Positions 1 through 51,731 of a DNA stretch of 51,731 nucleotides are shown here, piece by piece. Origin of the DNA: an uncultured Halieaceae bacterium (GTDB lineage: Bacteria > Pseudomonadota > Gammaproteobacteria > Pseudomonadales > Halieaceae). Made by a program: the position numbers and the translations under genes. Position 1 is the stretch's first letter. Each line of letters begins with the position of its first letter. Location: NCBI GenBank assembly GCA_913057135.1, contig CAJXNM010000020.1, forward strand, positions 1-51,731, written 5' to 3'. The notes under the pieces were generated by a model that saw only the letters and a list, made by a program, of their open reading frames with translations, did no database searches and was not told the DNA's origin.

Positions 1-1
1 C

Positions 2-103
2 AGACACCCACCGCAAATTCGCTGGAAGCGCGTTATCGACCCAGAGCGGACCCAGGACGCCTATGATATCGGCAATTCAATCAAGTCTCTGTATTTTTAT
101 TAG
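2..103 (+). CDS. 3' end of an unidentified gene (partial)
   Basis: A reading frame is open from the window edge to a TAG at 101-103, giving 33 residues that start RHPPQIRWKRV and end KSLYFY. It stops 13 bases before the end of the convergent nuclease gene, a normal tail-to-tail arrangement, and the composition is protein-like with many charged and aromatic residues. I do not recognise the family. A chance open frame of this length is possible, so confidence is limited. Confidence 0.35.
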   Translation, partial: RHPPQIRWKRVIDPERTQDAYDIGNSIKSLYFY

Positions 104-116
104 ACAGGGGAATTGG

Positions 117-2042
117 CTAACCAAAGCTCTCCCTAATCGCCTCTTGTATGTGATACGCATGGCTGAGCTGCGTATTTAGCTGCTGAAACAGCGCCTCTTC
201 AGCTTGGATCAGTTCTTTGACTCTTTCAATACTAAGTGATCTTTTCTTGCTGCTACAAACAGGGCACCATGATTTAGCTTGAAGAATGTTATTCGCTGTA
301 GCTTGCCAGTAGTGTTGATGTCCGCAGCGCCAAATCATCTTTTGTCTGTTATTAATATAGTGTTTTGATATGAGTGTACCTGATTTGAGGTTAGCAGCCT
401 CAGCGAGCGCCTCTATAGATAACGCGTACTTGCGTCCTGTTATCAGCTTCCCACATTTTTGACAGCCAAGAGGTTTTTTTAATCTTCCGAGATCTGTCGT
501 AAATTGATGGTTATTTCCACATTTGACCAGATACTTGATCGGCACAGAGTCAGATTGGACCTCCAGAAGTTGCCATTGCCTTACAGCCAATAGCTCATCA
601 ATGACGGTGATTGGCGTCCTACGTTTCTGTGACAACTCTTCGTTTGCACATTGTCTACACCAAGTGCCTTGTACAATTGACCCCGGAACGGCTGTCCACG
701 GTGGATGTTTATCGTTACCACAGTGCCACAACAAAGGGCTTTGACTATTGAAGTATACCTCCGAGATAAGGCGGCCACCTCTGTTTGTTGCGATACACCG
801 TAGCCTGTTGAGTTCATCTTGGCGACCGGTTTGTACTGTACTAACGTCGAGCTCACTTTTGTTTTTTATAAGATTCCTCAGAGTCTTACTGAGCCTGGCA
901 ATTATGAAATCTTGGATTTCTCCTAGATCAATCCAGTATGGGATTTCGAGTAGCTGTACGCCCTGATGTTGACATTGTTGACGTTTATATTCGTCCCAAC
1001 TCAAGCGTGTTTCAAAATCTTCTCTAGATTTATGGAAAAAGGGTAGAAATTCATAGTGCTGCTGTCCTTGGTACTCAAATGCAAGACCCAGCTCTTGACT
1101 ATACCCATCTAGTTCGAGCTTGTTACCGATGTCATTAATAAGCCAATCAGGTTTGGTCTTCGGAAAAGGAACCTCAAATAGGTGTTCAAAAACTGCTCGA
1201 CAAATCGTCTCGCTGACGCCTCTAAGATTGCAGGTGTTGCACCCATGTCCCTGCTCTAAAGTATACAGCCGCACAATGTTCGTGTGGCCAACCTCGCAAA
1301 TGTAATGGACATAAATTGTTGATTTGGTTGCTGACTCCTTTCTGCGTTCTAGCTTTTGAAACGTACCGCCAACTTCACTTACAGCTCTCATGGCTCGTTT
1401 TTCATACACATCACCGTCAAGCGCTACACCGCTGTTACAACTTGGGCACCAGCTACCGCCGCCTTTAACGGAGTCTGGTGATGCCTGCCATTCACTACCG
1501 CATTGGTTGCATTTCCAGACGAGCTTCGACTTAGCATCGATGTACTTATCAGATAGCAGCTCTCCATTTCTATCGACAGCGAGTGCCTTTAATTCTAGAA
1601 GAATCTCTTCTTTAGAGCGCTTAGTTGGGTCGCATTCTCGACACCAAGAGCCAGCCAATATCGATTGGGGCTTGATAGGAACTCGCTTGTGTCCTTTTCC
1701 GCAATCAATATAAATTTCGGTTCGGTTGTTTATATAGTCTCCATCGACCCATCTGCCTCCGTTTTTTACGATGGCCGCCTCAAGGTTGCCTATTAGCTGC
1801 TCTTTAATTGGGTCTACTTTACTTTTTGATATTCGCTCACCCAGGCAGGGCTGCTCTGGACACCAGGTCGGTTTTCTTTTTCGCAGTAGATTTGAAATCA
1901 ATGGCCGAAAAATATGACCTCTTTTACATTGAATCTCTACTCTCCCGTCAACCAGTGTGTTGCCGGACAACAATTGTCCGCCCATTGATTCGACGTAATT
2001 AAGTAATTTTGATTGCCTCTCAGGACTAATTATCCGTTTCAC
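117..2042 (-). CDS. Seven-zinc-ribbon protein with central Vsr/homing-type nuclease domain
   Basis: 641 residues with a GTG start and only a weak ribosome site. Seven repeated modules of about 40-50 residues each carry two Cys/His pairs: C39/H43/C61/C66, C114/H118/C134/C137, C178/C181/C199/C202, C249/H253/C268/C271, C441/H446/C462/C465, C508/H512/C527/C530, C573/H575/C593/C596. Several share a GG-x-Y-I-N-N-R lead and a G-x-W-C-x-x-C end, like the probable zinc-ribbon family DUF4379. Between modules 4 and 5 (about 274-395) lies a nuclease-like domain with LDGY (D312), FEYQGQQHY (E323, Q325, H329), D350 and K353. This resembles the Vsr-like EDxHD fold of phage homing endonucleases. DNA binding and cleavage are inferred. 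Base composition is clearly AT-richer than the rest of the window, suggesting transfer. It could be a homing, mobile-element or defence nuclease; no partner gene is visible. Confidence 0.8.
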   Translation of the reverse strand: MKRIISPERQSKLLNYVESMGGQLLSGNTLVDGRVEIQCKRGHIFRPLISNLLRKRKPTWCPEQPCLGERISKSKVDPIKEQLIGNLEAAIVKNGGRWVDGDYINNRTEIYIDCGKGHKRVPIKPQSILAGSWCRECDPTKRSKEEILLELKALAVDRNGELLSDKYIDAKSKLVWKCNQCGSEWQASPDSVKGGGSWCPSCNSGVALDGDVYEKRAMRAVSEVGGTFQKLERRKESATKSTIYVHYICEVGHTNIVRLYTLEQGHGCNTCNLRGVSETICRAVFEHLFEVPFPKTKPDWLINDIGNKLELDGYSQELGLAFEYQGQQHYEFLPFFHKSREDFETRLSWDEYKRQQCQHQGVQLLEIPYWIDLGEIQDFIIARLSKTLRNLIKNKSELDVSTVQTGRQDELNRLRCIATNRGGRLISEVYFNSQSPLLWHCGNDKHPPWTAVPGSIVQGTWCRQCANEELSQKRRTPITVIDELLAVRQWQLLEVQSDSVPIKYLVKCGNNHQFTTDLGRLKKPLGCQKCGKLITGRKYALSIEALAEAANLKSGTLISKHYINNRQKMIWRCGHQHYWQATANNILQAKSWCPVCSSKKRSLSIERVKELIQAEEALFQQLNTQLSHAYHIQEAIRESFG

Positions 2043-2065
2043 AGGGAAGTGCCGATAATTGTGTT

Positions 2066-2080
2066 GATCAGGTGATGATC
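2066..2080. promoter_or_regulatory. 15-bp inverted repeat upstream of the nuclease gene
   Basis: GATCA-N5-TGATC arms form an inverted repeat 24-38 bases upstream of the nuclease gene's GTG. This position suits an operator or autoregulatory site, but the arms are only five bases long and no clear promoter hexamers accompany it. Low-confidence suggestion only. Confidence 0.2.
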
Positions 2081-2244
2081 CTATAAGTAATTCTCACTGC
2101 TCGCAAAGTGCCATCTTCATCCTGCCAAATATCATTGAAAGCGTCTGCTTCTGGCCGATAGCAGACACAGCAATAGAACAACTGCCTGAACCCAGACGGT
2201 CCCCTAGGGTATTACTGCCAGCACTCACCAGCGACTGTTAAGCC

Positions 2245-5200
2245 TTAATCCAGAATAGGTGCCAGCCAGCGTCGTAAGATATCGGTGCTCATTGCTTTTC
2301 GTTGTGCCAAGGATGCGAGCTGGTCCTCCCCAATTTTACCGACTGAGAAATATCGGGCTTCGGGGTGTGCGAAGTAAAATCCGCTAACAGCGGCCGTCGG
2401 ATACATGGCAAAGGTCTCGGTGAGGTGCACGTCGCAATTGCGCTCCACATCCAGTAACCGAAACAACGTTTCTTTTTCCAGATGGTCGGGGCAGGCGGGG
2501 TAGCCCGGGGCAGGCCGTATGCCTCGGTAACGCTCGCGAATCAGTTCGTCATTGCTGAGTTGCTCATCGGGTGCGTAGCCCCAGAACTCGGTCCGTACGC
2601 GGCGGTGCATGTGCTCGGCGAAAGCCTCTGCAAGCCGGTCGGCGAGTGCTTTTAGCATGATGGCATTGTAGTCATCGTGTTCCGCTTCGTAGGCGCGTAC
2701 ACGTTCATCGACACCGTGGCCCGTGCTCACGCAGAAGCCGCCTATCCAGTCCCGGGGGCCTCCCTCAGGCGCAACGTAATCGGCTAATGATAAGTTGGCT
2801 TCACCTTCTCGTTTCTGAAGTTGCTGTCGGATTTGATGCAGATCAGCCAAGGGTTCCCCTTGATCATCGAATAGCCGAATGTCGTCTTGGTTAACACGCT
2901 GTGCTGGCCAAAAGCCGATCACCGCCCGCGCACTTAGCCACTGCTCATCAATAATACGCTCGAGCATGGCTTTGGCATCGGCAAACAAAGTTCTGGCCTG
3001 CTCACCGATAATCGGATCGTCCAGTAGCTTGGGGAATTTGCCATGCAGATCCCACGTAATGAAGAACGGTGTCCAATCGATGGTGTCGACAAGACTATCT
3101 AAAGGGTAGTCATTAAACACGCGCACGCCGGTAAAGGTGGGTGCCGGCGGCTGGTACTGTTGCCAATCAAAGCTGGCACCCCGGTGTACGGCCTCTTCAT
3201 AGCTGATGCGTTCACTGCGCTGCTTGCGATTGGCCACCCGCTCACGAACCACGGCATATTCGGCGTCGATGTCGGCTCTGAAACGGTCGCGCTTATCCCC
3301 CAGCAGTTGACTGGCCACCGAGACGCTGCGCGAGGCATCTGGCACATAGACGACAGCATTATTGTGATAGTTCGGCTGAATTTTGACCGCGGTATGCGCC
3401 TTGGACGTCGTGGCTCCGCCGATCATTAGCGGCACATCAAATCCCCTACGCTGCATTTCGCTGGCCACATGCGCCATTTCTTCAAGGGAGGGGGTAATTA
3501 ATCCCGATAGGCCAATGATGTCGACTTGCTCCGCCTGTGCCACCCGAAGGATTTCGTCGCAGTGGACCATGACCCCCAAGTCGATAATGTCGAAGTTGTT
3601 ACATTGCAAAACAATGCCGACGATGTTTTTGCCAATATCGTGGACATCACCTTTTACCGTGGCTAACAGGATCTTACCGTTATTACCCGCACCTTCGGAC
3701 TTCTCCGCTTCGATAAACGGTTGTAAATAGGCAACCGCCTGCTTCATGACGCGCGCCGATTTGACTACCTGTGGCAGGAACATCTTACCCTCGCCAAACA
3801 GATCGCCCACGGTGTTCATGCCATCCATAAGCGGACCTTCGATGACTTGGATGGGGCGTTCAAAAGCCTGACGAGCTTCTTCGACGTCGATTTCAATATA
3901 TTGAGTAATGCCCTTGAGCAGTGCGTATTCAAGCCGCTTGGCAACCGGTTGTTCGCGCCAGCTCAGGTCTTCCGTACGCTGCTGGCCAGCACCGCTGCCC
4001 CGGTAGCGATCGGCAAGTTCGAGCAGCCGCTCGGTGGCATCGTCCCGTCGATTGAGCACAACGTCCTCTACCGCATCGCGCAGGTCCTCGGGTAAGTCAT
4101 CGTAAACCGCTAGTTGGCCCGCATTGACGATACCCATGTCCATGCCGGCGCGGATAGCGTGGTACAAAAACACGGAGTGGATAGCTTCCCGCACAGGGTT
4201 GTTACCGCGGAAAGAAAACGACACGTTCGAGACGCCACCCGATACCCGCGCACCAGGCAAATGGTTGCGAATCCAGCGACTGGCTTCGATGAAATCCACT
4301 GCGTAGTTGTTGTGCTCCTCAATACCGGTACCAATGGCAAAGATATTGGGATCAAACATGATGTCGTGGGGATTGAAGTCCAGACGCTCGCGCAACAGGT
4401 CATAACAGCGCTGACAAATAGCAATGCGCCGCTCTAGGTTATCGGCTTGACCGTTTTCGTCAAAGGCCATGATGACCACCGCGGCGCCGTAGCGTTGGCA
4501 CAGGGCGGCCTGCTCGAGAAATTCCTCTTCGCCGGCTTTTAAGCTAATGGAGTTCACCACCGGCTTGCCCTGAATGCACTTCAGCCCCGCTTCAATGACT
4601 GACCATTTAGAGGAGTCAACCATGAAGGGCACGCGCGCAATGTCAGGCTCGGCTGCGGCCATACGCAAGAAGGTGACCATGGCCTCTTCCGCATCGAGCA
4701 TGCCTTCATCCATGTTGACGTCGATGATTTGCGCACCGTCCTCAACCTGGGCGCGGGCCACTTCCAGAGCGGCGGTGTAGTCCCCATCGAGAATCAGTCG
4801 TTTGAACTTGGCAGATCCGGTTACGTTGCAGCGCTCGCCCACATTCACGAAGTTTTTGCCCGAAAAATTGAAGGGCTCAAGTCCACTCAGACTCGTGTCC
4901 TTAAGTGGTGCTGGGAGCTGTCGCGGTGGTTTGTCCGCAACCGCATCGGCAATAGCGCGAATATGATCCGGTGTGGTGCCACAGCAGCCGCCGGCTAGGT
5001 TCAGGAAACCGCGCTCGGCGAATTCAGCAAAATCACTGTGCATATCGGCGGGCTGTTCATCGTATTCGCCAAAGGCATTGGGCAGCCCAGCGTTCAAGTG
5101 CGCGCTGAAGTAGCAGTTCGACACCGAGGCCAGCTCCTCGAGGAAGTGCTGTACTTCTTTGAAGCGTCGACCACAGTTGCTACCCACTATGAGCGGTTTG

Positions 5201-5934
5201 GCGTGGGCAAGCGCGGTCCAAAAGGCAGCGCCGGTCTGGCCCGACAGAATACGACCGCTGGTGTCGGGAAACGTCACCGACAGCATGATGGGCAATTCAA
5301 TAGCGCGTGCATCGAAGGCGGCACGAATGGCGAACACGGCGGCTTTGGCATTGAGCGCGTCGAAAATGGTCTCCACCATCAGCACATCAACACCGCCATC
5401 AATGAGTGCATCGGTGGCCACCCTGTAGTTATCCACCAGGGTGTCGAAATCAATGTTGCGTGCGCCCGGATCATTCACATCGGGTGAAATCGATGCGGTG
5501 CGCGGGGTTGGGCCCAGTACACCTGCAACAAAACGGGGCCGCGCGGGATCCCGCTGACTTACCTCATCGGCCACGGCGCGGGCGACACAAGCCCCCTGGT
5601 AATTGATGTCATAGACTGCGCTTTCTAAACCGTAATCGCTCTGTGCAACCGCGGTACCGTTGAAGGTGTTGGTTTCAATGATATCGGCGCCAGCGTCCAG
5701 ATAAGCTTTGTGTATCGCGGCGACGACATCGGGGCGAGTGAGATTGAGCAGATCATTGTTGCCCTTGAGTTCAGAGGGATGGTCGGCAAAAGACTCGCCT
5801 CGGTAATCCGCCTCTTGAAGTTGATAGTCCTGAATCATTGTGCCCATGGCGCCGTCGATCACCACGATGCGCTGCTCGAGAGCGTTGATTAGGTGAGCTA
5901 TTTGTGGCTTGGTGTAAGACGGAAATGCGGACAT
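2245..5934 (-). CDS. metH: Cobalamin-dependent methionine synthase
   Basis: 1229 residues, the usual length. It transfers a methyl group from methyltetrahydrofolate through cobalamin to homocysteine in the cytosol. Domains in order: homocysteine-binding (about 1-350, zinc ligands C254, C317, C318 in GGCCGTT), pterin-binding (from about 360, [11 protein letters not shown]), cobalamin cap and B12-binding domain with DVHDIGKN (H765 the lower cobalt ligand), and the C-terminal SAM-dependent reactivation domain with [12 protein letters not shown]. The ATG has a GAGGAAG ribosome site 8 bases upstream. Oddity: the loop after C254 reads NCGRRF where the E. coli enzyme, from memory, has NCALG. It is divergent from nfuA; a perfect palindrome lies in its presumed promoter. 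I found no cobalamin riboswitch upstream. Confidence 0.98.
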
Positions 5935-5966
5935 AACGTGGGCTTCCTCAAGTGAGAGCGCAATAT

Positions 5967-5982
5967 ATCAAAATATTTTGAT
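5967..5982. promoter_or_regulatory. Perfect 16-bp palindrome in the metH promoter region
   Basis: ATCAAAATATTTTGAT is a perfect 16-base palindrome 33 bases upstream of the metH start codon. On the minus strand it is followed directly by TATATT (5962-5967), a plausible -10 element, so the palindrome would sit between -35 and -10, where repressors commonly bind. It does not match the MetJ box (AGACGTCT) or the MetR consensus. An operator is inferred; the regulator is unknown. Confidence 0.45.
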
Positions 5983-6044
5983 GGATTGCTAGTGTGCGGC
6001 GTTTTATGGGCACTATGCCAACTGGGATGTACTCACTGTCGGGA

Positions 6045-6073
6045 TTTAACCTAGTGTAGAAGTCGGGTATTAT
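6045..6073 (+). promoter_or_regulatory. Possible sigma-70 promoter of nfuA
   Basis: TTTAAC (6045-6050), a 17-base spacer and TATTAT (6068-6073) face nfuA. The -10 matches five of six consensus bases and the -35 only three, so this is a moderate candidate. It would start transcription about 130 bases upstream of the ATG and leave a structured leader. Confidence 0.35.
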
Positions 6074-6079
6074 CCGGGG

Positions 6080-6124
6080 CTGCGACGGTTGGGCACCGCG
6101 TGCATCGCAGGCGTCTCGTTTTTT
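6080..6124 (+). promoter_or_regulatory. Hairpin with trailing T-run in the nfuA leader
   Basis: CTGCGA (6080-6085) pairs with TCGCAG (6105-6110), with an inner CGGT/ACCG stem, followed after eight bases by six T residues (6119-6124). This resembles a weak intrinsic terminator or attenuator, lying just after the suggested nfuA promoter. The gap between stem and T-run lowers confidence. Confidence 0.3.
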
Positions 6125-6151
6125 CCAACCGGCAGGTTTACCTAACAGCCG

Positions 6152-6199
6152 GATCCAGCAAATAGGATCCATCCAAAAGAGAGATCCATTTAAAAGAGA
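6152..6199 (+). repeat. 17-bp tandem repeat in the nfuA leader
   Basis: GATCCATCCAAAAGAGA (6166-6182) is followed without a gap by GATCCATTTAAAAGAGA (6183-6199), 15 of 17 bases identical. A shorter, more diverged unit, GATCCAGCAAATAG (6152-6165), precedes them. The array ends about 10 bases before the nfuA ATG, so the last unit overlaps the ribosome-binding region. Function unknown; slippage duplication or a translational control element are both possible. Confidence 0.8.
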
Positions 6200-6208
6200 G
6201 TAGGGCTC

Positions 6209-6784
6209 ATGATTACCATTACCGAATCGGCGCAAACCTATCTTGCAGAGCTCCTGTCCAAGCAGGCAGACGCCCTGGGTGTGCGAGTATTCATCAATCA
6301 GCCGGGAACCCCTCGGGCAGAGACCTGCATTGCGTATTGCCGAGAGGGCGATGTCAAAGAGGGTGATGTCGAACATGATTACGGCACCTTTAAAGCGTGG
6401 TTCGAGGGCCGGAGCCTGCCTTTTCTCGATGACGCTTTGGTTGATTACGCCGCGGACCGAATGGGCGGTCAGCTAACCATTAAAGCGCCCAACGCCAAGA
6501 TGCCCCGGGTAGATGACGACAGTCCCATTGAGGATCGTATCAATTACATTCTCTACAACGAGGTTAATCCGTCGTTGGCAGCCCATGGCGGTGAGGTCTC
6601 ATTAATCGAGGTCACCGACGACCAGTTCGCTATTTTGCGCTTTGGCGGTGGTTGTCAGGGCTGTAGCGCGGTTGATGTCACCTTGAAAGACGGTGTTGAG
6701 AAAACCCTGCTCGACCAAATTCCGCAGCTGGCTGGGGTCCGCGACATGACGGACCACAGCGACCGCAGTCAGGCCTATTACTGA
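6209..6784 (+). CDS. nfuA: Fe-S biogenesis scaffold/carrier NfuA
   Basis: 191 residues, the normal NfuA length. The N-terminal half is a degenerate A-type (IscA-like) domain. The C-terminal half is the Nfu domain with the cluster-binding C149-x-x-C152 in GGGCQGC. NfuA carries a [4Fe-4S] cluster to client enzymes under oxidative stress or iron shortage. It is divergent from metH, an association also seen in Pseudomonas, and convergent with the DAHP synthase gene with only 8 bases between the two stop codons. The leader carries a 17-bp tandem repeat and a hairpin. Family assignment is secure. Confidence 0.97.
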
Positions 6785-6792
6785 TATAGGTC

Positions 6793-7866
6793 TTATCGGC
6801 AGCGGTTCGGTAGCACGTCGCGCAGTTTCTCGGCCATGGACAGCAGCAACTGCTCGGTGCTGTCCCAGTCGATACATGCATCGGTGACTGAAACGCCGTA
6901 GGCGAGTTCGTTGAGTGACGCCGGGATGCTCTGGTTACCGGCATTGATATTGCTCTCCAACATCAACCCAATAATGGAACGGTTACCTTCGACAATTTGA
7001 TTGGCCACGTTGTCGGCAACCAGCGGCTGTAGCTCGGGTTTTTTCTCTGAATTGGCGTGGCTGCAGTCCACCATAATGTTGCGCGGTAACGACGCTTTCT
7101 CGAGGGCTTGCTCACACAAAGCAACATGGACGCTGTCGTAATTGGGGCCGTTTGATCCGCCCCGCAGAACCACATGCCCGTAGCGATTGCCTCGGGTTTC
7201 AAAGACCGACACCTTACCTTCACTGTTGATGCCCAGAAAACGATGGGGATTGCACACGGATTTCATCGCGTTAACCGCCACCTCCAGACCACCATCAGTC
7301 CCGTTTTTAAACCCGACCGCCGAGGACAAACCACTTGCCATTTCTCGGTGCGTTTGGCTCTCGGTGGTGCGAGCGCCAATCGCCGACCAGCTAATCAGGT
7401 CCTGTAGGTACTGGGGTGTAATTGGATCGAGAGCTTCAGTCGCTGTCGGTAGCCCTAGCGCTAAAATGTCGCGCAATAGGGTGCGACCAATGGTGAGTCC
7501 CGCTTCAATATCGAAGGAGTCATCGAGATGGGGGTCATTGATGAGCCCTTTCCAGCCCACCGTCGTTCGCGGTTTTTCGAAATAGACCCGCATGACGATG
7601 TAAAGGGTGTCGCCCACCTTGTCGGCAAGGTCTTTTAGCCGGCGGGCGTAGTCCATGGCGGCATCGACATCATGGATGGAGCAGGGACCCACGACCACGA
7701 TCAGGCGATGATCTGCCCTATCGAGAATAGCTTCAATAGCACTTCGTGTCGCCGCCACGCGATCATAAATAGCATCGCTCACGCGCACTGTGTCGCGTAA
7801 AGCGGCAGGTGCGATTAAAACTTGTTGTGAAGCGACGTTGACGTTGTGAATACGTGGATTGGACAT
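6793..7866 (-). CDS. aroF: 3-deoxy-7-phosphoheptulonate (DAHP) synthase, AroF type
   Basis: 357 residues of the class I DAHP synthase family, which joins phosphoenolpyruvate and erythrose 4-phosphate at the first step of aromatic amino acid synthesis. Visible motifs are GPCSIHD, MRVYFEKPRTTVGWKG, IGARTTESQTHREMASGLS, GFKNGTDG and DCSHANS. The start (HNVNVASQQVL), the NRSIIGLMLESNI stretch and the YGVSVTDACI end resemble E. coli AroF more than AroG or AroH, so tyrosine sensitivity is likely but not shown. The ATG has a weak upstream site. It is convergent with nfuA and divergent from the AddB-like gene. Confidence 0.93.
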   Translation of the reverse strand: MSNPRIHNVNVASQQVLIAPAALRDTVRVSDAIYDRVAATRSAIEAILDRADHRLIVVVGPCSIHDVDAAMDYARRLKDLADKVGDTLYIVMRVYFEKPRTTVGWKGLINDPHLDDSFDIEAGLTIGRTLLRDILALGLPTATEALDPITPQYLQDLISWSAIGARTTESQTHREMASGLSSAVGFKNGTDGGLEVAVNAMKSVCNPHRFLGINSEGKVSVFETRGNRYGHVVLRGGSNGPNYDSVHVALCEQALEKASLPRNIMVDCSHANSEKKPELQPLVADNVANQIVEGNRSIIGLMLESNINAGNQSIPASLNELAYGVSVTDACIDWDSTEQLLLSMAEKLRDVLPNRCR

Positions 7867-8031
7867 GCTAGTTTGCCTGTATTGCTAACTGATTGTTCGT
7901 TGTGGAGTGACGCCGGCCTGACCCAGTCGTTGGCGCAGCAGTGTAAACCCTGAAAGTGACGTCGTCATGTCAGATCGGGGCCGCAATGTCATAGCCACCA
8001 TAAAATGCCGAAATCATCATCGGAGTCGCCC

Positions 8032-10839
8032 ATGGATAATCGACAGGTCACCACCGTGCCCGTGCAGTCAGAGTCACTGCTACCGTTATTGCAGCAGGGC
8101 TATCATGTACTGACGCCGGGCCTGCGCTTGGCGCGATTGTTGACCTTGAGTTGGACGCAACAGTGCTTCGCCCAGGGCGTCAACGCGGTGTCCGAGCCCG
8201 CAATTTACCCGGTGGATGCATGGCTTGAACGCTGTTGGTGTACCGCCGTTGAGCAGGGTCTGCTGCCGCCCCGGAAGTTATTAAATCGGGTCGAGGAACG
8301 CCAGTTATGGCAGCGCATTATCGAGACCGATATCGGCAAAACCACGGATTTCACACTGCTCCAGCCCCGCGGTGCCGCCGAGAGAGCCCTGCAAGCCCGG
8401 GCCCAATGGCTCATGGGAGGAGGAGATAGCGCAGATAGACGACAACGTTCACTGCTGAAACTCGATGCTGACTGCAACGCTTTTGAGCGTTGGCTGACGC
8501 AATTTGAAGCGGCGTTAGAGCGTCAGGGCTGGACAACCCGTGCAGACAGCTACAACGCCCTGTTAACCGTAGATGCCAATAAGCTTGCGCAGTTCATTCC
8601 CGGATCCGGCAAGCTCGTATTGGCCCATGTGCTGGCGTTACCGGCGTTAAGTCGACGCCTTATTGAGCACTTGAACCGTGGCCCCGCTCTGTCAATGCCG
8701 CCATCATCATCATCTGCGCTCAAGGCAGGGCCGCATAGCGACCACACACCGTGGCCGGCCCGTCGCTACCTGGATCAACGTCAGGAATTCAGTGCCGCAG
8801 CAGCGTGGGCTGCTGAACGTTACAGGGCCGGCTGTCACAGTACGGCCATTGTATTGATGGACATGAAAGAGGATCGGCCCGAGCTTGAGTACCACTTGCG
8901 TCGGGAGTTCGACTGCCTGGATGCCCGTTATGATCGCCTGCCGGTGAATTTCTCAACCGGCATGCCCCTGGCCGAGGTGCCCCTCTACCGCGACGCGCTA
9001 CTCGTGTTGTCACTCGGTGGCCACGATGGCAGTGCACCGATTGCTCGTGAGGATGCACTCGCGGTGCTGCGTTCTCCCTATGTCGCTGGTGTGGGAAGCA
9101 CGGCGGATGACAATACTGACACCCAAGCATGGCTAGGTTTATCGAGAGCCATCACCGATTTGGCTTCTGCGGTTATCGATGCCTCTGATTTAACCCATTT
9201 AGCCACTGTGTATGCACCCGAGGCCGCAATCACAAGCGCGCTGCGACAGATGCGCGAGCAGCCGATGCAGGTAGCGTGCCGTGGTCGTAAAACGCCGTCC
9301 CAGTGGCTCGAGGTGCTTCGGACACGCTTGAAGTTGTGGCGCTGGCCGGCTCGGCCGTCCTTGGATTCACTGGAATATCAGCAGATAGAGCGTTTTGAAG
9401 GTAGCCTGGACGCACTGGCAGCCCTCGATGATGTGGCAGGTCCCGTCAGCTATGGGCAGGTTGTGGCCCTGTGGCGCGCCATCCTTGATGACACGGTGTT
9501 CCAACCCAAAACCGATAGCCAAGTGGTGCAAGTCATGGGCGCGCAAGAAGCGGTCGGTTTATCCTTTGATGCCCTGTGGGTTTGCGGCTTGCAGTCGGCG
9601 GTGCTGCCCGAGTCACCCCGCTTGTTACCCTTCTTACCGGGCAAGCTGCAACGTGCCTTGCAGCTACCACAGGTCGATGCCGATGGACTGTTGCACTACG
9701 CCACCGATCTGCTGCGCAGTTGGCATGAGACCCATCGCCAGGTGGTGTTGAGTTGTCATAGCCAGCAAGAAGGGGTTGCCAGCCCCCACAGTGTATTGGT
9801 TCAACCCGGCGATGAGTTGAGTGCCCCCAGCCCCCACAGCCACTGGCCCGATGCCGAAGCCTGCGAATGGCTAGAGGAGGGCCCCGCCCCGGTGGTTAGC
9901 CCAGCCGGTGACCTGATCGCCTATGGAGGCGGTGCGTCGGTATTGGCCAATCAATCCAATTGTCCTTTTCGGGCATGGGTGACCCACCATGTGGGCCCAG
10001 AGATCATTGAGCCCCCTCGTCGAGGTTTGAGTGCTGCCGAGCAGGGCTCGCTCATTCATGACGCGCTCTATGTCATATGGGGACAGCTGCGCGATAGCCA
10101 GACCCTAGCGGATACCGATAGCGCCAACCGTACGAGCCTTGTGCAAAGGGCGGTTGAGTATGCGGTACAGACGCTGGAAAACCGCGCTGCGAGCCGCGAT
10201 CGCAGCGTGCGCAAGCGCGTGGGTAGTGCCTGTTTAGCCATGGAAGCCCATCGTATTGAGCGCTTACTACTGACATGGCTCGAGACCGAGGCCCAACGAT
10301 CTGAAGCCTTTAGCGTACTTGAGCGGGAGCAAGAGCATACGCTCACGATTGGCCCACTCACCTTATCGATGCGCCCTGATCGTATTGATGTCTTAAGTGA
10401 TGGACGCCGGGTTGTGGTTGATTACAAAACCGGCGCTGTCAGCCGTTCAAGCTGGCTCGGGGATCGCCCAAAGGATCCGCAGTTGCCACTGTATGCACTG
10501 ATGAACGAGGCGGTAACGGGTATTGCCTTTGCCCGTGTGCAGCAACAAGAACCCTCATTCGTACCCCTGGGGGATGATTTGGGGTTGAGCCGGAAAGACA
10601 CCACGGTGCAGGCACAGTTGGCGCGCAGTAAAACCCTTGATGCGGATTCTTGGGAGTCACTGTTGGCGCATTGGCATGTTGGCCTTACCGCCCTGGCCGA
10701 CGATTTTGCCGCGGGTAAGGCTGCGATCGACCCACTACCCCAAGCCTGCCAATACTGTTCGCTGGCCAGTGTTTGCCGCATCGACGAAGGTGTGACTCAC
10801 TCGACAGAGGACTCGATTACCTCGGAGGATGTGTCCTGA
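8032..10839 (+). CDS. AddB-like PD-(D/E)XK nuclease subunit (double-strand break repair)
   Basis: About 935 residues. The N-terminal part is helicase-like but shows no Walker A motif. The C-terminal nuclease has D783, D797-Y-K799-T-G and the Q817-x3-Y821 motif. Cysteines C644, C906, C909 and C915 are spaced like the iron-sulfur staple of AddB and Cas4 nucleases. This fits the family often annotated as probable DNA repair protein next to a UvrD-type helicase in gammaproteobacteria. I chose ATG 8032 because GGAG ends 6 bases before it; an in-frame ATG at 8005 lacks a ribosome site. The TGA stop overlaps the next ATG by one base (TGATG). With the next gene it probably forms an AddAB/RecBCD-like helicase-nuclease. 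Confidence 0.88.
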   Translation: MDNRQVTTVPVQSESLLPLLQQGYHVLTPGLRLARLLTLSWTQQCFAQGVNAVSEPAIYPVDAWLERCWCTAVEQGLLPPRKLLNRVEERQLWQRIIETDIGKTTDFTLLQPRGAAERALQARAQWLMGGGDSADRRQRSLLKLDADCNAFERWLTQFEAALERQGWTTRADSYNALLTVDANKLAQFIPGSGKLVLAHVLALPALSRRLIEHLNRGPALSMPPSSSSALKAGPHSDHTPWPARRYLDQRQEFSAAAAWAAERYRAGCHSTAIVLMDMKEDRPELEYHLRREFDCLDARYDRLPVNFSTGMPLAEVPLYRDALLVLSLGGHDGSAPIAREDALAVLRSPYVAGVGSTADDNTDTQAWLGLSRAITDLASAVIDASDLTHLATVYAPEAAITSALRQMREQPMQVACRGRKTPSQWLEVLRTRLKLWRWPARPSLDSLEYQQIERFEGSLDALAALDDVAGPVSYGQVVALWRAILDDTVFQPKTDSQVVQVMGAQEAVGLSFDALWVCGLQSAVLPESPRLLPFLPGKLQRALQLPQVDADGLLHYATDLLRSWHETHRQVVLSCHSQQEGVASPHSVLVQPGDELSAPSPHSHWPDAEACEWLEEGPAPVVSPAGDLIAYGGGASVLANQSNCPFRAWVTHHVGPEIIEPPRRGLSAAEQGSLIHDALYVIWGQLRDSQTLADTDSANRTSLVQRAVEYAVQTLENRAASRDRSVRKRVGSACLAMEAHRIERLLLTWLETEAQRSEAFSVLEREQEHTLTIGPLTLSMRPDRIDVLSDGRRVVVDYKTGAVSRSSWLGDRPKDPQLPLYALMNEAVTGIAFARVQQQEPSFVPLGDDLGLSRKDTTVQAQLARSKTLDADSWESLLAHWHVGLTALADDFAAGKAAIDPLPQACQYCSLASVCRIDEGVTHSTEDSITSEDVS

Positions 10840-13800
10840 TGTCATCCCCCATCGAACAGACGAGCACCTCAGGTAAAGCACCGGCAGGCGATGGCGCAGC
10901 GCGTGCACGGGCACTCGATCCAACGGCCAGTTTCTGTGTAACGGCGCCGGCGGGCTCGGGTAAAACAGAGCTGCTCACCCAACGAATGCTGGCGCTGCTT
11001 GCCCGGGTAGAGCGGCCGGAGCAGGTGCTTGCGATTACGTTTACCCGTAAAGCAGCCGCTGAGATGCGCGATCGGGTGACCGAGAAGCTGGCTGAAGCGC
11101 AAGCGGATATGCCGGTCACTGAGCCCCATGAACAGGTCACTCGCTCGCTGGCTGAAGCTGTGCTTGAGAACAGCGCAGCCCGAGGCTGGGTGTTGCAGGC
11201 CGAGCGCTTCAATATACGCACCATCGACAGTTTATGCGCCGATCTCACCCGGCAAATGCCGGTACTCAGTGCCCTGGGTGGGGCGCTCAGCACTACCGAG
11301 CAACCCGAGCGCTTATTCGAGCAGGCCGTTGTGGCGCTGTTTGCCCACCTTGATGATGAGGGCGTCACTGGTGATGCCCTACGTGCCTTGGTCTTGCACT
11401 TCGACAATAACTGGGGGCGAGTCACGGAGCTGTTGGTGAAGTTGTTGCATCGTCGAGGGGATTGGGCGCCCCATCTTGGGCAGCACTATGGACCGATCGA
11501 TGCGGAGAATGCGCTCAAAGCCTCTGTGGCAGATGTGGTCGCAGCTGTACTGACGCAGGTAGCTTGCGATTTCACGGGGCTGCAAGAGGATCTCGAACAG
11601 CTGGCTAATTTTGCAGCATTGCACTTGGGGCAAGCCCCCGTTGTTTTGGCCCCTGGCGCTAGCCACCTGGAGAGCTGGCGGTGCGTTGCCGCTATGCTCA
11701 TCAAAGACGACGGCACTTGGCGTAAACCCAAGGGAATTACGGTGCGCCAGGGGTTTCCGGCGAAAACCCCCGAGAAAGCGCGCTTGGTGGCCATACTTGA
11801 GGATCTGGCCGAGACGCCAGTACCACCCGCGCTTATCGAGTTAATGCGCTTACCTGTTATTGACGATGATGATCCCGGCTGGCAGTTGGTGCTTCAGCTG
11901 TCGCGGTTGCTGCCCCTGTTATTAGCAGAGCTACTGCTCGTTTTTCAGCGGGAGGGGGTGGTTGATTTCACTCACATCGCGCTGGCTGCAACGGCAGCCT
12001 TGGGCGATGACGAGGACCCCACTGATTTGGCTTTGCGCCTTGATTATCAGTTGGAGCACATTCTGGTTGATGAGTTTCAAGATACCTCAGATCAGCAGTT
12101 TGAGCTGCTGCGCCGTCTTACGCGGGGCTGGGCAGAGCATAATGCCACCGGTGCCCCGCCGCGCACGCTGTTTATCGTGGGCGATGGTATGCAGTCGATC
12201 TACGGCTTCCGCTATGCCAACGTCGGTTTGTTTCTTCGGGCCAGGGACCATGGTGTCGGTGATCTGCCCCTGGAGCCACTTGCGCTCAGGCGCAACTTTC
12301 GCTCCCAGGCGGGTGTGGTGCAGTGGGTGAATGAGACCTTTGCGCAATTGCTTCCCGCCCATGATCATCCGGAGCGCGGACAGGTACGCCATACCACCGC
12401 AGAAGCCACGCGCCCACCGTTGCCTGAACAGGCCGTGTCGCTGCACCTTTTCCCCGATGATGACGGCAGTGCCGAAGCCCGTTACATCGCTCAGCAAATA
12501 GCCCAGCTGCGCAGCATCGACGGTCAGGCCTCTGTCGCTATATTGGTGCGTGCACGAGGCCACACGCTGCCCATCATCCGGGCGTTGCGCCAGCAGGGCA
12601 TACCCTTTCTCGGGCGAGATCTGGAGTCACTAGCGAGCAGTAGCGCCGTTATTGATTTGCTGGCCTTGTGTCGTTGGCTCGCCAATCCCGCCGATGACGT
12701 CGCCTCCCTGGCACTTTTGCGTGCACCTTTTTGCGGTTTGTCGCTGTCCGCTTTACACAAGGTGGTAGCGGAGCAATCTCGTCCCATCCCATTGCGCTCG
12801 GCCCTTGAGCAAGCCATTAAACGAATCAACGATGAGGACACCGTCGCCCGTTGTCGGCACCTGCATTCGGCGCTCGATTGGGCGCTAACGAAGCGCGACA
12901 GACTCGCGTTGGCGGATTGGGTGGAGCAGGTGTGGTTGCGTTTGGCGGGGCCACAGGCCTTACCTGCGAATACCGCAGGCGATGCGCTGCGCTTTCTAGA
13001 TCTGTTGCGACAGGCCGAGCGGGAAGGACGGGGTCTTGATGTCGATTGGCTCGAGATGAGGGTCGAGCAGCTCTTCGCCGAGCATGATGGCGATGACAAC
13101 GCGGTACAACTGATGACCCTGCATAAATCGAAGGGATTGCAATTTGACTACGTCTTCATGCCAGAGTTACACAAACTACCCCGCAGCAATGAACGGGAAC
13201 TGCTGCGCTGGCATCGGCAGGGCCGTCCCGGCAGCGGGCTATTGATCGCAGCCGACGACCGCACACCACCTGAGCACCGATCCCTTTATCACTATCTCAG
13301 TTGGCTGCAGAAACAAAAGGAGCAGGCGGAGTTACGGCGGCTATTGTACGTAGGTGTTACCCGGACAAAGCGCCGGGTTTGGCTGACAGCCGCCGCTGCG
13401 CTTGCAGCTGACAGCACCGCTCCGAGCCCTGGATACCTACCGGATCGCAGCGCCTTGAAGCCACCTGCATCGAGTAGTCCGCTGGGTGTGCTGATGCCGG
13501 TTATGGCCGACGATGTCATCGTTCATCCTATCTCCAGCGGTGATACGGCAGGTGATACCGTGAGCAAGGGACTGCGTCGCTTGCCCTTATCCGTCATTTT
13601 GCAGCAGCAGAGTCAAACAGAGGCCGCGTTGGGCGGCGTGCGCAACAAGATCGATCCCGATACACTGCTGGGCCAAGATCGTCACATGCTAGAGCGCGCC
13701 ATCGGCATCGTTACCCATCGTTTGCTCGAGCTTTTGTCGCACACTAGGACACTCCCAAACATGCCACCGGCGCATTTTCAGGCCGCTGCAGACTTTGGGC

Positions 13801-14300
13801 TGCGTGCACAAGGGGTCTTTGGTCAGCCCCGTGAACAGGGCATCGAACGGGTGTTGAGCATGATCAAAAAGACCTTGCAGGATCCCGTCGGCCGTTGGAT
13901 TCTTCATCAACACCCCAAAGCTCGCAGCGAGTGGGGCTTGCTCGTGCCCGATACTGCTCAGGGCGCACGCAAGTTTGTTGTGGATCGCACCTTTGTGGCT
14001 GAGCCGTTCGATCCAAGCGCTGAGTCACTGATTGCTGATGGAAGCCGGGCTAACCCAGGAGCGATAGCCGGCAACGCCGCTCGCTGGATCATCGATTACA
14101 AAACCCGTTGTCCATCACCCGATGAGAGCCATGACGCGTTTTTAATGGGTGAGGCTGAGCGCTATCGCGAGCAGTTGCTGGGCTATCGCGACGTCTTGGC
14201 GAGCGTCGATGATCCGCCATTACCGGTCAGAATTGCGCTTTATTTTCCTGCGCTACCGGCTTGGTATGAGATTAAAATACCCCATGAGTACACAATCTGA
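10839..14300 (+). CDS. AddA-like UvrD/Rep helicase with C-terminal nuclease domain
   Basis: 1153 residues. Superfamily 1A helicase motifs: Walker A APAGSGKT (36-43), FTRKAAAEMRDR, VDEFQDTSD (D411-E412), GDGMQSIYGFR, LMTLHKSKGLQFD and LYVGVTRTKRR. The end carries a RecB-type nuclease with D1049 (VVDRTF), D1086-Y-K1088 and Q1112-LLG-Y1116. Both strands could therefore be cut by this pair, as in AddAB. ATG 10839 has GGAGG upstream and overlaps the AddB-like stop. The annotation name could equally be a UvrD-helicase domain protein; which recombination hotspot sequence it would recognise is unknown. Confidence 0.92.
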   Translation: MSSPIEQTSTSGKAPAGDGAARARALDPTASFCVTAPAGSGKTELLTQRMLALLARVERPEQVLAITFTRKAAAEMRDRVTEKLAEAQADMPVTEPHEQVTRSLAEAVLENSAARGWVLQAERFNIRTIDSLCADLTRQMPVLSALGGALSTTEQPERLFEQAVVALFAHLDDEGVTGDALRALVLHFDNNWGRVTELLVKLLHRRGDWAPHLGQHYGPIDAENALKASVADVVAAVLTQVACDFTGLQEDLEQLANFAALHLGQAPVVLAPGASHLESWRCVAAMLIKDDGTWRKPKGITVRQGFPAKTPEKARLVAILEDLAETPVPPALIELMRLPVIDDDDPGWQLVLQLSRLLPLLLAELLLVFQREGVVDFTHIALAATAALGDDEDPTDLALRLDYQLEHILVDEFQDTSDQQFELLRRLTRGWAEHNATGAPPRTLFIVGDGMQSIYGFRYANVGLFLRARDHGVGDLPLEPLALRRNFRSQAGVVQWVNETFAQLLPAHDHPERGQVRHTTAEATRPPLPEQAVSLHLFPDDDGSAEARYIAQQIAQLRSIDGQASVAILVRARGHTLPIIRALRQQGIPFLGRDLESLASSSAVIDLLALCRWLANPADDVASLALLRAPFCGLSLSALHKVVAEQSRPIPLRSALEQAIKRINDEDTVARCRHLHSALDWALTKRDRLALADWVEQVWLRLAGPQALPANTAGDALRFLDLLRQAEREGRGLDVDWLEMRVEQLFAEHDGDDNAVQLMTLHKSKGLQFDYVFMPELHKLPRSNERELLRWHRQGRPGSGLLIAADDRTPPEHRSLYHYLSWLQKQKEQAELRRLLYVGVTRTKRRVWLTAAAALAADSTAPSPGYLPDRSALKPPASSSPLGVLMPVMADDVIVHPISSGDTAGDTVSKGLRRLPLSVILQQQSQTEAALGGVRNKIDPDTLLGQDRHMLERAIGIVTHRLLELLSHTRTLPNMPPAHFQAAADFGLRAQGVFGQPREQGIERVLSMIKKTLQDPVGRWILHQHPKARSEWGLLVPDTAQGARKFVVDRTFVAEPFDPSAESLIADGSRANPGAIAGNAARWIIDYKTRCPSPDESHDAFLMGEAERYREQLLGYRDVLASVDDPPLPVRIALYFPALPAWYEIKIPHEYTI

Positions 14301-15174
14301 TCATCGTTTAGGCATTGCCCTGAGTTTAGTCGCCAATGCGGTTTGGGGCGGCGCGGCATTCTACTGGATGCAGACCCGCCCAGTGGCGGCCATTGACGTG
14401 TTGGGTCACCGGGGCGTTTGGACTTTGCCCGCCGTGTTTTTAGTACTGCTATGGCTAGGCAAGGTGCGCGCCACCTTCGTACTGCTGCGCGATGTAAAAA
14501 CCCTTGCCTGGATGGCGTTAGCAGCGGCGCTTATCTCGGTCAATTGGGGAACGTTTCTTTACGCCGTCACATCGGGGCATGCCACGGAAGCCAGCCTCGG
14601 CTACTTTTTACTGCCCATTTTGTCGGTACTGCTGGGCATGCTGGTGTTTCGAGAAATACCCACGGGACCCCAGCGAGTTGCTGTGGTCATGGGCGTCATT
14701 GCTATCGGTATTCAGTTGGTTGCGGTAGGGGGGTTGCCGGTCATTTCCCTGGGTTTGGCACTGTCCTTCGCCTGCTATGGTGCCATTCGAAAACGGATAC
14801 GAGCCGACGCTATCCAAGGCTTGTTTGCCGAGTCGCTGTTTTTATTTCCAGTGGGTCTCGCTTGGATTTTAAGTCATGGTGGCGCTGGACTGGGCGAGCA
14901 CGGCTTGCGTGTTGATCTCTTTCTTGTGGGTGCCGGGGCCTTCACCGCCATCCCTTTGTTAACCCATGTGACGGCTTCACGTCTGTTGCCGCTATCGACG
15001 GTGGGCTTGTTGTCCTATATCGGTCCATCGCTACAGCTAATCGTGGCCCAGTTATTCTTGGGTGAGAGCATCTCCGCATTAACCTTGAGCGCTTTTGTGC
15101 TGGTCTGGCTGGGGCTAGCCTTTATTGTGGTGGACAACCTGCGTCAGTTTCGCCGCATGCGTCGATCGCTCTAA
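14284..15174 (+). CDS. rarD: RarD-type EamA-family membrane transporter
   Basis: 296 residues with about ten hydrophobic segments and strong resemblance to E. coli RarD: NAVWGGAAFYW near the start, NWGTFLYAVTSGHATEASLGYF, SFACYGAIRKR and LSTVGLLSYIGPSLQ. The family belongs to the drug/metabolite transporter superfamily; E. coli RarD is linked to chloramphenicol sensitivity but its substrate is not settled. I chose ATG 14284, giving MSTQSDHRLG and a standard first membrane helix. It overlaps the helicase stop by 17 bases, so it is probably co-transcribed with the repair pair, though no functional link is evident. Confidence 0.93.
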   Translation: MSTQSDHRLGIALSLVANAVWGGAAFYWMQTRPVAAIDVLGHRGVWTLPAVFLVLLWLGKVRATFVLLRDVKTLAWMALAAALISVNWGTFLYAVTSGHATEASLGYFLLPILSVLLGMLVFREIPTGPQRVAVVMGVIAIGIQLVAVGGLPVISLGLALSFACYGAIRKRIRADAIQGLFAESLFLFPVGLAWILSHGGAGLGEHGLRVDLFLVGAGAFTAIPLLTHVTASRLLPLSTVGLLSYIGPSLQLIVAQLFLGESISALTLSAFVLVWLGLAFIVVDNLRQFRRMRRSL

Positions 15175-15213
15175 CGCCACGCCTGGGGTCGTCTGCCCAA
15201 GTGACACCTGCGC

Positions 15214-15987
15214 TCAATGGTGATGGGCGTCCTTGGGTGCCATGGGGTGGTGGTTAGAGTGATCGGAGCTCATGTCGGGGCTTGAATGCTGCATCGGTGG
15301 CTGATGGTGGTTGCCTAACAGGTGACCTAAATGGTTGCTGGTGAGCCATAGTGACCAGACCCCGGCTAGCACGAGTCCAATACCCAGGCCCTTGCGAACC
15401 CACGGCTGTTGTAGAAACGACGTCACCCGTTGGCCCAACAGGGTCGCGCCGAGCATAGCGGGCAGTGTGCCGATGCCGAATGCCAGCATAAGTAAACCGC
15501 TATCGATAGCACCGGCACCCTCGGCGGCGCTCCAGGTCAAGGCCGAGTAAATAAGTCCGCAGGGCATAAATCCCCACAATCCCCCCAACATGAATGCCTG
15601 CGACAGCCGCTTGGGAGGCATTAAACTTTGTGCGGTAGGCGCGATGTATCGCCATACACGACTGCCTATTTGCTCCAGGTGGCGGATACCGAACCACAGA
15701 CCTAGGGTGTGTAGGCCCATAGCCACCAATAAAAATCCTGCCAAAAAGCGCAGGGTCACGGTCCACGGTGCCAGCTGTATGGCGCCAGCGGCAGAGCCGA
15801 GTAGACCACCTAGCAACGCGTAACTGACAATGCGGCCCAGGTGATAGCTGACGGGCATGAATCGATGACTTCCCTGGGCACTGCGCAGGGCAACAGCAAT
15901 CCCACCGCACATGCCCAAACAATGTCCTGCGCCAGCCAGCCCCAATAAGAGGGCGGCACCCAGTGCACCTGGCAACTCAGCTGTCAT
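15214..15987 (-). CDS. TauE/SafE-like membrane protein with His-rich tail, cco operon
   Basis: 257 residues, six or more hydrophobic segments, with GLAGAGHCLGMCGGIAVAL and GFMPCGLIYSALTW: the sulfite exporter TauE/SafE-like subfamily commonly found at the end of cbb3 oxidase operons and linked to heavy-metal handling. The last about 40 residues are full of His and Met (GNHHQPPMQH, DHSNHHPM, DAHHH), suggesting copper or nickel binding. I chose ATG 15987, which overlaps the end of ccoS by 11 bases; upstream in-frame codons would run into ccoS. Cargo is unproven; copper homeostasis for the oxidase is my inference. Confidence 0.88.
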   Translation of the reverse strand: MTAELPGALGAALLLGLAGAGHCLGMCGGIAVALRSAQGSHRFMPVSYHLGRIVSYALLGGLLGSAAGAIQLAPWTVTLRFLAGFLLVAMGLHTLGLWFGIRHLEQIGSRVWRYIAPTAQSLMPPKRLSQAFMLGGLWGFMPCGLIYSALTWSAAEGAGAIDSGLLMLAFGIGTLPAMLGATLLGQRVTSFLQQPWVRKGLGIGLVLAGVWSLWLTSNHLGHLLGNHHQPPMQHSSPDMSSDHSNHHPMAPKDAHHH

Positions 15988-16183
15988 GTTTGCGGTGCTC
16001 ACTGTAGTGATGAGAAGAAGGTTTTTGTTGGCTGCGGGGCTCATCAAGGTCGTCGTTGAGGGCGCGCCACGCATCCTTATCGAGGTCATCGTATTGCCCC
16101 CGATTCACCGCCCAGATCAGCAGTGCGAGAAAAAGTGCAACAAAGATCAATGCGATGGGAATGAGTAAATAGAGACTTTCCAC
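15977..16183 (-). CDS. ccoS: cbb3 oxidase assembly protein CcoS
   Basis: 68 residues. One N-terminal membrane helix (MESLYLLIPIALIFVALFLA) is followed by the CcoS-typical WAVNRGQYDDLD and a polar tail with several histidines. CcoS is needed to insert haem and copper cofactors into cbb3 oxidase. GTG start with AAGGGG 7 bases upstream. It starts 4 bases after ccoI ends and overlaps the following gene by 11 bases. Confidence 0.95.
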   Translation of the reverse strand: MESLYLLIPIALIFVALFLALLIWAVNRGQYDDLDKDAWRALNDDLDEPRSQQKPSSHHYSEHRKHDS

Positions 16184-16187
16184 AGGC

Positions 16188-18599
16188 TTACCCCTTAACT
16201 CGACGAAGACGAAGGGCGTTGACCACCACCACCAGTGAGCTTATGGACATACCCAGTGCGGCCGCCCAGGGTGGCACTAAACCCATCGCGGCAAAGGGGA
16301 TACCGATAATATTGTAACCCGCCGCCCACAAGAGATTTTGACGCATGGTCGTGCGTGCTTTGCGAGCGATACGGACAATATCGAGCAGTCGACCAAAGTC
16401 ATTATCGGTAACCACAAAGTCCGCTTGCGCGCGAGCCAGGGCAGTGGCGCCTGCGACGGCAACAGAGGCATCGGCGGCGCCCAGGAATGCGGCGTCATTC
16501 AAACCGTCACCCACGGCTATGACCGTGCTGCCAGCTGCTTGTTGTTGCTGCAAGTAATCCAGCTTATCGCTCGGTGTCATGGCCGCCCGGAAGGGCAGTG
16601 CTAGCTTGTCCGCCAAGGCGGCGACCCGGGCATGGCTGTCCCCTGACACGATGGTGACCGAATAACCCATAGTCTGTAATTGGTTCAGGTAATCGCCGGC
16701 CCCCGGACGTAGATGCTCCGCTAGTCCTATCCAAGCTAGCCAGCCGCCAGCATCACTCAGGCCAACCCAGTAGTGATCATCATCGGGGGGTGGTGGCGTA
16801 TCCAGTGCCAAGTCGGAGATGAAGCCAAGGCTACCTAAGCGCACTTCTTTTTGTGTGCCATCCAAAGCTAGCCAGTAGCCACGCATGCCCGCACCTGCAA
16901 CCACTTGAACATCGGTGACGCCCGGCAGCGGCGCTATGTTGTGGAAGGCGCGGGCGGCGGGGTGGCTGCTCACCTGCTGGAGTGCAGCACTTAAGGCTAA
17001 GGCGCAATCGTGACTAACGCCCTCGGCGCTGATTAATTGACCGACCGCCAGCGTGGTCTCGGTGAGTGTGCCGGTTTTATCGATTAATACCGAGCGTGCA
17101 TCGGCGGTCGCCAGTAGACCGAACTCGCCTTTGACACTGACACCGCGACGACGCAGCCAAGCGGTGGCGCTAGCAACCGCTGCTGGTGTTGCCAACGACA
17201 GGGCGCAGGGGCAGGCAACAACTAATACTGCTAATGCACTCCACAGGGCGTGGCTGGGATTAATTTGCAACCAGACCATAGCGGTGCCCAGTGCGGCCAA
17301 CAGCACCAAGGCCACAAAGCGCGCGGCCAAGCGATCTATCAGTTGTAGGTAGCGGGGCTTTTCGTGGCGAGCGCGCTCCACATCCTGTGCCAGAGCGGCC
17401 AAGCGCGATTGTCGATAACCGGCACTCACTTCAAGTTCGAGACTGGCTTCCCGATTGACCGTGCCCGCATAGACACTATCCCCTTGGGCTACATTACGTG
17501 GCAGAGACTCACCATTGAACACGGATTCGTCTACCGCCGATTGTCCCTTACTAACGGTGGCATCAAATCCAATCGCTTCCCCTGCGGCCACATAGATCAA
17601 GTCCCCCGACACCACGTGATCCCTTGGGCACCTTACCCAATCGCCGTTAGACCAACGGGCGACAAACTCGGGTAGTTCATCCTCCAACTGCGCCAGGGCA
17701 ATGAGATCGGCGTTGCGTAGGCGCTTTTCAAGATAGCGGGCAAGCAACAGAAAGAACACGAACATGGTCACCGAGTCGTAATAGGTGGCGCCACCACCCG
17801 AGACGGTGGCCCACAAACTCGCCACGGTTGCCAGTAACAGCGCGATGGAGACTGAACTGTCCATGATGAGTGCACCGTGTTTCAGGTGCTGCCAGGCGTT
17901 ACTGAAGAAACTGCGACCGCTGTAAATTAAGACCAATAAGGTCAGGGGCGCGCTGGCGAGACGCAGCAGTTGTTGCAATTTAGCGTCCATACCCTGCAAG
18001 TCACCGGCGTGGAGTGCGATAGCGAGCATACCCACTTGCATCATGCCCACACCGGCGACGCCGAGTCGGCGCAGATCCCGCTTGTTCTCCCGGCGCATGA
18101 GCTCAAGGCGTTCATCGGTTCGCCAAGGTCGCACCCCATAACCCAGCTTTAACAATTGCTCGATGACACTGCCTGGCTCGGCATCTGGGGCCAGGGTCAC
18201 GACCACTCTACCAAGTGCCAGGTTCACATCGATCTTGGAAACCCCCCGCACTTGCAGCAGGAATTTCTCTACGATCCAGGTGCAAGCGGCGCAGCTCATC
18301 CCCGAGACCATTAAGGGCATTTCAATGCCCTCATCGCTTTCTCGGGTAAATGAGTCGAGCCAGTCTTTGTCTTGAAACCAAGCGACGACCCGGCTGTCGA
18401 CCTCTGCCGGTTGCGGCGGATAATCGGTACGTTGACGGTAAAAGGCCGAGAGATCTGCCCCGGCAATCATTGCGGCTACTGCCTGACAGCCGACGCAGCA
18501 CACCGGTTGGCCAATGCCATCGATGGTGACGCTTAAATGGACACCCGGCGGTATGGCTTCACCGCAGTGAAAACAGGGATTAGCACCGGGCCCACTCAA
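16188..18599 (-). CDS. ccoI: Copper-transporting P1B-type ATPase CcoI (CopA2/FixI type)
   Basis: About 803 residues. Order: N-terminal Cys cluster (CFHCG, CCVGC), heavy-metal domain C103-x-x-C106 (GMSCAACTW), membrane helices, actuator domain, C463-P-C465 copper motif, phosphorylation D507-KTGT, SSHPAA and GDGLNDAAFLG. This class exports Cu(I) to the periplasm for cbb3 assembly. The actuator motif reads NGES (N362) instead of the usual TGE(S). I chose TTG 18599 because TTGA overlaps the ccoH stop, a common coupling; another in-frame TTG at 18626 would add nine residues lying inside ccoH. Confidence 0.94.
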   Translation of the reverse strand: MSGPGANPCFHCGEAIPPGVHLSVTIDGIGQPVCCVGCQAVAAMIAGADLSAFYRQRTDYPPQPAEVDSRVVAWFQDKDWLDSFTRESDEGIEMPLMVSGMSCAACTWIVEKFLLQVRGVSKIDVNLALGRVVVTLAPDAEPGSVIEQLLKLGYGVRPWRTDERLELMRRENKRDLRRLGVAGVGMMQVGMLAIALHAGDLQGMDAKLQQLLRLASAPLTLLVLIYSGRSFFSNAWQHLKHGALIMDSSVSIALLLATVASLWATVSGGGATYYDSVTMFVFFLLLARYLEKRLRNADLIALAQLEDELPEFVARWSNGDWVRCPRDHVVSGDLIYVAAGEAIGFDATVSKGQSAVDESVFNGESLPRNVAQGDSVYAGTVNREASLELEVSAGYRQSRLAALAQDVERARHEKPRYLQLIDRLAARFVALVLLAALGTAMVWLQINPSHALWSALAVLVVACPCALSLATPAAVASATAWLRRRGVSVKGEFGLLATADARSVLIDKTGTLTETTLAVGQLISAEGVSHDCALALSAALQQVSSHPAARAFHNIAPLPGVTDVQVVAGAGMRGYWLALDGTQKEVRLGSLGFISDLALDTPPPPDDDHYWVGLSDAGGWLAWIGLAEHLRPGAGDYLNQLQTMGYSVTIVSGDSHARVAALADKLALPFRAAMTPSDKLDYLQQQQAAGSTVIAVGDGLNDAAFLGAADASVAVAGATALARAQADFVVTDNDFGRLLDIVRIARKARTTMRQNLLWAAGYNIIGIPFAAMGLVPPWAAALGMSISSLVVVVNALRLRRVKG

Positions 18600-19057
18600 A
18601 AATACTGTTCGCCGTCGACACGCCAAGCACTGCCGTCGCCGGCGTCAATAATCCAGATCCAGCGACCGCTGAGCGCTTGGGGCACGGCGCCGCGATAGCT
18701 ACCTGCACCTATCATCTTCAAAGGCACTTTGAAATCCCGCGCTGACTCCATGGGGTGAGACAGCAGCAATCGCAGTTGTGGCTGATCGATGGGACCTGTT
18801 ATGCGCACATCAACTTGTCTGCCCTCGGCCGTGAGCGTGGCGTCAATACCGAGGTTTTCGGCGGCACGGGTACGCTCTAGCTGACGGTTAATGGACAGCC
18901 CCTCTCTATAGTATTCATCGACGACCAAATCATCGGCGTGGCGCGTAGCAAGCACCAATGTGTAAATTGACGCGATTACCACGGTTCCGGGCAGGACGAT
19001 AAGAAACCAAGGCCAAAATTGTCGATACCAAGGGGTAGAGGAGTTCAGTGTCGCCAT
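18596..19057 (-). CDS. ccoH: cbb3 oxidase assembly protein CcoH (FixH family)
   Basis: 153 residues. After a short polar start comes one membrane helix (FWPWFLIVLPGTVVIASIYTL), then the FixH hallmark DDLVVDEYYREGLSINRQL and a periplasmic beta-rich domain ending WIIDAGDGSAWRV. CcoH interacts with the oxidase subunits during assembly. It lies 29 bases after ccoG and overlaps ccoI by 4 bases. The ATG has no strong ribosome site, consistent with re-initiation from ccoG. Confidence 0.93.
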   Translation of the reverse strand: MATLNSSTPWYRQFWPWFLIVLPGTVVIASIYTLVLATRHADDLVVDEYYREGLSINRQLERTRAAENLGIDATLTAEGRQVDVRITGPIDQPQLRLLLSHPMESARDFKVPLKMIGAGSYRGAVPQALSGRWIWIIDAGDGSAWRVDGEQYF

Positions 19058-19086
19058 AGCATTCGCTGTCTCGGAAGCCCTTGTGG

Positions 19087-20496
19087 CTACAGGGGTTTCA
19101 TGAAGCGCGATTCATGATCTGTGGAAATGCTGGCGTCATCGACACGGGTGGCCTTGAACACAATCGGTGTGCTGGGTGCCTGCAGATCAATCGGATTGGC
19201 TCGCACCCTTAACGTCAGCTCGGCCAACTCACCGCCACCGACGGTGATCCGTTGATCTCCGATCACTTCGGCCCCATCGATACCCGTCACTTCCAGTAAA
19301 AAGCTGCGTGCATCAGCGTCGAGGTTCGATAAGTGGATCTTGTAGACGTTGTCGATAAGGCCGCCGGGGGCTTCCATGTACAGCTGATTACGCTCCCGGA
19401 GGATAGTCATGTCCACCATGTCCCGCGTGAGCATGGCATAACTGAACGCCACCATCATGATGCACATGACCGTTACATAGCCAATGAGTCGCGGTCGTAG
19501 GATGTGGGTTTGTCCGCCCTCTAGACGATTTTCACTGGTGTAACTGACCAACCCTCGGGCATAACCCATTTTATCCATCACCGAATCACAGGCATCAATG
19601 CACAGGGCGCAACCGATGCACTTGTACTGTAAGCCATCGCGGATATCGATGCCGGTGGGGCACACCTGTACACACATCTGACAGTCAACACAGTCCCCAA
19701 GCTGGCTAGTTTGCTCGCGTGTGCGTTTGCGCGCACCTCTGGGTTCACCCCGTTGGCTGTCATAGGACACAATGAGCGTGTCACGATCGAACATCACCGA
19801 CTGAAAGCGTGCGTAGGGACACATATAGGTGCAGACCTGCTCCCGCATCCAGCCTGCATTGAGATAGGTCAGCACGGTAAAAATAAAGATCCACACCAAG
19901 GCCCAGCTGTTCGCTTGCAGGGTGAATACATCCCCCAGCAGATCGCGGATCGGGGTGAAGTAGCCGACAAAGGTGAAACCGGTCATGAACGCCACAAACA
20001 GCCAGCCCGAATGCTTCATGAATTTCCGGCGAAACTTCGCGAATGACATGGGCGCTTTATCGAGTTTGATACGTTGATTACGGCTGCCTTCAAAGAACTG
20101 TTCGATCCACATGAAGATCGCTGTCCACACGGTTTGTGGGCAGGTGTAACCGCACCAAACTCGACCGGCTAATGCGGTCACAGTAAACAGTCCAAAGGCG
20201 GAAATGATCAGTAGCCAGGCCAGCATGAAAAAGTCTTGTGGCCAAAAAGTCATGGTTAAAATGTGGAACTTGCGGGCGGGGAGATCAAACAAGACCGACT
20301 GTTGGCCGAACAGATTAATCCAGGGCAAACAAAAATAACCCAGTAACAGCGGCCAACCGGTTAGGGTCCGCAGCCGCTGGAAGCGACCTTGAATGGCGCG
20401 CGTGTAAATCTTTTCACGCTTCTGATAAAGATCAAGTTCCCCGACTTCGGCGGGGGCGGCGTCCACCGCCAACACATTGTCACGTGTATCGCTCAC
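19087..20496 (-). CDS. ccoG: cbb3 oxidase accessory iron-sulfur protein CcoG (FixG/RdxA)
   Basis: 469 residues with several membrane helices, the CGYTCPQTVWT stretch, a two-cluster ferredoxin region (CVDCQMCVQVCP and CIGCALCIDAC) and a C-terminal Ig-like domain. In Rhodobacter capsulatus, CcoG is reported to reduce Cu(II) to Cu(I) for oxidase assembly. The start is GTG at 20496 with AAGGAG 8 bases upstream. An out-of-frame ATG five bases earlier reads ATG GGG TGA, a two-codon frame that ends across this GTG. The gap from ccoP is 22 bases. Confidence 0.97.
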   Translation of the reverse strand: MSDTRDNVLAVDAAPAEVGELDLYQKREKIYTRAIQGRFQRLRTLTGWPLLLGYFCLPWINLFGQQSVLFDLPARKFHILTMTFWPQDFFMLAWLLIISAFGLFTVTALAGRVWCGYTCPQTVWTAIFMWIEQFFEGSRNQRIKLDKAPMSFAKFRRKFMKHSGWLFVAFMTGFTFVGYFTPIRDLLGDVFTLQANSWALVWIFIFTVLTYLNAGWMREQVCTYMCPYARFQSVMFDRDTLIVSYDSQRGEPRGARKRTREQTSQLGDCVDCQMCVQVCPTGIDIRDGLQYKCIGCALCIDACDSVMDKMGYARGLVSYTSENRLEGGQTHILRPRLIGYVTVMCIMMVAFSYAMLTRDMVDMTILRERNQLYMEAPGGLIDNVYKIHLSNLDADARSFLLEVTGIDGAEVIGDQRITVGGGELAELTLRVRANPIDLQAPSTPIVFKATRVDDASISTDHESRFMKPL

Positions 20497-20518
20497 CCCA
20501 TGAACTCCTTTTTGGCCG

Positions 20519-21424
20519 TTACTGTGTCACCGCTAGTTGCGCACTCTCGCCATGGCTCAGACCATAAACCCACGCTGTTAGGATGTGGATTTTGTCTTCA
20601 CTGAGAATATCGCCGAAGGCGGGCATATTGCCGTTGCGTCCATTACGCAGGGTCTGAGTAAGTTGCTGCTCAGAGCCGCCATATAGCCAGATACCGTTGG
20701 TAAGGTTGGGTGCCCCCATCATTTGGTTACCCATAGCGTTGGCACCGTGACAGGCACTGCAATAGCTCTGGAAGTGCTTTTCACCTGCCGCCACTTTGCT
20801 GGCATCGGCTTCGCGCCCGTTTAGGGACATCAGGTAGTGCACCGTCTCATCGATACCGGTATCACCCAAAATGGCCTGCCAAGCGGGCATAGCCGCCCGA
20901 CGACCGTGGTTCAGCGTGGTTTTAATCGCCTCGGGTGTACCACCGTAGAGCCAATCGTTATCGCTTAGATTAGGGAAACCGTAGGCACCCCCAGCATCGG
21001 AGCCATGGCAGGTTGCGCAGTTGTTGCCAAAGATGCGCTGTCCCATTTTCCGCACTTTCGGATCGTGGGCGATCTCTTCCACAGGCAGAGCCAAGTAGCG
21101 ATCACGCATGGCGCGGTATTTCTCGTCCGCAACGGCGACCCGCTCTTCGTATTGCCCCACCGATGTCCAGCCAATGACCCCTTTCCAGCTACCCATGCCC
21201 GGGTAGATGATGAGGTAGCCAATGGCGAAGATGATGGTCAGAACGAACATTTGAAACCACCACGCGGGCAGCGGATTGTCGAACTCTTCTAAGCCGTCGT
21301 ATGAGTGGCCAGTCGTTTGAACGTCGCCACTGGTTTTTTTTCGGTTCGCGAACAGCAGCCATGCGGCGAGAATGATCTGCGCCGACGTCAGGATGATAAT
21401 CCATGCGCTCCAGAAGCTAGTCAT
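20519..21424 (-). CDS. ccoP: cbb3 cytochrome oxidase diheme subunit CcoP
   Basis: 301 residues from ATG 21424. Two N-terminal membrane helices (the long form of CcoP) flank the FDNPLPAWWF signature. Two cytochrome c domains follow with haem-binding CATCH and CSACH and methionine ligand regions. It passes electrons from the bc1 complex or cytochrome c to CcoO and CcoN. It overlaps the end of ccoQ by 8 bases; an upstream in-frame ATG would run deep into ccoQ and is unlikely. Confidence 0.97.
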   Translation of the reverse strand: MTSFWSAWIIILTSAQIILAAWLLFANRKKTSGDVQTTGHSYDGLEEFDNPLPAWWFQMFVLTIIFAIGYLIIYPGMGSWKGVIGWTSVGQYEERVAVADEKYRAMRDRYLALPVEEIAHDPKVRKMGQRIFGNNCATCHGSDAGGAYGFPNLSDNDWLYGGTPEAIKTTLNHGRRAAMPAWQAILGDTGIDETVHYLMSLNGREADASKVAAGEKHFQSYCSACHGANAMGNQMMGAPNLTNGIWLYGGSEQQLTQTLRNGRNGNMPAFGDILSEDKIHILTAWVYGLSHGESAQLAVTQ

Positions 21425-21596
21425 TGGGGCGTTCCTCACTGGTTGTACGTTGGTCGATGTTGTCGTCGGCGAACGGTAAGTTAGCCGCCTCATCGAACGC
21501 TTGTTTTTGTTTGCGGCTATATGCCCAGATGACGACACCGATGAAGGCCATCATCAGTAGCACTGTGCTTAGCCCGCGCAAGTCATTGATATCCAT
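21417..21596 (-). CDS. ccoQ: cbb3 oxidase small subunit CcoQ (FixQ)
   Basis: 59 residues starting MDINDLRGLSTVLLMMAF. One membrane helix is followed by the usual CcoQ pattern WAYSRKQKQAFDEAANLPF and an acidic tail. CcoQ stabilises the oxidase complex. It starts 2 bases after the ccoO stop and overlaps ccoP by 8 bases, the standard ccoNOQP order. Confidence 0.93.
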   Translation of the reverse strand: MDINDLRGLSTVLLMMAFIGVVIWAYSRKQKQAFDEAANLPFADDNIDQRTTSEERPND

Positions 21597-21598
21597 GA

Positions 21599-22231
21599 TT
21601 AGCGACGACTTTTGAGTAGGGTGCCCAGCTGTTGAAGGTAGGCCACCACCGCGTCGATCTCCCGGCAGTGTCCACCCGGCGCCGAGGGGCAGGTCTCAGC
21701 AGCAGCCTGAGCACCGGCGATGTCCTCGTCAGTGTAGGGCACACCTAAGATACGCAACGCTCGGAATTTGGCCGGTACAACCGAGCCATCGATCTTATTG
21801 TCGAACAGCCAGGGGTATGCGGGCATGATGGATTCAGGCACCACGTCGCGGGGGTTGTACAAGTGCGCACGCTGCCAATCATCACTGTAGCGACCACCAA
21901 CGCGAGCCAGGTCGGGTCCGGTGCGTTTAGAGCCCCAGAGGAAAGGGTGTTCATACACCGACTCGCCCGCCACTGAGTAGTGTCCATAACGCTCGGTTTC
22001 AGCGCGCATTGGACGTACCATTTGGGAGTGACACACCGCACAGCCTTCGCGCATATAAATATCGCGACCCTCTAATTCCAGTGCTGAATAGGGCTCGAGG
22101 CCTTCAATGGGGGTGTTAACCGTTTTACTGAACGCCAGAGGTACCAGTTCTACCAGCGCTCCGAAGCTGATCGCCACGATGATCAAGACAATCATGAGTG
22201 GCGTGTTTTTTTCGACGATTTCGTGATTCAT
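21599..22231 (-). CDS. ccoO: cbb3 cytochrome oxidase monohaem subunit CcoO
   Basis: 210 residues from ATG 22231, which has GAGGAGAG shortly upstream. One N-terminal membrane helix anchors a periplasmic cytochrome c domain with CAVCHSQ as haem-binding motif and the CcoO-typical [31 protein letters not shown] and [11 protein letters not shown]. It relays electrons from CcoP to CcoN. The gap after ccoN is 13 bases. Confidence 0.97.
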
Positions 22232-22244
22232 GACAACGCTCTCC

Positions 22245-23696
22245 TCAGGCAGCTGCGGCAGCGGTTTGCGGCGCGGGAATACTGTCTTCAACACCACGGC
22301 GTGTGGTCATGTAGACGTTGTAGGCCATGAGCAGCATGCCCCCAAGGAAAATGGCGCCACCGAGTACGCGCACGACGTAACCGGGGTGACTGGCCACAAC
22401 CGATTCCACGAAGGTGTAGGTGAGGGTGCCGTCTTCGTTGTATGCGCGCCACATAAGTCCCTGCATGATGCCGTTCACCCACATAGACGCGATGTAAAGC
22501 ACCGTGCCAATGGTCGACATCCAGAAGTGCAGATTCACCAAGGGCGTGCTGTACATGCCATTTTTCCCGTACAGATGGGGGATGAGATGATAGACCGCGC
22601 CAATCGAAATCATGGCGACCCAGCCAAGCGCCCCGGAATGCACGTGACCAATGGTCCAGTCGGTGTAGTGGGATAGGGCGTTGACCGTTTTGATGGACAT
22701 CATCGGGCCTTCAAAGGTGGACATGCCATAGAACGACAGGCTGACGACCAAGAACCGTAAAATGGGGTCGTGACGCAATTTTTCCCAAGCACCGGATAGG
22801 GTCATGATGCCGTTGATCATGCCGCCCCATGAGGGTGCTAACAGAATCAAGCTCATGACCATGCCCAAACTCTGGGCCCAATCGGGTAGGGCGGTGTAAT
22901 GGAGGTGATGTGGGCCCGCCCAAATGTAAATGGCAATCAGCGCCCAAAAGTGCACGATGGATAGACGGTACGAGTACACGGGACGCTCGGCCTGTTTGGG
23001 CACGAAGTAGTACATCATTCCCAAGAACCCGGCGGTCAGGAAAAAGCCCACGGCGTTATGGCCGTACCACCATTGGATCATGGCATCGACCGTGCCGGCA
23101 TAGACCGAATAGGATTTCATCATGGTCAAAGAGGGCGGTAGCTCAGCACTATTAACTAGGTGTAACACTGCCACCGTGATGATAAAGGCGCCGAAGAACC
23201 AGTTAGCCACATAAATGTGTGACACTTTGCGCTTCATGAGGGTGCCGAAAAACAGTACCGCGTAGGCCACCCATACCAGCGCAATCAGGATATCGATGGG
23301 CCATTCGAGTTCCGCGTATTCTTTAGTGGTGGTGTAGCCCATGGGAAGGGTGACAGCCGCCAGAACAATAACCAGTTGCCATCCCCAAAAGACTGCCGCC
23401 GCCAATCCATCGGACAGTAACCGGGTTTGAGTGGTGCGCTGCACAATGTAGAGCGATGTGCCCATCAGTGCGCAGCCGCCGAAGGCGAAGATGACCGCAT
23501 TGGTGTGCAGCGGCCGCAAACGGCCAAAGCTGGTCCAAGGCAGATCAAAGTTTAATGCTGGCCAGGCCAGCTGGGCCGCAATCCAGACACCGACAAACAT
23601 GCCGACGATGCCCCAAACCACGGTCATGATGGCGAACTGGCGCACTACTTTGTAGTTGTATAGCGGGTGCTCCAGTGCTGAATTGACTTCAGACAT
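22245..23696 (-). CDS. ccoN: cbb3 cytochrome oxidase catalytic subunit CcoN
   Basis: 483 residues from ATG 23696 (AAGGAAAAG upstream). Twelve or so membrane helices of the haem-copper oxidase subunit I family carry histidine ligands in [36 protein letters not shown] and [11 protein letters not shown]. It reduces oxygen to water with high affinity at a haem b3-CuB site. It is the first gene of the nine-gene cco operon. I see no FNR/ANR box (TTGAT-N4-ATCAA) in the 128 bases upstream, so low-oxygen induction is not supported from this sequence. Confidence 0.98.
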
Positions 23697-23798
23697 GGTG
23701 ACGCTTTTCCTTGTTGTCCATAGATGATTGCTCGTAGACAACACCAGCGACCATCTTCCCCCAGTTTGACCCGCCCCCTTTGGAGGGTTGCGTGGCCC

Positions 23799-23814
23799 GC
23801 ATCCGCCCGGATGC
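23799..23814 (-). terminator. Short hairpin after the Yip1-family gene
   Basis: GCATCCGCCCGGATGC forms a stem of six pairs with a four-base loop, 11 bases past the Yip1-family stop and upstream of ccoN. No T-run follows on either strand, so it may slow or protect transcript ends rather than act as a full intrinsic terminator. Confidence 0.3.
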
Positions 23815-23824
23815 TTATGTTGTT

Positions 23825-24427
23825 TCAGTCAGTAAATGACGGTGTTGCACCCCATTCCCACAGCATGACGGTAGCCACCAACAGGCATATGAAAATGATG
23901 AAGGCAATGCCTACCACGGCCGATGCAAACAAAAAGCCGCGGGTTTCTGGAATACGCATGATGACCGGAATGCCCGTGTACAACAGGTAGGTCGACCAGC
24001 TAAGGGCAAACACGCCCAGAATCATGTCGAGCCAGAGAATGGGATAGAAACCCACTGCGCCGGCAATGAATAAGGGTGTGGCGCAAATACTGACGATTAA
24101 AATACCTTTGGTGATCGAAGAATCGGCACCGTAGGTGTCAGACATCCAGTGCACGAAATAGCCAATGACAGCAACGCAGGTCACCATGCCGGCGTAAAAC
24201 AGAAAACTGATGACCGTTGCGCTGTTATCCGTTAATCGGATGACACCGCCGTCGTTGCCGACGCTCCAGCCGATATGTGTCGTGCCCCAGTGCCAGGCCA
24301 CGGCTGGCAGCACCGCCCAAATCATTGGGTAGAGCAGCATGATGGCTCGCTGGGTCTCGGTGAGATCGGCAAGACGACGCCACTCGGTGGCGGGCCTGGT
24401 CAGAATGCCAAGAGAATGTTGCAGCAT
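23825..24427 (-). CDS. Yip1-family (DUF1282-like) inner-membrane protein
   Basis: 200 residues, mostly hydrophobic with five or so membrane helices, beginning [20 protein letters not shown], where the RPATEWRRL stretch is typical of bacterial Yip1/DUF1282 proteins. Function in bacteria is not established. Conserved features include [10 protein letters not shown] before the third helix and an [11 protein letters not shown]-like segment ([17 protein letters not shown]). It has its own promoter at 24457-24484 and a hairpin around its ribosome site. It lies directly upstream of ccoN on the same strand, separated by 128 bases. Confidence 0.85.
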
Positions 24428-24429
24428 AA

Positions 24430-24449
24430 AACTATTCCCCCAAATAGTT
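24430..24449 (-). promoter_or_regulatory. Hairpin presenting the ribosome site of the Yip1-family gene
   Basis: On the minus strand AACTATT and AATAGTT pair (7 bp) around a TGGGGG loop which is the only purine-rich ribosome-binding sequence before the ATG at 24427. The stem begins about two bases from the start codon. This could control translation by exposing or masking the site; it may also be coincidental in AT-rich leader DNA. Confidence 0.4.
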
Positions 24450-24456
24450 GTTTTAG

Positions 24457-24484
24457 ATTATAAGCCGATTCCCGTACAAGGCAA
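24457..24484 (-). promoter_or_regulatory. Sigma-70 promoter of the Yip1-family gene
   Basis: On the minus strand TTGCCT (24479-24484), a 16-base spacer and a perfect TATAAT (24457-24462) lie about 30-57 bases before the start codon. This is the clearest sigma-70 promoter I see in the window. Two CGCTAAT direct repeats sit 21-43 bases further upstream. Confidence 0.65.
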
Positions 24485-24504
24485 GCGGTTATTCATAGTC
24501 TACT

Positions 24505-24522
24505 CGCTAATCGCCCGCTAAT
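24505..24522. repeat. Paired CGCTAAT direct repeats upstream of the Yip1 promoter
   Basis: CGCTAAT occurs at 24505-24511 and 24516-24522, spaced 11 bases start to start, about one helical turn. The pair lies upstream of the -35 element of the Yip1-family promoter, where an activator would bind. The regulator is unknown. Confidence 0.35.
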
Positions 24523-24566
24523 GTGGCAAATCACGTAAAAGTTTTGCTCGGGGGGCTTGAGGGCCG

Positions 24567-24646
24567 GCGCCGTACAGAGGTAGAGAGCGCCGTACCAAGG
24601 TTGAGAGTGCCGTACAGAGGTAGAGAGTGCCGTTCGGAGGTTAAGA
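24567..24646. repeat. Four 20-bp tandem repeats after the DUF1631 gene
   Basis: Four abutting 20-base units start at 24567, 24587, 24607 and 24627. Unit 1 is GCGCCGTACAGAGGTAGAGA; the others differ at few positions, and a partial GCGCC follows at 24647. Each unit keeps the core GCCGT-N5-AGG-T-N2-AGAG with a GTAC palindrome in three. The array begins five bases past the DUF1631 stop codon and lies between that gene and the promoter of the Yip1-family gene. Function unknown. Confidence 0.9.
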
Positions 24647-24651
24647 GCGCC

Positions 24652-27600
24652 CTAGCGCCTCACTGACGGCAATTCCGCTAAAAGCTGCTCGGGGCTGGTT
24701 TCTTGCTCATCGAACAACTCAATAAAGTCGATGCCAAGCTCTGCGGCCAACGCCCGCTCCCGCTCATCCCTGAACACCACCCGTTCACCCACCAGATGGT
24801 GTAGATCACTAATGGCTTGGTGCAGAGCAGGTAGTCGCTCCCGTGTGGCATCCGGTGGCCAGAGCGAAGTATCGAGGGCCAGCATGTGAGGTCTCAACTG
24901 CTGTAGTTGCGATGTGGTACCCCGGCTTGGATTTACGCCGCTGATAGCAATATGGCAGCCGATGGAGCGAAGGGTGCGGGCGAAATCGGCGATACGCGAC
25001 TCCTCTCTGAGCCATGATGAGTCGCGCAGTTCAATACACAAACGATCGGTTCCAATACCGCTGTCGGACACTTGGGTCAGCACGAAGTCGAGGAAGTCGT
25101 GGTGTAGCGCCGCATCGGTGCTTAATCGAATGCTAAAAGCGGGAACTTCATAGCCCGCCGTCGCGATTTGCTCGGCAAATTCGCACACTGCTTTTACCTT
25201 CAAGCAGTCGAGGGCGATAGTGAGCGCGCTGGAGTGGTAGCCAGGGGCCCGGCTCAATTCTATGGCGGTATCCGCCGCGCTATCGAGCAGCACCTGGTAC
25301 ACCTGCTCTTGTTCGTCGGGGTCGATGCAGCCACTGCGTTGCACCCGGCGTAAACTCAAGCTAGGCGGCATATCGGCCAACAGTCGCTCATAGATGTTGC
25401 GCACCGCCACACCTAGATCGCTGGGTTGTCGGCCCCGCTCTGCCACAATAGCCATATTCGGTGAGAGCGCGAGACCCCGCCGCGCCGTTTGTGCAACCGT
25501 GTTGAGTAAGTCTTCGGCGCCACCGTGTGTCGGATCAATGACCGCTAAGCCCATGCCAACATTGACCGCGCTCGGATGGTCTGCAATCTGGCGCTGCAGA
25601 TTATCGATCGCCACGGTATTGAGTACCAAGCCGTGGGTTGTCGGTGAGATAAGTCCCTGAGCATCGACGGTGAATCCCGCATTCTCAAGGGTGACAATCA
25701 GTTGTGTGACCGCCTCTGGTGCGTCGGTATGTACCGCCAGCAGGCTGTGCTGTGGACCTTTGCGTCGGGCCCGCCGGATAACAGTTTGTAACCAATCCAC
25801 TAACTGCCCGCGCCCGAGCTCGGTGTTGGTTGGGGGTGTCACCATGGACGCCAAGTCCGCCTGACGGCGTTCCAGGGTGGTAAACACCGAGCGTTCAATG
25901 ATGGGTAGCTGCTCTGAGGGTGTCAGCGGTCGCAGTGTGCTGCCCAACCAACGGGCCAGTTCGACAACGTTCAAGTCGCGGACTTTCTGGCCTTGTTCAT
26001 TGGTGAATGCGAAGCGTGTGCCATCGTCATTGCGCCAGATTAACTGAATGCTGCGCTGGCGACCCTCCGGCAGTTGATCGGTGAGCCAGGTGTTTAGGGG
26101 TAGCTCCCTCGCCCGTCGCACCCAGCGCATTAAGCGCGGCAGGGATTTCAAGCGTTCGCTGAAAGCGGGCTCGGCAAAAATGGCGAGTTTGCCCAATGTT
26201 GAACTGGCTGTAATCACCGGTTCGGCGCCGGTCAGCTGCTGGCGTAAGCGACTGATGGTTTGGTCTTGTTCGGGTGTCAGGAACGCGCCGTCGTCGAGGG
26301 CGCCGGTTAACGCTTGTAGTTCTGCCTGCGCCTCAGCGTCAGACAAAGGCTCTGCCCCTGCGGCGATTTCTAGCAGACGTTGGCAGAGTGCACCGAGCCG
26401 ATCCAAGACCGCGTGGTAAGCCACGGTACGGTCATCGCGCAACGCCATGACCACCAGGGCATCGCGCAGCAATGTGTCGATGAGCGCAAGCAGTGCTTCG
26501 GGTAATTCGGTGGCTCGCAGAGCTGACACCAGGTCTTGCTCCACCTGGGCAATGGCGCGCTGGCGTTTCTCTTTACCTTCCTCGGCTGCAACCTGCCGCT
26601 GGATGGCGCGGCGCTGCTGCTTCAGCATGGCTAGCGCTAGATCGGTGAGTTGGGCCAGCGCTCGGTGGAATGTGTCGAGACTACCGTCGTAGTTGCTGTT
26701 AACACCGTGCAAAATATCGTTAATCTGCTTCTCTATACGCGTGTTGCCCCGCGGTGCGAGAGCAGCTAATTCGGTGATGCGCTCAATGAGCTGACGAGCC
26801 GGGTGCTCTGGATTGCGGTAAAAGGTGGGTTCAGACAGTGAAAGCTGAGCCAGCGGGAGTTTTAAAGCGTCGAGACTCGAGGCCAGTGTGTCACTTAAAG
26901 GCAGTGTGTCGCGCATGGTCTCGTACAAATTATCGACCAATTTGACACTGCCTTTAACCGGCTCGAGCTCCGCACCCAGTTGATCGAAACCCAGCTGGGT
27001 AACAAGGGGTTGGCCATTATCGGCAGGTATGAAGCCATCGTTACGCAGCGCAGCGATTTGATTGGCCATGGCGGTTGCCTGGGCCGCTAAGGTCTCTGCA
27101 CTCGCTGGCGCAATACCGCTATCGCCCCATTGGGCGCGTACCCGATCGAGGGTGTAAGCATCGATCAGCGTATGCAGACCCTGATCACCGCGACCAGGCA
27201 GGAAATCGGGACTCCCTTCATTGGCCGCCGCCTGCTCAAGTGTCGAGGGCGCATACTGTCGTTGATTCGGCGTGATAAATCGCCCGGCGCGCTGCGCTCC
27301 CGGCCCAGAGGGGATGGTGGGTGCTTGTTCCCACTCGCCGCGCCTGGCCGAGGCCAGGTCGTCGAGTGGGTTCTCGGCCGGGTTATTGGACAGCTCGCTG
27401 AGATAGGGCGCCCGTGCGTGGGCCACGGCGCCACTGTCTGTGTTTGCCGGGGAGCTACTCGACTGTGGTTGAGCGGCACTGGACGCCTGGCTGCTGTTGT
27501 TGGACTGGCCGCTGCTGCCAGAGACCGGAGCCGATTTGGCGGCTGTTAGTTTAGAGCCTTCCGTTTGAATCTCTTTTTCGACCCCGGGCAATAAGCCGTC

Positions 27601-28233
27601 ATTTTCCAGCTGTTTGTTGAGCTGCTGATAGATACCCCCAAGTGCGGGTAATAAGCTGGCGCTGAAGGTTTTATCAAGTTCAGTCAAGAGTACTTGGCTG
27701 AATTCCAAGGGCTTGAGGCTCTCCCGATAGGCGGTGCACAGTCCGCGTACCCCAAAGGGCAGCTCGATACGGGTGGGCGCCACGTCGAGTATTTGACCCA
27801 CACGCAAGGTGATGGCCTCGAGCTGTAACCAGTAACGATCAGCACCGGCCTTGACCATGCGGTCGATGGCTAGCTTGTCCTCAAATTCCTCGAGGTCAAT
27901 CAGATTTAAATGGCCGTCCGCGGGTGCTTCGGCGTTTGATGAGGCCCGCCCGCTCGTCACCAGCTTGGCGTAGCGCCCGTCAAGGTGGCTCAGCATGCCC
28001 GCGACTAAGGCGCGTCCCTGCACTTTCAGTGTCGAGAACGCCTCGAAACACTGCCGGCGGGTGTCGGGACTGGTATTGCCCCCCGATGACAGGGTAAACA
28101 TGTGGTCCGTCATGGCGCTGACGACCGCGTTTAACTGCGGCTCAAGTAGCCGTTTGGCCGAAGCTCGCAGCGCGGCGACCTGCGGATCTGCGATTGCGTT
28201 CACACTATTATTGGCGTTGCTGTCGCTGGACAT
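24652..28233 (-). CDS. DUF1631-family protein with degenerate EAL-like C-terminus
   Basis: 1193 residues from ATG 28233. The N-terminal two thirds match the DUF1631 family: all-helical, with a Ser/Asn/Gln-rich linker (around 225-270) and no obvious catalytic motif. Around residues 790-930 a GGDEF-like fold is possible but no GGDEF is seen. The last about 250 residues have the order of an EAL phosphodiesterase, with LCIELRDSSW in place of the usual ExTES segment, GCHIAISGV in place of DDFG, and no EAL signature, so it is probably inactive and may bind a nucleotide or a protein. The promoter region is divergent from ung. A regulatory or scaffold role is inference. Confidence 0.82.
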   Translation of the reverse strand: MSSDSNANNSVNAIADPQVAALRASAKRLLEPQLNAVVSAMTDHMFTLSSGGNTSPDTRRQCFEAFSTLKVQGRALVAGMLSHLDGRYAKLVTSGRASSNAEAPADGHLNLIDLEEFEDKLAIDRMVKAGADRYWLQLEAITLRVGQILDVAPTRIELPFGVRGLCTAYRESLKPLEFSQVLLTELDKTFSASLLPALGGIYQQLNKQLENDGLLPGVEKEIQTEGSKLTAAKSAPVSGSSGQSNNSSQASSAAQPQSSSSPANTDSGAVAHARAPYLSELSNNPAENPLDDLASARRGEWEQAPTIPSGPGAQRAGRFITPNQRQYAPSTLEQAAANEGSPDFLPGRGDQGLHTLIDAYTLDRVRAQWGDSGIAPASAETLAAQATAMANQIAALRNDGFIPADNGQPLVTQLGFDQLGAELEPVKGSVKLVDNLYETMRDTLPLSDTLASSLDALKLPLAQLSLSEPTFYRNPEHPARQLIERITELAALAPRGNTRIEKQINDILHGVNSNYDGSLDTFHRALAQLTDLALAMLKQQRRAIQRQVAAEEGKEKRQRAIAQVEQDLVSALRATELPEALLALIDTLLRDALVVMALRDDRTVAYHAVLDRLGALCQRLLEIAAGAEPLSDAEAQAELQALTGALDDGAFLTPEQDQTISRLRQQLTGAEPVITASSTLGKLAIFAEPAFSERLKSLPRLMRWVRRARELPLNTWLTDQLPEGRQRSIQLIWRNDDGTRFAFTNEQGQKVRDLNVVELARWLGSTLRPLTPSEQLPIIERSVFTTLERRQADLASMVTPPTNTELGRGQLVDWLQTVIRRARRKGPQHSLLAVHTDAPEAVTQLIVTLENAGFTVDAQGLISPTTHGLVLNTVAIDNLQRQIADHPSAVNVGMGLAVIDPTHGGAEDLLNTVAQTARRGLALSPNMAIVAERGRQPSDLGVAVRNIYERLLADMPPSLSLRRVQRSGCIDPDEQEQVYQVLLDSAADTAIELSRAPGYHSSALTIALDCLKVKAVCEFAEQIATAGYEVPAFSIRLSTDAALHHDFLDFVLTQVSDSGIGTDRLCIELRDSSWLREESRIADFARTLRSIGCHIAISGVNPSRGTTSQLQQLRPHMLALDTSLWPPDATRERLPALHQAISDLHHLVGERVVFRDERERALAAELGIDFIELFDEQETSPEQLLAELPSVRR

Positions 28234-28297
28234 AGAGCGCGTATTTATCCTGACCCAGTGGTGCCATGTTACTGTGCTAATAGACCCAAGAGCCAGC

Positions 28298-28330
28298 GAA
28301 TCGAGGAACAAGAGCTAGGGAATCGAGGAA
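28298..28330 (+). repeat. Duplicated GAATCGAGGAA ribosome-site-like repeat before ung
   Basis: GAATCGAGGAA occurs at 28298-28308 and 28320-28330, 22 bases apart. The second copy supplies the GAGG six bases before the ung GTG. The first copy has no start codon after it, so the pair looks like a small local duplication or a standby ribosome site. Confidence 0.5.
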
Positions 28331-28334
28331 AACA

Positions 28335-29021
28335 GTGGACGAGTTAGTGCCCATGGGGCTGCAAGAGGATTGGGAAGCCTTGCTGTCCGGCGAATTTTCA
28401 CAGCCTTACATGCGGGCGCTTGGGGTATTTTTAGCTCGAGAGCAGGTTCGCACGTCGGTGTATCCGCCGCCTGCGCTGCGTTTGCAGGCACTGCGATTAA
28501 CATCGCTGCGGGACACCCGCGTGGTGATTTTAGGGCAAGACCCTTACCACGGGCCCGGTCAGGCCAACGGTCTGGCCTTCTCGGTCAACCGAGATCAACC
28601 GGTGCCCCCCTCATTATGCAATATTTACCGCGAGTTGAGCACCGACTTGGGGCTAACGAGCCCGTGCCACGGTGATCTCTGTTCGTGGGCAGAGCAGGGG
28701 GTTTTGCTGCTCAACACGGTGCTGACAGTGGCGCAGGGTGAAGCGGGTTCCCACGCGGGACGCGGCTGGGAGCGGTTTACCGACCGCATCATCAACGCCT
28801 TGAATGACGATCCTTCGCCCAAGGTGTTTTTACTGTGGGGAAAGCACGCCCAAGCCAAGGGCTCGAACCTATGTCGGCGTCGCCATGTGGTGCTGGCGGC
28901 ACCCCACCCATCACCGTTGTCGGCCCACCGTGGTTTTTTCGGTTGTCGCCCGTTCAGTGCTGCCAATCATGCCCTCAGTGAGCTCGGGCGTGATGTCATT
29001 GACTGGCGATTGCCCGCCTAA
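28335..29021 (+). CDS. ung: Uracil-DNA glycosylase
   Basis: 228 residues of family 1 uracil-DNA glycosylase, which removes uracil from DNA to start base-excision repair. Motifs: GQDPYHGPGQA with the water-activating D69, the NTVLTV uracil-binding stretch, and HPSPLSAHRGFFG with H191 in the leucine-loop region. I kept the GTG at 28335 since GAGG lies six bases upstream; an in-frame ATG at 28353 has no ribosome site. It is convergent with ygfZ, 34 bases between the stops. Confidence 0.97.
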   Translation: MDELVPMGLQEDWEALLSGEFSQPYMRALGVFLAREQVRTSVYPPPALRLQALRLTSLRDTRVVILGQDPYHGPGQANGLAFSVNRDQPVPPSLCNIYRELSTDLGLTSPCHGDLCSWAEQGVLLLNTVLTVAQGEAGSHAGRGWERFTDRIINALNDDPSPKVFLLWGKHAQAKGSNLCRRRHVVLAAPHPSPLSAHRGFFGCRPFSAANHALSELGRDVIDWRLPA

Positions 29022-29055
29022 GCCTCGGTTACCTCGCTGAGCCCCGTGTAACGGG

Positions 29056-29997
29056 CTAGGTCTCGTTCACCGGCTCAAGCACGGTACCATCGGGAAGTTC
29101 TAATCCCCTTGCAATACCATCCTCGGTGGTCTCAATGGCCAACAATAGGCGTGCTTGCCATGCACAGGCATTCACTACACTACCCAGAGTGGTATCGCTC
29201 CCTTGCAGTGTCAGGGGCGTTCCGGGATCGGGACAGAGAGTGGTGGCTGCGCTGGCTGTGTAAAGACGGCGTTTTGGGGTGCCGCGCCAATGTAAGCGGG
29301 CAATGATTTCCTGCCCCATGTAGCAACCCTTATCGAAACTCACCCAGTCCTTCAGATCATAGTTGAGATCTTGAGGAAGGTACTTCCCGCTGGTCGCTGC
29401 TGTCACGCGAGCTTCACCAGCCATGATACGCAAGCTGCGCCAGCTGGCCTCTTCGGTGGTAACGGATGGGTCTTCATCGGTAGGGACGCGCAGCGGCTTC
29501 GCTGACCATATTTCTGCCATCCCTCTTCCTGCCATTTGGGGACTGCGATACACCACGAAGCCTGAGTCGTTGTCGTTGTGGTTGTGGTTGTCGAGAGCGT
29601 GGGCACAGGCTGTATTGGCGGATTCGTCGTGGTCGCCCGGCAAGTTTGCCAGTGGATCACCCCATGCGCCCGTAACCACCCAGTCAAGGGGGCTGAGCTC
29701 GGCTTTGGCGAACATCAGGTATTTTTGTGTGTGCGCCATCAGTACCGGGATGAGTGACCGGTCGGTGCGCAGCAGAATGCGTTCAGGGTCCACCGTTAGC
29801 GCCAGAAAATCGGCGATCACGCGACCTTTGAGATCGCAAAATGCCCCCGGGATGACCGCCATTGGGGTGATGCGGCTGAAATCAGCGGTGGTCTGACCTT
29901 GTAAAAACTGTCCAGCCCCCGGCCCTGTTAACGCAAGCAGTCCATCACTGCCGAGTTCTGCCATGCCGTTTGTTGTGTCTGCGTTACCTACTGTCAC
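29056..29997 (-). CDS. ygfZ: Folate-binding protein YgfZ, Fe-S cluster maintenance
   Basis: 313 residues of the GcvT-like YgfZ family, which uses folate to help repair or assemble Fe-S enzymes such as MiaB. The signature KGCYMGQE with C225 is intact. The GTG start has a strong AAGGAGG six bases upstream. A run of Asp/Asn/His (136-145) is an unusual low-complexity insertion in a surface loop. It is divergent from sdhE, an arrangement conserved in gammaproteobacteria and sensible because both serve flavin or Fe-S enzymes. Confidence 0.96.
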   Translation of the reverse strand: MTVGNADTTNGMAELGSDGLLALTGPGAGQFLQGQTTADFSRITPMAVIPGAFCDLKGRVIADFLALTVDPERILLRTDRSLIPVLMAHTQKYLMFAKAELSPLDWVVTGAWGDPLANLPGDHDESANTACAHALDNHNHNDNDSGFVVYRSPQMAGRGMAEIWSAKPLRVPTDEDPSVTTEEASWRSLRIMAGEARVTAATSGKYLPQDLNYDLKDWVSFDKGCYMGQEIIARLHWRGTPKRRLYTASAATTLCPDPGTPLTLQGSDTTLGSVVNACAWQARLLLAIETTEDGIARGLELPDGTVLEPVNET

Positions 29998-30102
29998 CGT
30001 TGCCTCCTTCTGGCCGACTGCGGGTTACCCTCATGCCCCGGGTCGGCTTAACACCACCAGATGTGATAGCTTGCGCCGCCAAGACCACCGCCGAGTACGG
30101 AG

Positions 30103-30369
30103 ATGATGACAGAGTCTGAAGATTTCAACCGCATGCGCTGGGCAAGTCGGCGCGGCCTCTTAGAGTTGGATTTGCTACTGGCGCCTTTTGTCGATGCTTG
30201 CTACCGGGATTTAGCGGAGGAGGATAAGCGGATTTTTCGCCGTTTAGTCACCTGCGAGGATCAAGACCTGATGAATTGGATCATGGGGCGTGAGCCTGTC
30301 GATGACCCCGAGCTGGCATCGAGCGTGGCGCTCATCCGCGCCCACAACCGCGCAAAACTTAACCCTTGA
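30103..30369 (+). CDS. sdhE: FAD assembly factor SdhE
   Basis: 88 residues. The RGxxE motif (R17-G18-L-L-E21) that contacts succinate dehydrogenase subunit SdhA is present, as are the helical core and the typical LMNWIMGREP segment. SdhE promotes covalent FAD attachment to SdhA and FrdA. Two adjacent ATGs (30103 and 30106) follow GGAG; the second has the better spacing. It is divergent from ygfZ, and its stop lies within a hairpin shared with the convergent nadB. Confidence 0.95.
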   Translation: MMTESEDFNRMRWASRRGLLELDLLLAPFVDACYRDLAEEDKRIFRRLVTCEDQDLMNWIMGREPVDDPELASSVALIRAHNRAKLNP

Positions 30370-30384
30370 GGTGATCTCCTCAAG
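30365..30384. terminator. Hairpin spanning both convergent stop codons of sdhE and nadB
   Basis: CTTGAGG (30365-30371) and CCTCAAG (30378-30384) pair perfectly around a six-base loop. The arms contain the TGA of sdhE (30367-30369) and the TGA of nadB on the other strand (30380-30382). It could stop transcription or protect ends in both directions, but neither strand has a T-run. Confidence 0.35.
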
Positions 30385-32017
30385 TGACATCGGTGTAAGC
30401 CGGAAGCCGGTCACCGGTTTCGAGTCGGTGCTGGCTAGCGCCCGGCGGTGTCAGCAGCGTGTTGTGGGCATGGATCAGGGTGTCGGGATGGTCCTGATTG
30501 TAGTGCAGGCCGCGACTCTCCCGCCGCTTTAGAGCGCAGTCAATCATCAGCGAGGCGACCAAACCCAGGTTGCGTAACTCCAGTAGTGGCCGAGTAATCG
30601 TGAAGCGGCTGTAATAGTCGTCAATTTCATCGAGCATTAGAGCCACCGCGTCGCGGGCATATTGCAGGCGTCGATCGGTGCGAACAATCCCCACGTAATC
30701 CCACATGAGCCGTCGCAAGGCCAACCAGTTGTGTTTAATGACCACGTCTTCGTCAGAGCTTCGCACTTGGCTATCGTCCCAGGGGGGTAGCGGGGATGAG
30801 GGCTCGGGGCAGGTGGCGGCAATGTGTTTTGCCGCAGAGGCGGCGTAGACAAAGCACTCAAGTAAGGAATTGCTGGCCATGCGATTGGCGCCGTGCAGCC
30901 CGGTGCAAGCGGTCTCGCCAATAACATACAGGCCCGGTAAGTCGGTGGCACCGTGCTGGTCGACAACCACGCCACCGCAGGTGTAATGGGCCGCGGGTAC
31001 CACCGGGATAGGCTGCCGTGTGATGTCAATGCCCAGCTCAAGACAACGGCTATAAACGGTGGGGAAGTGTTGCCGAATGAAATCGGCGGGTCGATGCCGA
31101 ATATCCAAGTAAACACACTCCAAGCCCAAACGTTTCATTTCACTGTCGATGGCCCTGGCGACCACGTCTCTGGGCGCGAGTTCACCGCGCTCGTCAAAAC
31201 ACTGCATGAAACGCTCGCCGTCGGGCAGTATCAGGTGGGCACCCTCGCCGCGCAGAGCCTCCGTTACCAAAAACGATTTAGCCTGTGGGTGGTACAAACA
31301 GGTGGGATGGAACTGGTTGAACTCTAAATTGGCAACGCGACAGCCGGCGCGCCAGGCAATGGCAATGCCGTCACCGCTGGCACCGTCGGGATTCGAGGTG
31401 TACAGGTAGGCTTTGCTGGCGCCTCCGGTGGCGAGAACGACCGCCCTGGCACTCATGGCTTCAACCCGCTGGTGCTTGGTATCGAGCACGTAAGCACCTA
31501 CGCAGCGCCCGCCGTGTCGAATGAGGTCGACTGCGCAGTAGTTGGTGAGTAGCGTAAGGTTGGGGGCGGTTTTTGCTCGCTCGCTCAAGACTTCGGCGAT
31601 GGCACGTCCGGTGCGATCGGCGGCGTGCAGTATGCGGCGGTGGCTGTGGCCCCCTTCCATGGTTAAGTGAAATTCACGAAATTCGGGATCGGGGAGGTCA
31701 TCGCGACGATCAAAATCCACCCCCTGGGCAACCAACCAGTCGACCACGGAGCGGCTTTGGCTTACGGTGAAGCGCACGGCAGGTTCATGGCATAGCCCCG
31801 CGCCCGCGCGCAGGGTATCTGCCACATGAGCATCGATACTGTCCCGATCGTGCAGCACCGCAGCCATGCCCCCTTGGGCCCAGAACGTTGATCCGGACGC
31901 CAAGTCACCCTTTGAGAGTACCGCGCAGCTAAAATGCTCGGGTAATTGCAGGGCAAGGCTGAGTCCAGCTGCTCCACTGCCGATAATGAGAACGTCGAAA
32001 CCTGTGTGTTGGGTCAT
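30380..32017 (-). CDS. nadB: L-aspartate oxidase
   Basis: 545 residues, normal NadB length. It oxidises L-aspartate to iminoaspartate, the first step of NAD synthesis, using FAD. Motifs: FAD-binding [15 protein letters not shown] at the N-terminus, [14 protein letters not shown], the [11 protein letters not shown] active-site stretch, [13 protein letters not shown] and [23 protein letters not shown] at 32017 has a weak upstream site. It is divergent from rpoE, a conserved gammaproteobacterial arrangement, and convergent with sdhE with 10 bases between the stops. Confidence 0.98.
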
Positions 32018-32097
32018 GGCACTCTATGTCTTGGTCTAGATCTTGGTGGGTTGATGGGGTTCGTGCTCCCAACAATTTACGTTTTGCTACAGGCGCG

Positions 32098-32125
32098 GGA
32101 ACTTTGCCGCTACAGTACAGTCCTA
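32098..32125 (+). promoter_or_regulatory. Sigma-E/AlgU-type promoter of rpoE
   Basis: GGAACTT (32098-32104), a 16-base spacer and TCCTA (32121-32125) match the extracytoplasmic sigma-E/AlgU pattern (GAACTT-N16/17-TCTGA) at the -35 perfectly and at the -10 nearly. It points at rpoE, 64 bases before its start, giving the expected autoregulation. Confidence 0.7.
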
Positions 32126-32189
32126 GCAACAGTTCGTGTAGGAGTGCGATTGGCCTCCCGGGGTTGCAGCAGAGTAAAAAGGCGGTTAC

Positions 32190-32771
32190 GTGACAGCTCG
32201 GGAAACCGATCAGCAACTGGTAAAGCGCGCGCAAAAAGGCGACACACGGGCCTTCGATTTGTTGGTGCTGAAATATCAGGGGCGCATCGCCACGTTGGTG
32301 TCGCGCTTTGTGAACGATCCCAGCGAAGTGGAGGATGTCACCCAAGAGGCGTTTATCAAAGCGTTCCGGGCGTTGCCGAAGTTTCGGGGTGATAGTGCGT
32401 TTTACACATGGCTGTATCGGATAGCAGCCAATGCTGCGAAGAATTATTTGGTGTCTCGAGGCCGGCGGCCCTCCGCCGATGCGGATATCGATGATGCGGA
32501 ATATTTCGATGAAGGGGATTCGTTGCGAACCAGCGACACCCCGGAAAATCACTATTTTGGTGAGGAGCTCGCCAACGTTGTGAAAGCGACCATGGAAGGT
32601 CTGCCCGACGAACTGCGCACAGCGCTGGTGCTGCGCGAGTTCGACGGTCTCAGTTACGAGGAAATTGCAGAGGTCATGGCCTGCCCTGTCGGCACGGTTA
32701 GATCACGTATTTTCAGAGCTAGAGAGGCGGTTGATAGCCGCGTCAAGGCACAAATGGAGGGGCTGGCATGA
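32190..32771 (+). CDS. rpoE: Envelope-stress sigma factor RpoE (AlgU)
   Basis: 193 residues of ECF sigma-E. Region 2 shows DLLVLKYQGRIATLV, DVTQEAFIKAFRALPKF and FYTWLYRIAANAAKNYL; region 4 shows LPDELRTALVLREFDGLSYEEIAEVM and PVGTVRSRIFRARE. It binds RNA polymerase to transcribe envelope-repair genes and is held by RseA. The GTG start follows AAAGGCGG. The TGA overlaps the rseA ATG (ATGA). A sigma-E-type promoter lies upstream. Confidence 0.98.
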   Translation: MTARETDQQLVKRAQKGDTRAFDLLVLKYQGRIATLVSRFVNDPSEVEDVTQEAFIKAFRALPKFRGDSAFYTWLYRIAANAAKNYLVSRGRRPSADADIDDAEYFDEGDSLRTSDTPENHYFGEELANVVKATMEGLPDELRTALVLREFDGLSYEEIAEVMACPVGTVRSRIFRAREAVDSRVKAQMEGLA

Positions 32772-33379
32772 CCCCAACGGAGACGACAGCTATGGCAGTA
32801 AATGAAACGCTTCGCGAGGCAATGTCTGCGGTCATGGACGGCGAGGGGTCCGATATGGACCTGGCGCGGATCCTGAAGGCTGTTGAATCTGACCCCGATG
32901 CACGGCATTACTGGCAGCGTTTACAAGAGGCCCAGACAGTGCGTCGCACCGGGCGAAGCACACCAGCAATTGATGTCAGCGATGCGGTGCAATTGGCCTT
33001 AACGGAACCGGTCACCCGCCGGCGAGCGGGGCCGCTAGCATCCCTCGCGGTGGCCGCGTCGGTGACCCTGGGCGTTGTTTTCGGTGGTCAAACCCTCTTG
33101 AATGATGCCGGCGGTGGCAGCGCCCCCGCTGTGCAATTACCCGGAGGCGTGGTACCCGTGCAGGGGGTTGCTCCCGTGCAAGCTCGTTTTGGTAGCAATC
33201 AGGGGGTCGTGACCGGGCGCCAGCAGAGCGTTGCCCAGCCCTCCAGTGTCACACGTGTTTATGAGCAGTTGGCCCGCGAGCGGATGCAGCGTTTTGGCAG
33301 CCATCACGCGGAGGCAACGGCCACCATCCAACCGAACGTGTTGGTCCCCTATGTGCGCCTGCCAGACGATCGACGCTAA
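32768..33379 (+). CDS. rseA: Anti-sigma-E factor RseA (MucA)
   Basis: 203 residues. The cytosolic N-terminal domain (NETLREAMSAVMDGEGSD, then DPDARHYWQRL) is the sigma-binding module; one membrane helix follows at about 88-108; the periplasmic tail is rich in Gly, Pro and Val with a C-terminal segment that would bind RseB. Proteolysis of RseA under envelope stress frees sigma-E. GGAGGGG lies before the ATG, which overlaps the rpoE stop. Confidence 0.93.
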   Translation: MTPTETTAMAVNETLREAMSAVMDGEGSDMDLARILKAVESDPDARHYWQRLQEAQTVRRTGRSTPAIDVSDAVQLALTEPVTRRRAGPLASLAVAASVTLGVVFGGQTLLNDAGGGSAPAVQLPGGVVPVQGVAPVQARFGSNQGVVTGRQQSVAQPSSVTRVYEQLARERMQRFGSHHAEATATIQPNVLVPYVRLPDDRR

Positions 33380-33445
33380 ATCCAATCGATTCGAAACCCG
33401 TATTGACACGTTAGCCAACCGTTGACTTTTGAGAGAGCGCTGCGA

Positions 33446-34402
33446 GTGAGCACTGTTTTATACCGCCTTCGCCAAGCTTTACCCGGTTTTATGGGGTGTT
33501 TGTGGGTAGCCATTTACCCGGTTACTGTGCAGGGTCAGTCGGTTGATACCACCGGCAGTACCGCAATCACCGCACAAGCTTCTCAAGGCTCTGAAGACGC
33601 CCTCGACAGCGCCTCACCCACCTGCGGTCTCCCTGCGGAACTCGCCAGTCGTTTGCGCACTATGCTGGCTGCGGGGGAAAAAGTGGGTTATCGGGGTACA
33701 TTGCTTATCGAATACGGTAATGACCGTGAATTTGTTGCGGTAGATACAGCAAGTCCCCAGGGTCCCGTGCAATACACCCGTCTAAATCGTTCCGCGTCGG
33801 CCGCGCCGCAAACTGTGGTCTTGCCGTCATACGGTTACCAGAGGGGCCTGTGTGAGTTACAGCAGTGGTATTCCTTTGCAGTCGAGGCAAGTGATCAGGT
33901 GGTGGCTGGACGCTCCACATGGCGCTTATCGGCGCGACCACGGGATACCCTGCGCCTCGGGTATTTGATGGATATCGATCGGACATCGGGTGTGCCGCTG
34001 CGTGTCGTAACGATTACCCCAGAAGGTCAAATACTCGAGCGCTTTGAATTTGCCGATGTGGCCCTGACCGACACCCCGCCTGTGGCCGTATCGGTGGCAT
34101 CACCGGGGCGTGCGGGCTACCGGTTTGCGGGATTGCCCCCGGGGTTTTCACTGATTGCAGAGGGCGCCGAGCCCGTTGATTTCCTGGTGGCCAGCGACGG
34201 TATGGCATCGGTCACAGTCTTTATTGAAGATCAACCCAGGGCGCTGACCGATGGCGAGGGTGTCGTTCTGCGCGGTAGCACACTGGCCTACACTCGGGGT
34301 ACCGCTGACAACTATCTCATTACGGTGATGGGTGAAGTCCCTGTGGCCACCGCTCGTTTATTGGCCGATGCGATTCGTCGGCGCGTGAACCCAGAACCCT
34401 AG
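33446..34402 (+). CDS. rseB: Periplasmic sigma-E regulator RseB (MucB)
   Basis: About 318 residues. An N-terminal signal peptide (hydrophobic core GFMGCLWVAIYPV, ending near VQGQ) leads into a MucB/RseB lipoprotein-sensor fold with GYRGTLLIEYGNDREFVAV and a C-terminal domain with LAYTRGTADNYLITVMGEVP. RseB protects RseA from DegS-type proteases and senses lipopolysaccharide or lipoprotein defects. I chose GTG 33446, with GAGAG about ten bases upstream; an in-frame TTG at 33422 has no ribosome site. Next gene starts 4 bases later. Confidence 0.92.
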   Translation: MSTVLYRLRQALPGFMGCLWVAIYPVTVQGQSVDTTGSTAITAQASQGSEDALDSASPTCGLPAELASRLRTMLAAGEKVGYRGTLLIEYGNDREFVAVDTASPQGPVQYTRLNRSASAAPQTVVLPSYGYQRGLCELQQWYSFAVEASDQVVAGRSTWRLSARPRDTLRLGYLMDIDRTSGVPLRVVTITPEGQILERFEFADVALTDTPPVAVSVASPGRAGYRFAGLPPGFSLIAEGAEPVDFLVASDGMASVTVFIEDQPRALTDGEGVVLRGSTLAYTRGTADNYLITVMGEVPVATARLLADAIRRRVNPEP

Positions 34403-34406
34403 CGCC

Positions 34407-34871
34407 ATGTTGCGTGAAACCGGGAGAGTGGTGGCGGTCGATGACGGCGCGGTGTGGGTGGAGACCGTGCGCAGCTCAGCCTGTGGACGCTGTGCCGCCA
34501 GAGCAGGCTGCGGCCACGGTGCACTGGCACGTACCGGTAGCGCAAAGGGACTCATTCGAGCACTTGAGAGCCCACAGGTACCCGCGCGCGACTGTGCCGT
34601 GGGTGATGAGGTAGCCATCGAGTTACCCGAGGAGGCTGTTCTGCAGGGCTCTCTGCTGGTCTACGGTGTGCCACTCATGGTGGGCATAGTTGCCGCGCTA
34701 TTGGTGCAAAGCTATTCAGAGCCATGGGCACCCGCAGGTTTTGTCATGGGCTTAGCCGCAGGTTTCGCCGCTATCCGGTGGTTGCCCCTGCTACAGCACC
34801 GTCAGGAACAATTTGAACCTCGATTAGCCGATGTTCGTAAATCTAGCCAGTCGGTCATCGCGCGGGCCTAA
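34407..34871 (+). CDS. rseC: SoxR-reducing/sigma-E operon protein RseC (MucC)
   Basis: 154 residues. Four cysteines near the N-terminus (CGRCAARAGCGHG) could bind an Fe-S cluster, as proposed for this family, followed by two membrane helices (LVYGVPLMVGIVAALLV and FVMGLAAGFAAIRWLPLL). RseC is a minor positive regulator in the sigma-E operon and also part of the SoxR-reducing system in E. coli. Its order between rseB and mucD is that of Pseudomonas. Confidence 0.9.
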   Translation: MLRETGRVVAVDDGAVWVETVRSSACGRCAARAGCGHGALARTGSAKGLIRALESPQVPARDCAVGDEVAIELPEEAVLQGSLLVYGVPLMVGIVAALLVQSYSEPWAPAGFVMGLAAGFAAIRWLPLLQHRQEQFEPRLADVRKSSQSVIARA

Positions 34872-34926
34872 GTGTGCCCCCAGTCGCCGACTGATCAACC
34901 AGTTACAACAACAGGAGTGGTAACGC

Positions 34927-36309
34927 ATGTACCGATGGATTTGGGCTGTCACAGTCTGTCTTGTAGCGCTGGGTGCCAGGGCAGAGTTGCCCGATTTTCG
35001 CCCCATTGTTGAAGAGGCGACACCCGCTGTGGTGAAAATTTTGGTGGAATCGGAAGCCGAGGGTGTTCCCGGTCACGAGGACATCGAGCAGTTACCGGAG
35101 TATTTACGCCGTTTCTTCGAGTTTCGTATGGGTCCTCAGAACCGGCCCCGGCGCAACATGGGCTCAGGTTTTGTGGTGTCTGAAGACGGTTATATTGTCA
35201 CGAACAATCACGTGGTGGAGAACGCCACCAGTGTTGTGGTGCGCATGATCGATCGACGGGAGTTTGACGCAGAGGTGATCGGTACCGACCCACGGTCCGA
35301 TTTGGCGCTGCTCAAGGTCGATGCCGAGGGGCTTGAAACCCTCGACTTGGCAGCCGATCGTGATATTGAAGTTGGCGAGTGGGTGTTAGCGATTGGGTCG
35401 CCATTCGGCCTCGATTTTTCGGTCACAGCGGGCATTGTGAGTGCCAAAGGTCGTAGCTTGCCGACAGAAACCGGTGAGAACTACGTGCCATTTCTGCAGA
35501 CCGATGTGGCCATTAATCCCGGTAACTCAGGAGGCCCTCTATTTAATCTTGAGGGTGATGTGGTCGGCGTCAACTCACAAATTTTCACCCGTTCCGGTGG
35601 CTCTATCGGGTTGTCATTCGCAATCCCCTCCATGGTCGTTCGCAATGTGATTCAGCAATTGCGAGAAAACGGGGAAGTGGTGCGCGGTTGGCTTGGGGTA
35701 TCCATTCAGGAGGTCGATCGCGATCTGGCTGAGTCATTCAACCTCGATCGCCCGCGGGGCGCCCTGATAGCACAGGTGGGCCCCGACAGCCCCGCCGAAA
35801 AAGCGGGCCTGCTAAGCGGTGATGTCATCCTGGAATTTGGTGGTCAGCGTATTGAGTCGTCCTCAGATCTGCCCCATGTGGTCGGTTTGATCGCCCCGGG
35901 TACCGAAGTTGATGCGCTGGTCATGCGCGATGGCGACAAAAAGACGATCGAGGTAGAGGTCGGTGCCCTCGATGCTGACGATCGTCCATCGGTGGCGGGG
36001 CGATCCCCGTCAAATCGCGCCGAGAATCCCCTGGGTCTTGTGCTGGAAGCCGCCGATGCTGCGACTATGGATGAACTGGGTCTCGCTGGCGGCGTTGTGG
36101 TGCTGGAGGTGGCGCCATCATCACCTGCCGCAGAGGCGGGCATTATGGGTGGTGACATCATCACCCGATTGGGTAGTTCAGCGATCCAGAATCTCGATGA
36201 TATGGGCGCCGCCCTCGAGCGTTTACGCCCGGGTCAATCGGTTGCGGTGCGACTGATTCGCCGCGGCCGGCCCCTGTTCTTGGCGGTTCGAGTACCCGAG
36301 GACGACTAA
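34927..36309 (+). CDS. mucD: Periplasmic serine protease/chaperone MucD (DegP/DegQ family)
   Basis: 460 residues with a signal peptide ending in GARA. Trypsin-like domain with the triad H95 (NNHVVENA), D125 (RSDLALL) and S201 (GNSGGPL), followed by two PDZ domains (from about 270 and 375). It degrades or refolds misfolded envelope proteins and lowers sigma-E activity. GGAG lies nine bases before the ATG. It closes the rpoE operon and is followed by an intrinsic terminator at 36316-36335. Confidence 0.97.
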   Translation: MYRWIWAVTVCLVALGARAELPDFRPIVEEATPAVVKILVESEAEGVPGHEDIEQLPEYLRRFFEFRMGPQNRPRRNMGSGFVVSEDGYIVTNNHVVENATSVVVRMIDRREFDAEVIGTDPRSDLALLKVDAEGLETLDLAADRDIEVGEWVLAIGSPFGLDFSVTAGIVSAKGRSLPTETGENYVPFLQTDVAINPGNSGGPLFNLEGDVVGVNSQIFTRSGGSIGLSFAIPSMVVRNVIQQLRENGEVVRGWLGVSIQEVDRDLAESFNLDRPRGALIAQVGPDSPAEKAGLLSGDVILEFGGQRIESSSDLPHVVGLIAPGTEVDALVMRDGDKKTIEVEVGALDADDRPSVAGRSPSNRAENPLGLVLEAADAATMDELGLAGGVVVLEVAPSSPAAEAGIMGGDIITRLGSSAIQNLDDMGAALERLRPGQSVAVRLIRRGRPLFLAVRVPEDD

Positions 36310-36315
36310 CCATCG

Positions 36316-36335
36316 AAGCCCGCCTCGGCGGGCTT
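36316..36335 (+). terminator. Intrinsic terminator after mucD
   Basis: AAGCCCGC (36316-36323) pairs with GCGGGCTT (36328-36335) around CTCG, a strong GC-rich stem of eight pairs with a four-base loop. The tail is short (TTATT). It lies 6 bases after the mucD stop and before lepA, so it separates the two operons. Confidence 0.72.
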
Positions 36336-36380
36336 ATTGCCCATGCAGTTCGACCTAGACTGCGCTAGAATCCGGCCCCT

Positions 36381-36411
36381 GCCCACGCCGTGGAGTCCCC
36401 CCGGCATGGGC
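36381..36411 (+). promoter_or_regulatory. GC-rich hairpin in the lepA leader
   Basis: GCCCACGCCG (36381-36390) and CGGCATGGGC (36402-36411) pair in nine of ten positions around an 11-base loop. It is 48 bases before the lepA GTG. A TAGAAT -10 candidate (36366-36371) sits just upstream, so this hairpin would lie in the transcript leader. No U-run follows, so it is more like a leader structure than a terminator. Confidence 0.45.
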
Positions 36412-36458
36412 CGGTGTGTGCCTGCTCAATGGGGAGCGGGTAGTAACGAGGCCCCTCA

Positions 36459-38258
36459 GTGACCGATCTCAGCCACATTCGCAATTTTTCAATCATCGCC
36501 CACATTGATCACGGTAAATCGACCCTCGCTGATCGCTTCATTCAGCACTGCGGTGGGCTTACCGAGCGTGAGATGGCCGCGCAAGTGCTCGACTCTATGG
36601 ATTTAGAGCGTGAGCGGGGCATCACGATTAAGGCTCAGAGCGTCACCTTGCGACACACCGCTCGCAACGGTGAGGAGTACCAGCTGAATTTCATCGATAC
36701 GCCGGGGCATGTCGACTTCTCCTACGAGGTATCCCGGTCCTTAGCGGCCTGTGAAGGCGCGTTATTGGTGGTTGATGCGGGTCAAGGGGTAGAGGCGCAA
36801 TCGGTGGCTAACTGTTACACCGCCATCGAACAGGGATTGGAAGTATTACCCATACTGAACAAGATGGATTTGCCCCAGGCTGATCCCGACAAGGTCAAGC
36901 TCGAGATTGAAGAGATTATCGGCATTGATGCCACCGATGCCTGCCCCGTCAGTGCCAAAACCGGCATGGGTATCGAAGACGCATTGGAATATCTCATCGA
37001 GAAAATTCCGCCGCCGGAGGGTGATCGGGAAAAGCCTTTGCAGGCGCTCATCATCGACTCGTGGTTTGACACCTACCTCGGCGTCGTCTCGCTCGTGCGT
37101 GTCAAGCAGGGCACCCTCAATAAGCGTGATAAATTCCTGGTGCGCTCTACCGGGAAGCAATACAACGCCGATATGATTGGGGTGTTTACACCGCGTCGGA
37201 CAGAGACCAAGACGCTCATGGCCGGCGAGGTCGGGTTTGTGGTGGCCGGTATCAAAGACATTAAAGGTGCGCCGGTGGGCGACACCCTTGTCGCCAGCAA
37301 TGCCCCCGATACACCAGCGTTACCGGGCTTTCAAAAGGCAAAGCCACAGGTATACGCGGGGATCTTCACGGTATCGTCCGATGACTACGAGGACTTCCGC
37401 GACGCGCTGGGCAAGTTAACCTTGAATGACGCCTCGCTGTTTTACGAGCCCGAAACCTCCGATGCATTGGGTTTCGGATTCCGCTGCGGTTTCTTGGGCA
37501 TGCTCCACATGGAGATTATTCAAGAGCGTCTCGAGCGGGAATATGATCTCGATTTGATTACCACCGCGCCGACGGTTATTTACGAAGTGCTCAAAAAAGA
37601 TGGCACCCTGGTCAATGTCGATAACCCCTCGAAGCTGCCGGATGTGGGTGACATCGATCAAATGCGCGAGCCGATTGCCCGCTGTACCATTCTTACGCCT
37701 CAAGAGTATTTGGGGTCGGTCATCACCCTGTGCATCGAGAAGCGCGGTGCACAGGTCGACATGCAGTATCTTGGGCAGCAAGTTCAGGTCATATTCGATA
37801 TCCCGATGGCCGAAGTAGTGCTGGACTTTTTTGATCGATTGAAATCTGTGAGTCGTGGCTATGCGTCACTCGATTACGGCTTTGAGCGATTTGAAGCGGC
37901 GCCATTGGCGCGTCTTGACGTGCTGATTAACGGTGATCGGGTTGATGCCCTGGCCGTTATTGTTCACCGTGATCAAGTTCAAAGTCGCGGTCGCGTACTG
38001 ACGGAAAAAATGAAGGATCTGATTCCACGTCAAATGTTTGATGTGGCTATTCAGGCTGCGGTCGGTGGTAAAATCGTGGCGCGGCAAACGGTAAAAGCGC
38101 TGCGAAAAAACGTGACCGCTAAATGTTATGGCGGTGATGCAACTCGTAAAAAGAAACTGCTAGAAAAGCAGAAAGCTGGAAAAAAACGAATGAAGCAGGT
38201 GGGGAATGTTGAAATTCCTCAATCAGCGTTCCTCGCTGTGCTGCAAGTTGATGGATAG
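36459..38258 (+). CDS. lepA: Elongation factor 4 (LepA)
   Basis: 599 residues. GTPase motifs: [26 protein letters not shown] and NKMDLP; then the EF-G-like domains and the unique C-terminal domain ([20 protein letters not shown] is inside it). LepA acts on ribosomes during initiation and under ionic stress. The GTG start follows GAGG by seven bases. It precedes lepB by 21 bases, the conserved lepA-lepB-rnc-era-recO order. Confidence 0.98.
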
Positions 38259-38279
38259 AGCCCGATAACGGAGCGCCTT

Positions 38280-39119
38280 TTGAATATTGATTTTCCTCTT
38301 GTTTTAGTGATCTTGGTGTTTGGCAGCGGCCTTATTTGGCTACTCGATACGCTGTTTGCCGCCAAACCCCGACGGGCGCGCCTGGCGGCCTTGAAGCAGC
38401 AGTATCCCCAATGGCAGGTAGCCGACAGTGGCGACGCCGCCGCCTTTGCGACTGCGGCAAGAGGCAGTGCCAGCGAGCCGCTGATTGTGGAATATTCTCG
38501 GTCGTTCTTTCCGGTGTTGGCTGCGGTGTTTGTTTTGCGCTCGTTTTTATTTGAGCCCTTTCAAATTCCCTCGTCATCGATGGTGCCCACACTTGAAGTG
38601 GGCGACTATATCTTGGTGAATAAATTTACTTATGGCATTCGCTTGCCGGTAGTGCGCAACAAAGTGGTTGACGTGGGCAGTCCCGAGCGGGGTGATGTCA
38701 TGGTGTTTTTCCCGCCCCATCAAAATAAAACTTATTACATCAAGCGGGTGATTGGGATTCCCGGAGACGTTGTTGAGTATCGTAATAAACAGTTATCCAT
38801 TAACGGCATACCGGCGCCCACCGAGTGGCTCGAGCCAGAGCCCGGCACCCGGCCCGGTATTCGTGTCGCCGAGGAACAGATCGGTGGCGACGACCATCTT
38901 ATGCAAATTGATGTTAACCGGCCCAGTCGCGATTTTGCCGTTCGGGTGAAACCCGGGCACTACTTTATGATGGGTGATAACCGCGATAACTCCAGTGATA
39001 GCCGTGTTTGGGGTCAGGTACCCGAGAAGGACATTGTCGGCAAAGCGGTGGCGGTATGGATGCACTGGGAGTCATTTTTCTCGGTCCCAAGCTTTGGCCG
39101 CATGGGCTGGATTGAGTAA
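38280..39119 (+). CDS. lepB: Signal peptidase I
   Basis: 279 residues. One membrane segment at the start (LVLVILVFGSGLIWLLD), a second around FFPVLAAVFVLRSFLF, then the periplasmic protease with catalytic S100 (PSSSMVPT) and K155 (YYIKRVIG) and the GDNRDNSSDSRVWG signature. It removes signal peptides from exported proteins. The start is a TTG with GGAG about seven bases upstream, which I think is real because the second membrane helix spacing then fits E. coli LepB. Confidence 0.96.
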   Translation: MNIDFPLVLVILVFGSGLIWLLDTLFAAKPRRARLAALKQQYPQWQVADSGDAAAFATAARGSASEPLIVEYSRSFFPVLAAVFVLRSFLFEPFQIPSSSMVPTLEVGDYILVNKFTYGIRLPVVRNKVVDVGSPERGDVMVFFPPHQNKTYYIKRVIGIPGDVVEYRNKQLSINGIPAPTEWLEPEPGTRPGIRVAEEQIGGDDHLMQIDVNRPSRDFAVRVKPGHYFMMGDNRDNSSDSRVWGQVPEKDIVGKAVAVWMHWESFFSVPSFGRMGWIE

Positions 39120-39122
39120 TCC

Positions 39123-39536
39123 ATGGCAACTCGGATAACGGCACAGCCCCCGCGACGACTAGGCGGTCAGCGCGGCTTCAGCTTTTTAGGTATGGCACTG
39201 ATCATCTGTTTGTTTGCCGGTGCCCTGGTACTGTTGTTGCGTGTGGTGCCACCGTATATCGAATACCGATCGGTGTACAATGTCATTACACGCGCTGGCG
39301 CCGAGTACGACGCAGATCGTGATTCCCTGGGTGACCTGCGAACCCGTATCCGCAAGCTGTTGATGACATCCCAGGTATACGACATTACCGCCGATGATAT
39401 TGATATCTATCGTGAGAAAGGCCGCGTTGTTATCGATGCCAACTACGAAGTTCGATTCCATTTATTGTGGCGGCTAGATGGTGTCATGGTGTTCGACGAT
39501 CTGGTGGTAACGGTTACGAGTAGTGATTACCCGTGA
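39123..39536 (+). CDS. DUF4845 inner-membrane protein
   Basis: 137 residues, a Gly/Arg-rich start, one membrane helix (FLGMALIICLFAGALVLLLRVV) and a periplasmic domain with PPYIEYRSVYNVI, the pattern of DUF4845 proteins regularly found between lepB and rnc in gammaproteobacteria. Function is unknown. It starts 3 bases after lepB and its stop overlaps the GTG of rnc. Confidence 0.9.
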   Translation: MATRITAQPPRRLGGQRGFSFLGMALIICLFAGALVLLLRVVPPYIEYRSVYNVITRAGAEYDADRDSLGDLRTRIRKLLMTSQVYDITADDIDIYREKGRVVIDANYEVRFHLLWRLDGVMVFDDLVVTVTSSDYP

Positions 39537-40219
39537 CCTCTGCTGGCCCACAATTACGTTTGCTGCAGTTACAGCAGCGGATCGGTTACGAGTTCCGTGA
39601 CAAGGCCCTGTTGCAGCTGGCGCTGACCCATCGCAGTGCCGCAAAAGAGAATAACGAGCGACTCGAGTTTTTGGGTGATTCACTGGTGAACCATGTGGTC
39701 GCGGAGCGTCTGTTCACCCAATTCCCCGAGGCGCGGGAAGGACAGCTCAGTCGCTTGCGCGCCAAGCTGGTTCGCGGCTCGTATCTTGCGGAAATTGCCA
39801 ACCAGCTAGATATCGGCAGCTGTCTTATTTTGGGTACAGGAGAGCGCAAAGGTGGTGGCCGACATCGCAGCAGTATTTTGGCTGATGCCCTTGAGGCATT
39901 AGTGGGGGCCATCTTCCTCGACGCGGGGTTTACGGCAGCTCGGGATACCCTGATGGTGTGGTTCACAGATAGTTTCCAGGGTTTAACCCTGAGTGACGAG
40001 CGCGATGCTAAAACCCGTCTCCAGGAATGGCTCCAAGGTCGAGGGTTTGATCTGCCCACTTACCAACTGGTTGATGTTCAGGGTGCCGATCACGAGCAAT
40101 GCTTTTTTGTCCATTGTCATGTGGCGCCGTTGCAAGAGCCGGTGGTAGGGCAAGGCAAGAGCCGGCGCCAGGCAGAACAAGACGCCGCCAAAGGCACTCT
40201 GGAGCAACTCAATGACTAG
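39533..40219 (+). CDS. rnc: Ribonuclease III
   Basis: 228 residues. The RNase III domain has the signature [20 protein letters not shown] and [16 protein letters not shown] (catalytic acidic residues), followed by a double-stranded-RNA-binding domain ([31 protein letters not shown]). It cuts ribosomal precursors and regulatory duplex RNA. GTG start overlaps the DUF4845 stop (GTGA); it overlaps era by 8 bases, so the pair is translationally coupled. Confidence 0.97.
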
Positions 40220-41114
40220 TGATCACTCAAGTCGCTGCGGCTACATCGCTATCGTGGGGCGCCCCAATGTGGGCAAATCAACTCTACTCAACTATTTGTT
40301 GAGGCAAAAGCTCAGTATCACATCGCGCAAACCCCAAACTACCCGCCATCAGGTTTTGGGTATCGTCACTGAAGGTGACGATCAAATGATTTTCGTCGAC
40401 ACCCCCGGTATGCATCGGGAGCAACCGAAAGCGATTAATCGGTTTATGAACCGGGCGGCCAGTAGCGTGCTGAGTCATGTCGATGTGGTTCTGTTTCTGG
40501 TGGACCGAACCCGTTGGACCCCAGAAGACGATATGGTGGCCCGGGCTTTGGAAGCGGTCAAAGCACCGGTCGCGTTGGTGATCAACAAAATCGATATGCT
40601 CGATGATCGCAACGTGCTGCTGCCCTGGGCGGAATCCTTAAGTGCTCAGGATCGATACGACGCGGTCATCCCCATTTCGGCCCTGCGAGCCAATAACTTA
40701 GAGCAACTGCGACAGTACATTCGTGGTCATTTGCCCGAGGGCCCGCATTTTTTCCCCGATGATCAGATAACCGACCGCACCGAGCGCTTTTTGGCCGCTG
40801 AATTTATCCGCGAGAAAATCGTCCGACAGCTAGGGGATGAGTTGCCCTATAGTACAGCGGTTGAGATCGAGGGTTTCCGTCAAGAGGGCAGGGTGCTGCA
40901 CATTGATGCCCTAATATATGTCGAGCGGGACGGTCAGAAGAAAATTGTGATTGGTGATAAGGGCGCACGCCTGCGCGCCATCGGCACCGATGCCCGTAAA
41001 GATATGGAGCAGGCCTTCGACAGCAAGGTCATGTTGAAACTGTGGGTCAAAGTGAAATCGGGCTGGTCGGACGATGACCGAGCGCTGCGTTCCCTTGGCT
41101 ACGAAGACCGTTGA
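40212..41114 (+). CDS. era: GTPase Era
   Basis: 300 residues. GTP-binding motifs [13 protein letters not shown] (with [17 protein letters not shown]) and NKID, then a C-terminal KH domain with [19 protein letters not shown]. Era assists 30S assembly by binding the 3' end of 16S rRNA. It overlaps rnc by 8 bases and is followed by recO after 6. Confidence 0.98.
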
Positions 41115-41120
41115 TGCACC

Positions 41121-41903
41121 ATGGCCGAGGGGCTTGAACCCGCCTGGGTGTTGCATCGCCGAAGCTACGGTGACAACGGCTTGCTCATCGAGTTACTGGG
41201 TCTCAACACGGGGCGGTTTTCAGCGGTCGTGCGCGGTACTCGTCGCAAAGCCCATGGCGGCAGTGTGCTGGCCTTACTGCAACCGTTCAGCCCGCTGCTG
41301 GTCGCGGTCAGGGGCCGCGCCGAACTGAAATCATTGCAACAACTCGAAAGCGCCGGGCCCCGTTTGAACTTATCCGGACTGCAATTGCTGTCAGGCTTGT
41401 ATCTCAATGAGTTGCTGATCCGGGTGCTACCGCGCTTTGATGGGCAGCCATCCCTATTTGCCCAGTACGGTGCTGCCCTCGAGGGATTGGCGAGTGCGGG
41501 CCTCGACGCGGACACGGGTGCTTCGGGTCTTCCTGTGGCAGGGGAGGAAGCGCTGCGGCGCTTTGAGTTATCGCTACTGAGCTCGCTCGGTTACGCGCTG
41601 GCATTCGATCGCGATGGTGACGGTGATGCTATTGAATCGCAGTATCTTTACACCTTCGACCCCGCTGTGGGTTTTCAGCGCTGTGTGTTTAGTGAGGCGG
41701 GATCTAATGATGAGGGTGGGGGGCGCTACTCCGGTGGCCAGTTGCATGTTATCGACCACTGGTTGAACGATACGGCGGTGCTAAACCAGACCTGTCGTCG
41801 GGCGTTAAAGGGGGTGACCCGAGCGGCACTGGCTGTGCTGTTGGGGGATCGACCCTTGCGCGCTCGAGAGTTGGCGCGTCAGTACAGGGAGATCGCTGAA
41901 TGA
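41121..41903 (+). CDS. recO: DNA repair protein RecO
   Basis: 260 residues. N-terminal OB fold (AWVLHRRSYGDNGLLIELLGLN, RFSAVVRGTRRK) and the helical region with LSGLYLNELLIRVLP characteristic of RecO. It loads RecA onto SSB-coated DNA with RecR. It sits directly after era. pdxJ, which usually follows recO in this group, is absent; acpS overlaps recO's stop instead. Confidence 0.93.
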   Translation: MAEGLEPAWVLHRRSYGDNGLLIELLGLNTGRFSAVVRGTRRKAHGGSVLALLQPFSPLLVAVRGRAELKSLQQLESAGPRLNLSGLQLLSGLYLNELLIRVLPRFDGQPSLFAQYGAALEGLASAGLDADTGASGLPVAGEEALRRFELSLLSSLGYALAFDRDGDGDAIESQYLYTFDPAVGFQRCVFSEAGSNDEGGGRYSGGQLHVIDHWLNDTAVLNQTCRRALKGVTRAALAVLLGDRPLRARELARQYREIAE

Positions 41904-42265
41904 TTGGTATTGGCACCGATATTTTATCGGTTGAACGCATGGCCACCGCACTCGAGCGCACGGGCGTGAGACTGGCTCAGCGCGTGCTATCCCCCGAGGA
42001 GCGTGAGCGCATCGACGGCACAGATGCTCACGCATTGGGCAAGGCGTTTGCAGCGAAGGAAGCGGTGGTAAAGGCATTGGGCACAGGCTTTCGGCAGGGT
42101 ATCGGTTGGCATGATGTTCGCATTCATCGCGATACATTGGGACGCCCCGCGGTCACCCTGCACGGCGCTGCACGGGAGCGACTGCAGGTGCTGGGCGGAT
42201 CGCAGGTATTGCTATCGTTATCTGACGAGCGCGATTACGTGGTGGCGTTTGCCGTTGTCAGTTGA
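41900..42265 (+). CDS. acpS: Holo-[acyl-carrier-protein] synthase
   Basis: 121 residues. GIGTDILSVERM supplies the metal-binding aspartate and FAAKEAVVKALGTG the catalytic glutamate and lysine of the AcpS-type phosphopantetheinyl transferases. It transfers 4'-phosphopantetheine from CoA to apo-ACP for fatty acid synthesis. Its ATG overlaps the recO TGA (ATGA), so translation is probably coupled. Confidence 0.97.
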   Translation: MIGIGTDILSVERMATALERTGVRLAQRVLSPEERERIDGTDAHALGKAFAAKEAVVKALGTGFRQGIGWHDVRIHRDTLGRPAVTLHGAARERLQVLGGSQVLLSLSDERDYVVAFAVVS

Positions 42266-42363
42266 GATTAAGGACACGGCTGAAGCGCAGACAGATCAGG
42301 CGTACACTATCGGCTCGACGGGCTCAGCCAACAGGCACTCGCGTTATCAAGCTCACGACCGAT

Positions 42364-42411
42364 AGCGGAACTTTCACAGCAGAGCCGCCGACAGCGGACT
42401 CTTTACAGCAG
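42364..42411 (+). repeat. Imperfect 19-bp direct repeats in the cysM leader
   Basis: AGCGGAACTTTCACAGCAG (42364-42382) and AGCGGACTCTTTACAGCAG (42393-42411) match at 15 of 19 positions, 29 bases apart. The second copy overlaps the ribosome site of cysM. Purpose unknown; they could be a tandem duplication or binding sites of a cysteine regulator. Confidence 0.5.
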
Positions 42412-42420
42412 GAATCCTGC
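42408..42420 (+). promoter_or_regulatory. Hairpin covering the cysM ribosome site
   Basis: GCAGGAATCCTGC is a near-perfect hairpin (five pairs around a 3-base loop) that contains the AGGA ribosome site and ends two bases before the cysM ATG. It could reduce translation until melted. Short, so weakly supported. Confidence 0.3.
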
Positions 42421-42422
42421 CG

Positions 42423-43352
42423 ATGACCGATAGCTCCACAACCGCCAGCAGCATCGACTACCCGACTATTGAGAGTGTTATAGGCGAGACACCCTTGGTG
42501 CGGTTGCAGCGAATGCCAGGCCAGACCAGCAACACGATCCTTGCCAAGCTAGAGGGCAACAACCCTGCAGGCTCGGTAAAAGATCGTCCCGCGATGAGCA
42601 TGATTGCCGAGGCCGAGGCCCGGGGTGACATTGCGCCTGGGGATACACTCATCGAAGCCACCAGTGGTAACACAGGGATCGCCCTCGCGATGGCGGCGGC
42701 GATTCGCGGTTATCGTATGGTGTTAATCATGCCCGCTCATATGAGCAGCGAGCGCAAGTGGGCAATGGCTGCGTATGGGGCTGAGCTGATTGAAGTGACC
42801 TCCGAGCAGGGTATGGAGGGCGCTAGAGATTTAGCCCTCGCTATGGCCGATCGCGGTGAAGGCAAAGTGCTGAATCAGTTTGCCAACACCGACAACCCCT
42901 TGGCCCATTACAAGGGCACCGGCCCCGAGATCTGGCGTCAGACCCGGGGCAGAATCACCCATTTTGTGAGTTCGATGGGTACCACTGGCACCATCATGGG
43001 CACCTCGGCGTATCTCAAGCAGATGAACCCAGCGATACAAATTATTGGTTTGCAGCCCGAGGATGGCTCACAAATTCCCGGCATCCGACGCTGGCCAACC
43101 GAATACCTGCCCTCTATTTACGACGCCGCCCGTGTCGATCGGGTGATTGATATTTCCCAGCGTGAATCGGAGCAGACCATGCGTCGGTTAGCGCGAGAGG
43201 AGGGGATTTTTGCGGGAGTGTCCTCGGGGGGCTCGATTAGCGCCGCATTACAGCTCAGCCGCGAGCTTGAGCATGCCACTATCGTCGCTATCGTCTGCGA
43301 TAGAGGCGACCGCTACTTGTCGACTGGCGTTTACGCGGACGCCGACCACTAG
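42423..43352 (+). CDS. cysM: Cysteine synthase B (O-acetylserine sulfhydrylase, CysM type)
   Basis: 309 residues, PLP-dependent. K53 (AGSVKDRP) forms the internal aldimine; EATSGNTGIALAM and GTTGTIMG bind the amino acid and PLP phosphate. The IPGIRRWPTEYLP and SIYDAARVDR segments and the EGIFAGVSSGG loop are typical of CysM, which accepts sulfide or thiosulfate. Its ATG follows a hairpin containing the ribosome site. A gap of 13 bases separates it from relA; rlmD, common here in Pseudomonas, is absent. Confidence 0.95.
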   Translation: MTDSSTTASSIDYPTIESVIGETPLVRLQRMPGQTSNTILAKLEGNNPAGSVKDRPAMSMIAEAEARGDIAPGDTLIEATSGNTGIALAMAAAIRGYRMVLIMPAHMSSERKWAMAAYGAELIEVTSEQGMEGARDLALAMADRGEGKVLNQFANTDNPLAHYKGTGPEIWRQTRGRITHFVSSMGTTGTIMGTSAYLKQMNPAIQIIGLQPEDGSQIPGIRRWPTEYLPSIYDAARVDRVIDISQRESEQTMRRLAREEGIFAGVSSGGSISAALQLSRELEHATIVAIVCDRGDRYLSTGVYADADH

Positions 43353-43365
43353 GGGGCACGACCGA

Positions 43366-45599
43366 ATGGTACAGGTACGCCAGCTACCGGATACCGACAC
43401 ACTCAGTAGCCCCGCTTTGCGCGAGTGGCTTGAGGCGTTGCCCTTATCCCTTGAAGATGCCGAAATTGAACGTTTGCAGGAGGTCATTGCAGATGTTCAA
43501 GGCCTCGATGATGAGCTTGTGACACCCACCGCTGATTGGGCTGGACGGTCCGATCCGCTCATGGTGGGGCTCGAGATTCTGCACATACTGGCCGAGTTGC
43601 GGCTAACCCCTGATGTGCTTATTGCCGGCTTGATTTATCGCCCCGTTCGAGAGCAACGCATGACGGTCGAGGCGGTGACCAAGCGCTATGGCGACAGTGT
43701 TGGCACGCTGATTGACGGTGTCTTGCGGATGGCCGCAGTGAGTGAACTGACAGGTGCCAGTGATGCACCCGTGCTGGGACAATCGGCCACGCCCAACGTC
43801 AACATACGACGTATGTTAATTGCCATGGTTGATGACGTGCGTGTGGCATTGATTAAGCTTGCCGAGCGCACCGTGGCGATGCGGGTGTTGAAAACAGCCA
43901 GCCAGGAACAGCGTCAGCGCATTGCTGGGGAAGTCTTCAATGTGTATGCGCCACTGGCACACCGCTTAGGTATCGGTCACCTAAAGTGGGAACTTGAGGA
44001 CCTGTCTTTTCGTTACACCCACGAAGACGCTTATCGCCGCATCGCCAAACTGCTCGATGGACGGCGTTTGGAGCGCGACGATTTTATTGAGCGGGTTCGC
44101 AGTGAATTGACGCGAGCATTGTCCGATGCGGGGTTGGTTTTCGAAATATCGGGTCGCGCAAAACATATTTACAGCATTTGGCGAAAGATGCAGCGCAAGG
44201 GCATCGGATTCTCACAGGTGCACGATATTAGGGCTCTGCGTATTCTGGTTGATACGGTTCAAGACTGCTATCACACCCTAGGTATTGTGCACGGCATATG
44301 GCGCAATATTCCCAACGAGTTCGATGACTATATCGCCAACCCCAAGGACAACGGTTACCGGTCGTTGCACACCGCGGTGATCGGTCCCGAGGGCAAAATA
44401 CTCGAAGTGCAGATCCGCACCCATACCATGCATGAAGAGGCAGAGCTGGGTGTTTGTGCGCACTGGCGCTACAAGGGCAGCGACAGCGTCAGCCAACAGG
44501 CGCGCGATACCTACGAAGAAAAATTGGCGTGGTTACGGCAGGTGCTCGAGTGGCATGAGACCGTTGGTGATGACGGTGAGGTGGCTGAGCAGTTCAGTTT
44601 CGATTCGGCCCAAGATCGCGTTTATGTGTTTACCCCCAAAGGTGATGTGGTCAGTTTAATCCACGGGGCCACCCCCCTTGATTTCGCCTACCACGTACAT
44701 ACAGAAGTGGGTCATCGCTGCCGAGGCGCCAAGGTAAACGGCGCCATTGTGCCCTTAACCTACTGTCTTAATACCGGCGAGCGGGTCGAGATATTAACCG
44801 GTAATGAACCGCGTCCACGGCGGGATTGGTTACTCAGCGGTTCGGGCTATTTACGCACAAACAGGGCTCGCGCCAGCGTTCAACAATGGTTTAAAGCCCA
44901 GACCCGTGATGACAACATCGCCGCGGGGCGCGCGCTGGTCGATCGGGAATGTGCTCGGCTCGCGCTAACGTCCCTCGATTACAAAGCGATAGCGCGTCAG
45001 CTAGGACAGCCAACGGTAGACGATTTATTCGCGGCCATTGGCGCCGGCGATTTGACCGCGGGGCAGTTGCTGAGAGCAGCACAAGCGGTTACGGGTACAA
45101 CCCCTGATCATTCGTTACGGCTGGTGGCGCCCTCGCGTCATCCCCATAGCGGCGCTATTCAGATCGACGGTGTCGGCAATATGCTGAGTCACTATGCGCG
45201 CTGTTGCATGCCCGTACCCGGGGATCGTATCGAGGGTTATATCACCCGTTCTCGGGGTGTCAGTGTTCATCGAGCCGACTGTTCCCGACTGCTATCTCTG
45301 CACGAGGAATCCCCCGAGCGCATCATAGCGGTATCCTGGGGTGGTGTTGATGAGCAGCGCTTCGAGGTGGATATTGCTGTCCATGCCTACGACCGTCAGG
45401 GGCTACTGGCGGATGTGACCGGCGTCATGGCGCAAGCACGGGTTAACGTGACTGCCATCAATACTTACAGTGACCGCAGTGACAACACCGCGCACATGCA
45501 GGTTCGCTGTGAAGTGGATTCTATCGAGGCTTTGGCCCGTGTATTGGGTAAGTTGGGACAACTCGATAACGTCATCAGTGCACAGCGAGTGATAGCGTC

Positions 45600-45603
<4 letters not shown>
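43366..45603 (+). CDS. relA: GTP pyrophosphokinase RelA
   Basis: 745 residues from ATG 43366 (AGGGGG nine bases upstream). The hydrolase-like N-terminal domain lacks the HD residues (IAGLIYRPVREQ at the expected site, about 86-97), as in RelA rather than SpoT. The synthetase domain has HDIRALRILV (H286-D287), DEFDDY-like NEFDDYIANPKDNGYRSLHT and LEVQIRTHTMHEEAELGVCAHW, followed by a TGS domain, a helical/zinc-finger-like region with CCMPVPGD, and a C-terminal ACT domain. It makes (p)ppGpp on stalled ribosomes. Its TGA overlaps the mazG ATG. Confidence 0.97.
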
Positions 45604-47157
<1,554 letters not shown>

Positions 47158-47198
47158 CGCCCGTTTATTCCTGCGCGACTCCGTGCGGGGTCATTGCT

Positions 47199-47215
47199 TG
47201 GCCTTTTCAAGGCCA
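47199..47215. terminator. Hairpin between convergent adk and mobA
   Basis: TGGCCTT (47199-47205) and AAGGCCA (47209-47215) pair around TTC, immediately next to the mobA stop. It is a plausible shared terminator for the convergent genes, but neither side has a clear U-tract. Confidence 0.35.
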
Positions 47216-47821
47216 CTAGCGGCCTAGTTCAGTGAGATCGATGGGGGTGTCCACATCGACTCCTGAACCGGGAATGTCTACGGCTGTTAATCCTAGGTTT
47301 TCAATAGTCTGCAACAGGCTGGGCTGTGACGTATCCGCCACTACCCTCGCTGCATTGATCAACATGCATGGGGTATGACGACCCTGGTCAGTAGCGTAGC
47401 TACCAGCGCCCGGGTTACCCCCGGGGCCAGGCCCTCGAAACCCAACTACCGTGGCCCTCCACAGCTTGTCGATGCTCTCAACAGGCAGGTGCGGATGATC
47501 ACAGGCCAAGACCAGTAGCCAGTCTGTGGTGCAGGCGGCTAGCAGTGCAGCTATGCCCGCGCCAGGCCCCCCATGCAACTGTCTATCGCACACCAGGCGG
47601 TTGGCGTAGTGCCTGTAAAATGCGCTGTTGCGAGGACAGTTGATTACTGTCTCGACCCAGTTCAGTTCGGGGACGGCGCGGAGATTGCGATCAACGCTGT
47701 GTAGTAGCTGTGCGATAAAGGGCTCGCCATCAACGACCAGCATGCCCTTATCGCGACCACCTAAACGGTTCCCTCTGCCGCCCGCTAAAATACCAACTGT
47801 CAGGGTCTGCACGCTGCACAT
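47216..47821 (-). CDS. mobA: Molybdenum cofactor guanylyltransferase MobA-like
   Basis: 201 residues from ATG 47821, with AAGGAAG close upstream. Nucleotide-binding GILAGGRGNRLGGRDKGML and the ACDHPHLP catalytic-site aspartate mark the MobA family, which attaches GMP to molybdopterin. Residues LHGGPGAGIAAL align with the substrate loop. Divergent from tsaB with 58 bases between the starts. No other molybdopterin gene is nearby, so its exact role is family-based. Confidence 0.92.
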   Translation of the reverse strand: MCSVQTLTVGILAGGRGNRLGGRDKGMLVVDGEPFIAQLLHSVDRNLRAVPELNWVETVINCPRNSAFYRHYANRLVCDRQLHGGPGAGIAALLAACTTDWLLVLACDHPHLPVESIDKLWRATVVGFRGPGPGGNPGAGSYATDQGRHTPCMLINAARVVADTSQPSLLQTIENLGLTAVDIPGSGVDVDTPIDLTELGR

Positions 47822-47879
47822 CTTCCTTGAGCTGTGGGATGATAGGCTTTTGAGTTTACCGGATCTTTTTCCTTCTCCC

Positions 47880-48599
47880 ATGCGCGCTGTTCTCGCCATT
47901 GATACCTCCACTGACGCCTGTACGGTGGGTCTAGCGACTGAGCAAGGGGTCGTTGAAGCGCACCGTGTGCTACCCCGTGCCCATAATCGTCATCTGCTGG
48001 CCATGCTGGACGAGGTATTGGCAGGGGCTCCCCTATCGTCAATAGAGGGGTTTGTCTGCGGTTTGGGCCCGGGCTCCTTTACCGGCTTGCGCATTGCGGC
48101 CAGTGTAGTTCAAGGTTTGGCTTGGTCCCTTGAACGACCGGTGCTGGGCATGTGCTCCCTAGAGGCCCAGGCGCGGGCTTGGCTGGCAGAAAATCCATCC
48201 TACGAAGGCTACATACTGGCGACGACCGACGCTCAAATTGGTCAGTGCTATTACCGGTTGTGGCTCCACAACAAGGGTCAGTTGCAGAGCCTGTCAGACC
48301 CTCTGATGGCGGTGCCTGAGCAGCTTTGTTTGCCCGGTCTCGACCCATGCTACGGCTTGGTTATTCTTGGGTCGGGCTGTCGTTATCAGTCCGCTATCGA
48401 AGACAGTTGGTGCCGTATTAACCCCCAAAGTGCCGTTCGCGAGAGATACCCAGAGCAGCGCCCCAGAGGCGCTGTCATGGCCCAGTGGGCGCTGGCACAT
48501 GCCGACTGGCAGCACGCAGGCTCCGCTCACGATGTTATCCCCTGTTATGTTCAACAAGACGTGGGTTGGAAGACCTTAGCCGAGCAGCCGACACCGTGA
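47880..48599 (+). CDS. tsaB: tRNA threonylcarbamoyladenosine protein TsaB
   Basis: 239 residues from ATG 47880. MRAVLAIDTSTDACTVGL is the ASKHA-fold start, with GLGPGSFTGLRIA as the conserved loop that contacts TsaD. TsaB is required with TsaC, TsaD and TsaE for t6A37 modification of ANN-decoding tRNAs. No good ribosome site precedes it. It overlaps the uppP GTG by the GTGA sequence, so the two are coupled. Confidence 0.94.
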   Translation: MRAVLAIDTSTDACTVGLATEQGVVEAHRVLPRAHNRHLLAMLDEVLAGAPLSSIEGFVCGLGPGSFTGLRIAASVVQGLAWSLERPVLGMCSLEAQARAWLAENPSYEGYILATTDAQIGQCYYRLWLHNKGQLQSLSDPLMAVPEQLCLPGLDPCYGLVILGSGCRYQSAIEDSWCRINPQSAVRERYPEQRPRGAVMAQWALAHADWQHAGSAHDVIPCYVQQDVGWKTLAEQPTP

Positions 48600-49429
48600 C
48601 CGTTGCAGCAGAGACAACCGCCGATTGGTTGCAAACCCTGGTACTGGCGCTCATTCAAGGTTTAAGTGAATTCCTGCCCATCTCCAGCTCTGCTCACTTG
48701 GTGCTACCGTCGCAACTTTTGGGCTGGCCCGATCAGGGTTTGCTATTCGATGTGGCGGTGCATGTGGGTACGCTAGTCGCGGTGATGGTGTATTTTCGTC
48801 GTGATCTGTGGGTTTTACTCGGGGACATCTACCACCCACTGGCAACCGATGAGGGCGCCGGTGGTGAGCTGTGGCGCCTGGCTGTGGCCACTGTGCCTGC
48901 GGTCGTGGCAGGTGTGCTGCTTAGCGACACCATAGAGCAGCACTTAAGGGGGTTAGGGGTCATCGCAGCCACCACTATTGCGTTCGGTTTGCTGTTAGGT
49001 TGGTCAAGTCGCCGGGCCCAGCAGGTACCCGCAGAGGCCCAGCAAACGGTGACGTGGTCCGGCGCGCTGATCATCGGCTGCGCTCAAATGCTGGCCTTGA
49101 TTCCGGGTGTGTCGCGGTCGGGTGTGACCATAACCGCGGCCTTGTTTCTGGGGTATTCCAGTGCCACAGCGGCGCGTTTTTCGTTCTTGATGTCGATGCC
49201 GATTATCGCCGGTGCCATGCTCTTTCTGGGGCTAGATGCCATGGCTGAAGGTTTCACCCGGGTACCCGTGGCGCAGATGTTGGCGGCCATGCTGGTGTCA
49301 GCCCTCAGTGCCTATGCCACTATCGCGTTGTTCATTGGTCTACTGGGGCGCATCGGCATGATGCCCTTTGTTTGGTATCGCTTAACCTTGGGCTTGGTCT
49401 TAGTGTTAGTTATTATGTTTGGATCATAA
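48596..49429 (+). CDS. uppP: Undecaprenyl-diphosphatase UppP (BacA)
   Basis: 277 residues, multi-spanning membrane protein with GLSEFLPISSSAHLVL near the start and PGVSRSGVTI, the catalytic BacA/UppP motifs. It recycles undecaprenyl diphosphate for cell-wall and polymer synthesis. I chose GTG 48596, which overlaps the tsaB stop (GTGA); an earlier ATG at 48485 would run antiphase inside tsaB and is unlikely. It is followed directly by apeB. Confidence 0.96.
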   Translation: MTVAAETTADWLQTLVLALIQGLSEFLPISSSAHLVLPSQLLGWPDQGLLFDVAVHVGTLVAVMVYFRRDLWVLLGDIYHPLATDEGAGGELWRLAVATVPAVVAGVLLSDTIEQHLRGLGVIAATTIAFGLLLGWSSRRAQQVPAEAQQTVTWSGALIIGCAQMLALIPGVSRSGVTITAALFLGYSSATAARFSFLMSMPIIAGAMLFLGLDAMAEGFTRVPVAQMLAAMLVSALSAYATIALFIGLLGRIGMMPFVWYRLTLGLVLVLVIMFGS

Positions 49430-50725
49430 ATGTCTGATTGTATTGAAGATCTTTTGGGTTTTTTATCCGAGGCAACGACCCCCTTTCACGCGGTGACCGC
49501 GCTGTCCCAGCGGCTGCAAGCCGCGGGTTTTGTGGCGGTCGATACGGTTGACCGCGCTGGGCTTGTGCCGGGGCGGGGGTATTTTTTGACCCGCAATGAC
49601 AGCTCGTTGATTGCCTTTCGGGTCGGTGAGCAACCGGTGGAGGCGGGCTTACGACTGGTTGGCGCCCACACCGATAGCCCCAATCTGTCGGTCAAGCCCA
49701 ATCCCATCAAGCAGCGTCACGGGGTCGTGCAATTGGCGGTCGATGTTTACGGGGGGGCCCTACTCAACCCTTGGTTCGATCGTGATCTGTCGTTGGCGGG
49801 ACGTGTCAACTTTGTCGACGAACACGGTCAGCTCTGCTCCCGCCTTATCGACTTCCGTCGTCCGGTTGCCGTGGTGCCCAGTTTGGCCATTCACCTCGAT
49901 CGGGAGGCCAACAACGGACGCAGCGTGAATCCTCAAAAGGATATCCTGCCGGTGCTGCTCACGGTTGAAAACGATGGCGACAGCGGCCGGCACTTCAGTT
50001 TTCCCGCCCTGCTAGCTGCCCAGGTTCGGGCCCAATATCCGGAGTACGAGGAGGTGCGCGTACTCGATTTTGAAATGTCCCTCTACGACAGCCAAGCGCC
50101 GGCTGTCATTGGCTTAGAGGGGGATTTTATCGCCTCGGCCCGACTGGATAATCTGTTGAGCTGCCACGCGGGCTTACGCTCACTGTTGGCAGCCGATGCA
50201 AACCAGTGGAGTCTCTTGGTGTGCAATGATCACGAGGAGGTCGGCAGTGCATCGGCGGTTGGTGCTCAAGGCCCCATGTTGACTGAGGTGCTAGACAGCC
50301 TGGTCGATAGCGATGCGCAAGGGCGTCAGCTGCGTGCAAACGCCAGGTTGCTGTCGGTCGACAACGCCCATGCGGTGCATCCTAATTTCAGTGATCGCCA
50401 CGATGATAACCACGGTCCTTTACTCAACGGGGGGCCGGTCATCAAAATTAACCGAAATCAGCGCTACGCCACCTCGGGTAAGGGAGCTGCCCTGCTGCGT
50501 TTACTGGCGGAGCGCGCCGATGTGCCGGTACAAACCTTCGTGGTGCGTACCGATTTGGGCTGCGGCAGTACCATAGGCCCCATCACCGCTGCCGAAACGG
50601 GCATTGAAACCATCGACCTAGGTGTACCGACCCTGGCCATGCATTCTGTGCGTGAACTCGCGGGTAGTCGCGATCCGAACTATCTTGAAGCGCTCTTAAC
50701 GGGCTTTTACAACCGACTCGCTTAA
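49430..50725 (+). CDS. apeB: M18 family aspartyl aminopeptidase
   Basis: 431 residues of the M18 metallopeptidase family. Metal and catalytic residues appear in [17 protein letters not shown] (His and Asp), [11 protein letters not shown] (Glu-Glu pair), [15 protein letters not shown] and LAMHSVREL. It removes N-terminal acidic residues from peptides. It begins immediately after the uppP stop with no spacer and is followed by trpS after 13 bases. Confidence 0.96.
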
Positions 50726-50738
50726 GCGGAGGCCAGGC

Positions 50739-51731
50739 ATGACCACTAAGCGTGTATTGACCGGTATTACGACCACCGGCACCCCCCACCTCGGCAACTA
50801 TGTGGGCGCTATTCGCCCGGCGATTGCAGCGTCGCAGCAAGAGGATACCGATGCCTACCTGTTTTTGGCCGATTACCATGCGTTGATCAAATGCCACGAT
50901 CCAGAGCAGGTGGCGCAATCGAGTCGTGAAATCGCCGCCACGTGGCTGGCCTTGGGCCTAGATCCTAGTCAGGCACACTTTTATCGTCAGTCCGATATTC
51001 CAGAGATCACCGAGCTTTGCTGGATTCTTACCTGCAATGCCGCTAAAGGCCTCATGAATCGGGCTCACGCCTACAAAGCGGCCGTGCAGGCCAACGAAGA
51101 GGCCGGTGAGGATCCGGATTTTGCCATTACCATGGGGCTGTTTTCCTACCCGGTACTGATGGCCGCCGATATCCTCATTTTTAACGCCCACGAAGTGCCC
51201 GTGGGACGCGATCAGATTCAGCACGTGGAAATGGCCCGGGATATCGCCCAGCGCTTCAACCATAACTTTGCACCCTTGTTCACCTTGCCAGAGGCGGTGG
51301 TTGACGATCATGTGGCGGTGCTACAAGGGCTCGACGGTCGTAAAATGAGCAAGAGTTACGGCAATACCATTCCACTGTTTGGTACGGCAAAACAACTGCA
51401 GAAGGGTATTAACAAGATCAAAACGAACTTGTTGGAGCCCGGAGAGCCGAAAGACCCCGACACCGCAACGGTGTTTCAGATTTGGTGCGCCTTTGCCGAT
51501 GCTGAAGAGCGTGCCCAAATGCGCCAAGCGTTCGCAGAGGGCATTGGCTGGGGCGATGCCAAGAAACAACTGTTCCACAAAATCGACGAGGTGCTAGCGC
51601 CGGCCCGGGATCGCTACAACGATCTGATGGCAAATCCCCAGCAGTTGGAAGAGGTACTACAGGCTGGTGCCCAGAGGTTACGTCCCAGAGCCGCCGATCT
51701 GTTGGCACAAGTGCGCGACGCCGTGGGCCTG
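50739..51731 (+). CDS. trpS: Tryptophan-tRNA ligase (C-terminus cut by window end)
   Basis: 331 residues are visible and the frame is open at the window end. ATP-binding [15 protein letters not shown] replaces the HIGH motif and KMSKSYGN is the KMSKS loop. Residues such as [15 protein letters not shown] and [15 protein letters not shown] are typical of class I TrpRS of the Pseudomonas-like long type. It charges tRNA-Trp. GGAGG lies about six bases before the ATG. Confidence 0.95.

Follow-up and report, generated by a model that had tools for sequence, protein, structure and literature searches.

In this work, we describe a gene at the edge of a 51,731-nucleotide stretch of DNA from an uncultured Halieaceae bacterium, hereafter called the window, which probably encodes a mobile DNA endonuclease of the homing type. 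The 641-residue protein, in which a nuclease domain is sandwiched between zinc modules, is a free-standing member of a known, little-studied group of homing endonucleases. In the mechanism that we propose, the modules on both sides would bind a long DNA site, the central EDxHD/Vsr-like domain would break it, and repair of the break from a gene-bearing copy would let the gene spread. DNA binding through the modules, cleavage and mobility are presumed for the window protein, as is the likeness of its behavior to that of its relatives; the two module blocks may read the two sides of the cut. A first-pass annotation, made from the window's letters, had imagined a long site read in steps and cut once, which may be how such a protein works.

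The gene, its surroundings and its protein

The annotation had placed the gene correctly; it is a 641-codon ORF on the minus strand (Table 1). It is present in one copy in its genome and lies at a contig edge, base 1 of the window being base 1 of contig C20 and the contig ending 116 bp beyond the nuclease stop codon. The DNA is AT-rich, as had been remarked: GC content is 44.8% in the gene versus 57.1% from base 2245 on, where the minimum among 159 overlapping gene-sized segments is 52.2%. The truncated ORF tail at the very end of the contig, whose stop is separated from that of the nuclease gene by 13 bp, had no Pfam match and no clear relative in searches. This close convergence resembles the arrangement of an SMC gene and a nuclease gene in an archaeal relative (locus L241, 16 bp), and is reported as a lead only. 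The tail (2-100) was considered as a target gene and rejected, since its repeats within the window reach at most 25 bp and no clear relative was found; a 16-residue similarity between the tail and the start of the nuclease (E 0.26) was judged to be due to chance.

On its other side, the nuclease gene is separated by 202 bp from metH, which lies upstream. Downstream of metH, the nuclease is absent in all 10 congeners examined. A nitrite/sulfite reductase gene follows metH in two of the ten; in the window's genome it is found on contig C6, with ParE/Phd and ArsR-type genes extending up to the contig end. Judging from gene order, these data fit an island between metH and the reductase gene, contigs C20 and C6 being unjoined. 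Reductase, DUF934 and Na/H-exchanger genes (L118, L119; contig C6, 76-85 kb) follow metH in some congeners. The 3' end of metH was rejected as a displaced target, its remnant being absent from 8.8 kb of contig C6. Searching positions 1-6500 of the window for Rfam families at E up to 1 gave no match, and hence no intron was found there.

Table 1. Features at the contig edge of the window
Feature	Coordinates	Strand	Remarks
ORF tail	2..103	+	33 aa + stop; convergent with nuclease gene; cut by contig end
Zinc-module nuclease gene	117..2042	-	641 aa; GTG start, TAG stop
C-terminal long helix	123..230	-	residues 605-640; AlphaFold2 model
Zinc module C3	252..401	-	residues 548-597; E=9.5e-20
Zinc module C2	447..596	-	residues 483-532; E=1.9e-8
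Zinc module C1	645..797	-	residues 416-466; E=4.4e-19
EDxHD/Vsr-like nuclease domain	846..1235	-	residues 270-399; HMM and AlphaFold2
Zinc module N4	1227..1328	-	residues 239-272; E=1.4e-5; partial HMM match
Zinc module N3	1434..1586	-	residues 153-203; E=1.1e-20; best DUF4379 (PF14311) match
Zinc module N2	1629..1772	-	residues 91-138; E=3.1e-13
Zinc module N1	1845..1997	-	residues 16-66; HMM E=2.5e-8
metH	2245..5934	-	flanking core gene, named from sequence alone

The seven related zinc modules that the annotation had noticed, four on the N-terminal side of the nuclease domain and three on its C-terminal side, were recovered by an HMM built from 194 modules of relatives, with all window sequence left out. 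They match at residues 16-63, 92-137, 153-203 and 239-272 on the N-terminal side and 417-466, 484-532 and 548-597 on the C-terminal side, with domain E values of 1.4e-5 to 1.1e-20 and scores of 11.5-59.9 bits; of 1000 shuffles of the protein, 142 yielded any module at E<0.1, none of them more than 2, and the top shuffle score was 10.4 bits. The ligands, as read from the sequence, mostly follow the pattern Cx3-4H...CxxC; the first module ends in CPEQPC, the third has CxxC replacing CxxxH, and the fourth matches the HMM only in part. Pfam recognizes the protein through DUF4379, a treble-clef zinc finger, above cut-off and through CapR below it. Among the 503 modules of the window and its relatives, 481 are nearly complete; these share three ligand cysteines without exception and the histidine at 96%, a conservation partly built in by choosing the HMM seeds by a C-H-CxxC pattern, and the common frame is GGKCLSxxYxNxxTKLxWxCxxGHxWxAxPxxIKxGxWCPxC.

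The central domain, which the annotation had called a Vsr/homing-type nuclease, is of the Vsr/EDxHD-like type. Its LDGY (311-314) and FEYQGQQHY (322-330) motifs are present, as are D312 and E323, and a nuclease HMM, again built without the window, matches the protein at E=5e-49. The key residues are E278, D312, E323, H329, D350 and K353, and the order E-D-H-D fits the EDxHD name. Conservation was assessed in 113 nuclease domains, no two of them identical, that matched the HMM at E<1e-8 over 85 or more model positions: D312 and E323 are found in all 113, H329 in 112 (1 gap), D350 in 112, E278 in 111 (2 gaps) and K353 in 110. As the search patterns themselves contained D312, E323 and H329, only E278, D350 and K353 are independent of the way in which the set was gathered. 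All 36 aligned domains also keep cysteine 357, which lies within the nuclease domain and is not part of a zinc module. We take the E-D-H-D order to be that of the I-Bth0305I active site, residue by residue; the catalytic type is the same, but PDB sequence searches gave no I-Bth0305I match to the window protein, and no Vsr match either.

The annotation had named the lack of a nuclease fold as an outcome that would speak against it; instead, the domain modelled alone is predicted to fold confidently (AlphaFold2 with 36 sequences, pLDDT 94.5, pTM 0.85). For the whole protein (29 sequences) the mean pLDDT of 84.9 and pTM of 0.43 are those of a model with well-folded units in an uncertain mutual arrangement. 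In a PDB structure search with the domain, the first and third matches are Vsr structures, 1vsr and 1cw0 (TM 0.41 and 0.52 by query length, probability 0.63 and 0.72), with non-significant E values of 0.35 and 0.58, and Foldseek found no PDB match to the full-length model at E<=0.001. Among predicted viral protein structures there were 84 matches at E<=0.001, the best at 3e-13; six of the best 50 of these 84 are named as zinc-ribbon or treble-clef proteins, and the five best are giant-virus zinc-ribbon, treble-clef and restriction-endonuclease-like proteins (Klosneuvirus, Fadolivirus and others), with E of about 1e-12 to 3e-13, 37-44% identity and TM 0.82-0.88 by query length. Pfam, run on 36 nuclease domains, reports DUF2726 weakly in 16 and a RAP domain in one. 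The nearest nuclease domain to that of the window in the tree (support 0.78) belongs to a viral-contig ORF of 176 aa (L144, 1760-2290) with a hydrophobic N-terminus and without modules.

A domesticated or dead copy, devoid of present mobility and acting, for example, as a regulator or repair factor, might look similar in some respects: the gene is an isolated single copy, homing genes commonly decay (PMC13405050, in the part of its text available), and three relatives (L006, L031, L039) are broken. The 641-aa open frame and the retention of all catalytic residues, however, make this explanation very improbable compared with a homing-type endonuclease.

Known systems, layouts and movement of relatives

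The annotation knew the layout from no described system. The combination itself has been described: in the accessible part of PMC12350094 (Merk, Jones, Eddy 2025), phage group II intron homing endonucleases carry 3-5 CapR/DUF4379/DUF723-like modules and a C-terminal EDxHD/Vsr-like domain, module-EDxHD/Vsr endonucleases are termed a large unrecognised outgroup with thousands of UniProt hits, and free-standing homing genes are said to exist. The window protein likewise joins tandem zinc modules of about 60 aa to an EDxHD/Vsr-like nuclease, and it matches PHROG 559 at E=3e-60 and PHROG 681 at E=1.1e-43; PHROG 559 has a VSR signature and is located in introns of terminase genes (PMC11878797, partial text). 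Related systems include the phage T5orf172 homing endonucleases, whose DNA-binding parts are CapR and related zinc domains (excerpts of PMC10448857), and I-Bth0305I, an EDxHD homing endonuclease with an extended multi-domain DNA reader and a very long target (review PMC3943268, seen as a partial text). Unlike the intron-borne proteins of PMC12350094, in which, as far as its available text goes, the nuclease follows the modules, the window protein has modules on both sides and no detected intron. Similarly, no intron was found in 32 loci of relatives at the gathering threshold.

Homologues are found in phages and plasmids; the other outcome that the annotation had considered adverse, homologues that are all chromosomal and unrelated in function, was not obtained. 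Searches by tblastn matched 156 phage records, none with 80% coverage, some of the 40 listed being annotated as VSR or intron-associated homing endonucleases, and 40 plasmid records, two of them with 80% coverage. Among 146 genomes of relatives, the whole protein was detected only in its own, two other matches being stretches of about 60 residues; class-wide, 6 of 369 genomes had matches, five of them partial. One genome per species was then scanned, giving 46 loci from Bacteria and Archaea, and an alignment-based scan of viral contigs gave 128 relatives, from which the 80 best were retained. Peptide patterns of the window protein, by contrast, found nothing in viral contigs.

Modules on both sides were detected in 30 of the 46 genome loci, on the N-terminal side only in 5, on the C-terminal side only in 1 and on neither in 10. 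Hence, of the novelty claimed for the layout, its difference from the published C-terminal nuclease stands (the publication being known from partial text), but its uniqueness does not. Among the best 80 of 128 viral loci, 19 have both sides, 43 the N-terminal side only and 18 none; nuclease matches were found in five of the 8 plasmid loci examined, four with both sides and one with the N-terminal side only. The 4+3 layout of the window protein is also that of four genome loci, one viral locus and one plasmid locus. These counts consider one best ORF per locus, take in loci cut by contig ends or frameshifts and viral loci with near-identical records, and rely on an HMM whose seeds were drawn from the loci counted. 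The sandwich layout, found in Bacteria, Archaea and viral contigs, is a large, little-described part of the nuclease family; the literature searched, mostly listings and partial texts, yielded no description of it, nor of the Lokiarchaeal elements presented below. Two different sandwich nuclease genes lie in tandem in a Micrarchaeota genome (L022, 3998-6937), and nuclease-profile matches number four, six and four in the Lokiarchaeota genomes G525, G526 and G528 and 1-2 in seven others.

Bacillota-type sandwich genes have moved between unrelated sites. One set of copies (L005, L006, L028, L032) shares 82-91% DNA identity over 1.5-1.8 kb and a second one (L027, L029, L030, L031, L039) 79-92% over 1.6-2.6 kb, in both cases at unrelated sites. 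Each set spans different genera, all filed as Bacillota except for L032 (Pseudomonas sp. ISL-84); L005 and L006 are plasmids. A 510-bp stretch (81%) is common to the flanks of L030 and L031, its distance from the gene differing between the two. In the L031 genome, the upstream flank occurs a second time; this copy was rejected as an empty site, because it ends at a rearrangement. The nuclease copies are under purifying selection, with dN/dS of 0.12-0.21 in all six pairs of intact copies. Location at unrelated sites is not predicted by classical homing, and counts against it.

These copies also bear on the possibility that the nuclease is a restriction-like defence enzyme, which recognizes and cuts incoming DNA. 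In four of the five loci of the second set (L027, L029, L030 and L039), the nuclease gene has moved together with DNA of a gene for an Mrr-like restriction endonuclease, which lies directly upstream (Mrr_cat E=2e-35 in L029). The Mrr-like gene forms an open frame in three of these four, is not listed as one in L030, and L031 retains only a short piece of it. The AT-rich composition of the window gene and its absence downstream of metH in the 10 congeners would also suit a defence gene. However, no PADLOC defence model matched the window protein better than E=0.024, and the only flank proteins recurring in the 46 loci are the Mrr-like one (three loci) and a Lokiarchaeal SMC (two loci). Four other pairs of loci have one common flank protein each, at 28-38% identity, and the likeness of the L059 and L060 flanks is that of copies of one locus. 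Duplicated host gene ends, described in the next section, are not expected of a defence gene either, and we regard this function as unlikely.

Duplicated gene ends in Lokiarchaeota

The nuclease gene of L046 and L047 is convergent with an SMC-like gene (SMC_N E=1.4e-30), which is matched in 18 of the 19 Lokiarchaeal genomes of the genus. Its 3' side could be assessed in 14 of them, since in G540, G546, G549, G550 and G551 the gene was not found, was weakly matched or was cut by a contig end. A nuclease lies beside SMC in four genomes (G525, G526, G537, G543), and all four feature a second SMC 3' end, of 41-76 aa, before the next conserved gene; whole-genome searches found no second end in any of the 10 genomes lacking a nuclease beside SMC. 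At these ten empty sites, no nuclease is present in the 6-7 kb fetched, except for a weak nuclease-like ORF in L249 (domain E 0.01), about 5 kb from the SMC site. Three of the four occupied genomes share the starting point of the displaced copy, immediately past the Walker B motif, and have similar element ends before it. In G537 (L243), the SMC remnant is 41 aa long and the nuclease is 27-31% identical to the others. The displaced ends in L241 (9893-10123) and L242 (18084-18314) are 76-aa open frames with a start codon, and directly precede the next gene. The gene following SMC was considered as scpA and rejected as such, Pfam giving only Ish1, Rho_N and HeH domains.

The SMC elements measure 9-17 kb where both SMC parts share a contig; in G526 the two parts are on different contigs, and L244 is cut by a contig end. 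In L242, SMC and nuclease are separated by a 190-aa ORF. The size and the varied cargo of three of these elements, with several genes common to those of L242 and L243, would be compatible with a nuclease carried as a passenger by another enzyme, an integrase or transposase, which made the gene-end duplications; integrases also give rise to duplicated gene ends. On the other hand, no recombinase family was recognized in 7 ORFs of the L241 element, three of which had no match at all (the scan included four ORFs of L242 and none of L243), and the nuclease is the only gene common to the L241 and L242 elements. The two smaller inserts described below, whose unmatched DNA holds a nuclease ORF or a nuclease fragment, also speak against a passenger, and we consider this explanation improbable, somewhat more so than a defence function.

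Cleaner junctions were obtained for these two inserts because G537 is a close empty sibling of G526. At the ATP-grasp gene of G526, a 215-bp portion of the 3' end is present twice, the two copies being separated by 1,468 bp of unmatched DNA that includes one nuclease ORF. Identity to the sibling is 94.9% for the displaced tail and only 76.3% for the tail in use, against 92.3% for the gene body adjoining the latter, which means that the tail in use arrived with the element. The extra 3' copy is found in G526 only, among 19 genomes. The FGGY-kinase gene of the same genome has its first 145 bp in duplicate, on either side of 1,413 bp of unmatched DNA with a nuclease fragment; as each copy matches the sibling at 97-98% identity, a foreign origin of either cannot be told. 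The extra 49-aa copy (96%) is again confined to G526, a short match in G539 being read as a gene split over two contigs.

Repeats also flank the nuclease at the 5' end of a RibD-type gene (L270) and at the 3' end of a helix-hairpin-helix protein gene (L268), and a 58-bp repeat pair flanks it in L272. Overall, repeats spanning the ORF and tight on one side were found for 7 of 16 Lokiarchaeal nuclease ORFs versus 5 of 138 control long ORFs, and repeats tight on both sides for 3 of 16 versus 1 of 138. Removal of L241, L242 and L243, regions fetched because of their SMC repeat, leaves 5 of 13 and 3 of 13, respectively. In 15 non-Lokiarchaeal regions, by contrast, none of 16 nuclease ORFs had tight repeats on one side (controls, 5 of 104) or on both (3 of 104), which restricts the signature to the archaeal relatives.

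According to the module HMM, the eight repeat-flanked loci include sandwiches (L241, 1+3; L242, 1+4; L268, 2+2), layouts with modules on the N-terminal side only (L243, 3+0; L270, 3+0; L266, 1+0) and two loci with no detected module (L267, L272). The cleanest gene-end case, L266, is a one-module protein with no Pfam match, and the nucleases of the two cleanest inserts have no detected C-terminal modules. The gene-end signature therefore belongs to the nuclease family in Lokiarchaeota and not to the sandwich layout.

Probable homing and gene-end rescue

A close parallel is offered by the mORFs of fungal mitochondria, reported in Allomyces (atp6) and Glomus (atp6, atp9, cox2, nad3): in the text of PMC3630166 that is available, a LAGLIDADG or GIY-YIG mORF arrives with a foreign gene 3' end and pushes the native one downstream, and it is the displaced end that is closest to the insert-free relative. 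Similarly, the Lokiarchaeal insert at the ATP-grasp gene has replaced a gene end and has the displaced tail nearest to the empty sibling; the Lokiarchaeal inserts differ from this partly seen precedent in that their nucleases are archaeal, of EDxHD type, and found at gene 5' ends too. A mobile element of Heimdallarchaea has a different, rRNA-type homing endonuclease (PMC8813620, partial text). On the evidence of gene-end identities and repeats, the archaeal relatives add gene-end rescue to what is likely break-and-copy homing.

A wider hypothesis, tentative and more doubtful than otherwise, is that zinc-module EDxHD nucleases, the sandwich ones above all, are natural home-and-rescue elements across domains of life: the arrays would recognize the two halves of a conserved coding motif, between which the nuclease would cut, and the diverged gene end brought by the element would keep the host gene working while no longer matching the target.

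Free-standing homing genes must avoid killing the gene that they invade, and the Lokiarchaeal relatives are small inserts in cellular genomes which bring a replacement gene end with them. Replacement gene ends are also built on purpose in home-and-rescue drives, according to partly accessible sources. The candidate target sites, such as the one just after the Walker B motif of SMC, make target choice, and possibly a zinc-module code, directly testable. If the wider hypothesis were true, a comparison of occupied with empty alleles could show which DNA each 60-aa module reads, because the elements sit at their targets, and could thus lead to a modular recognition code.
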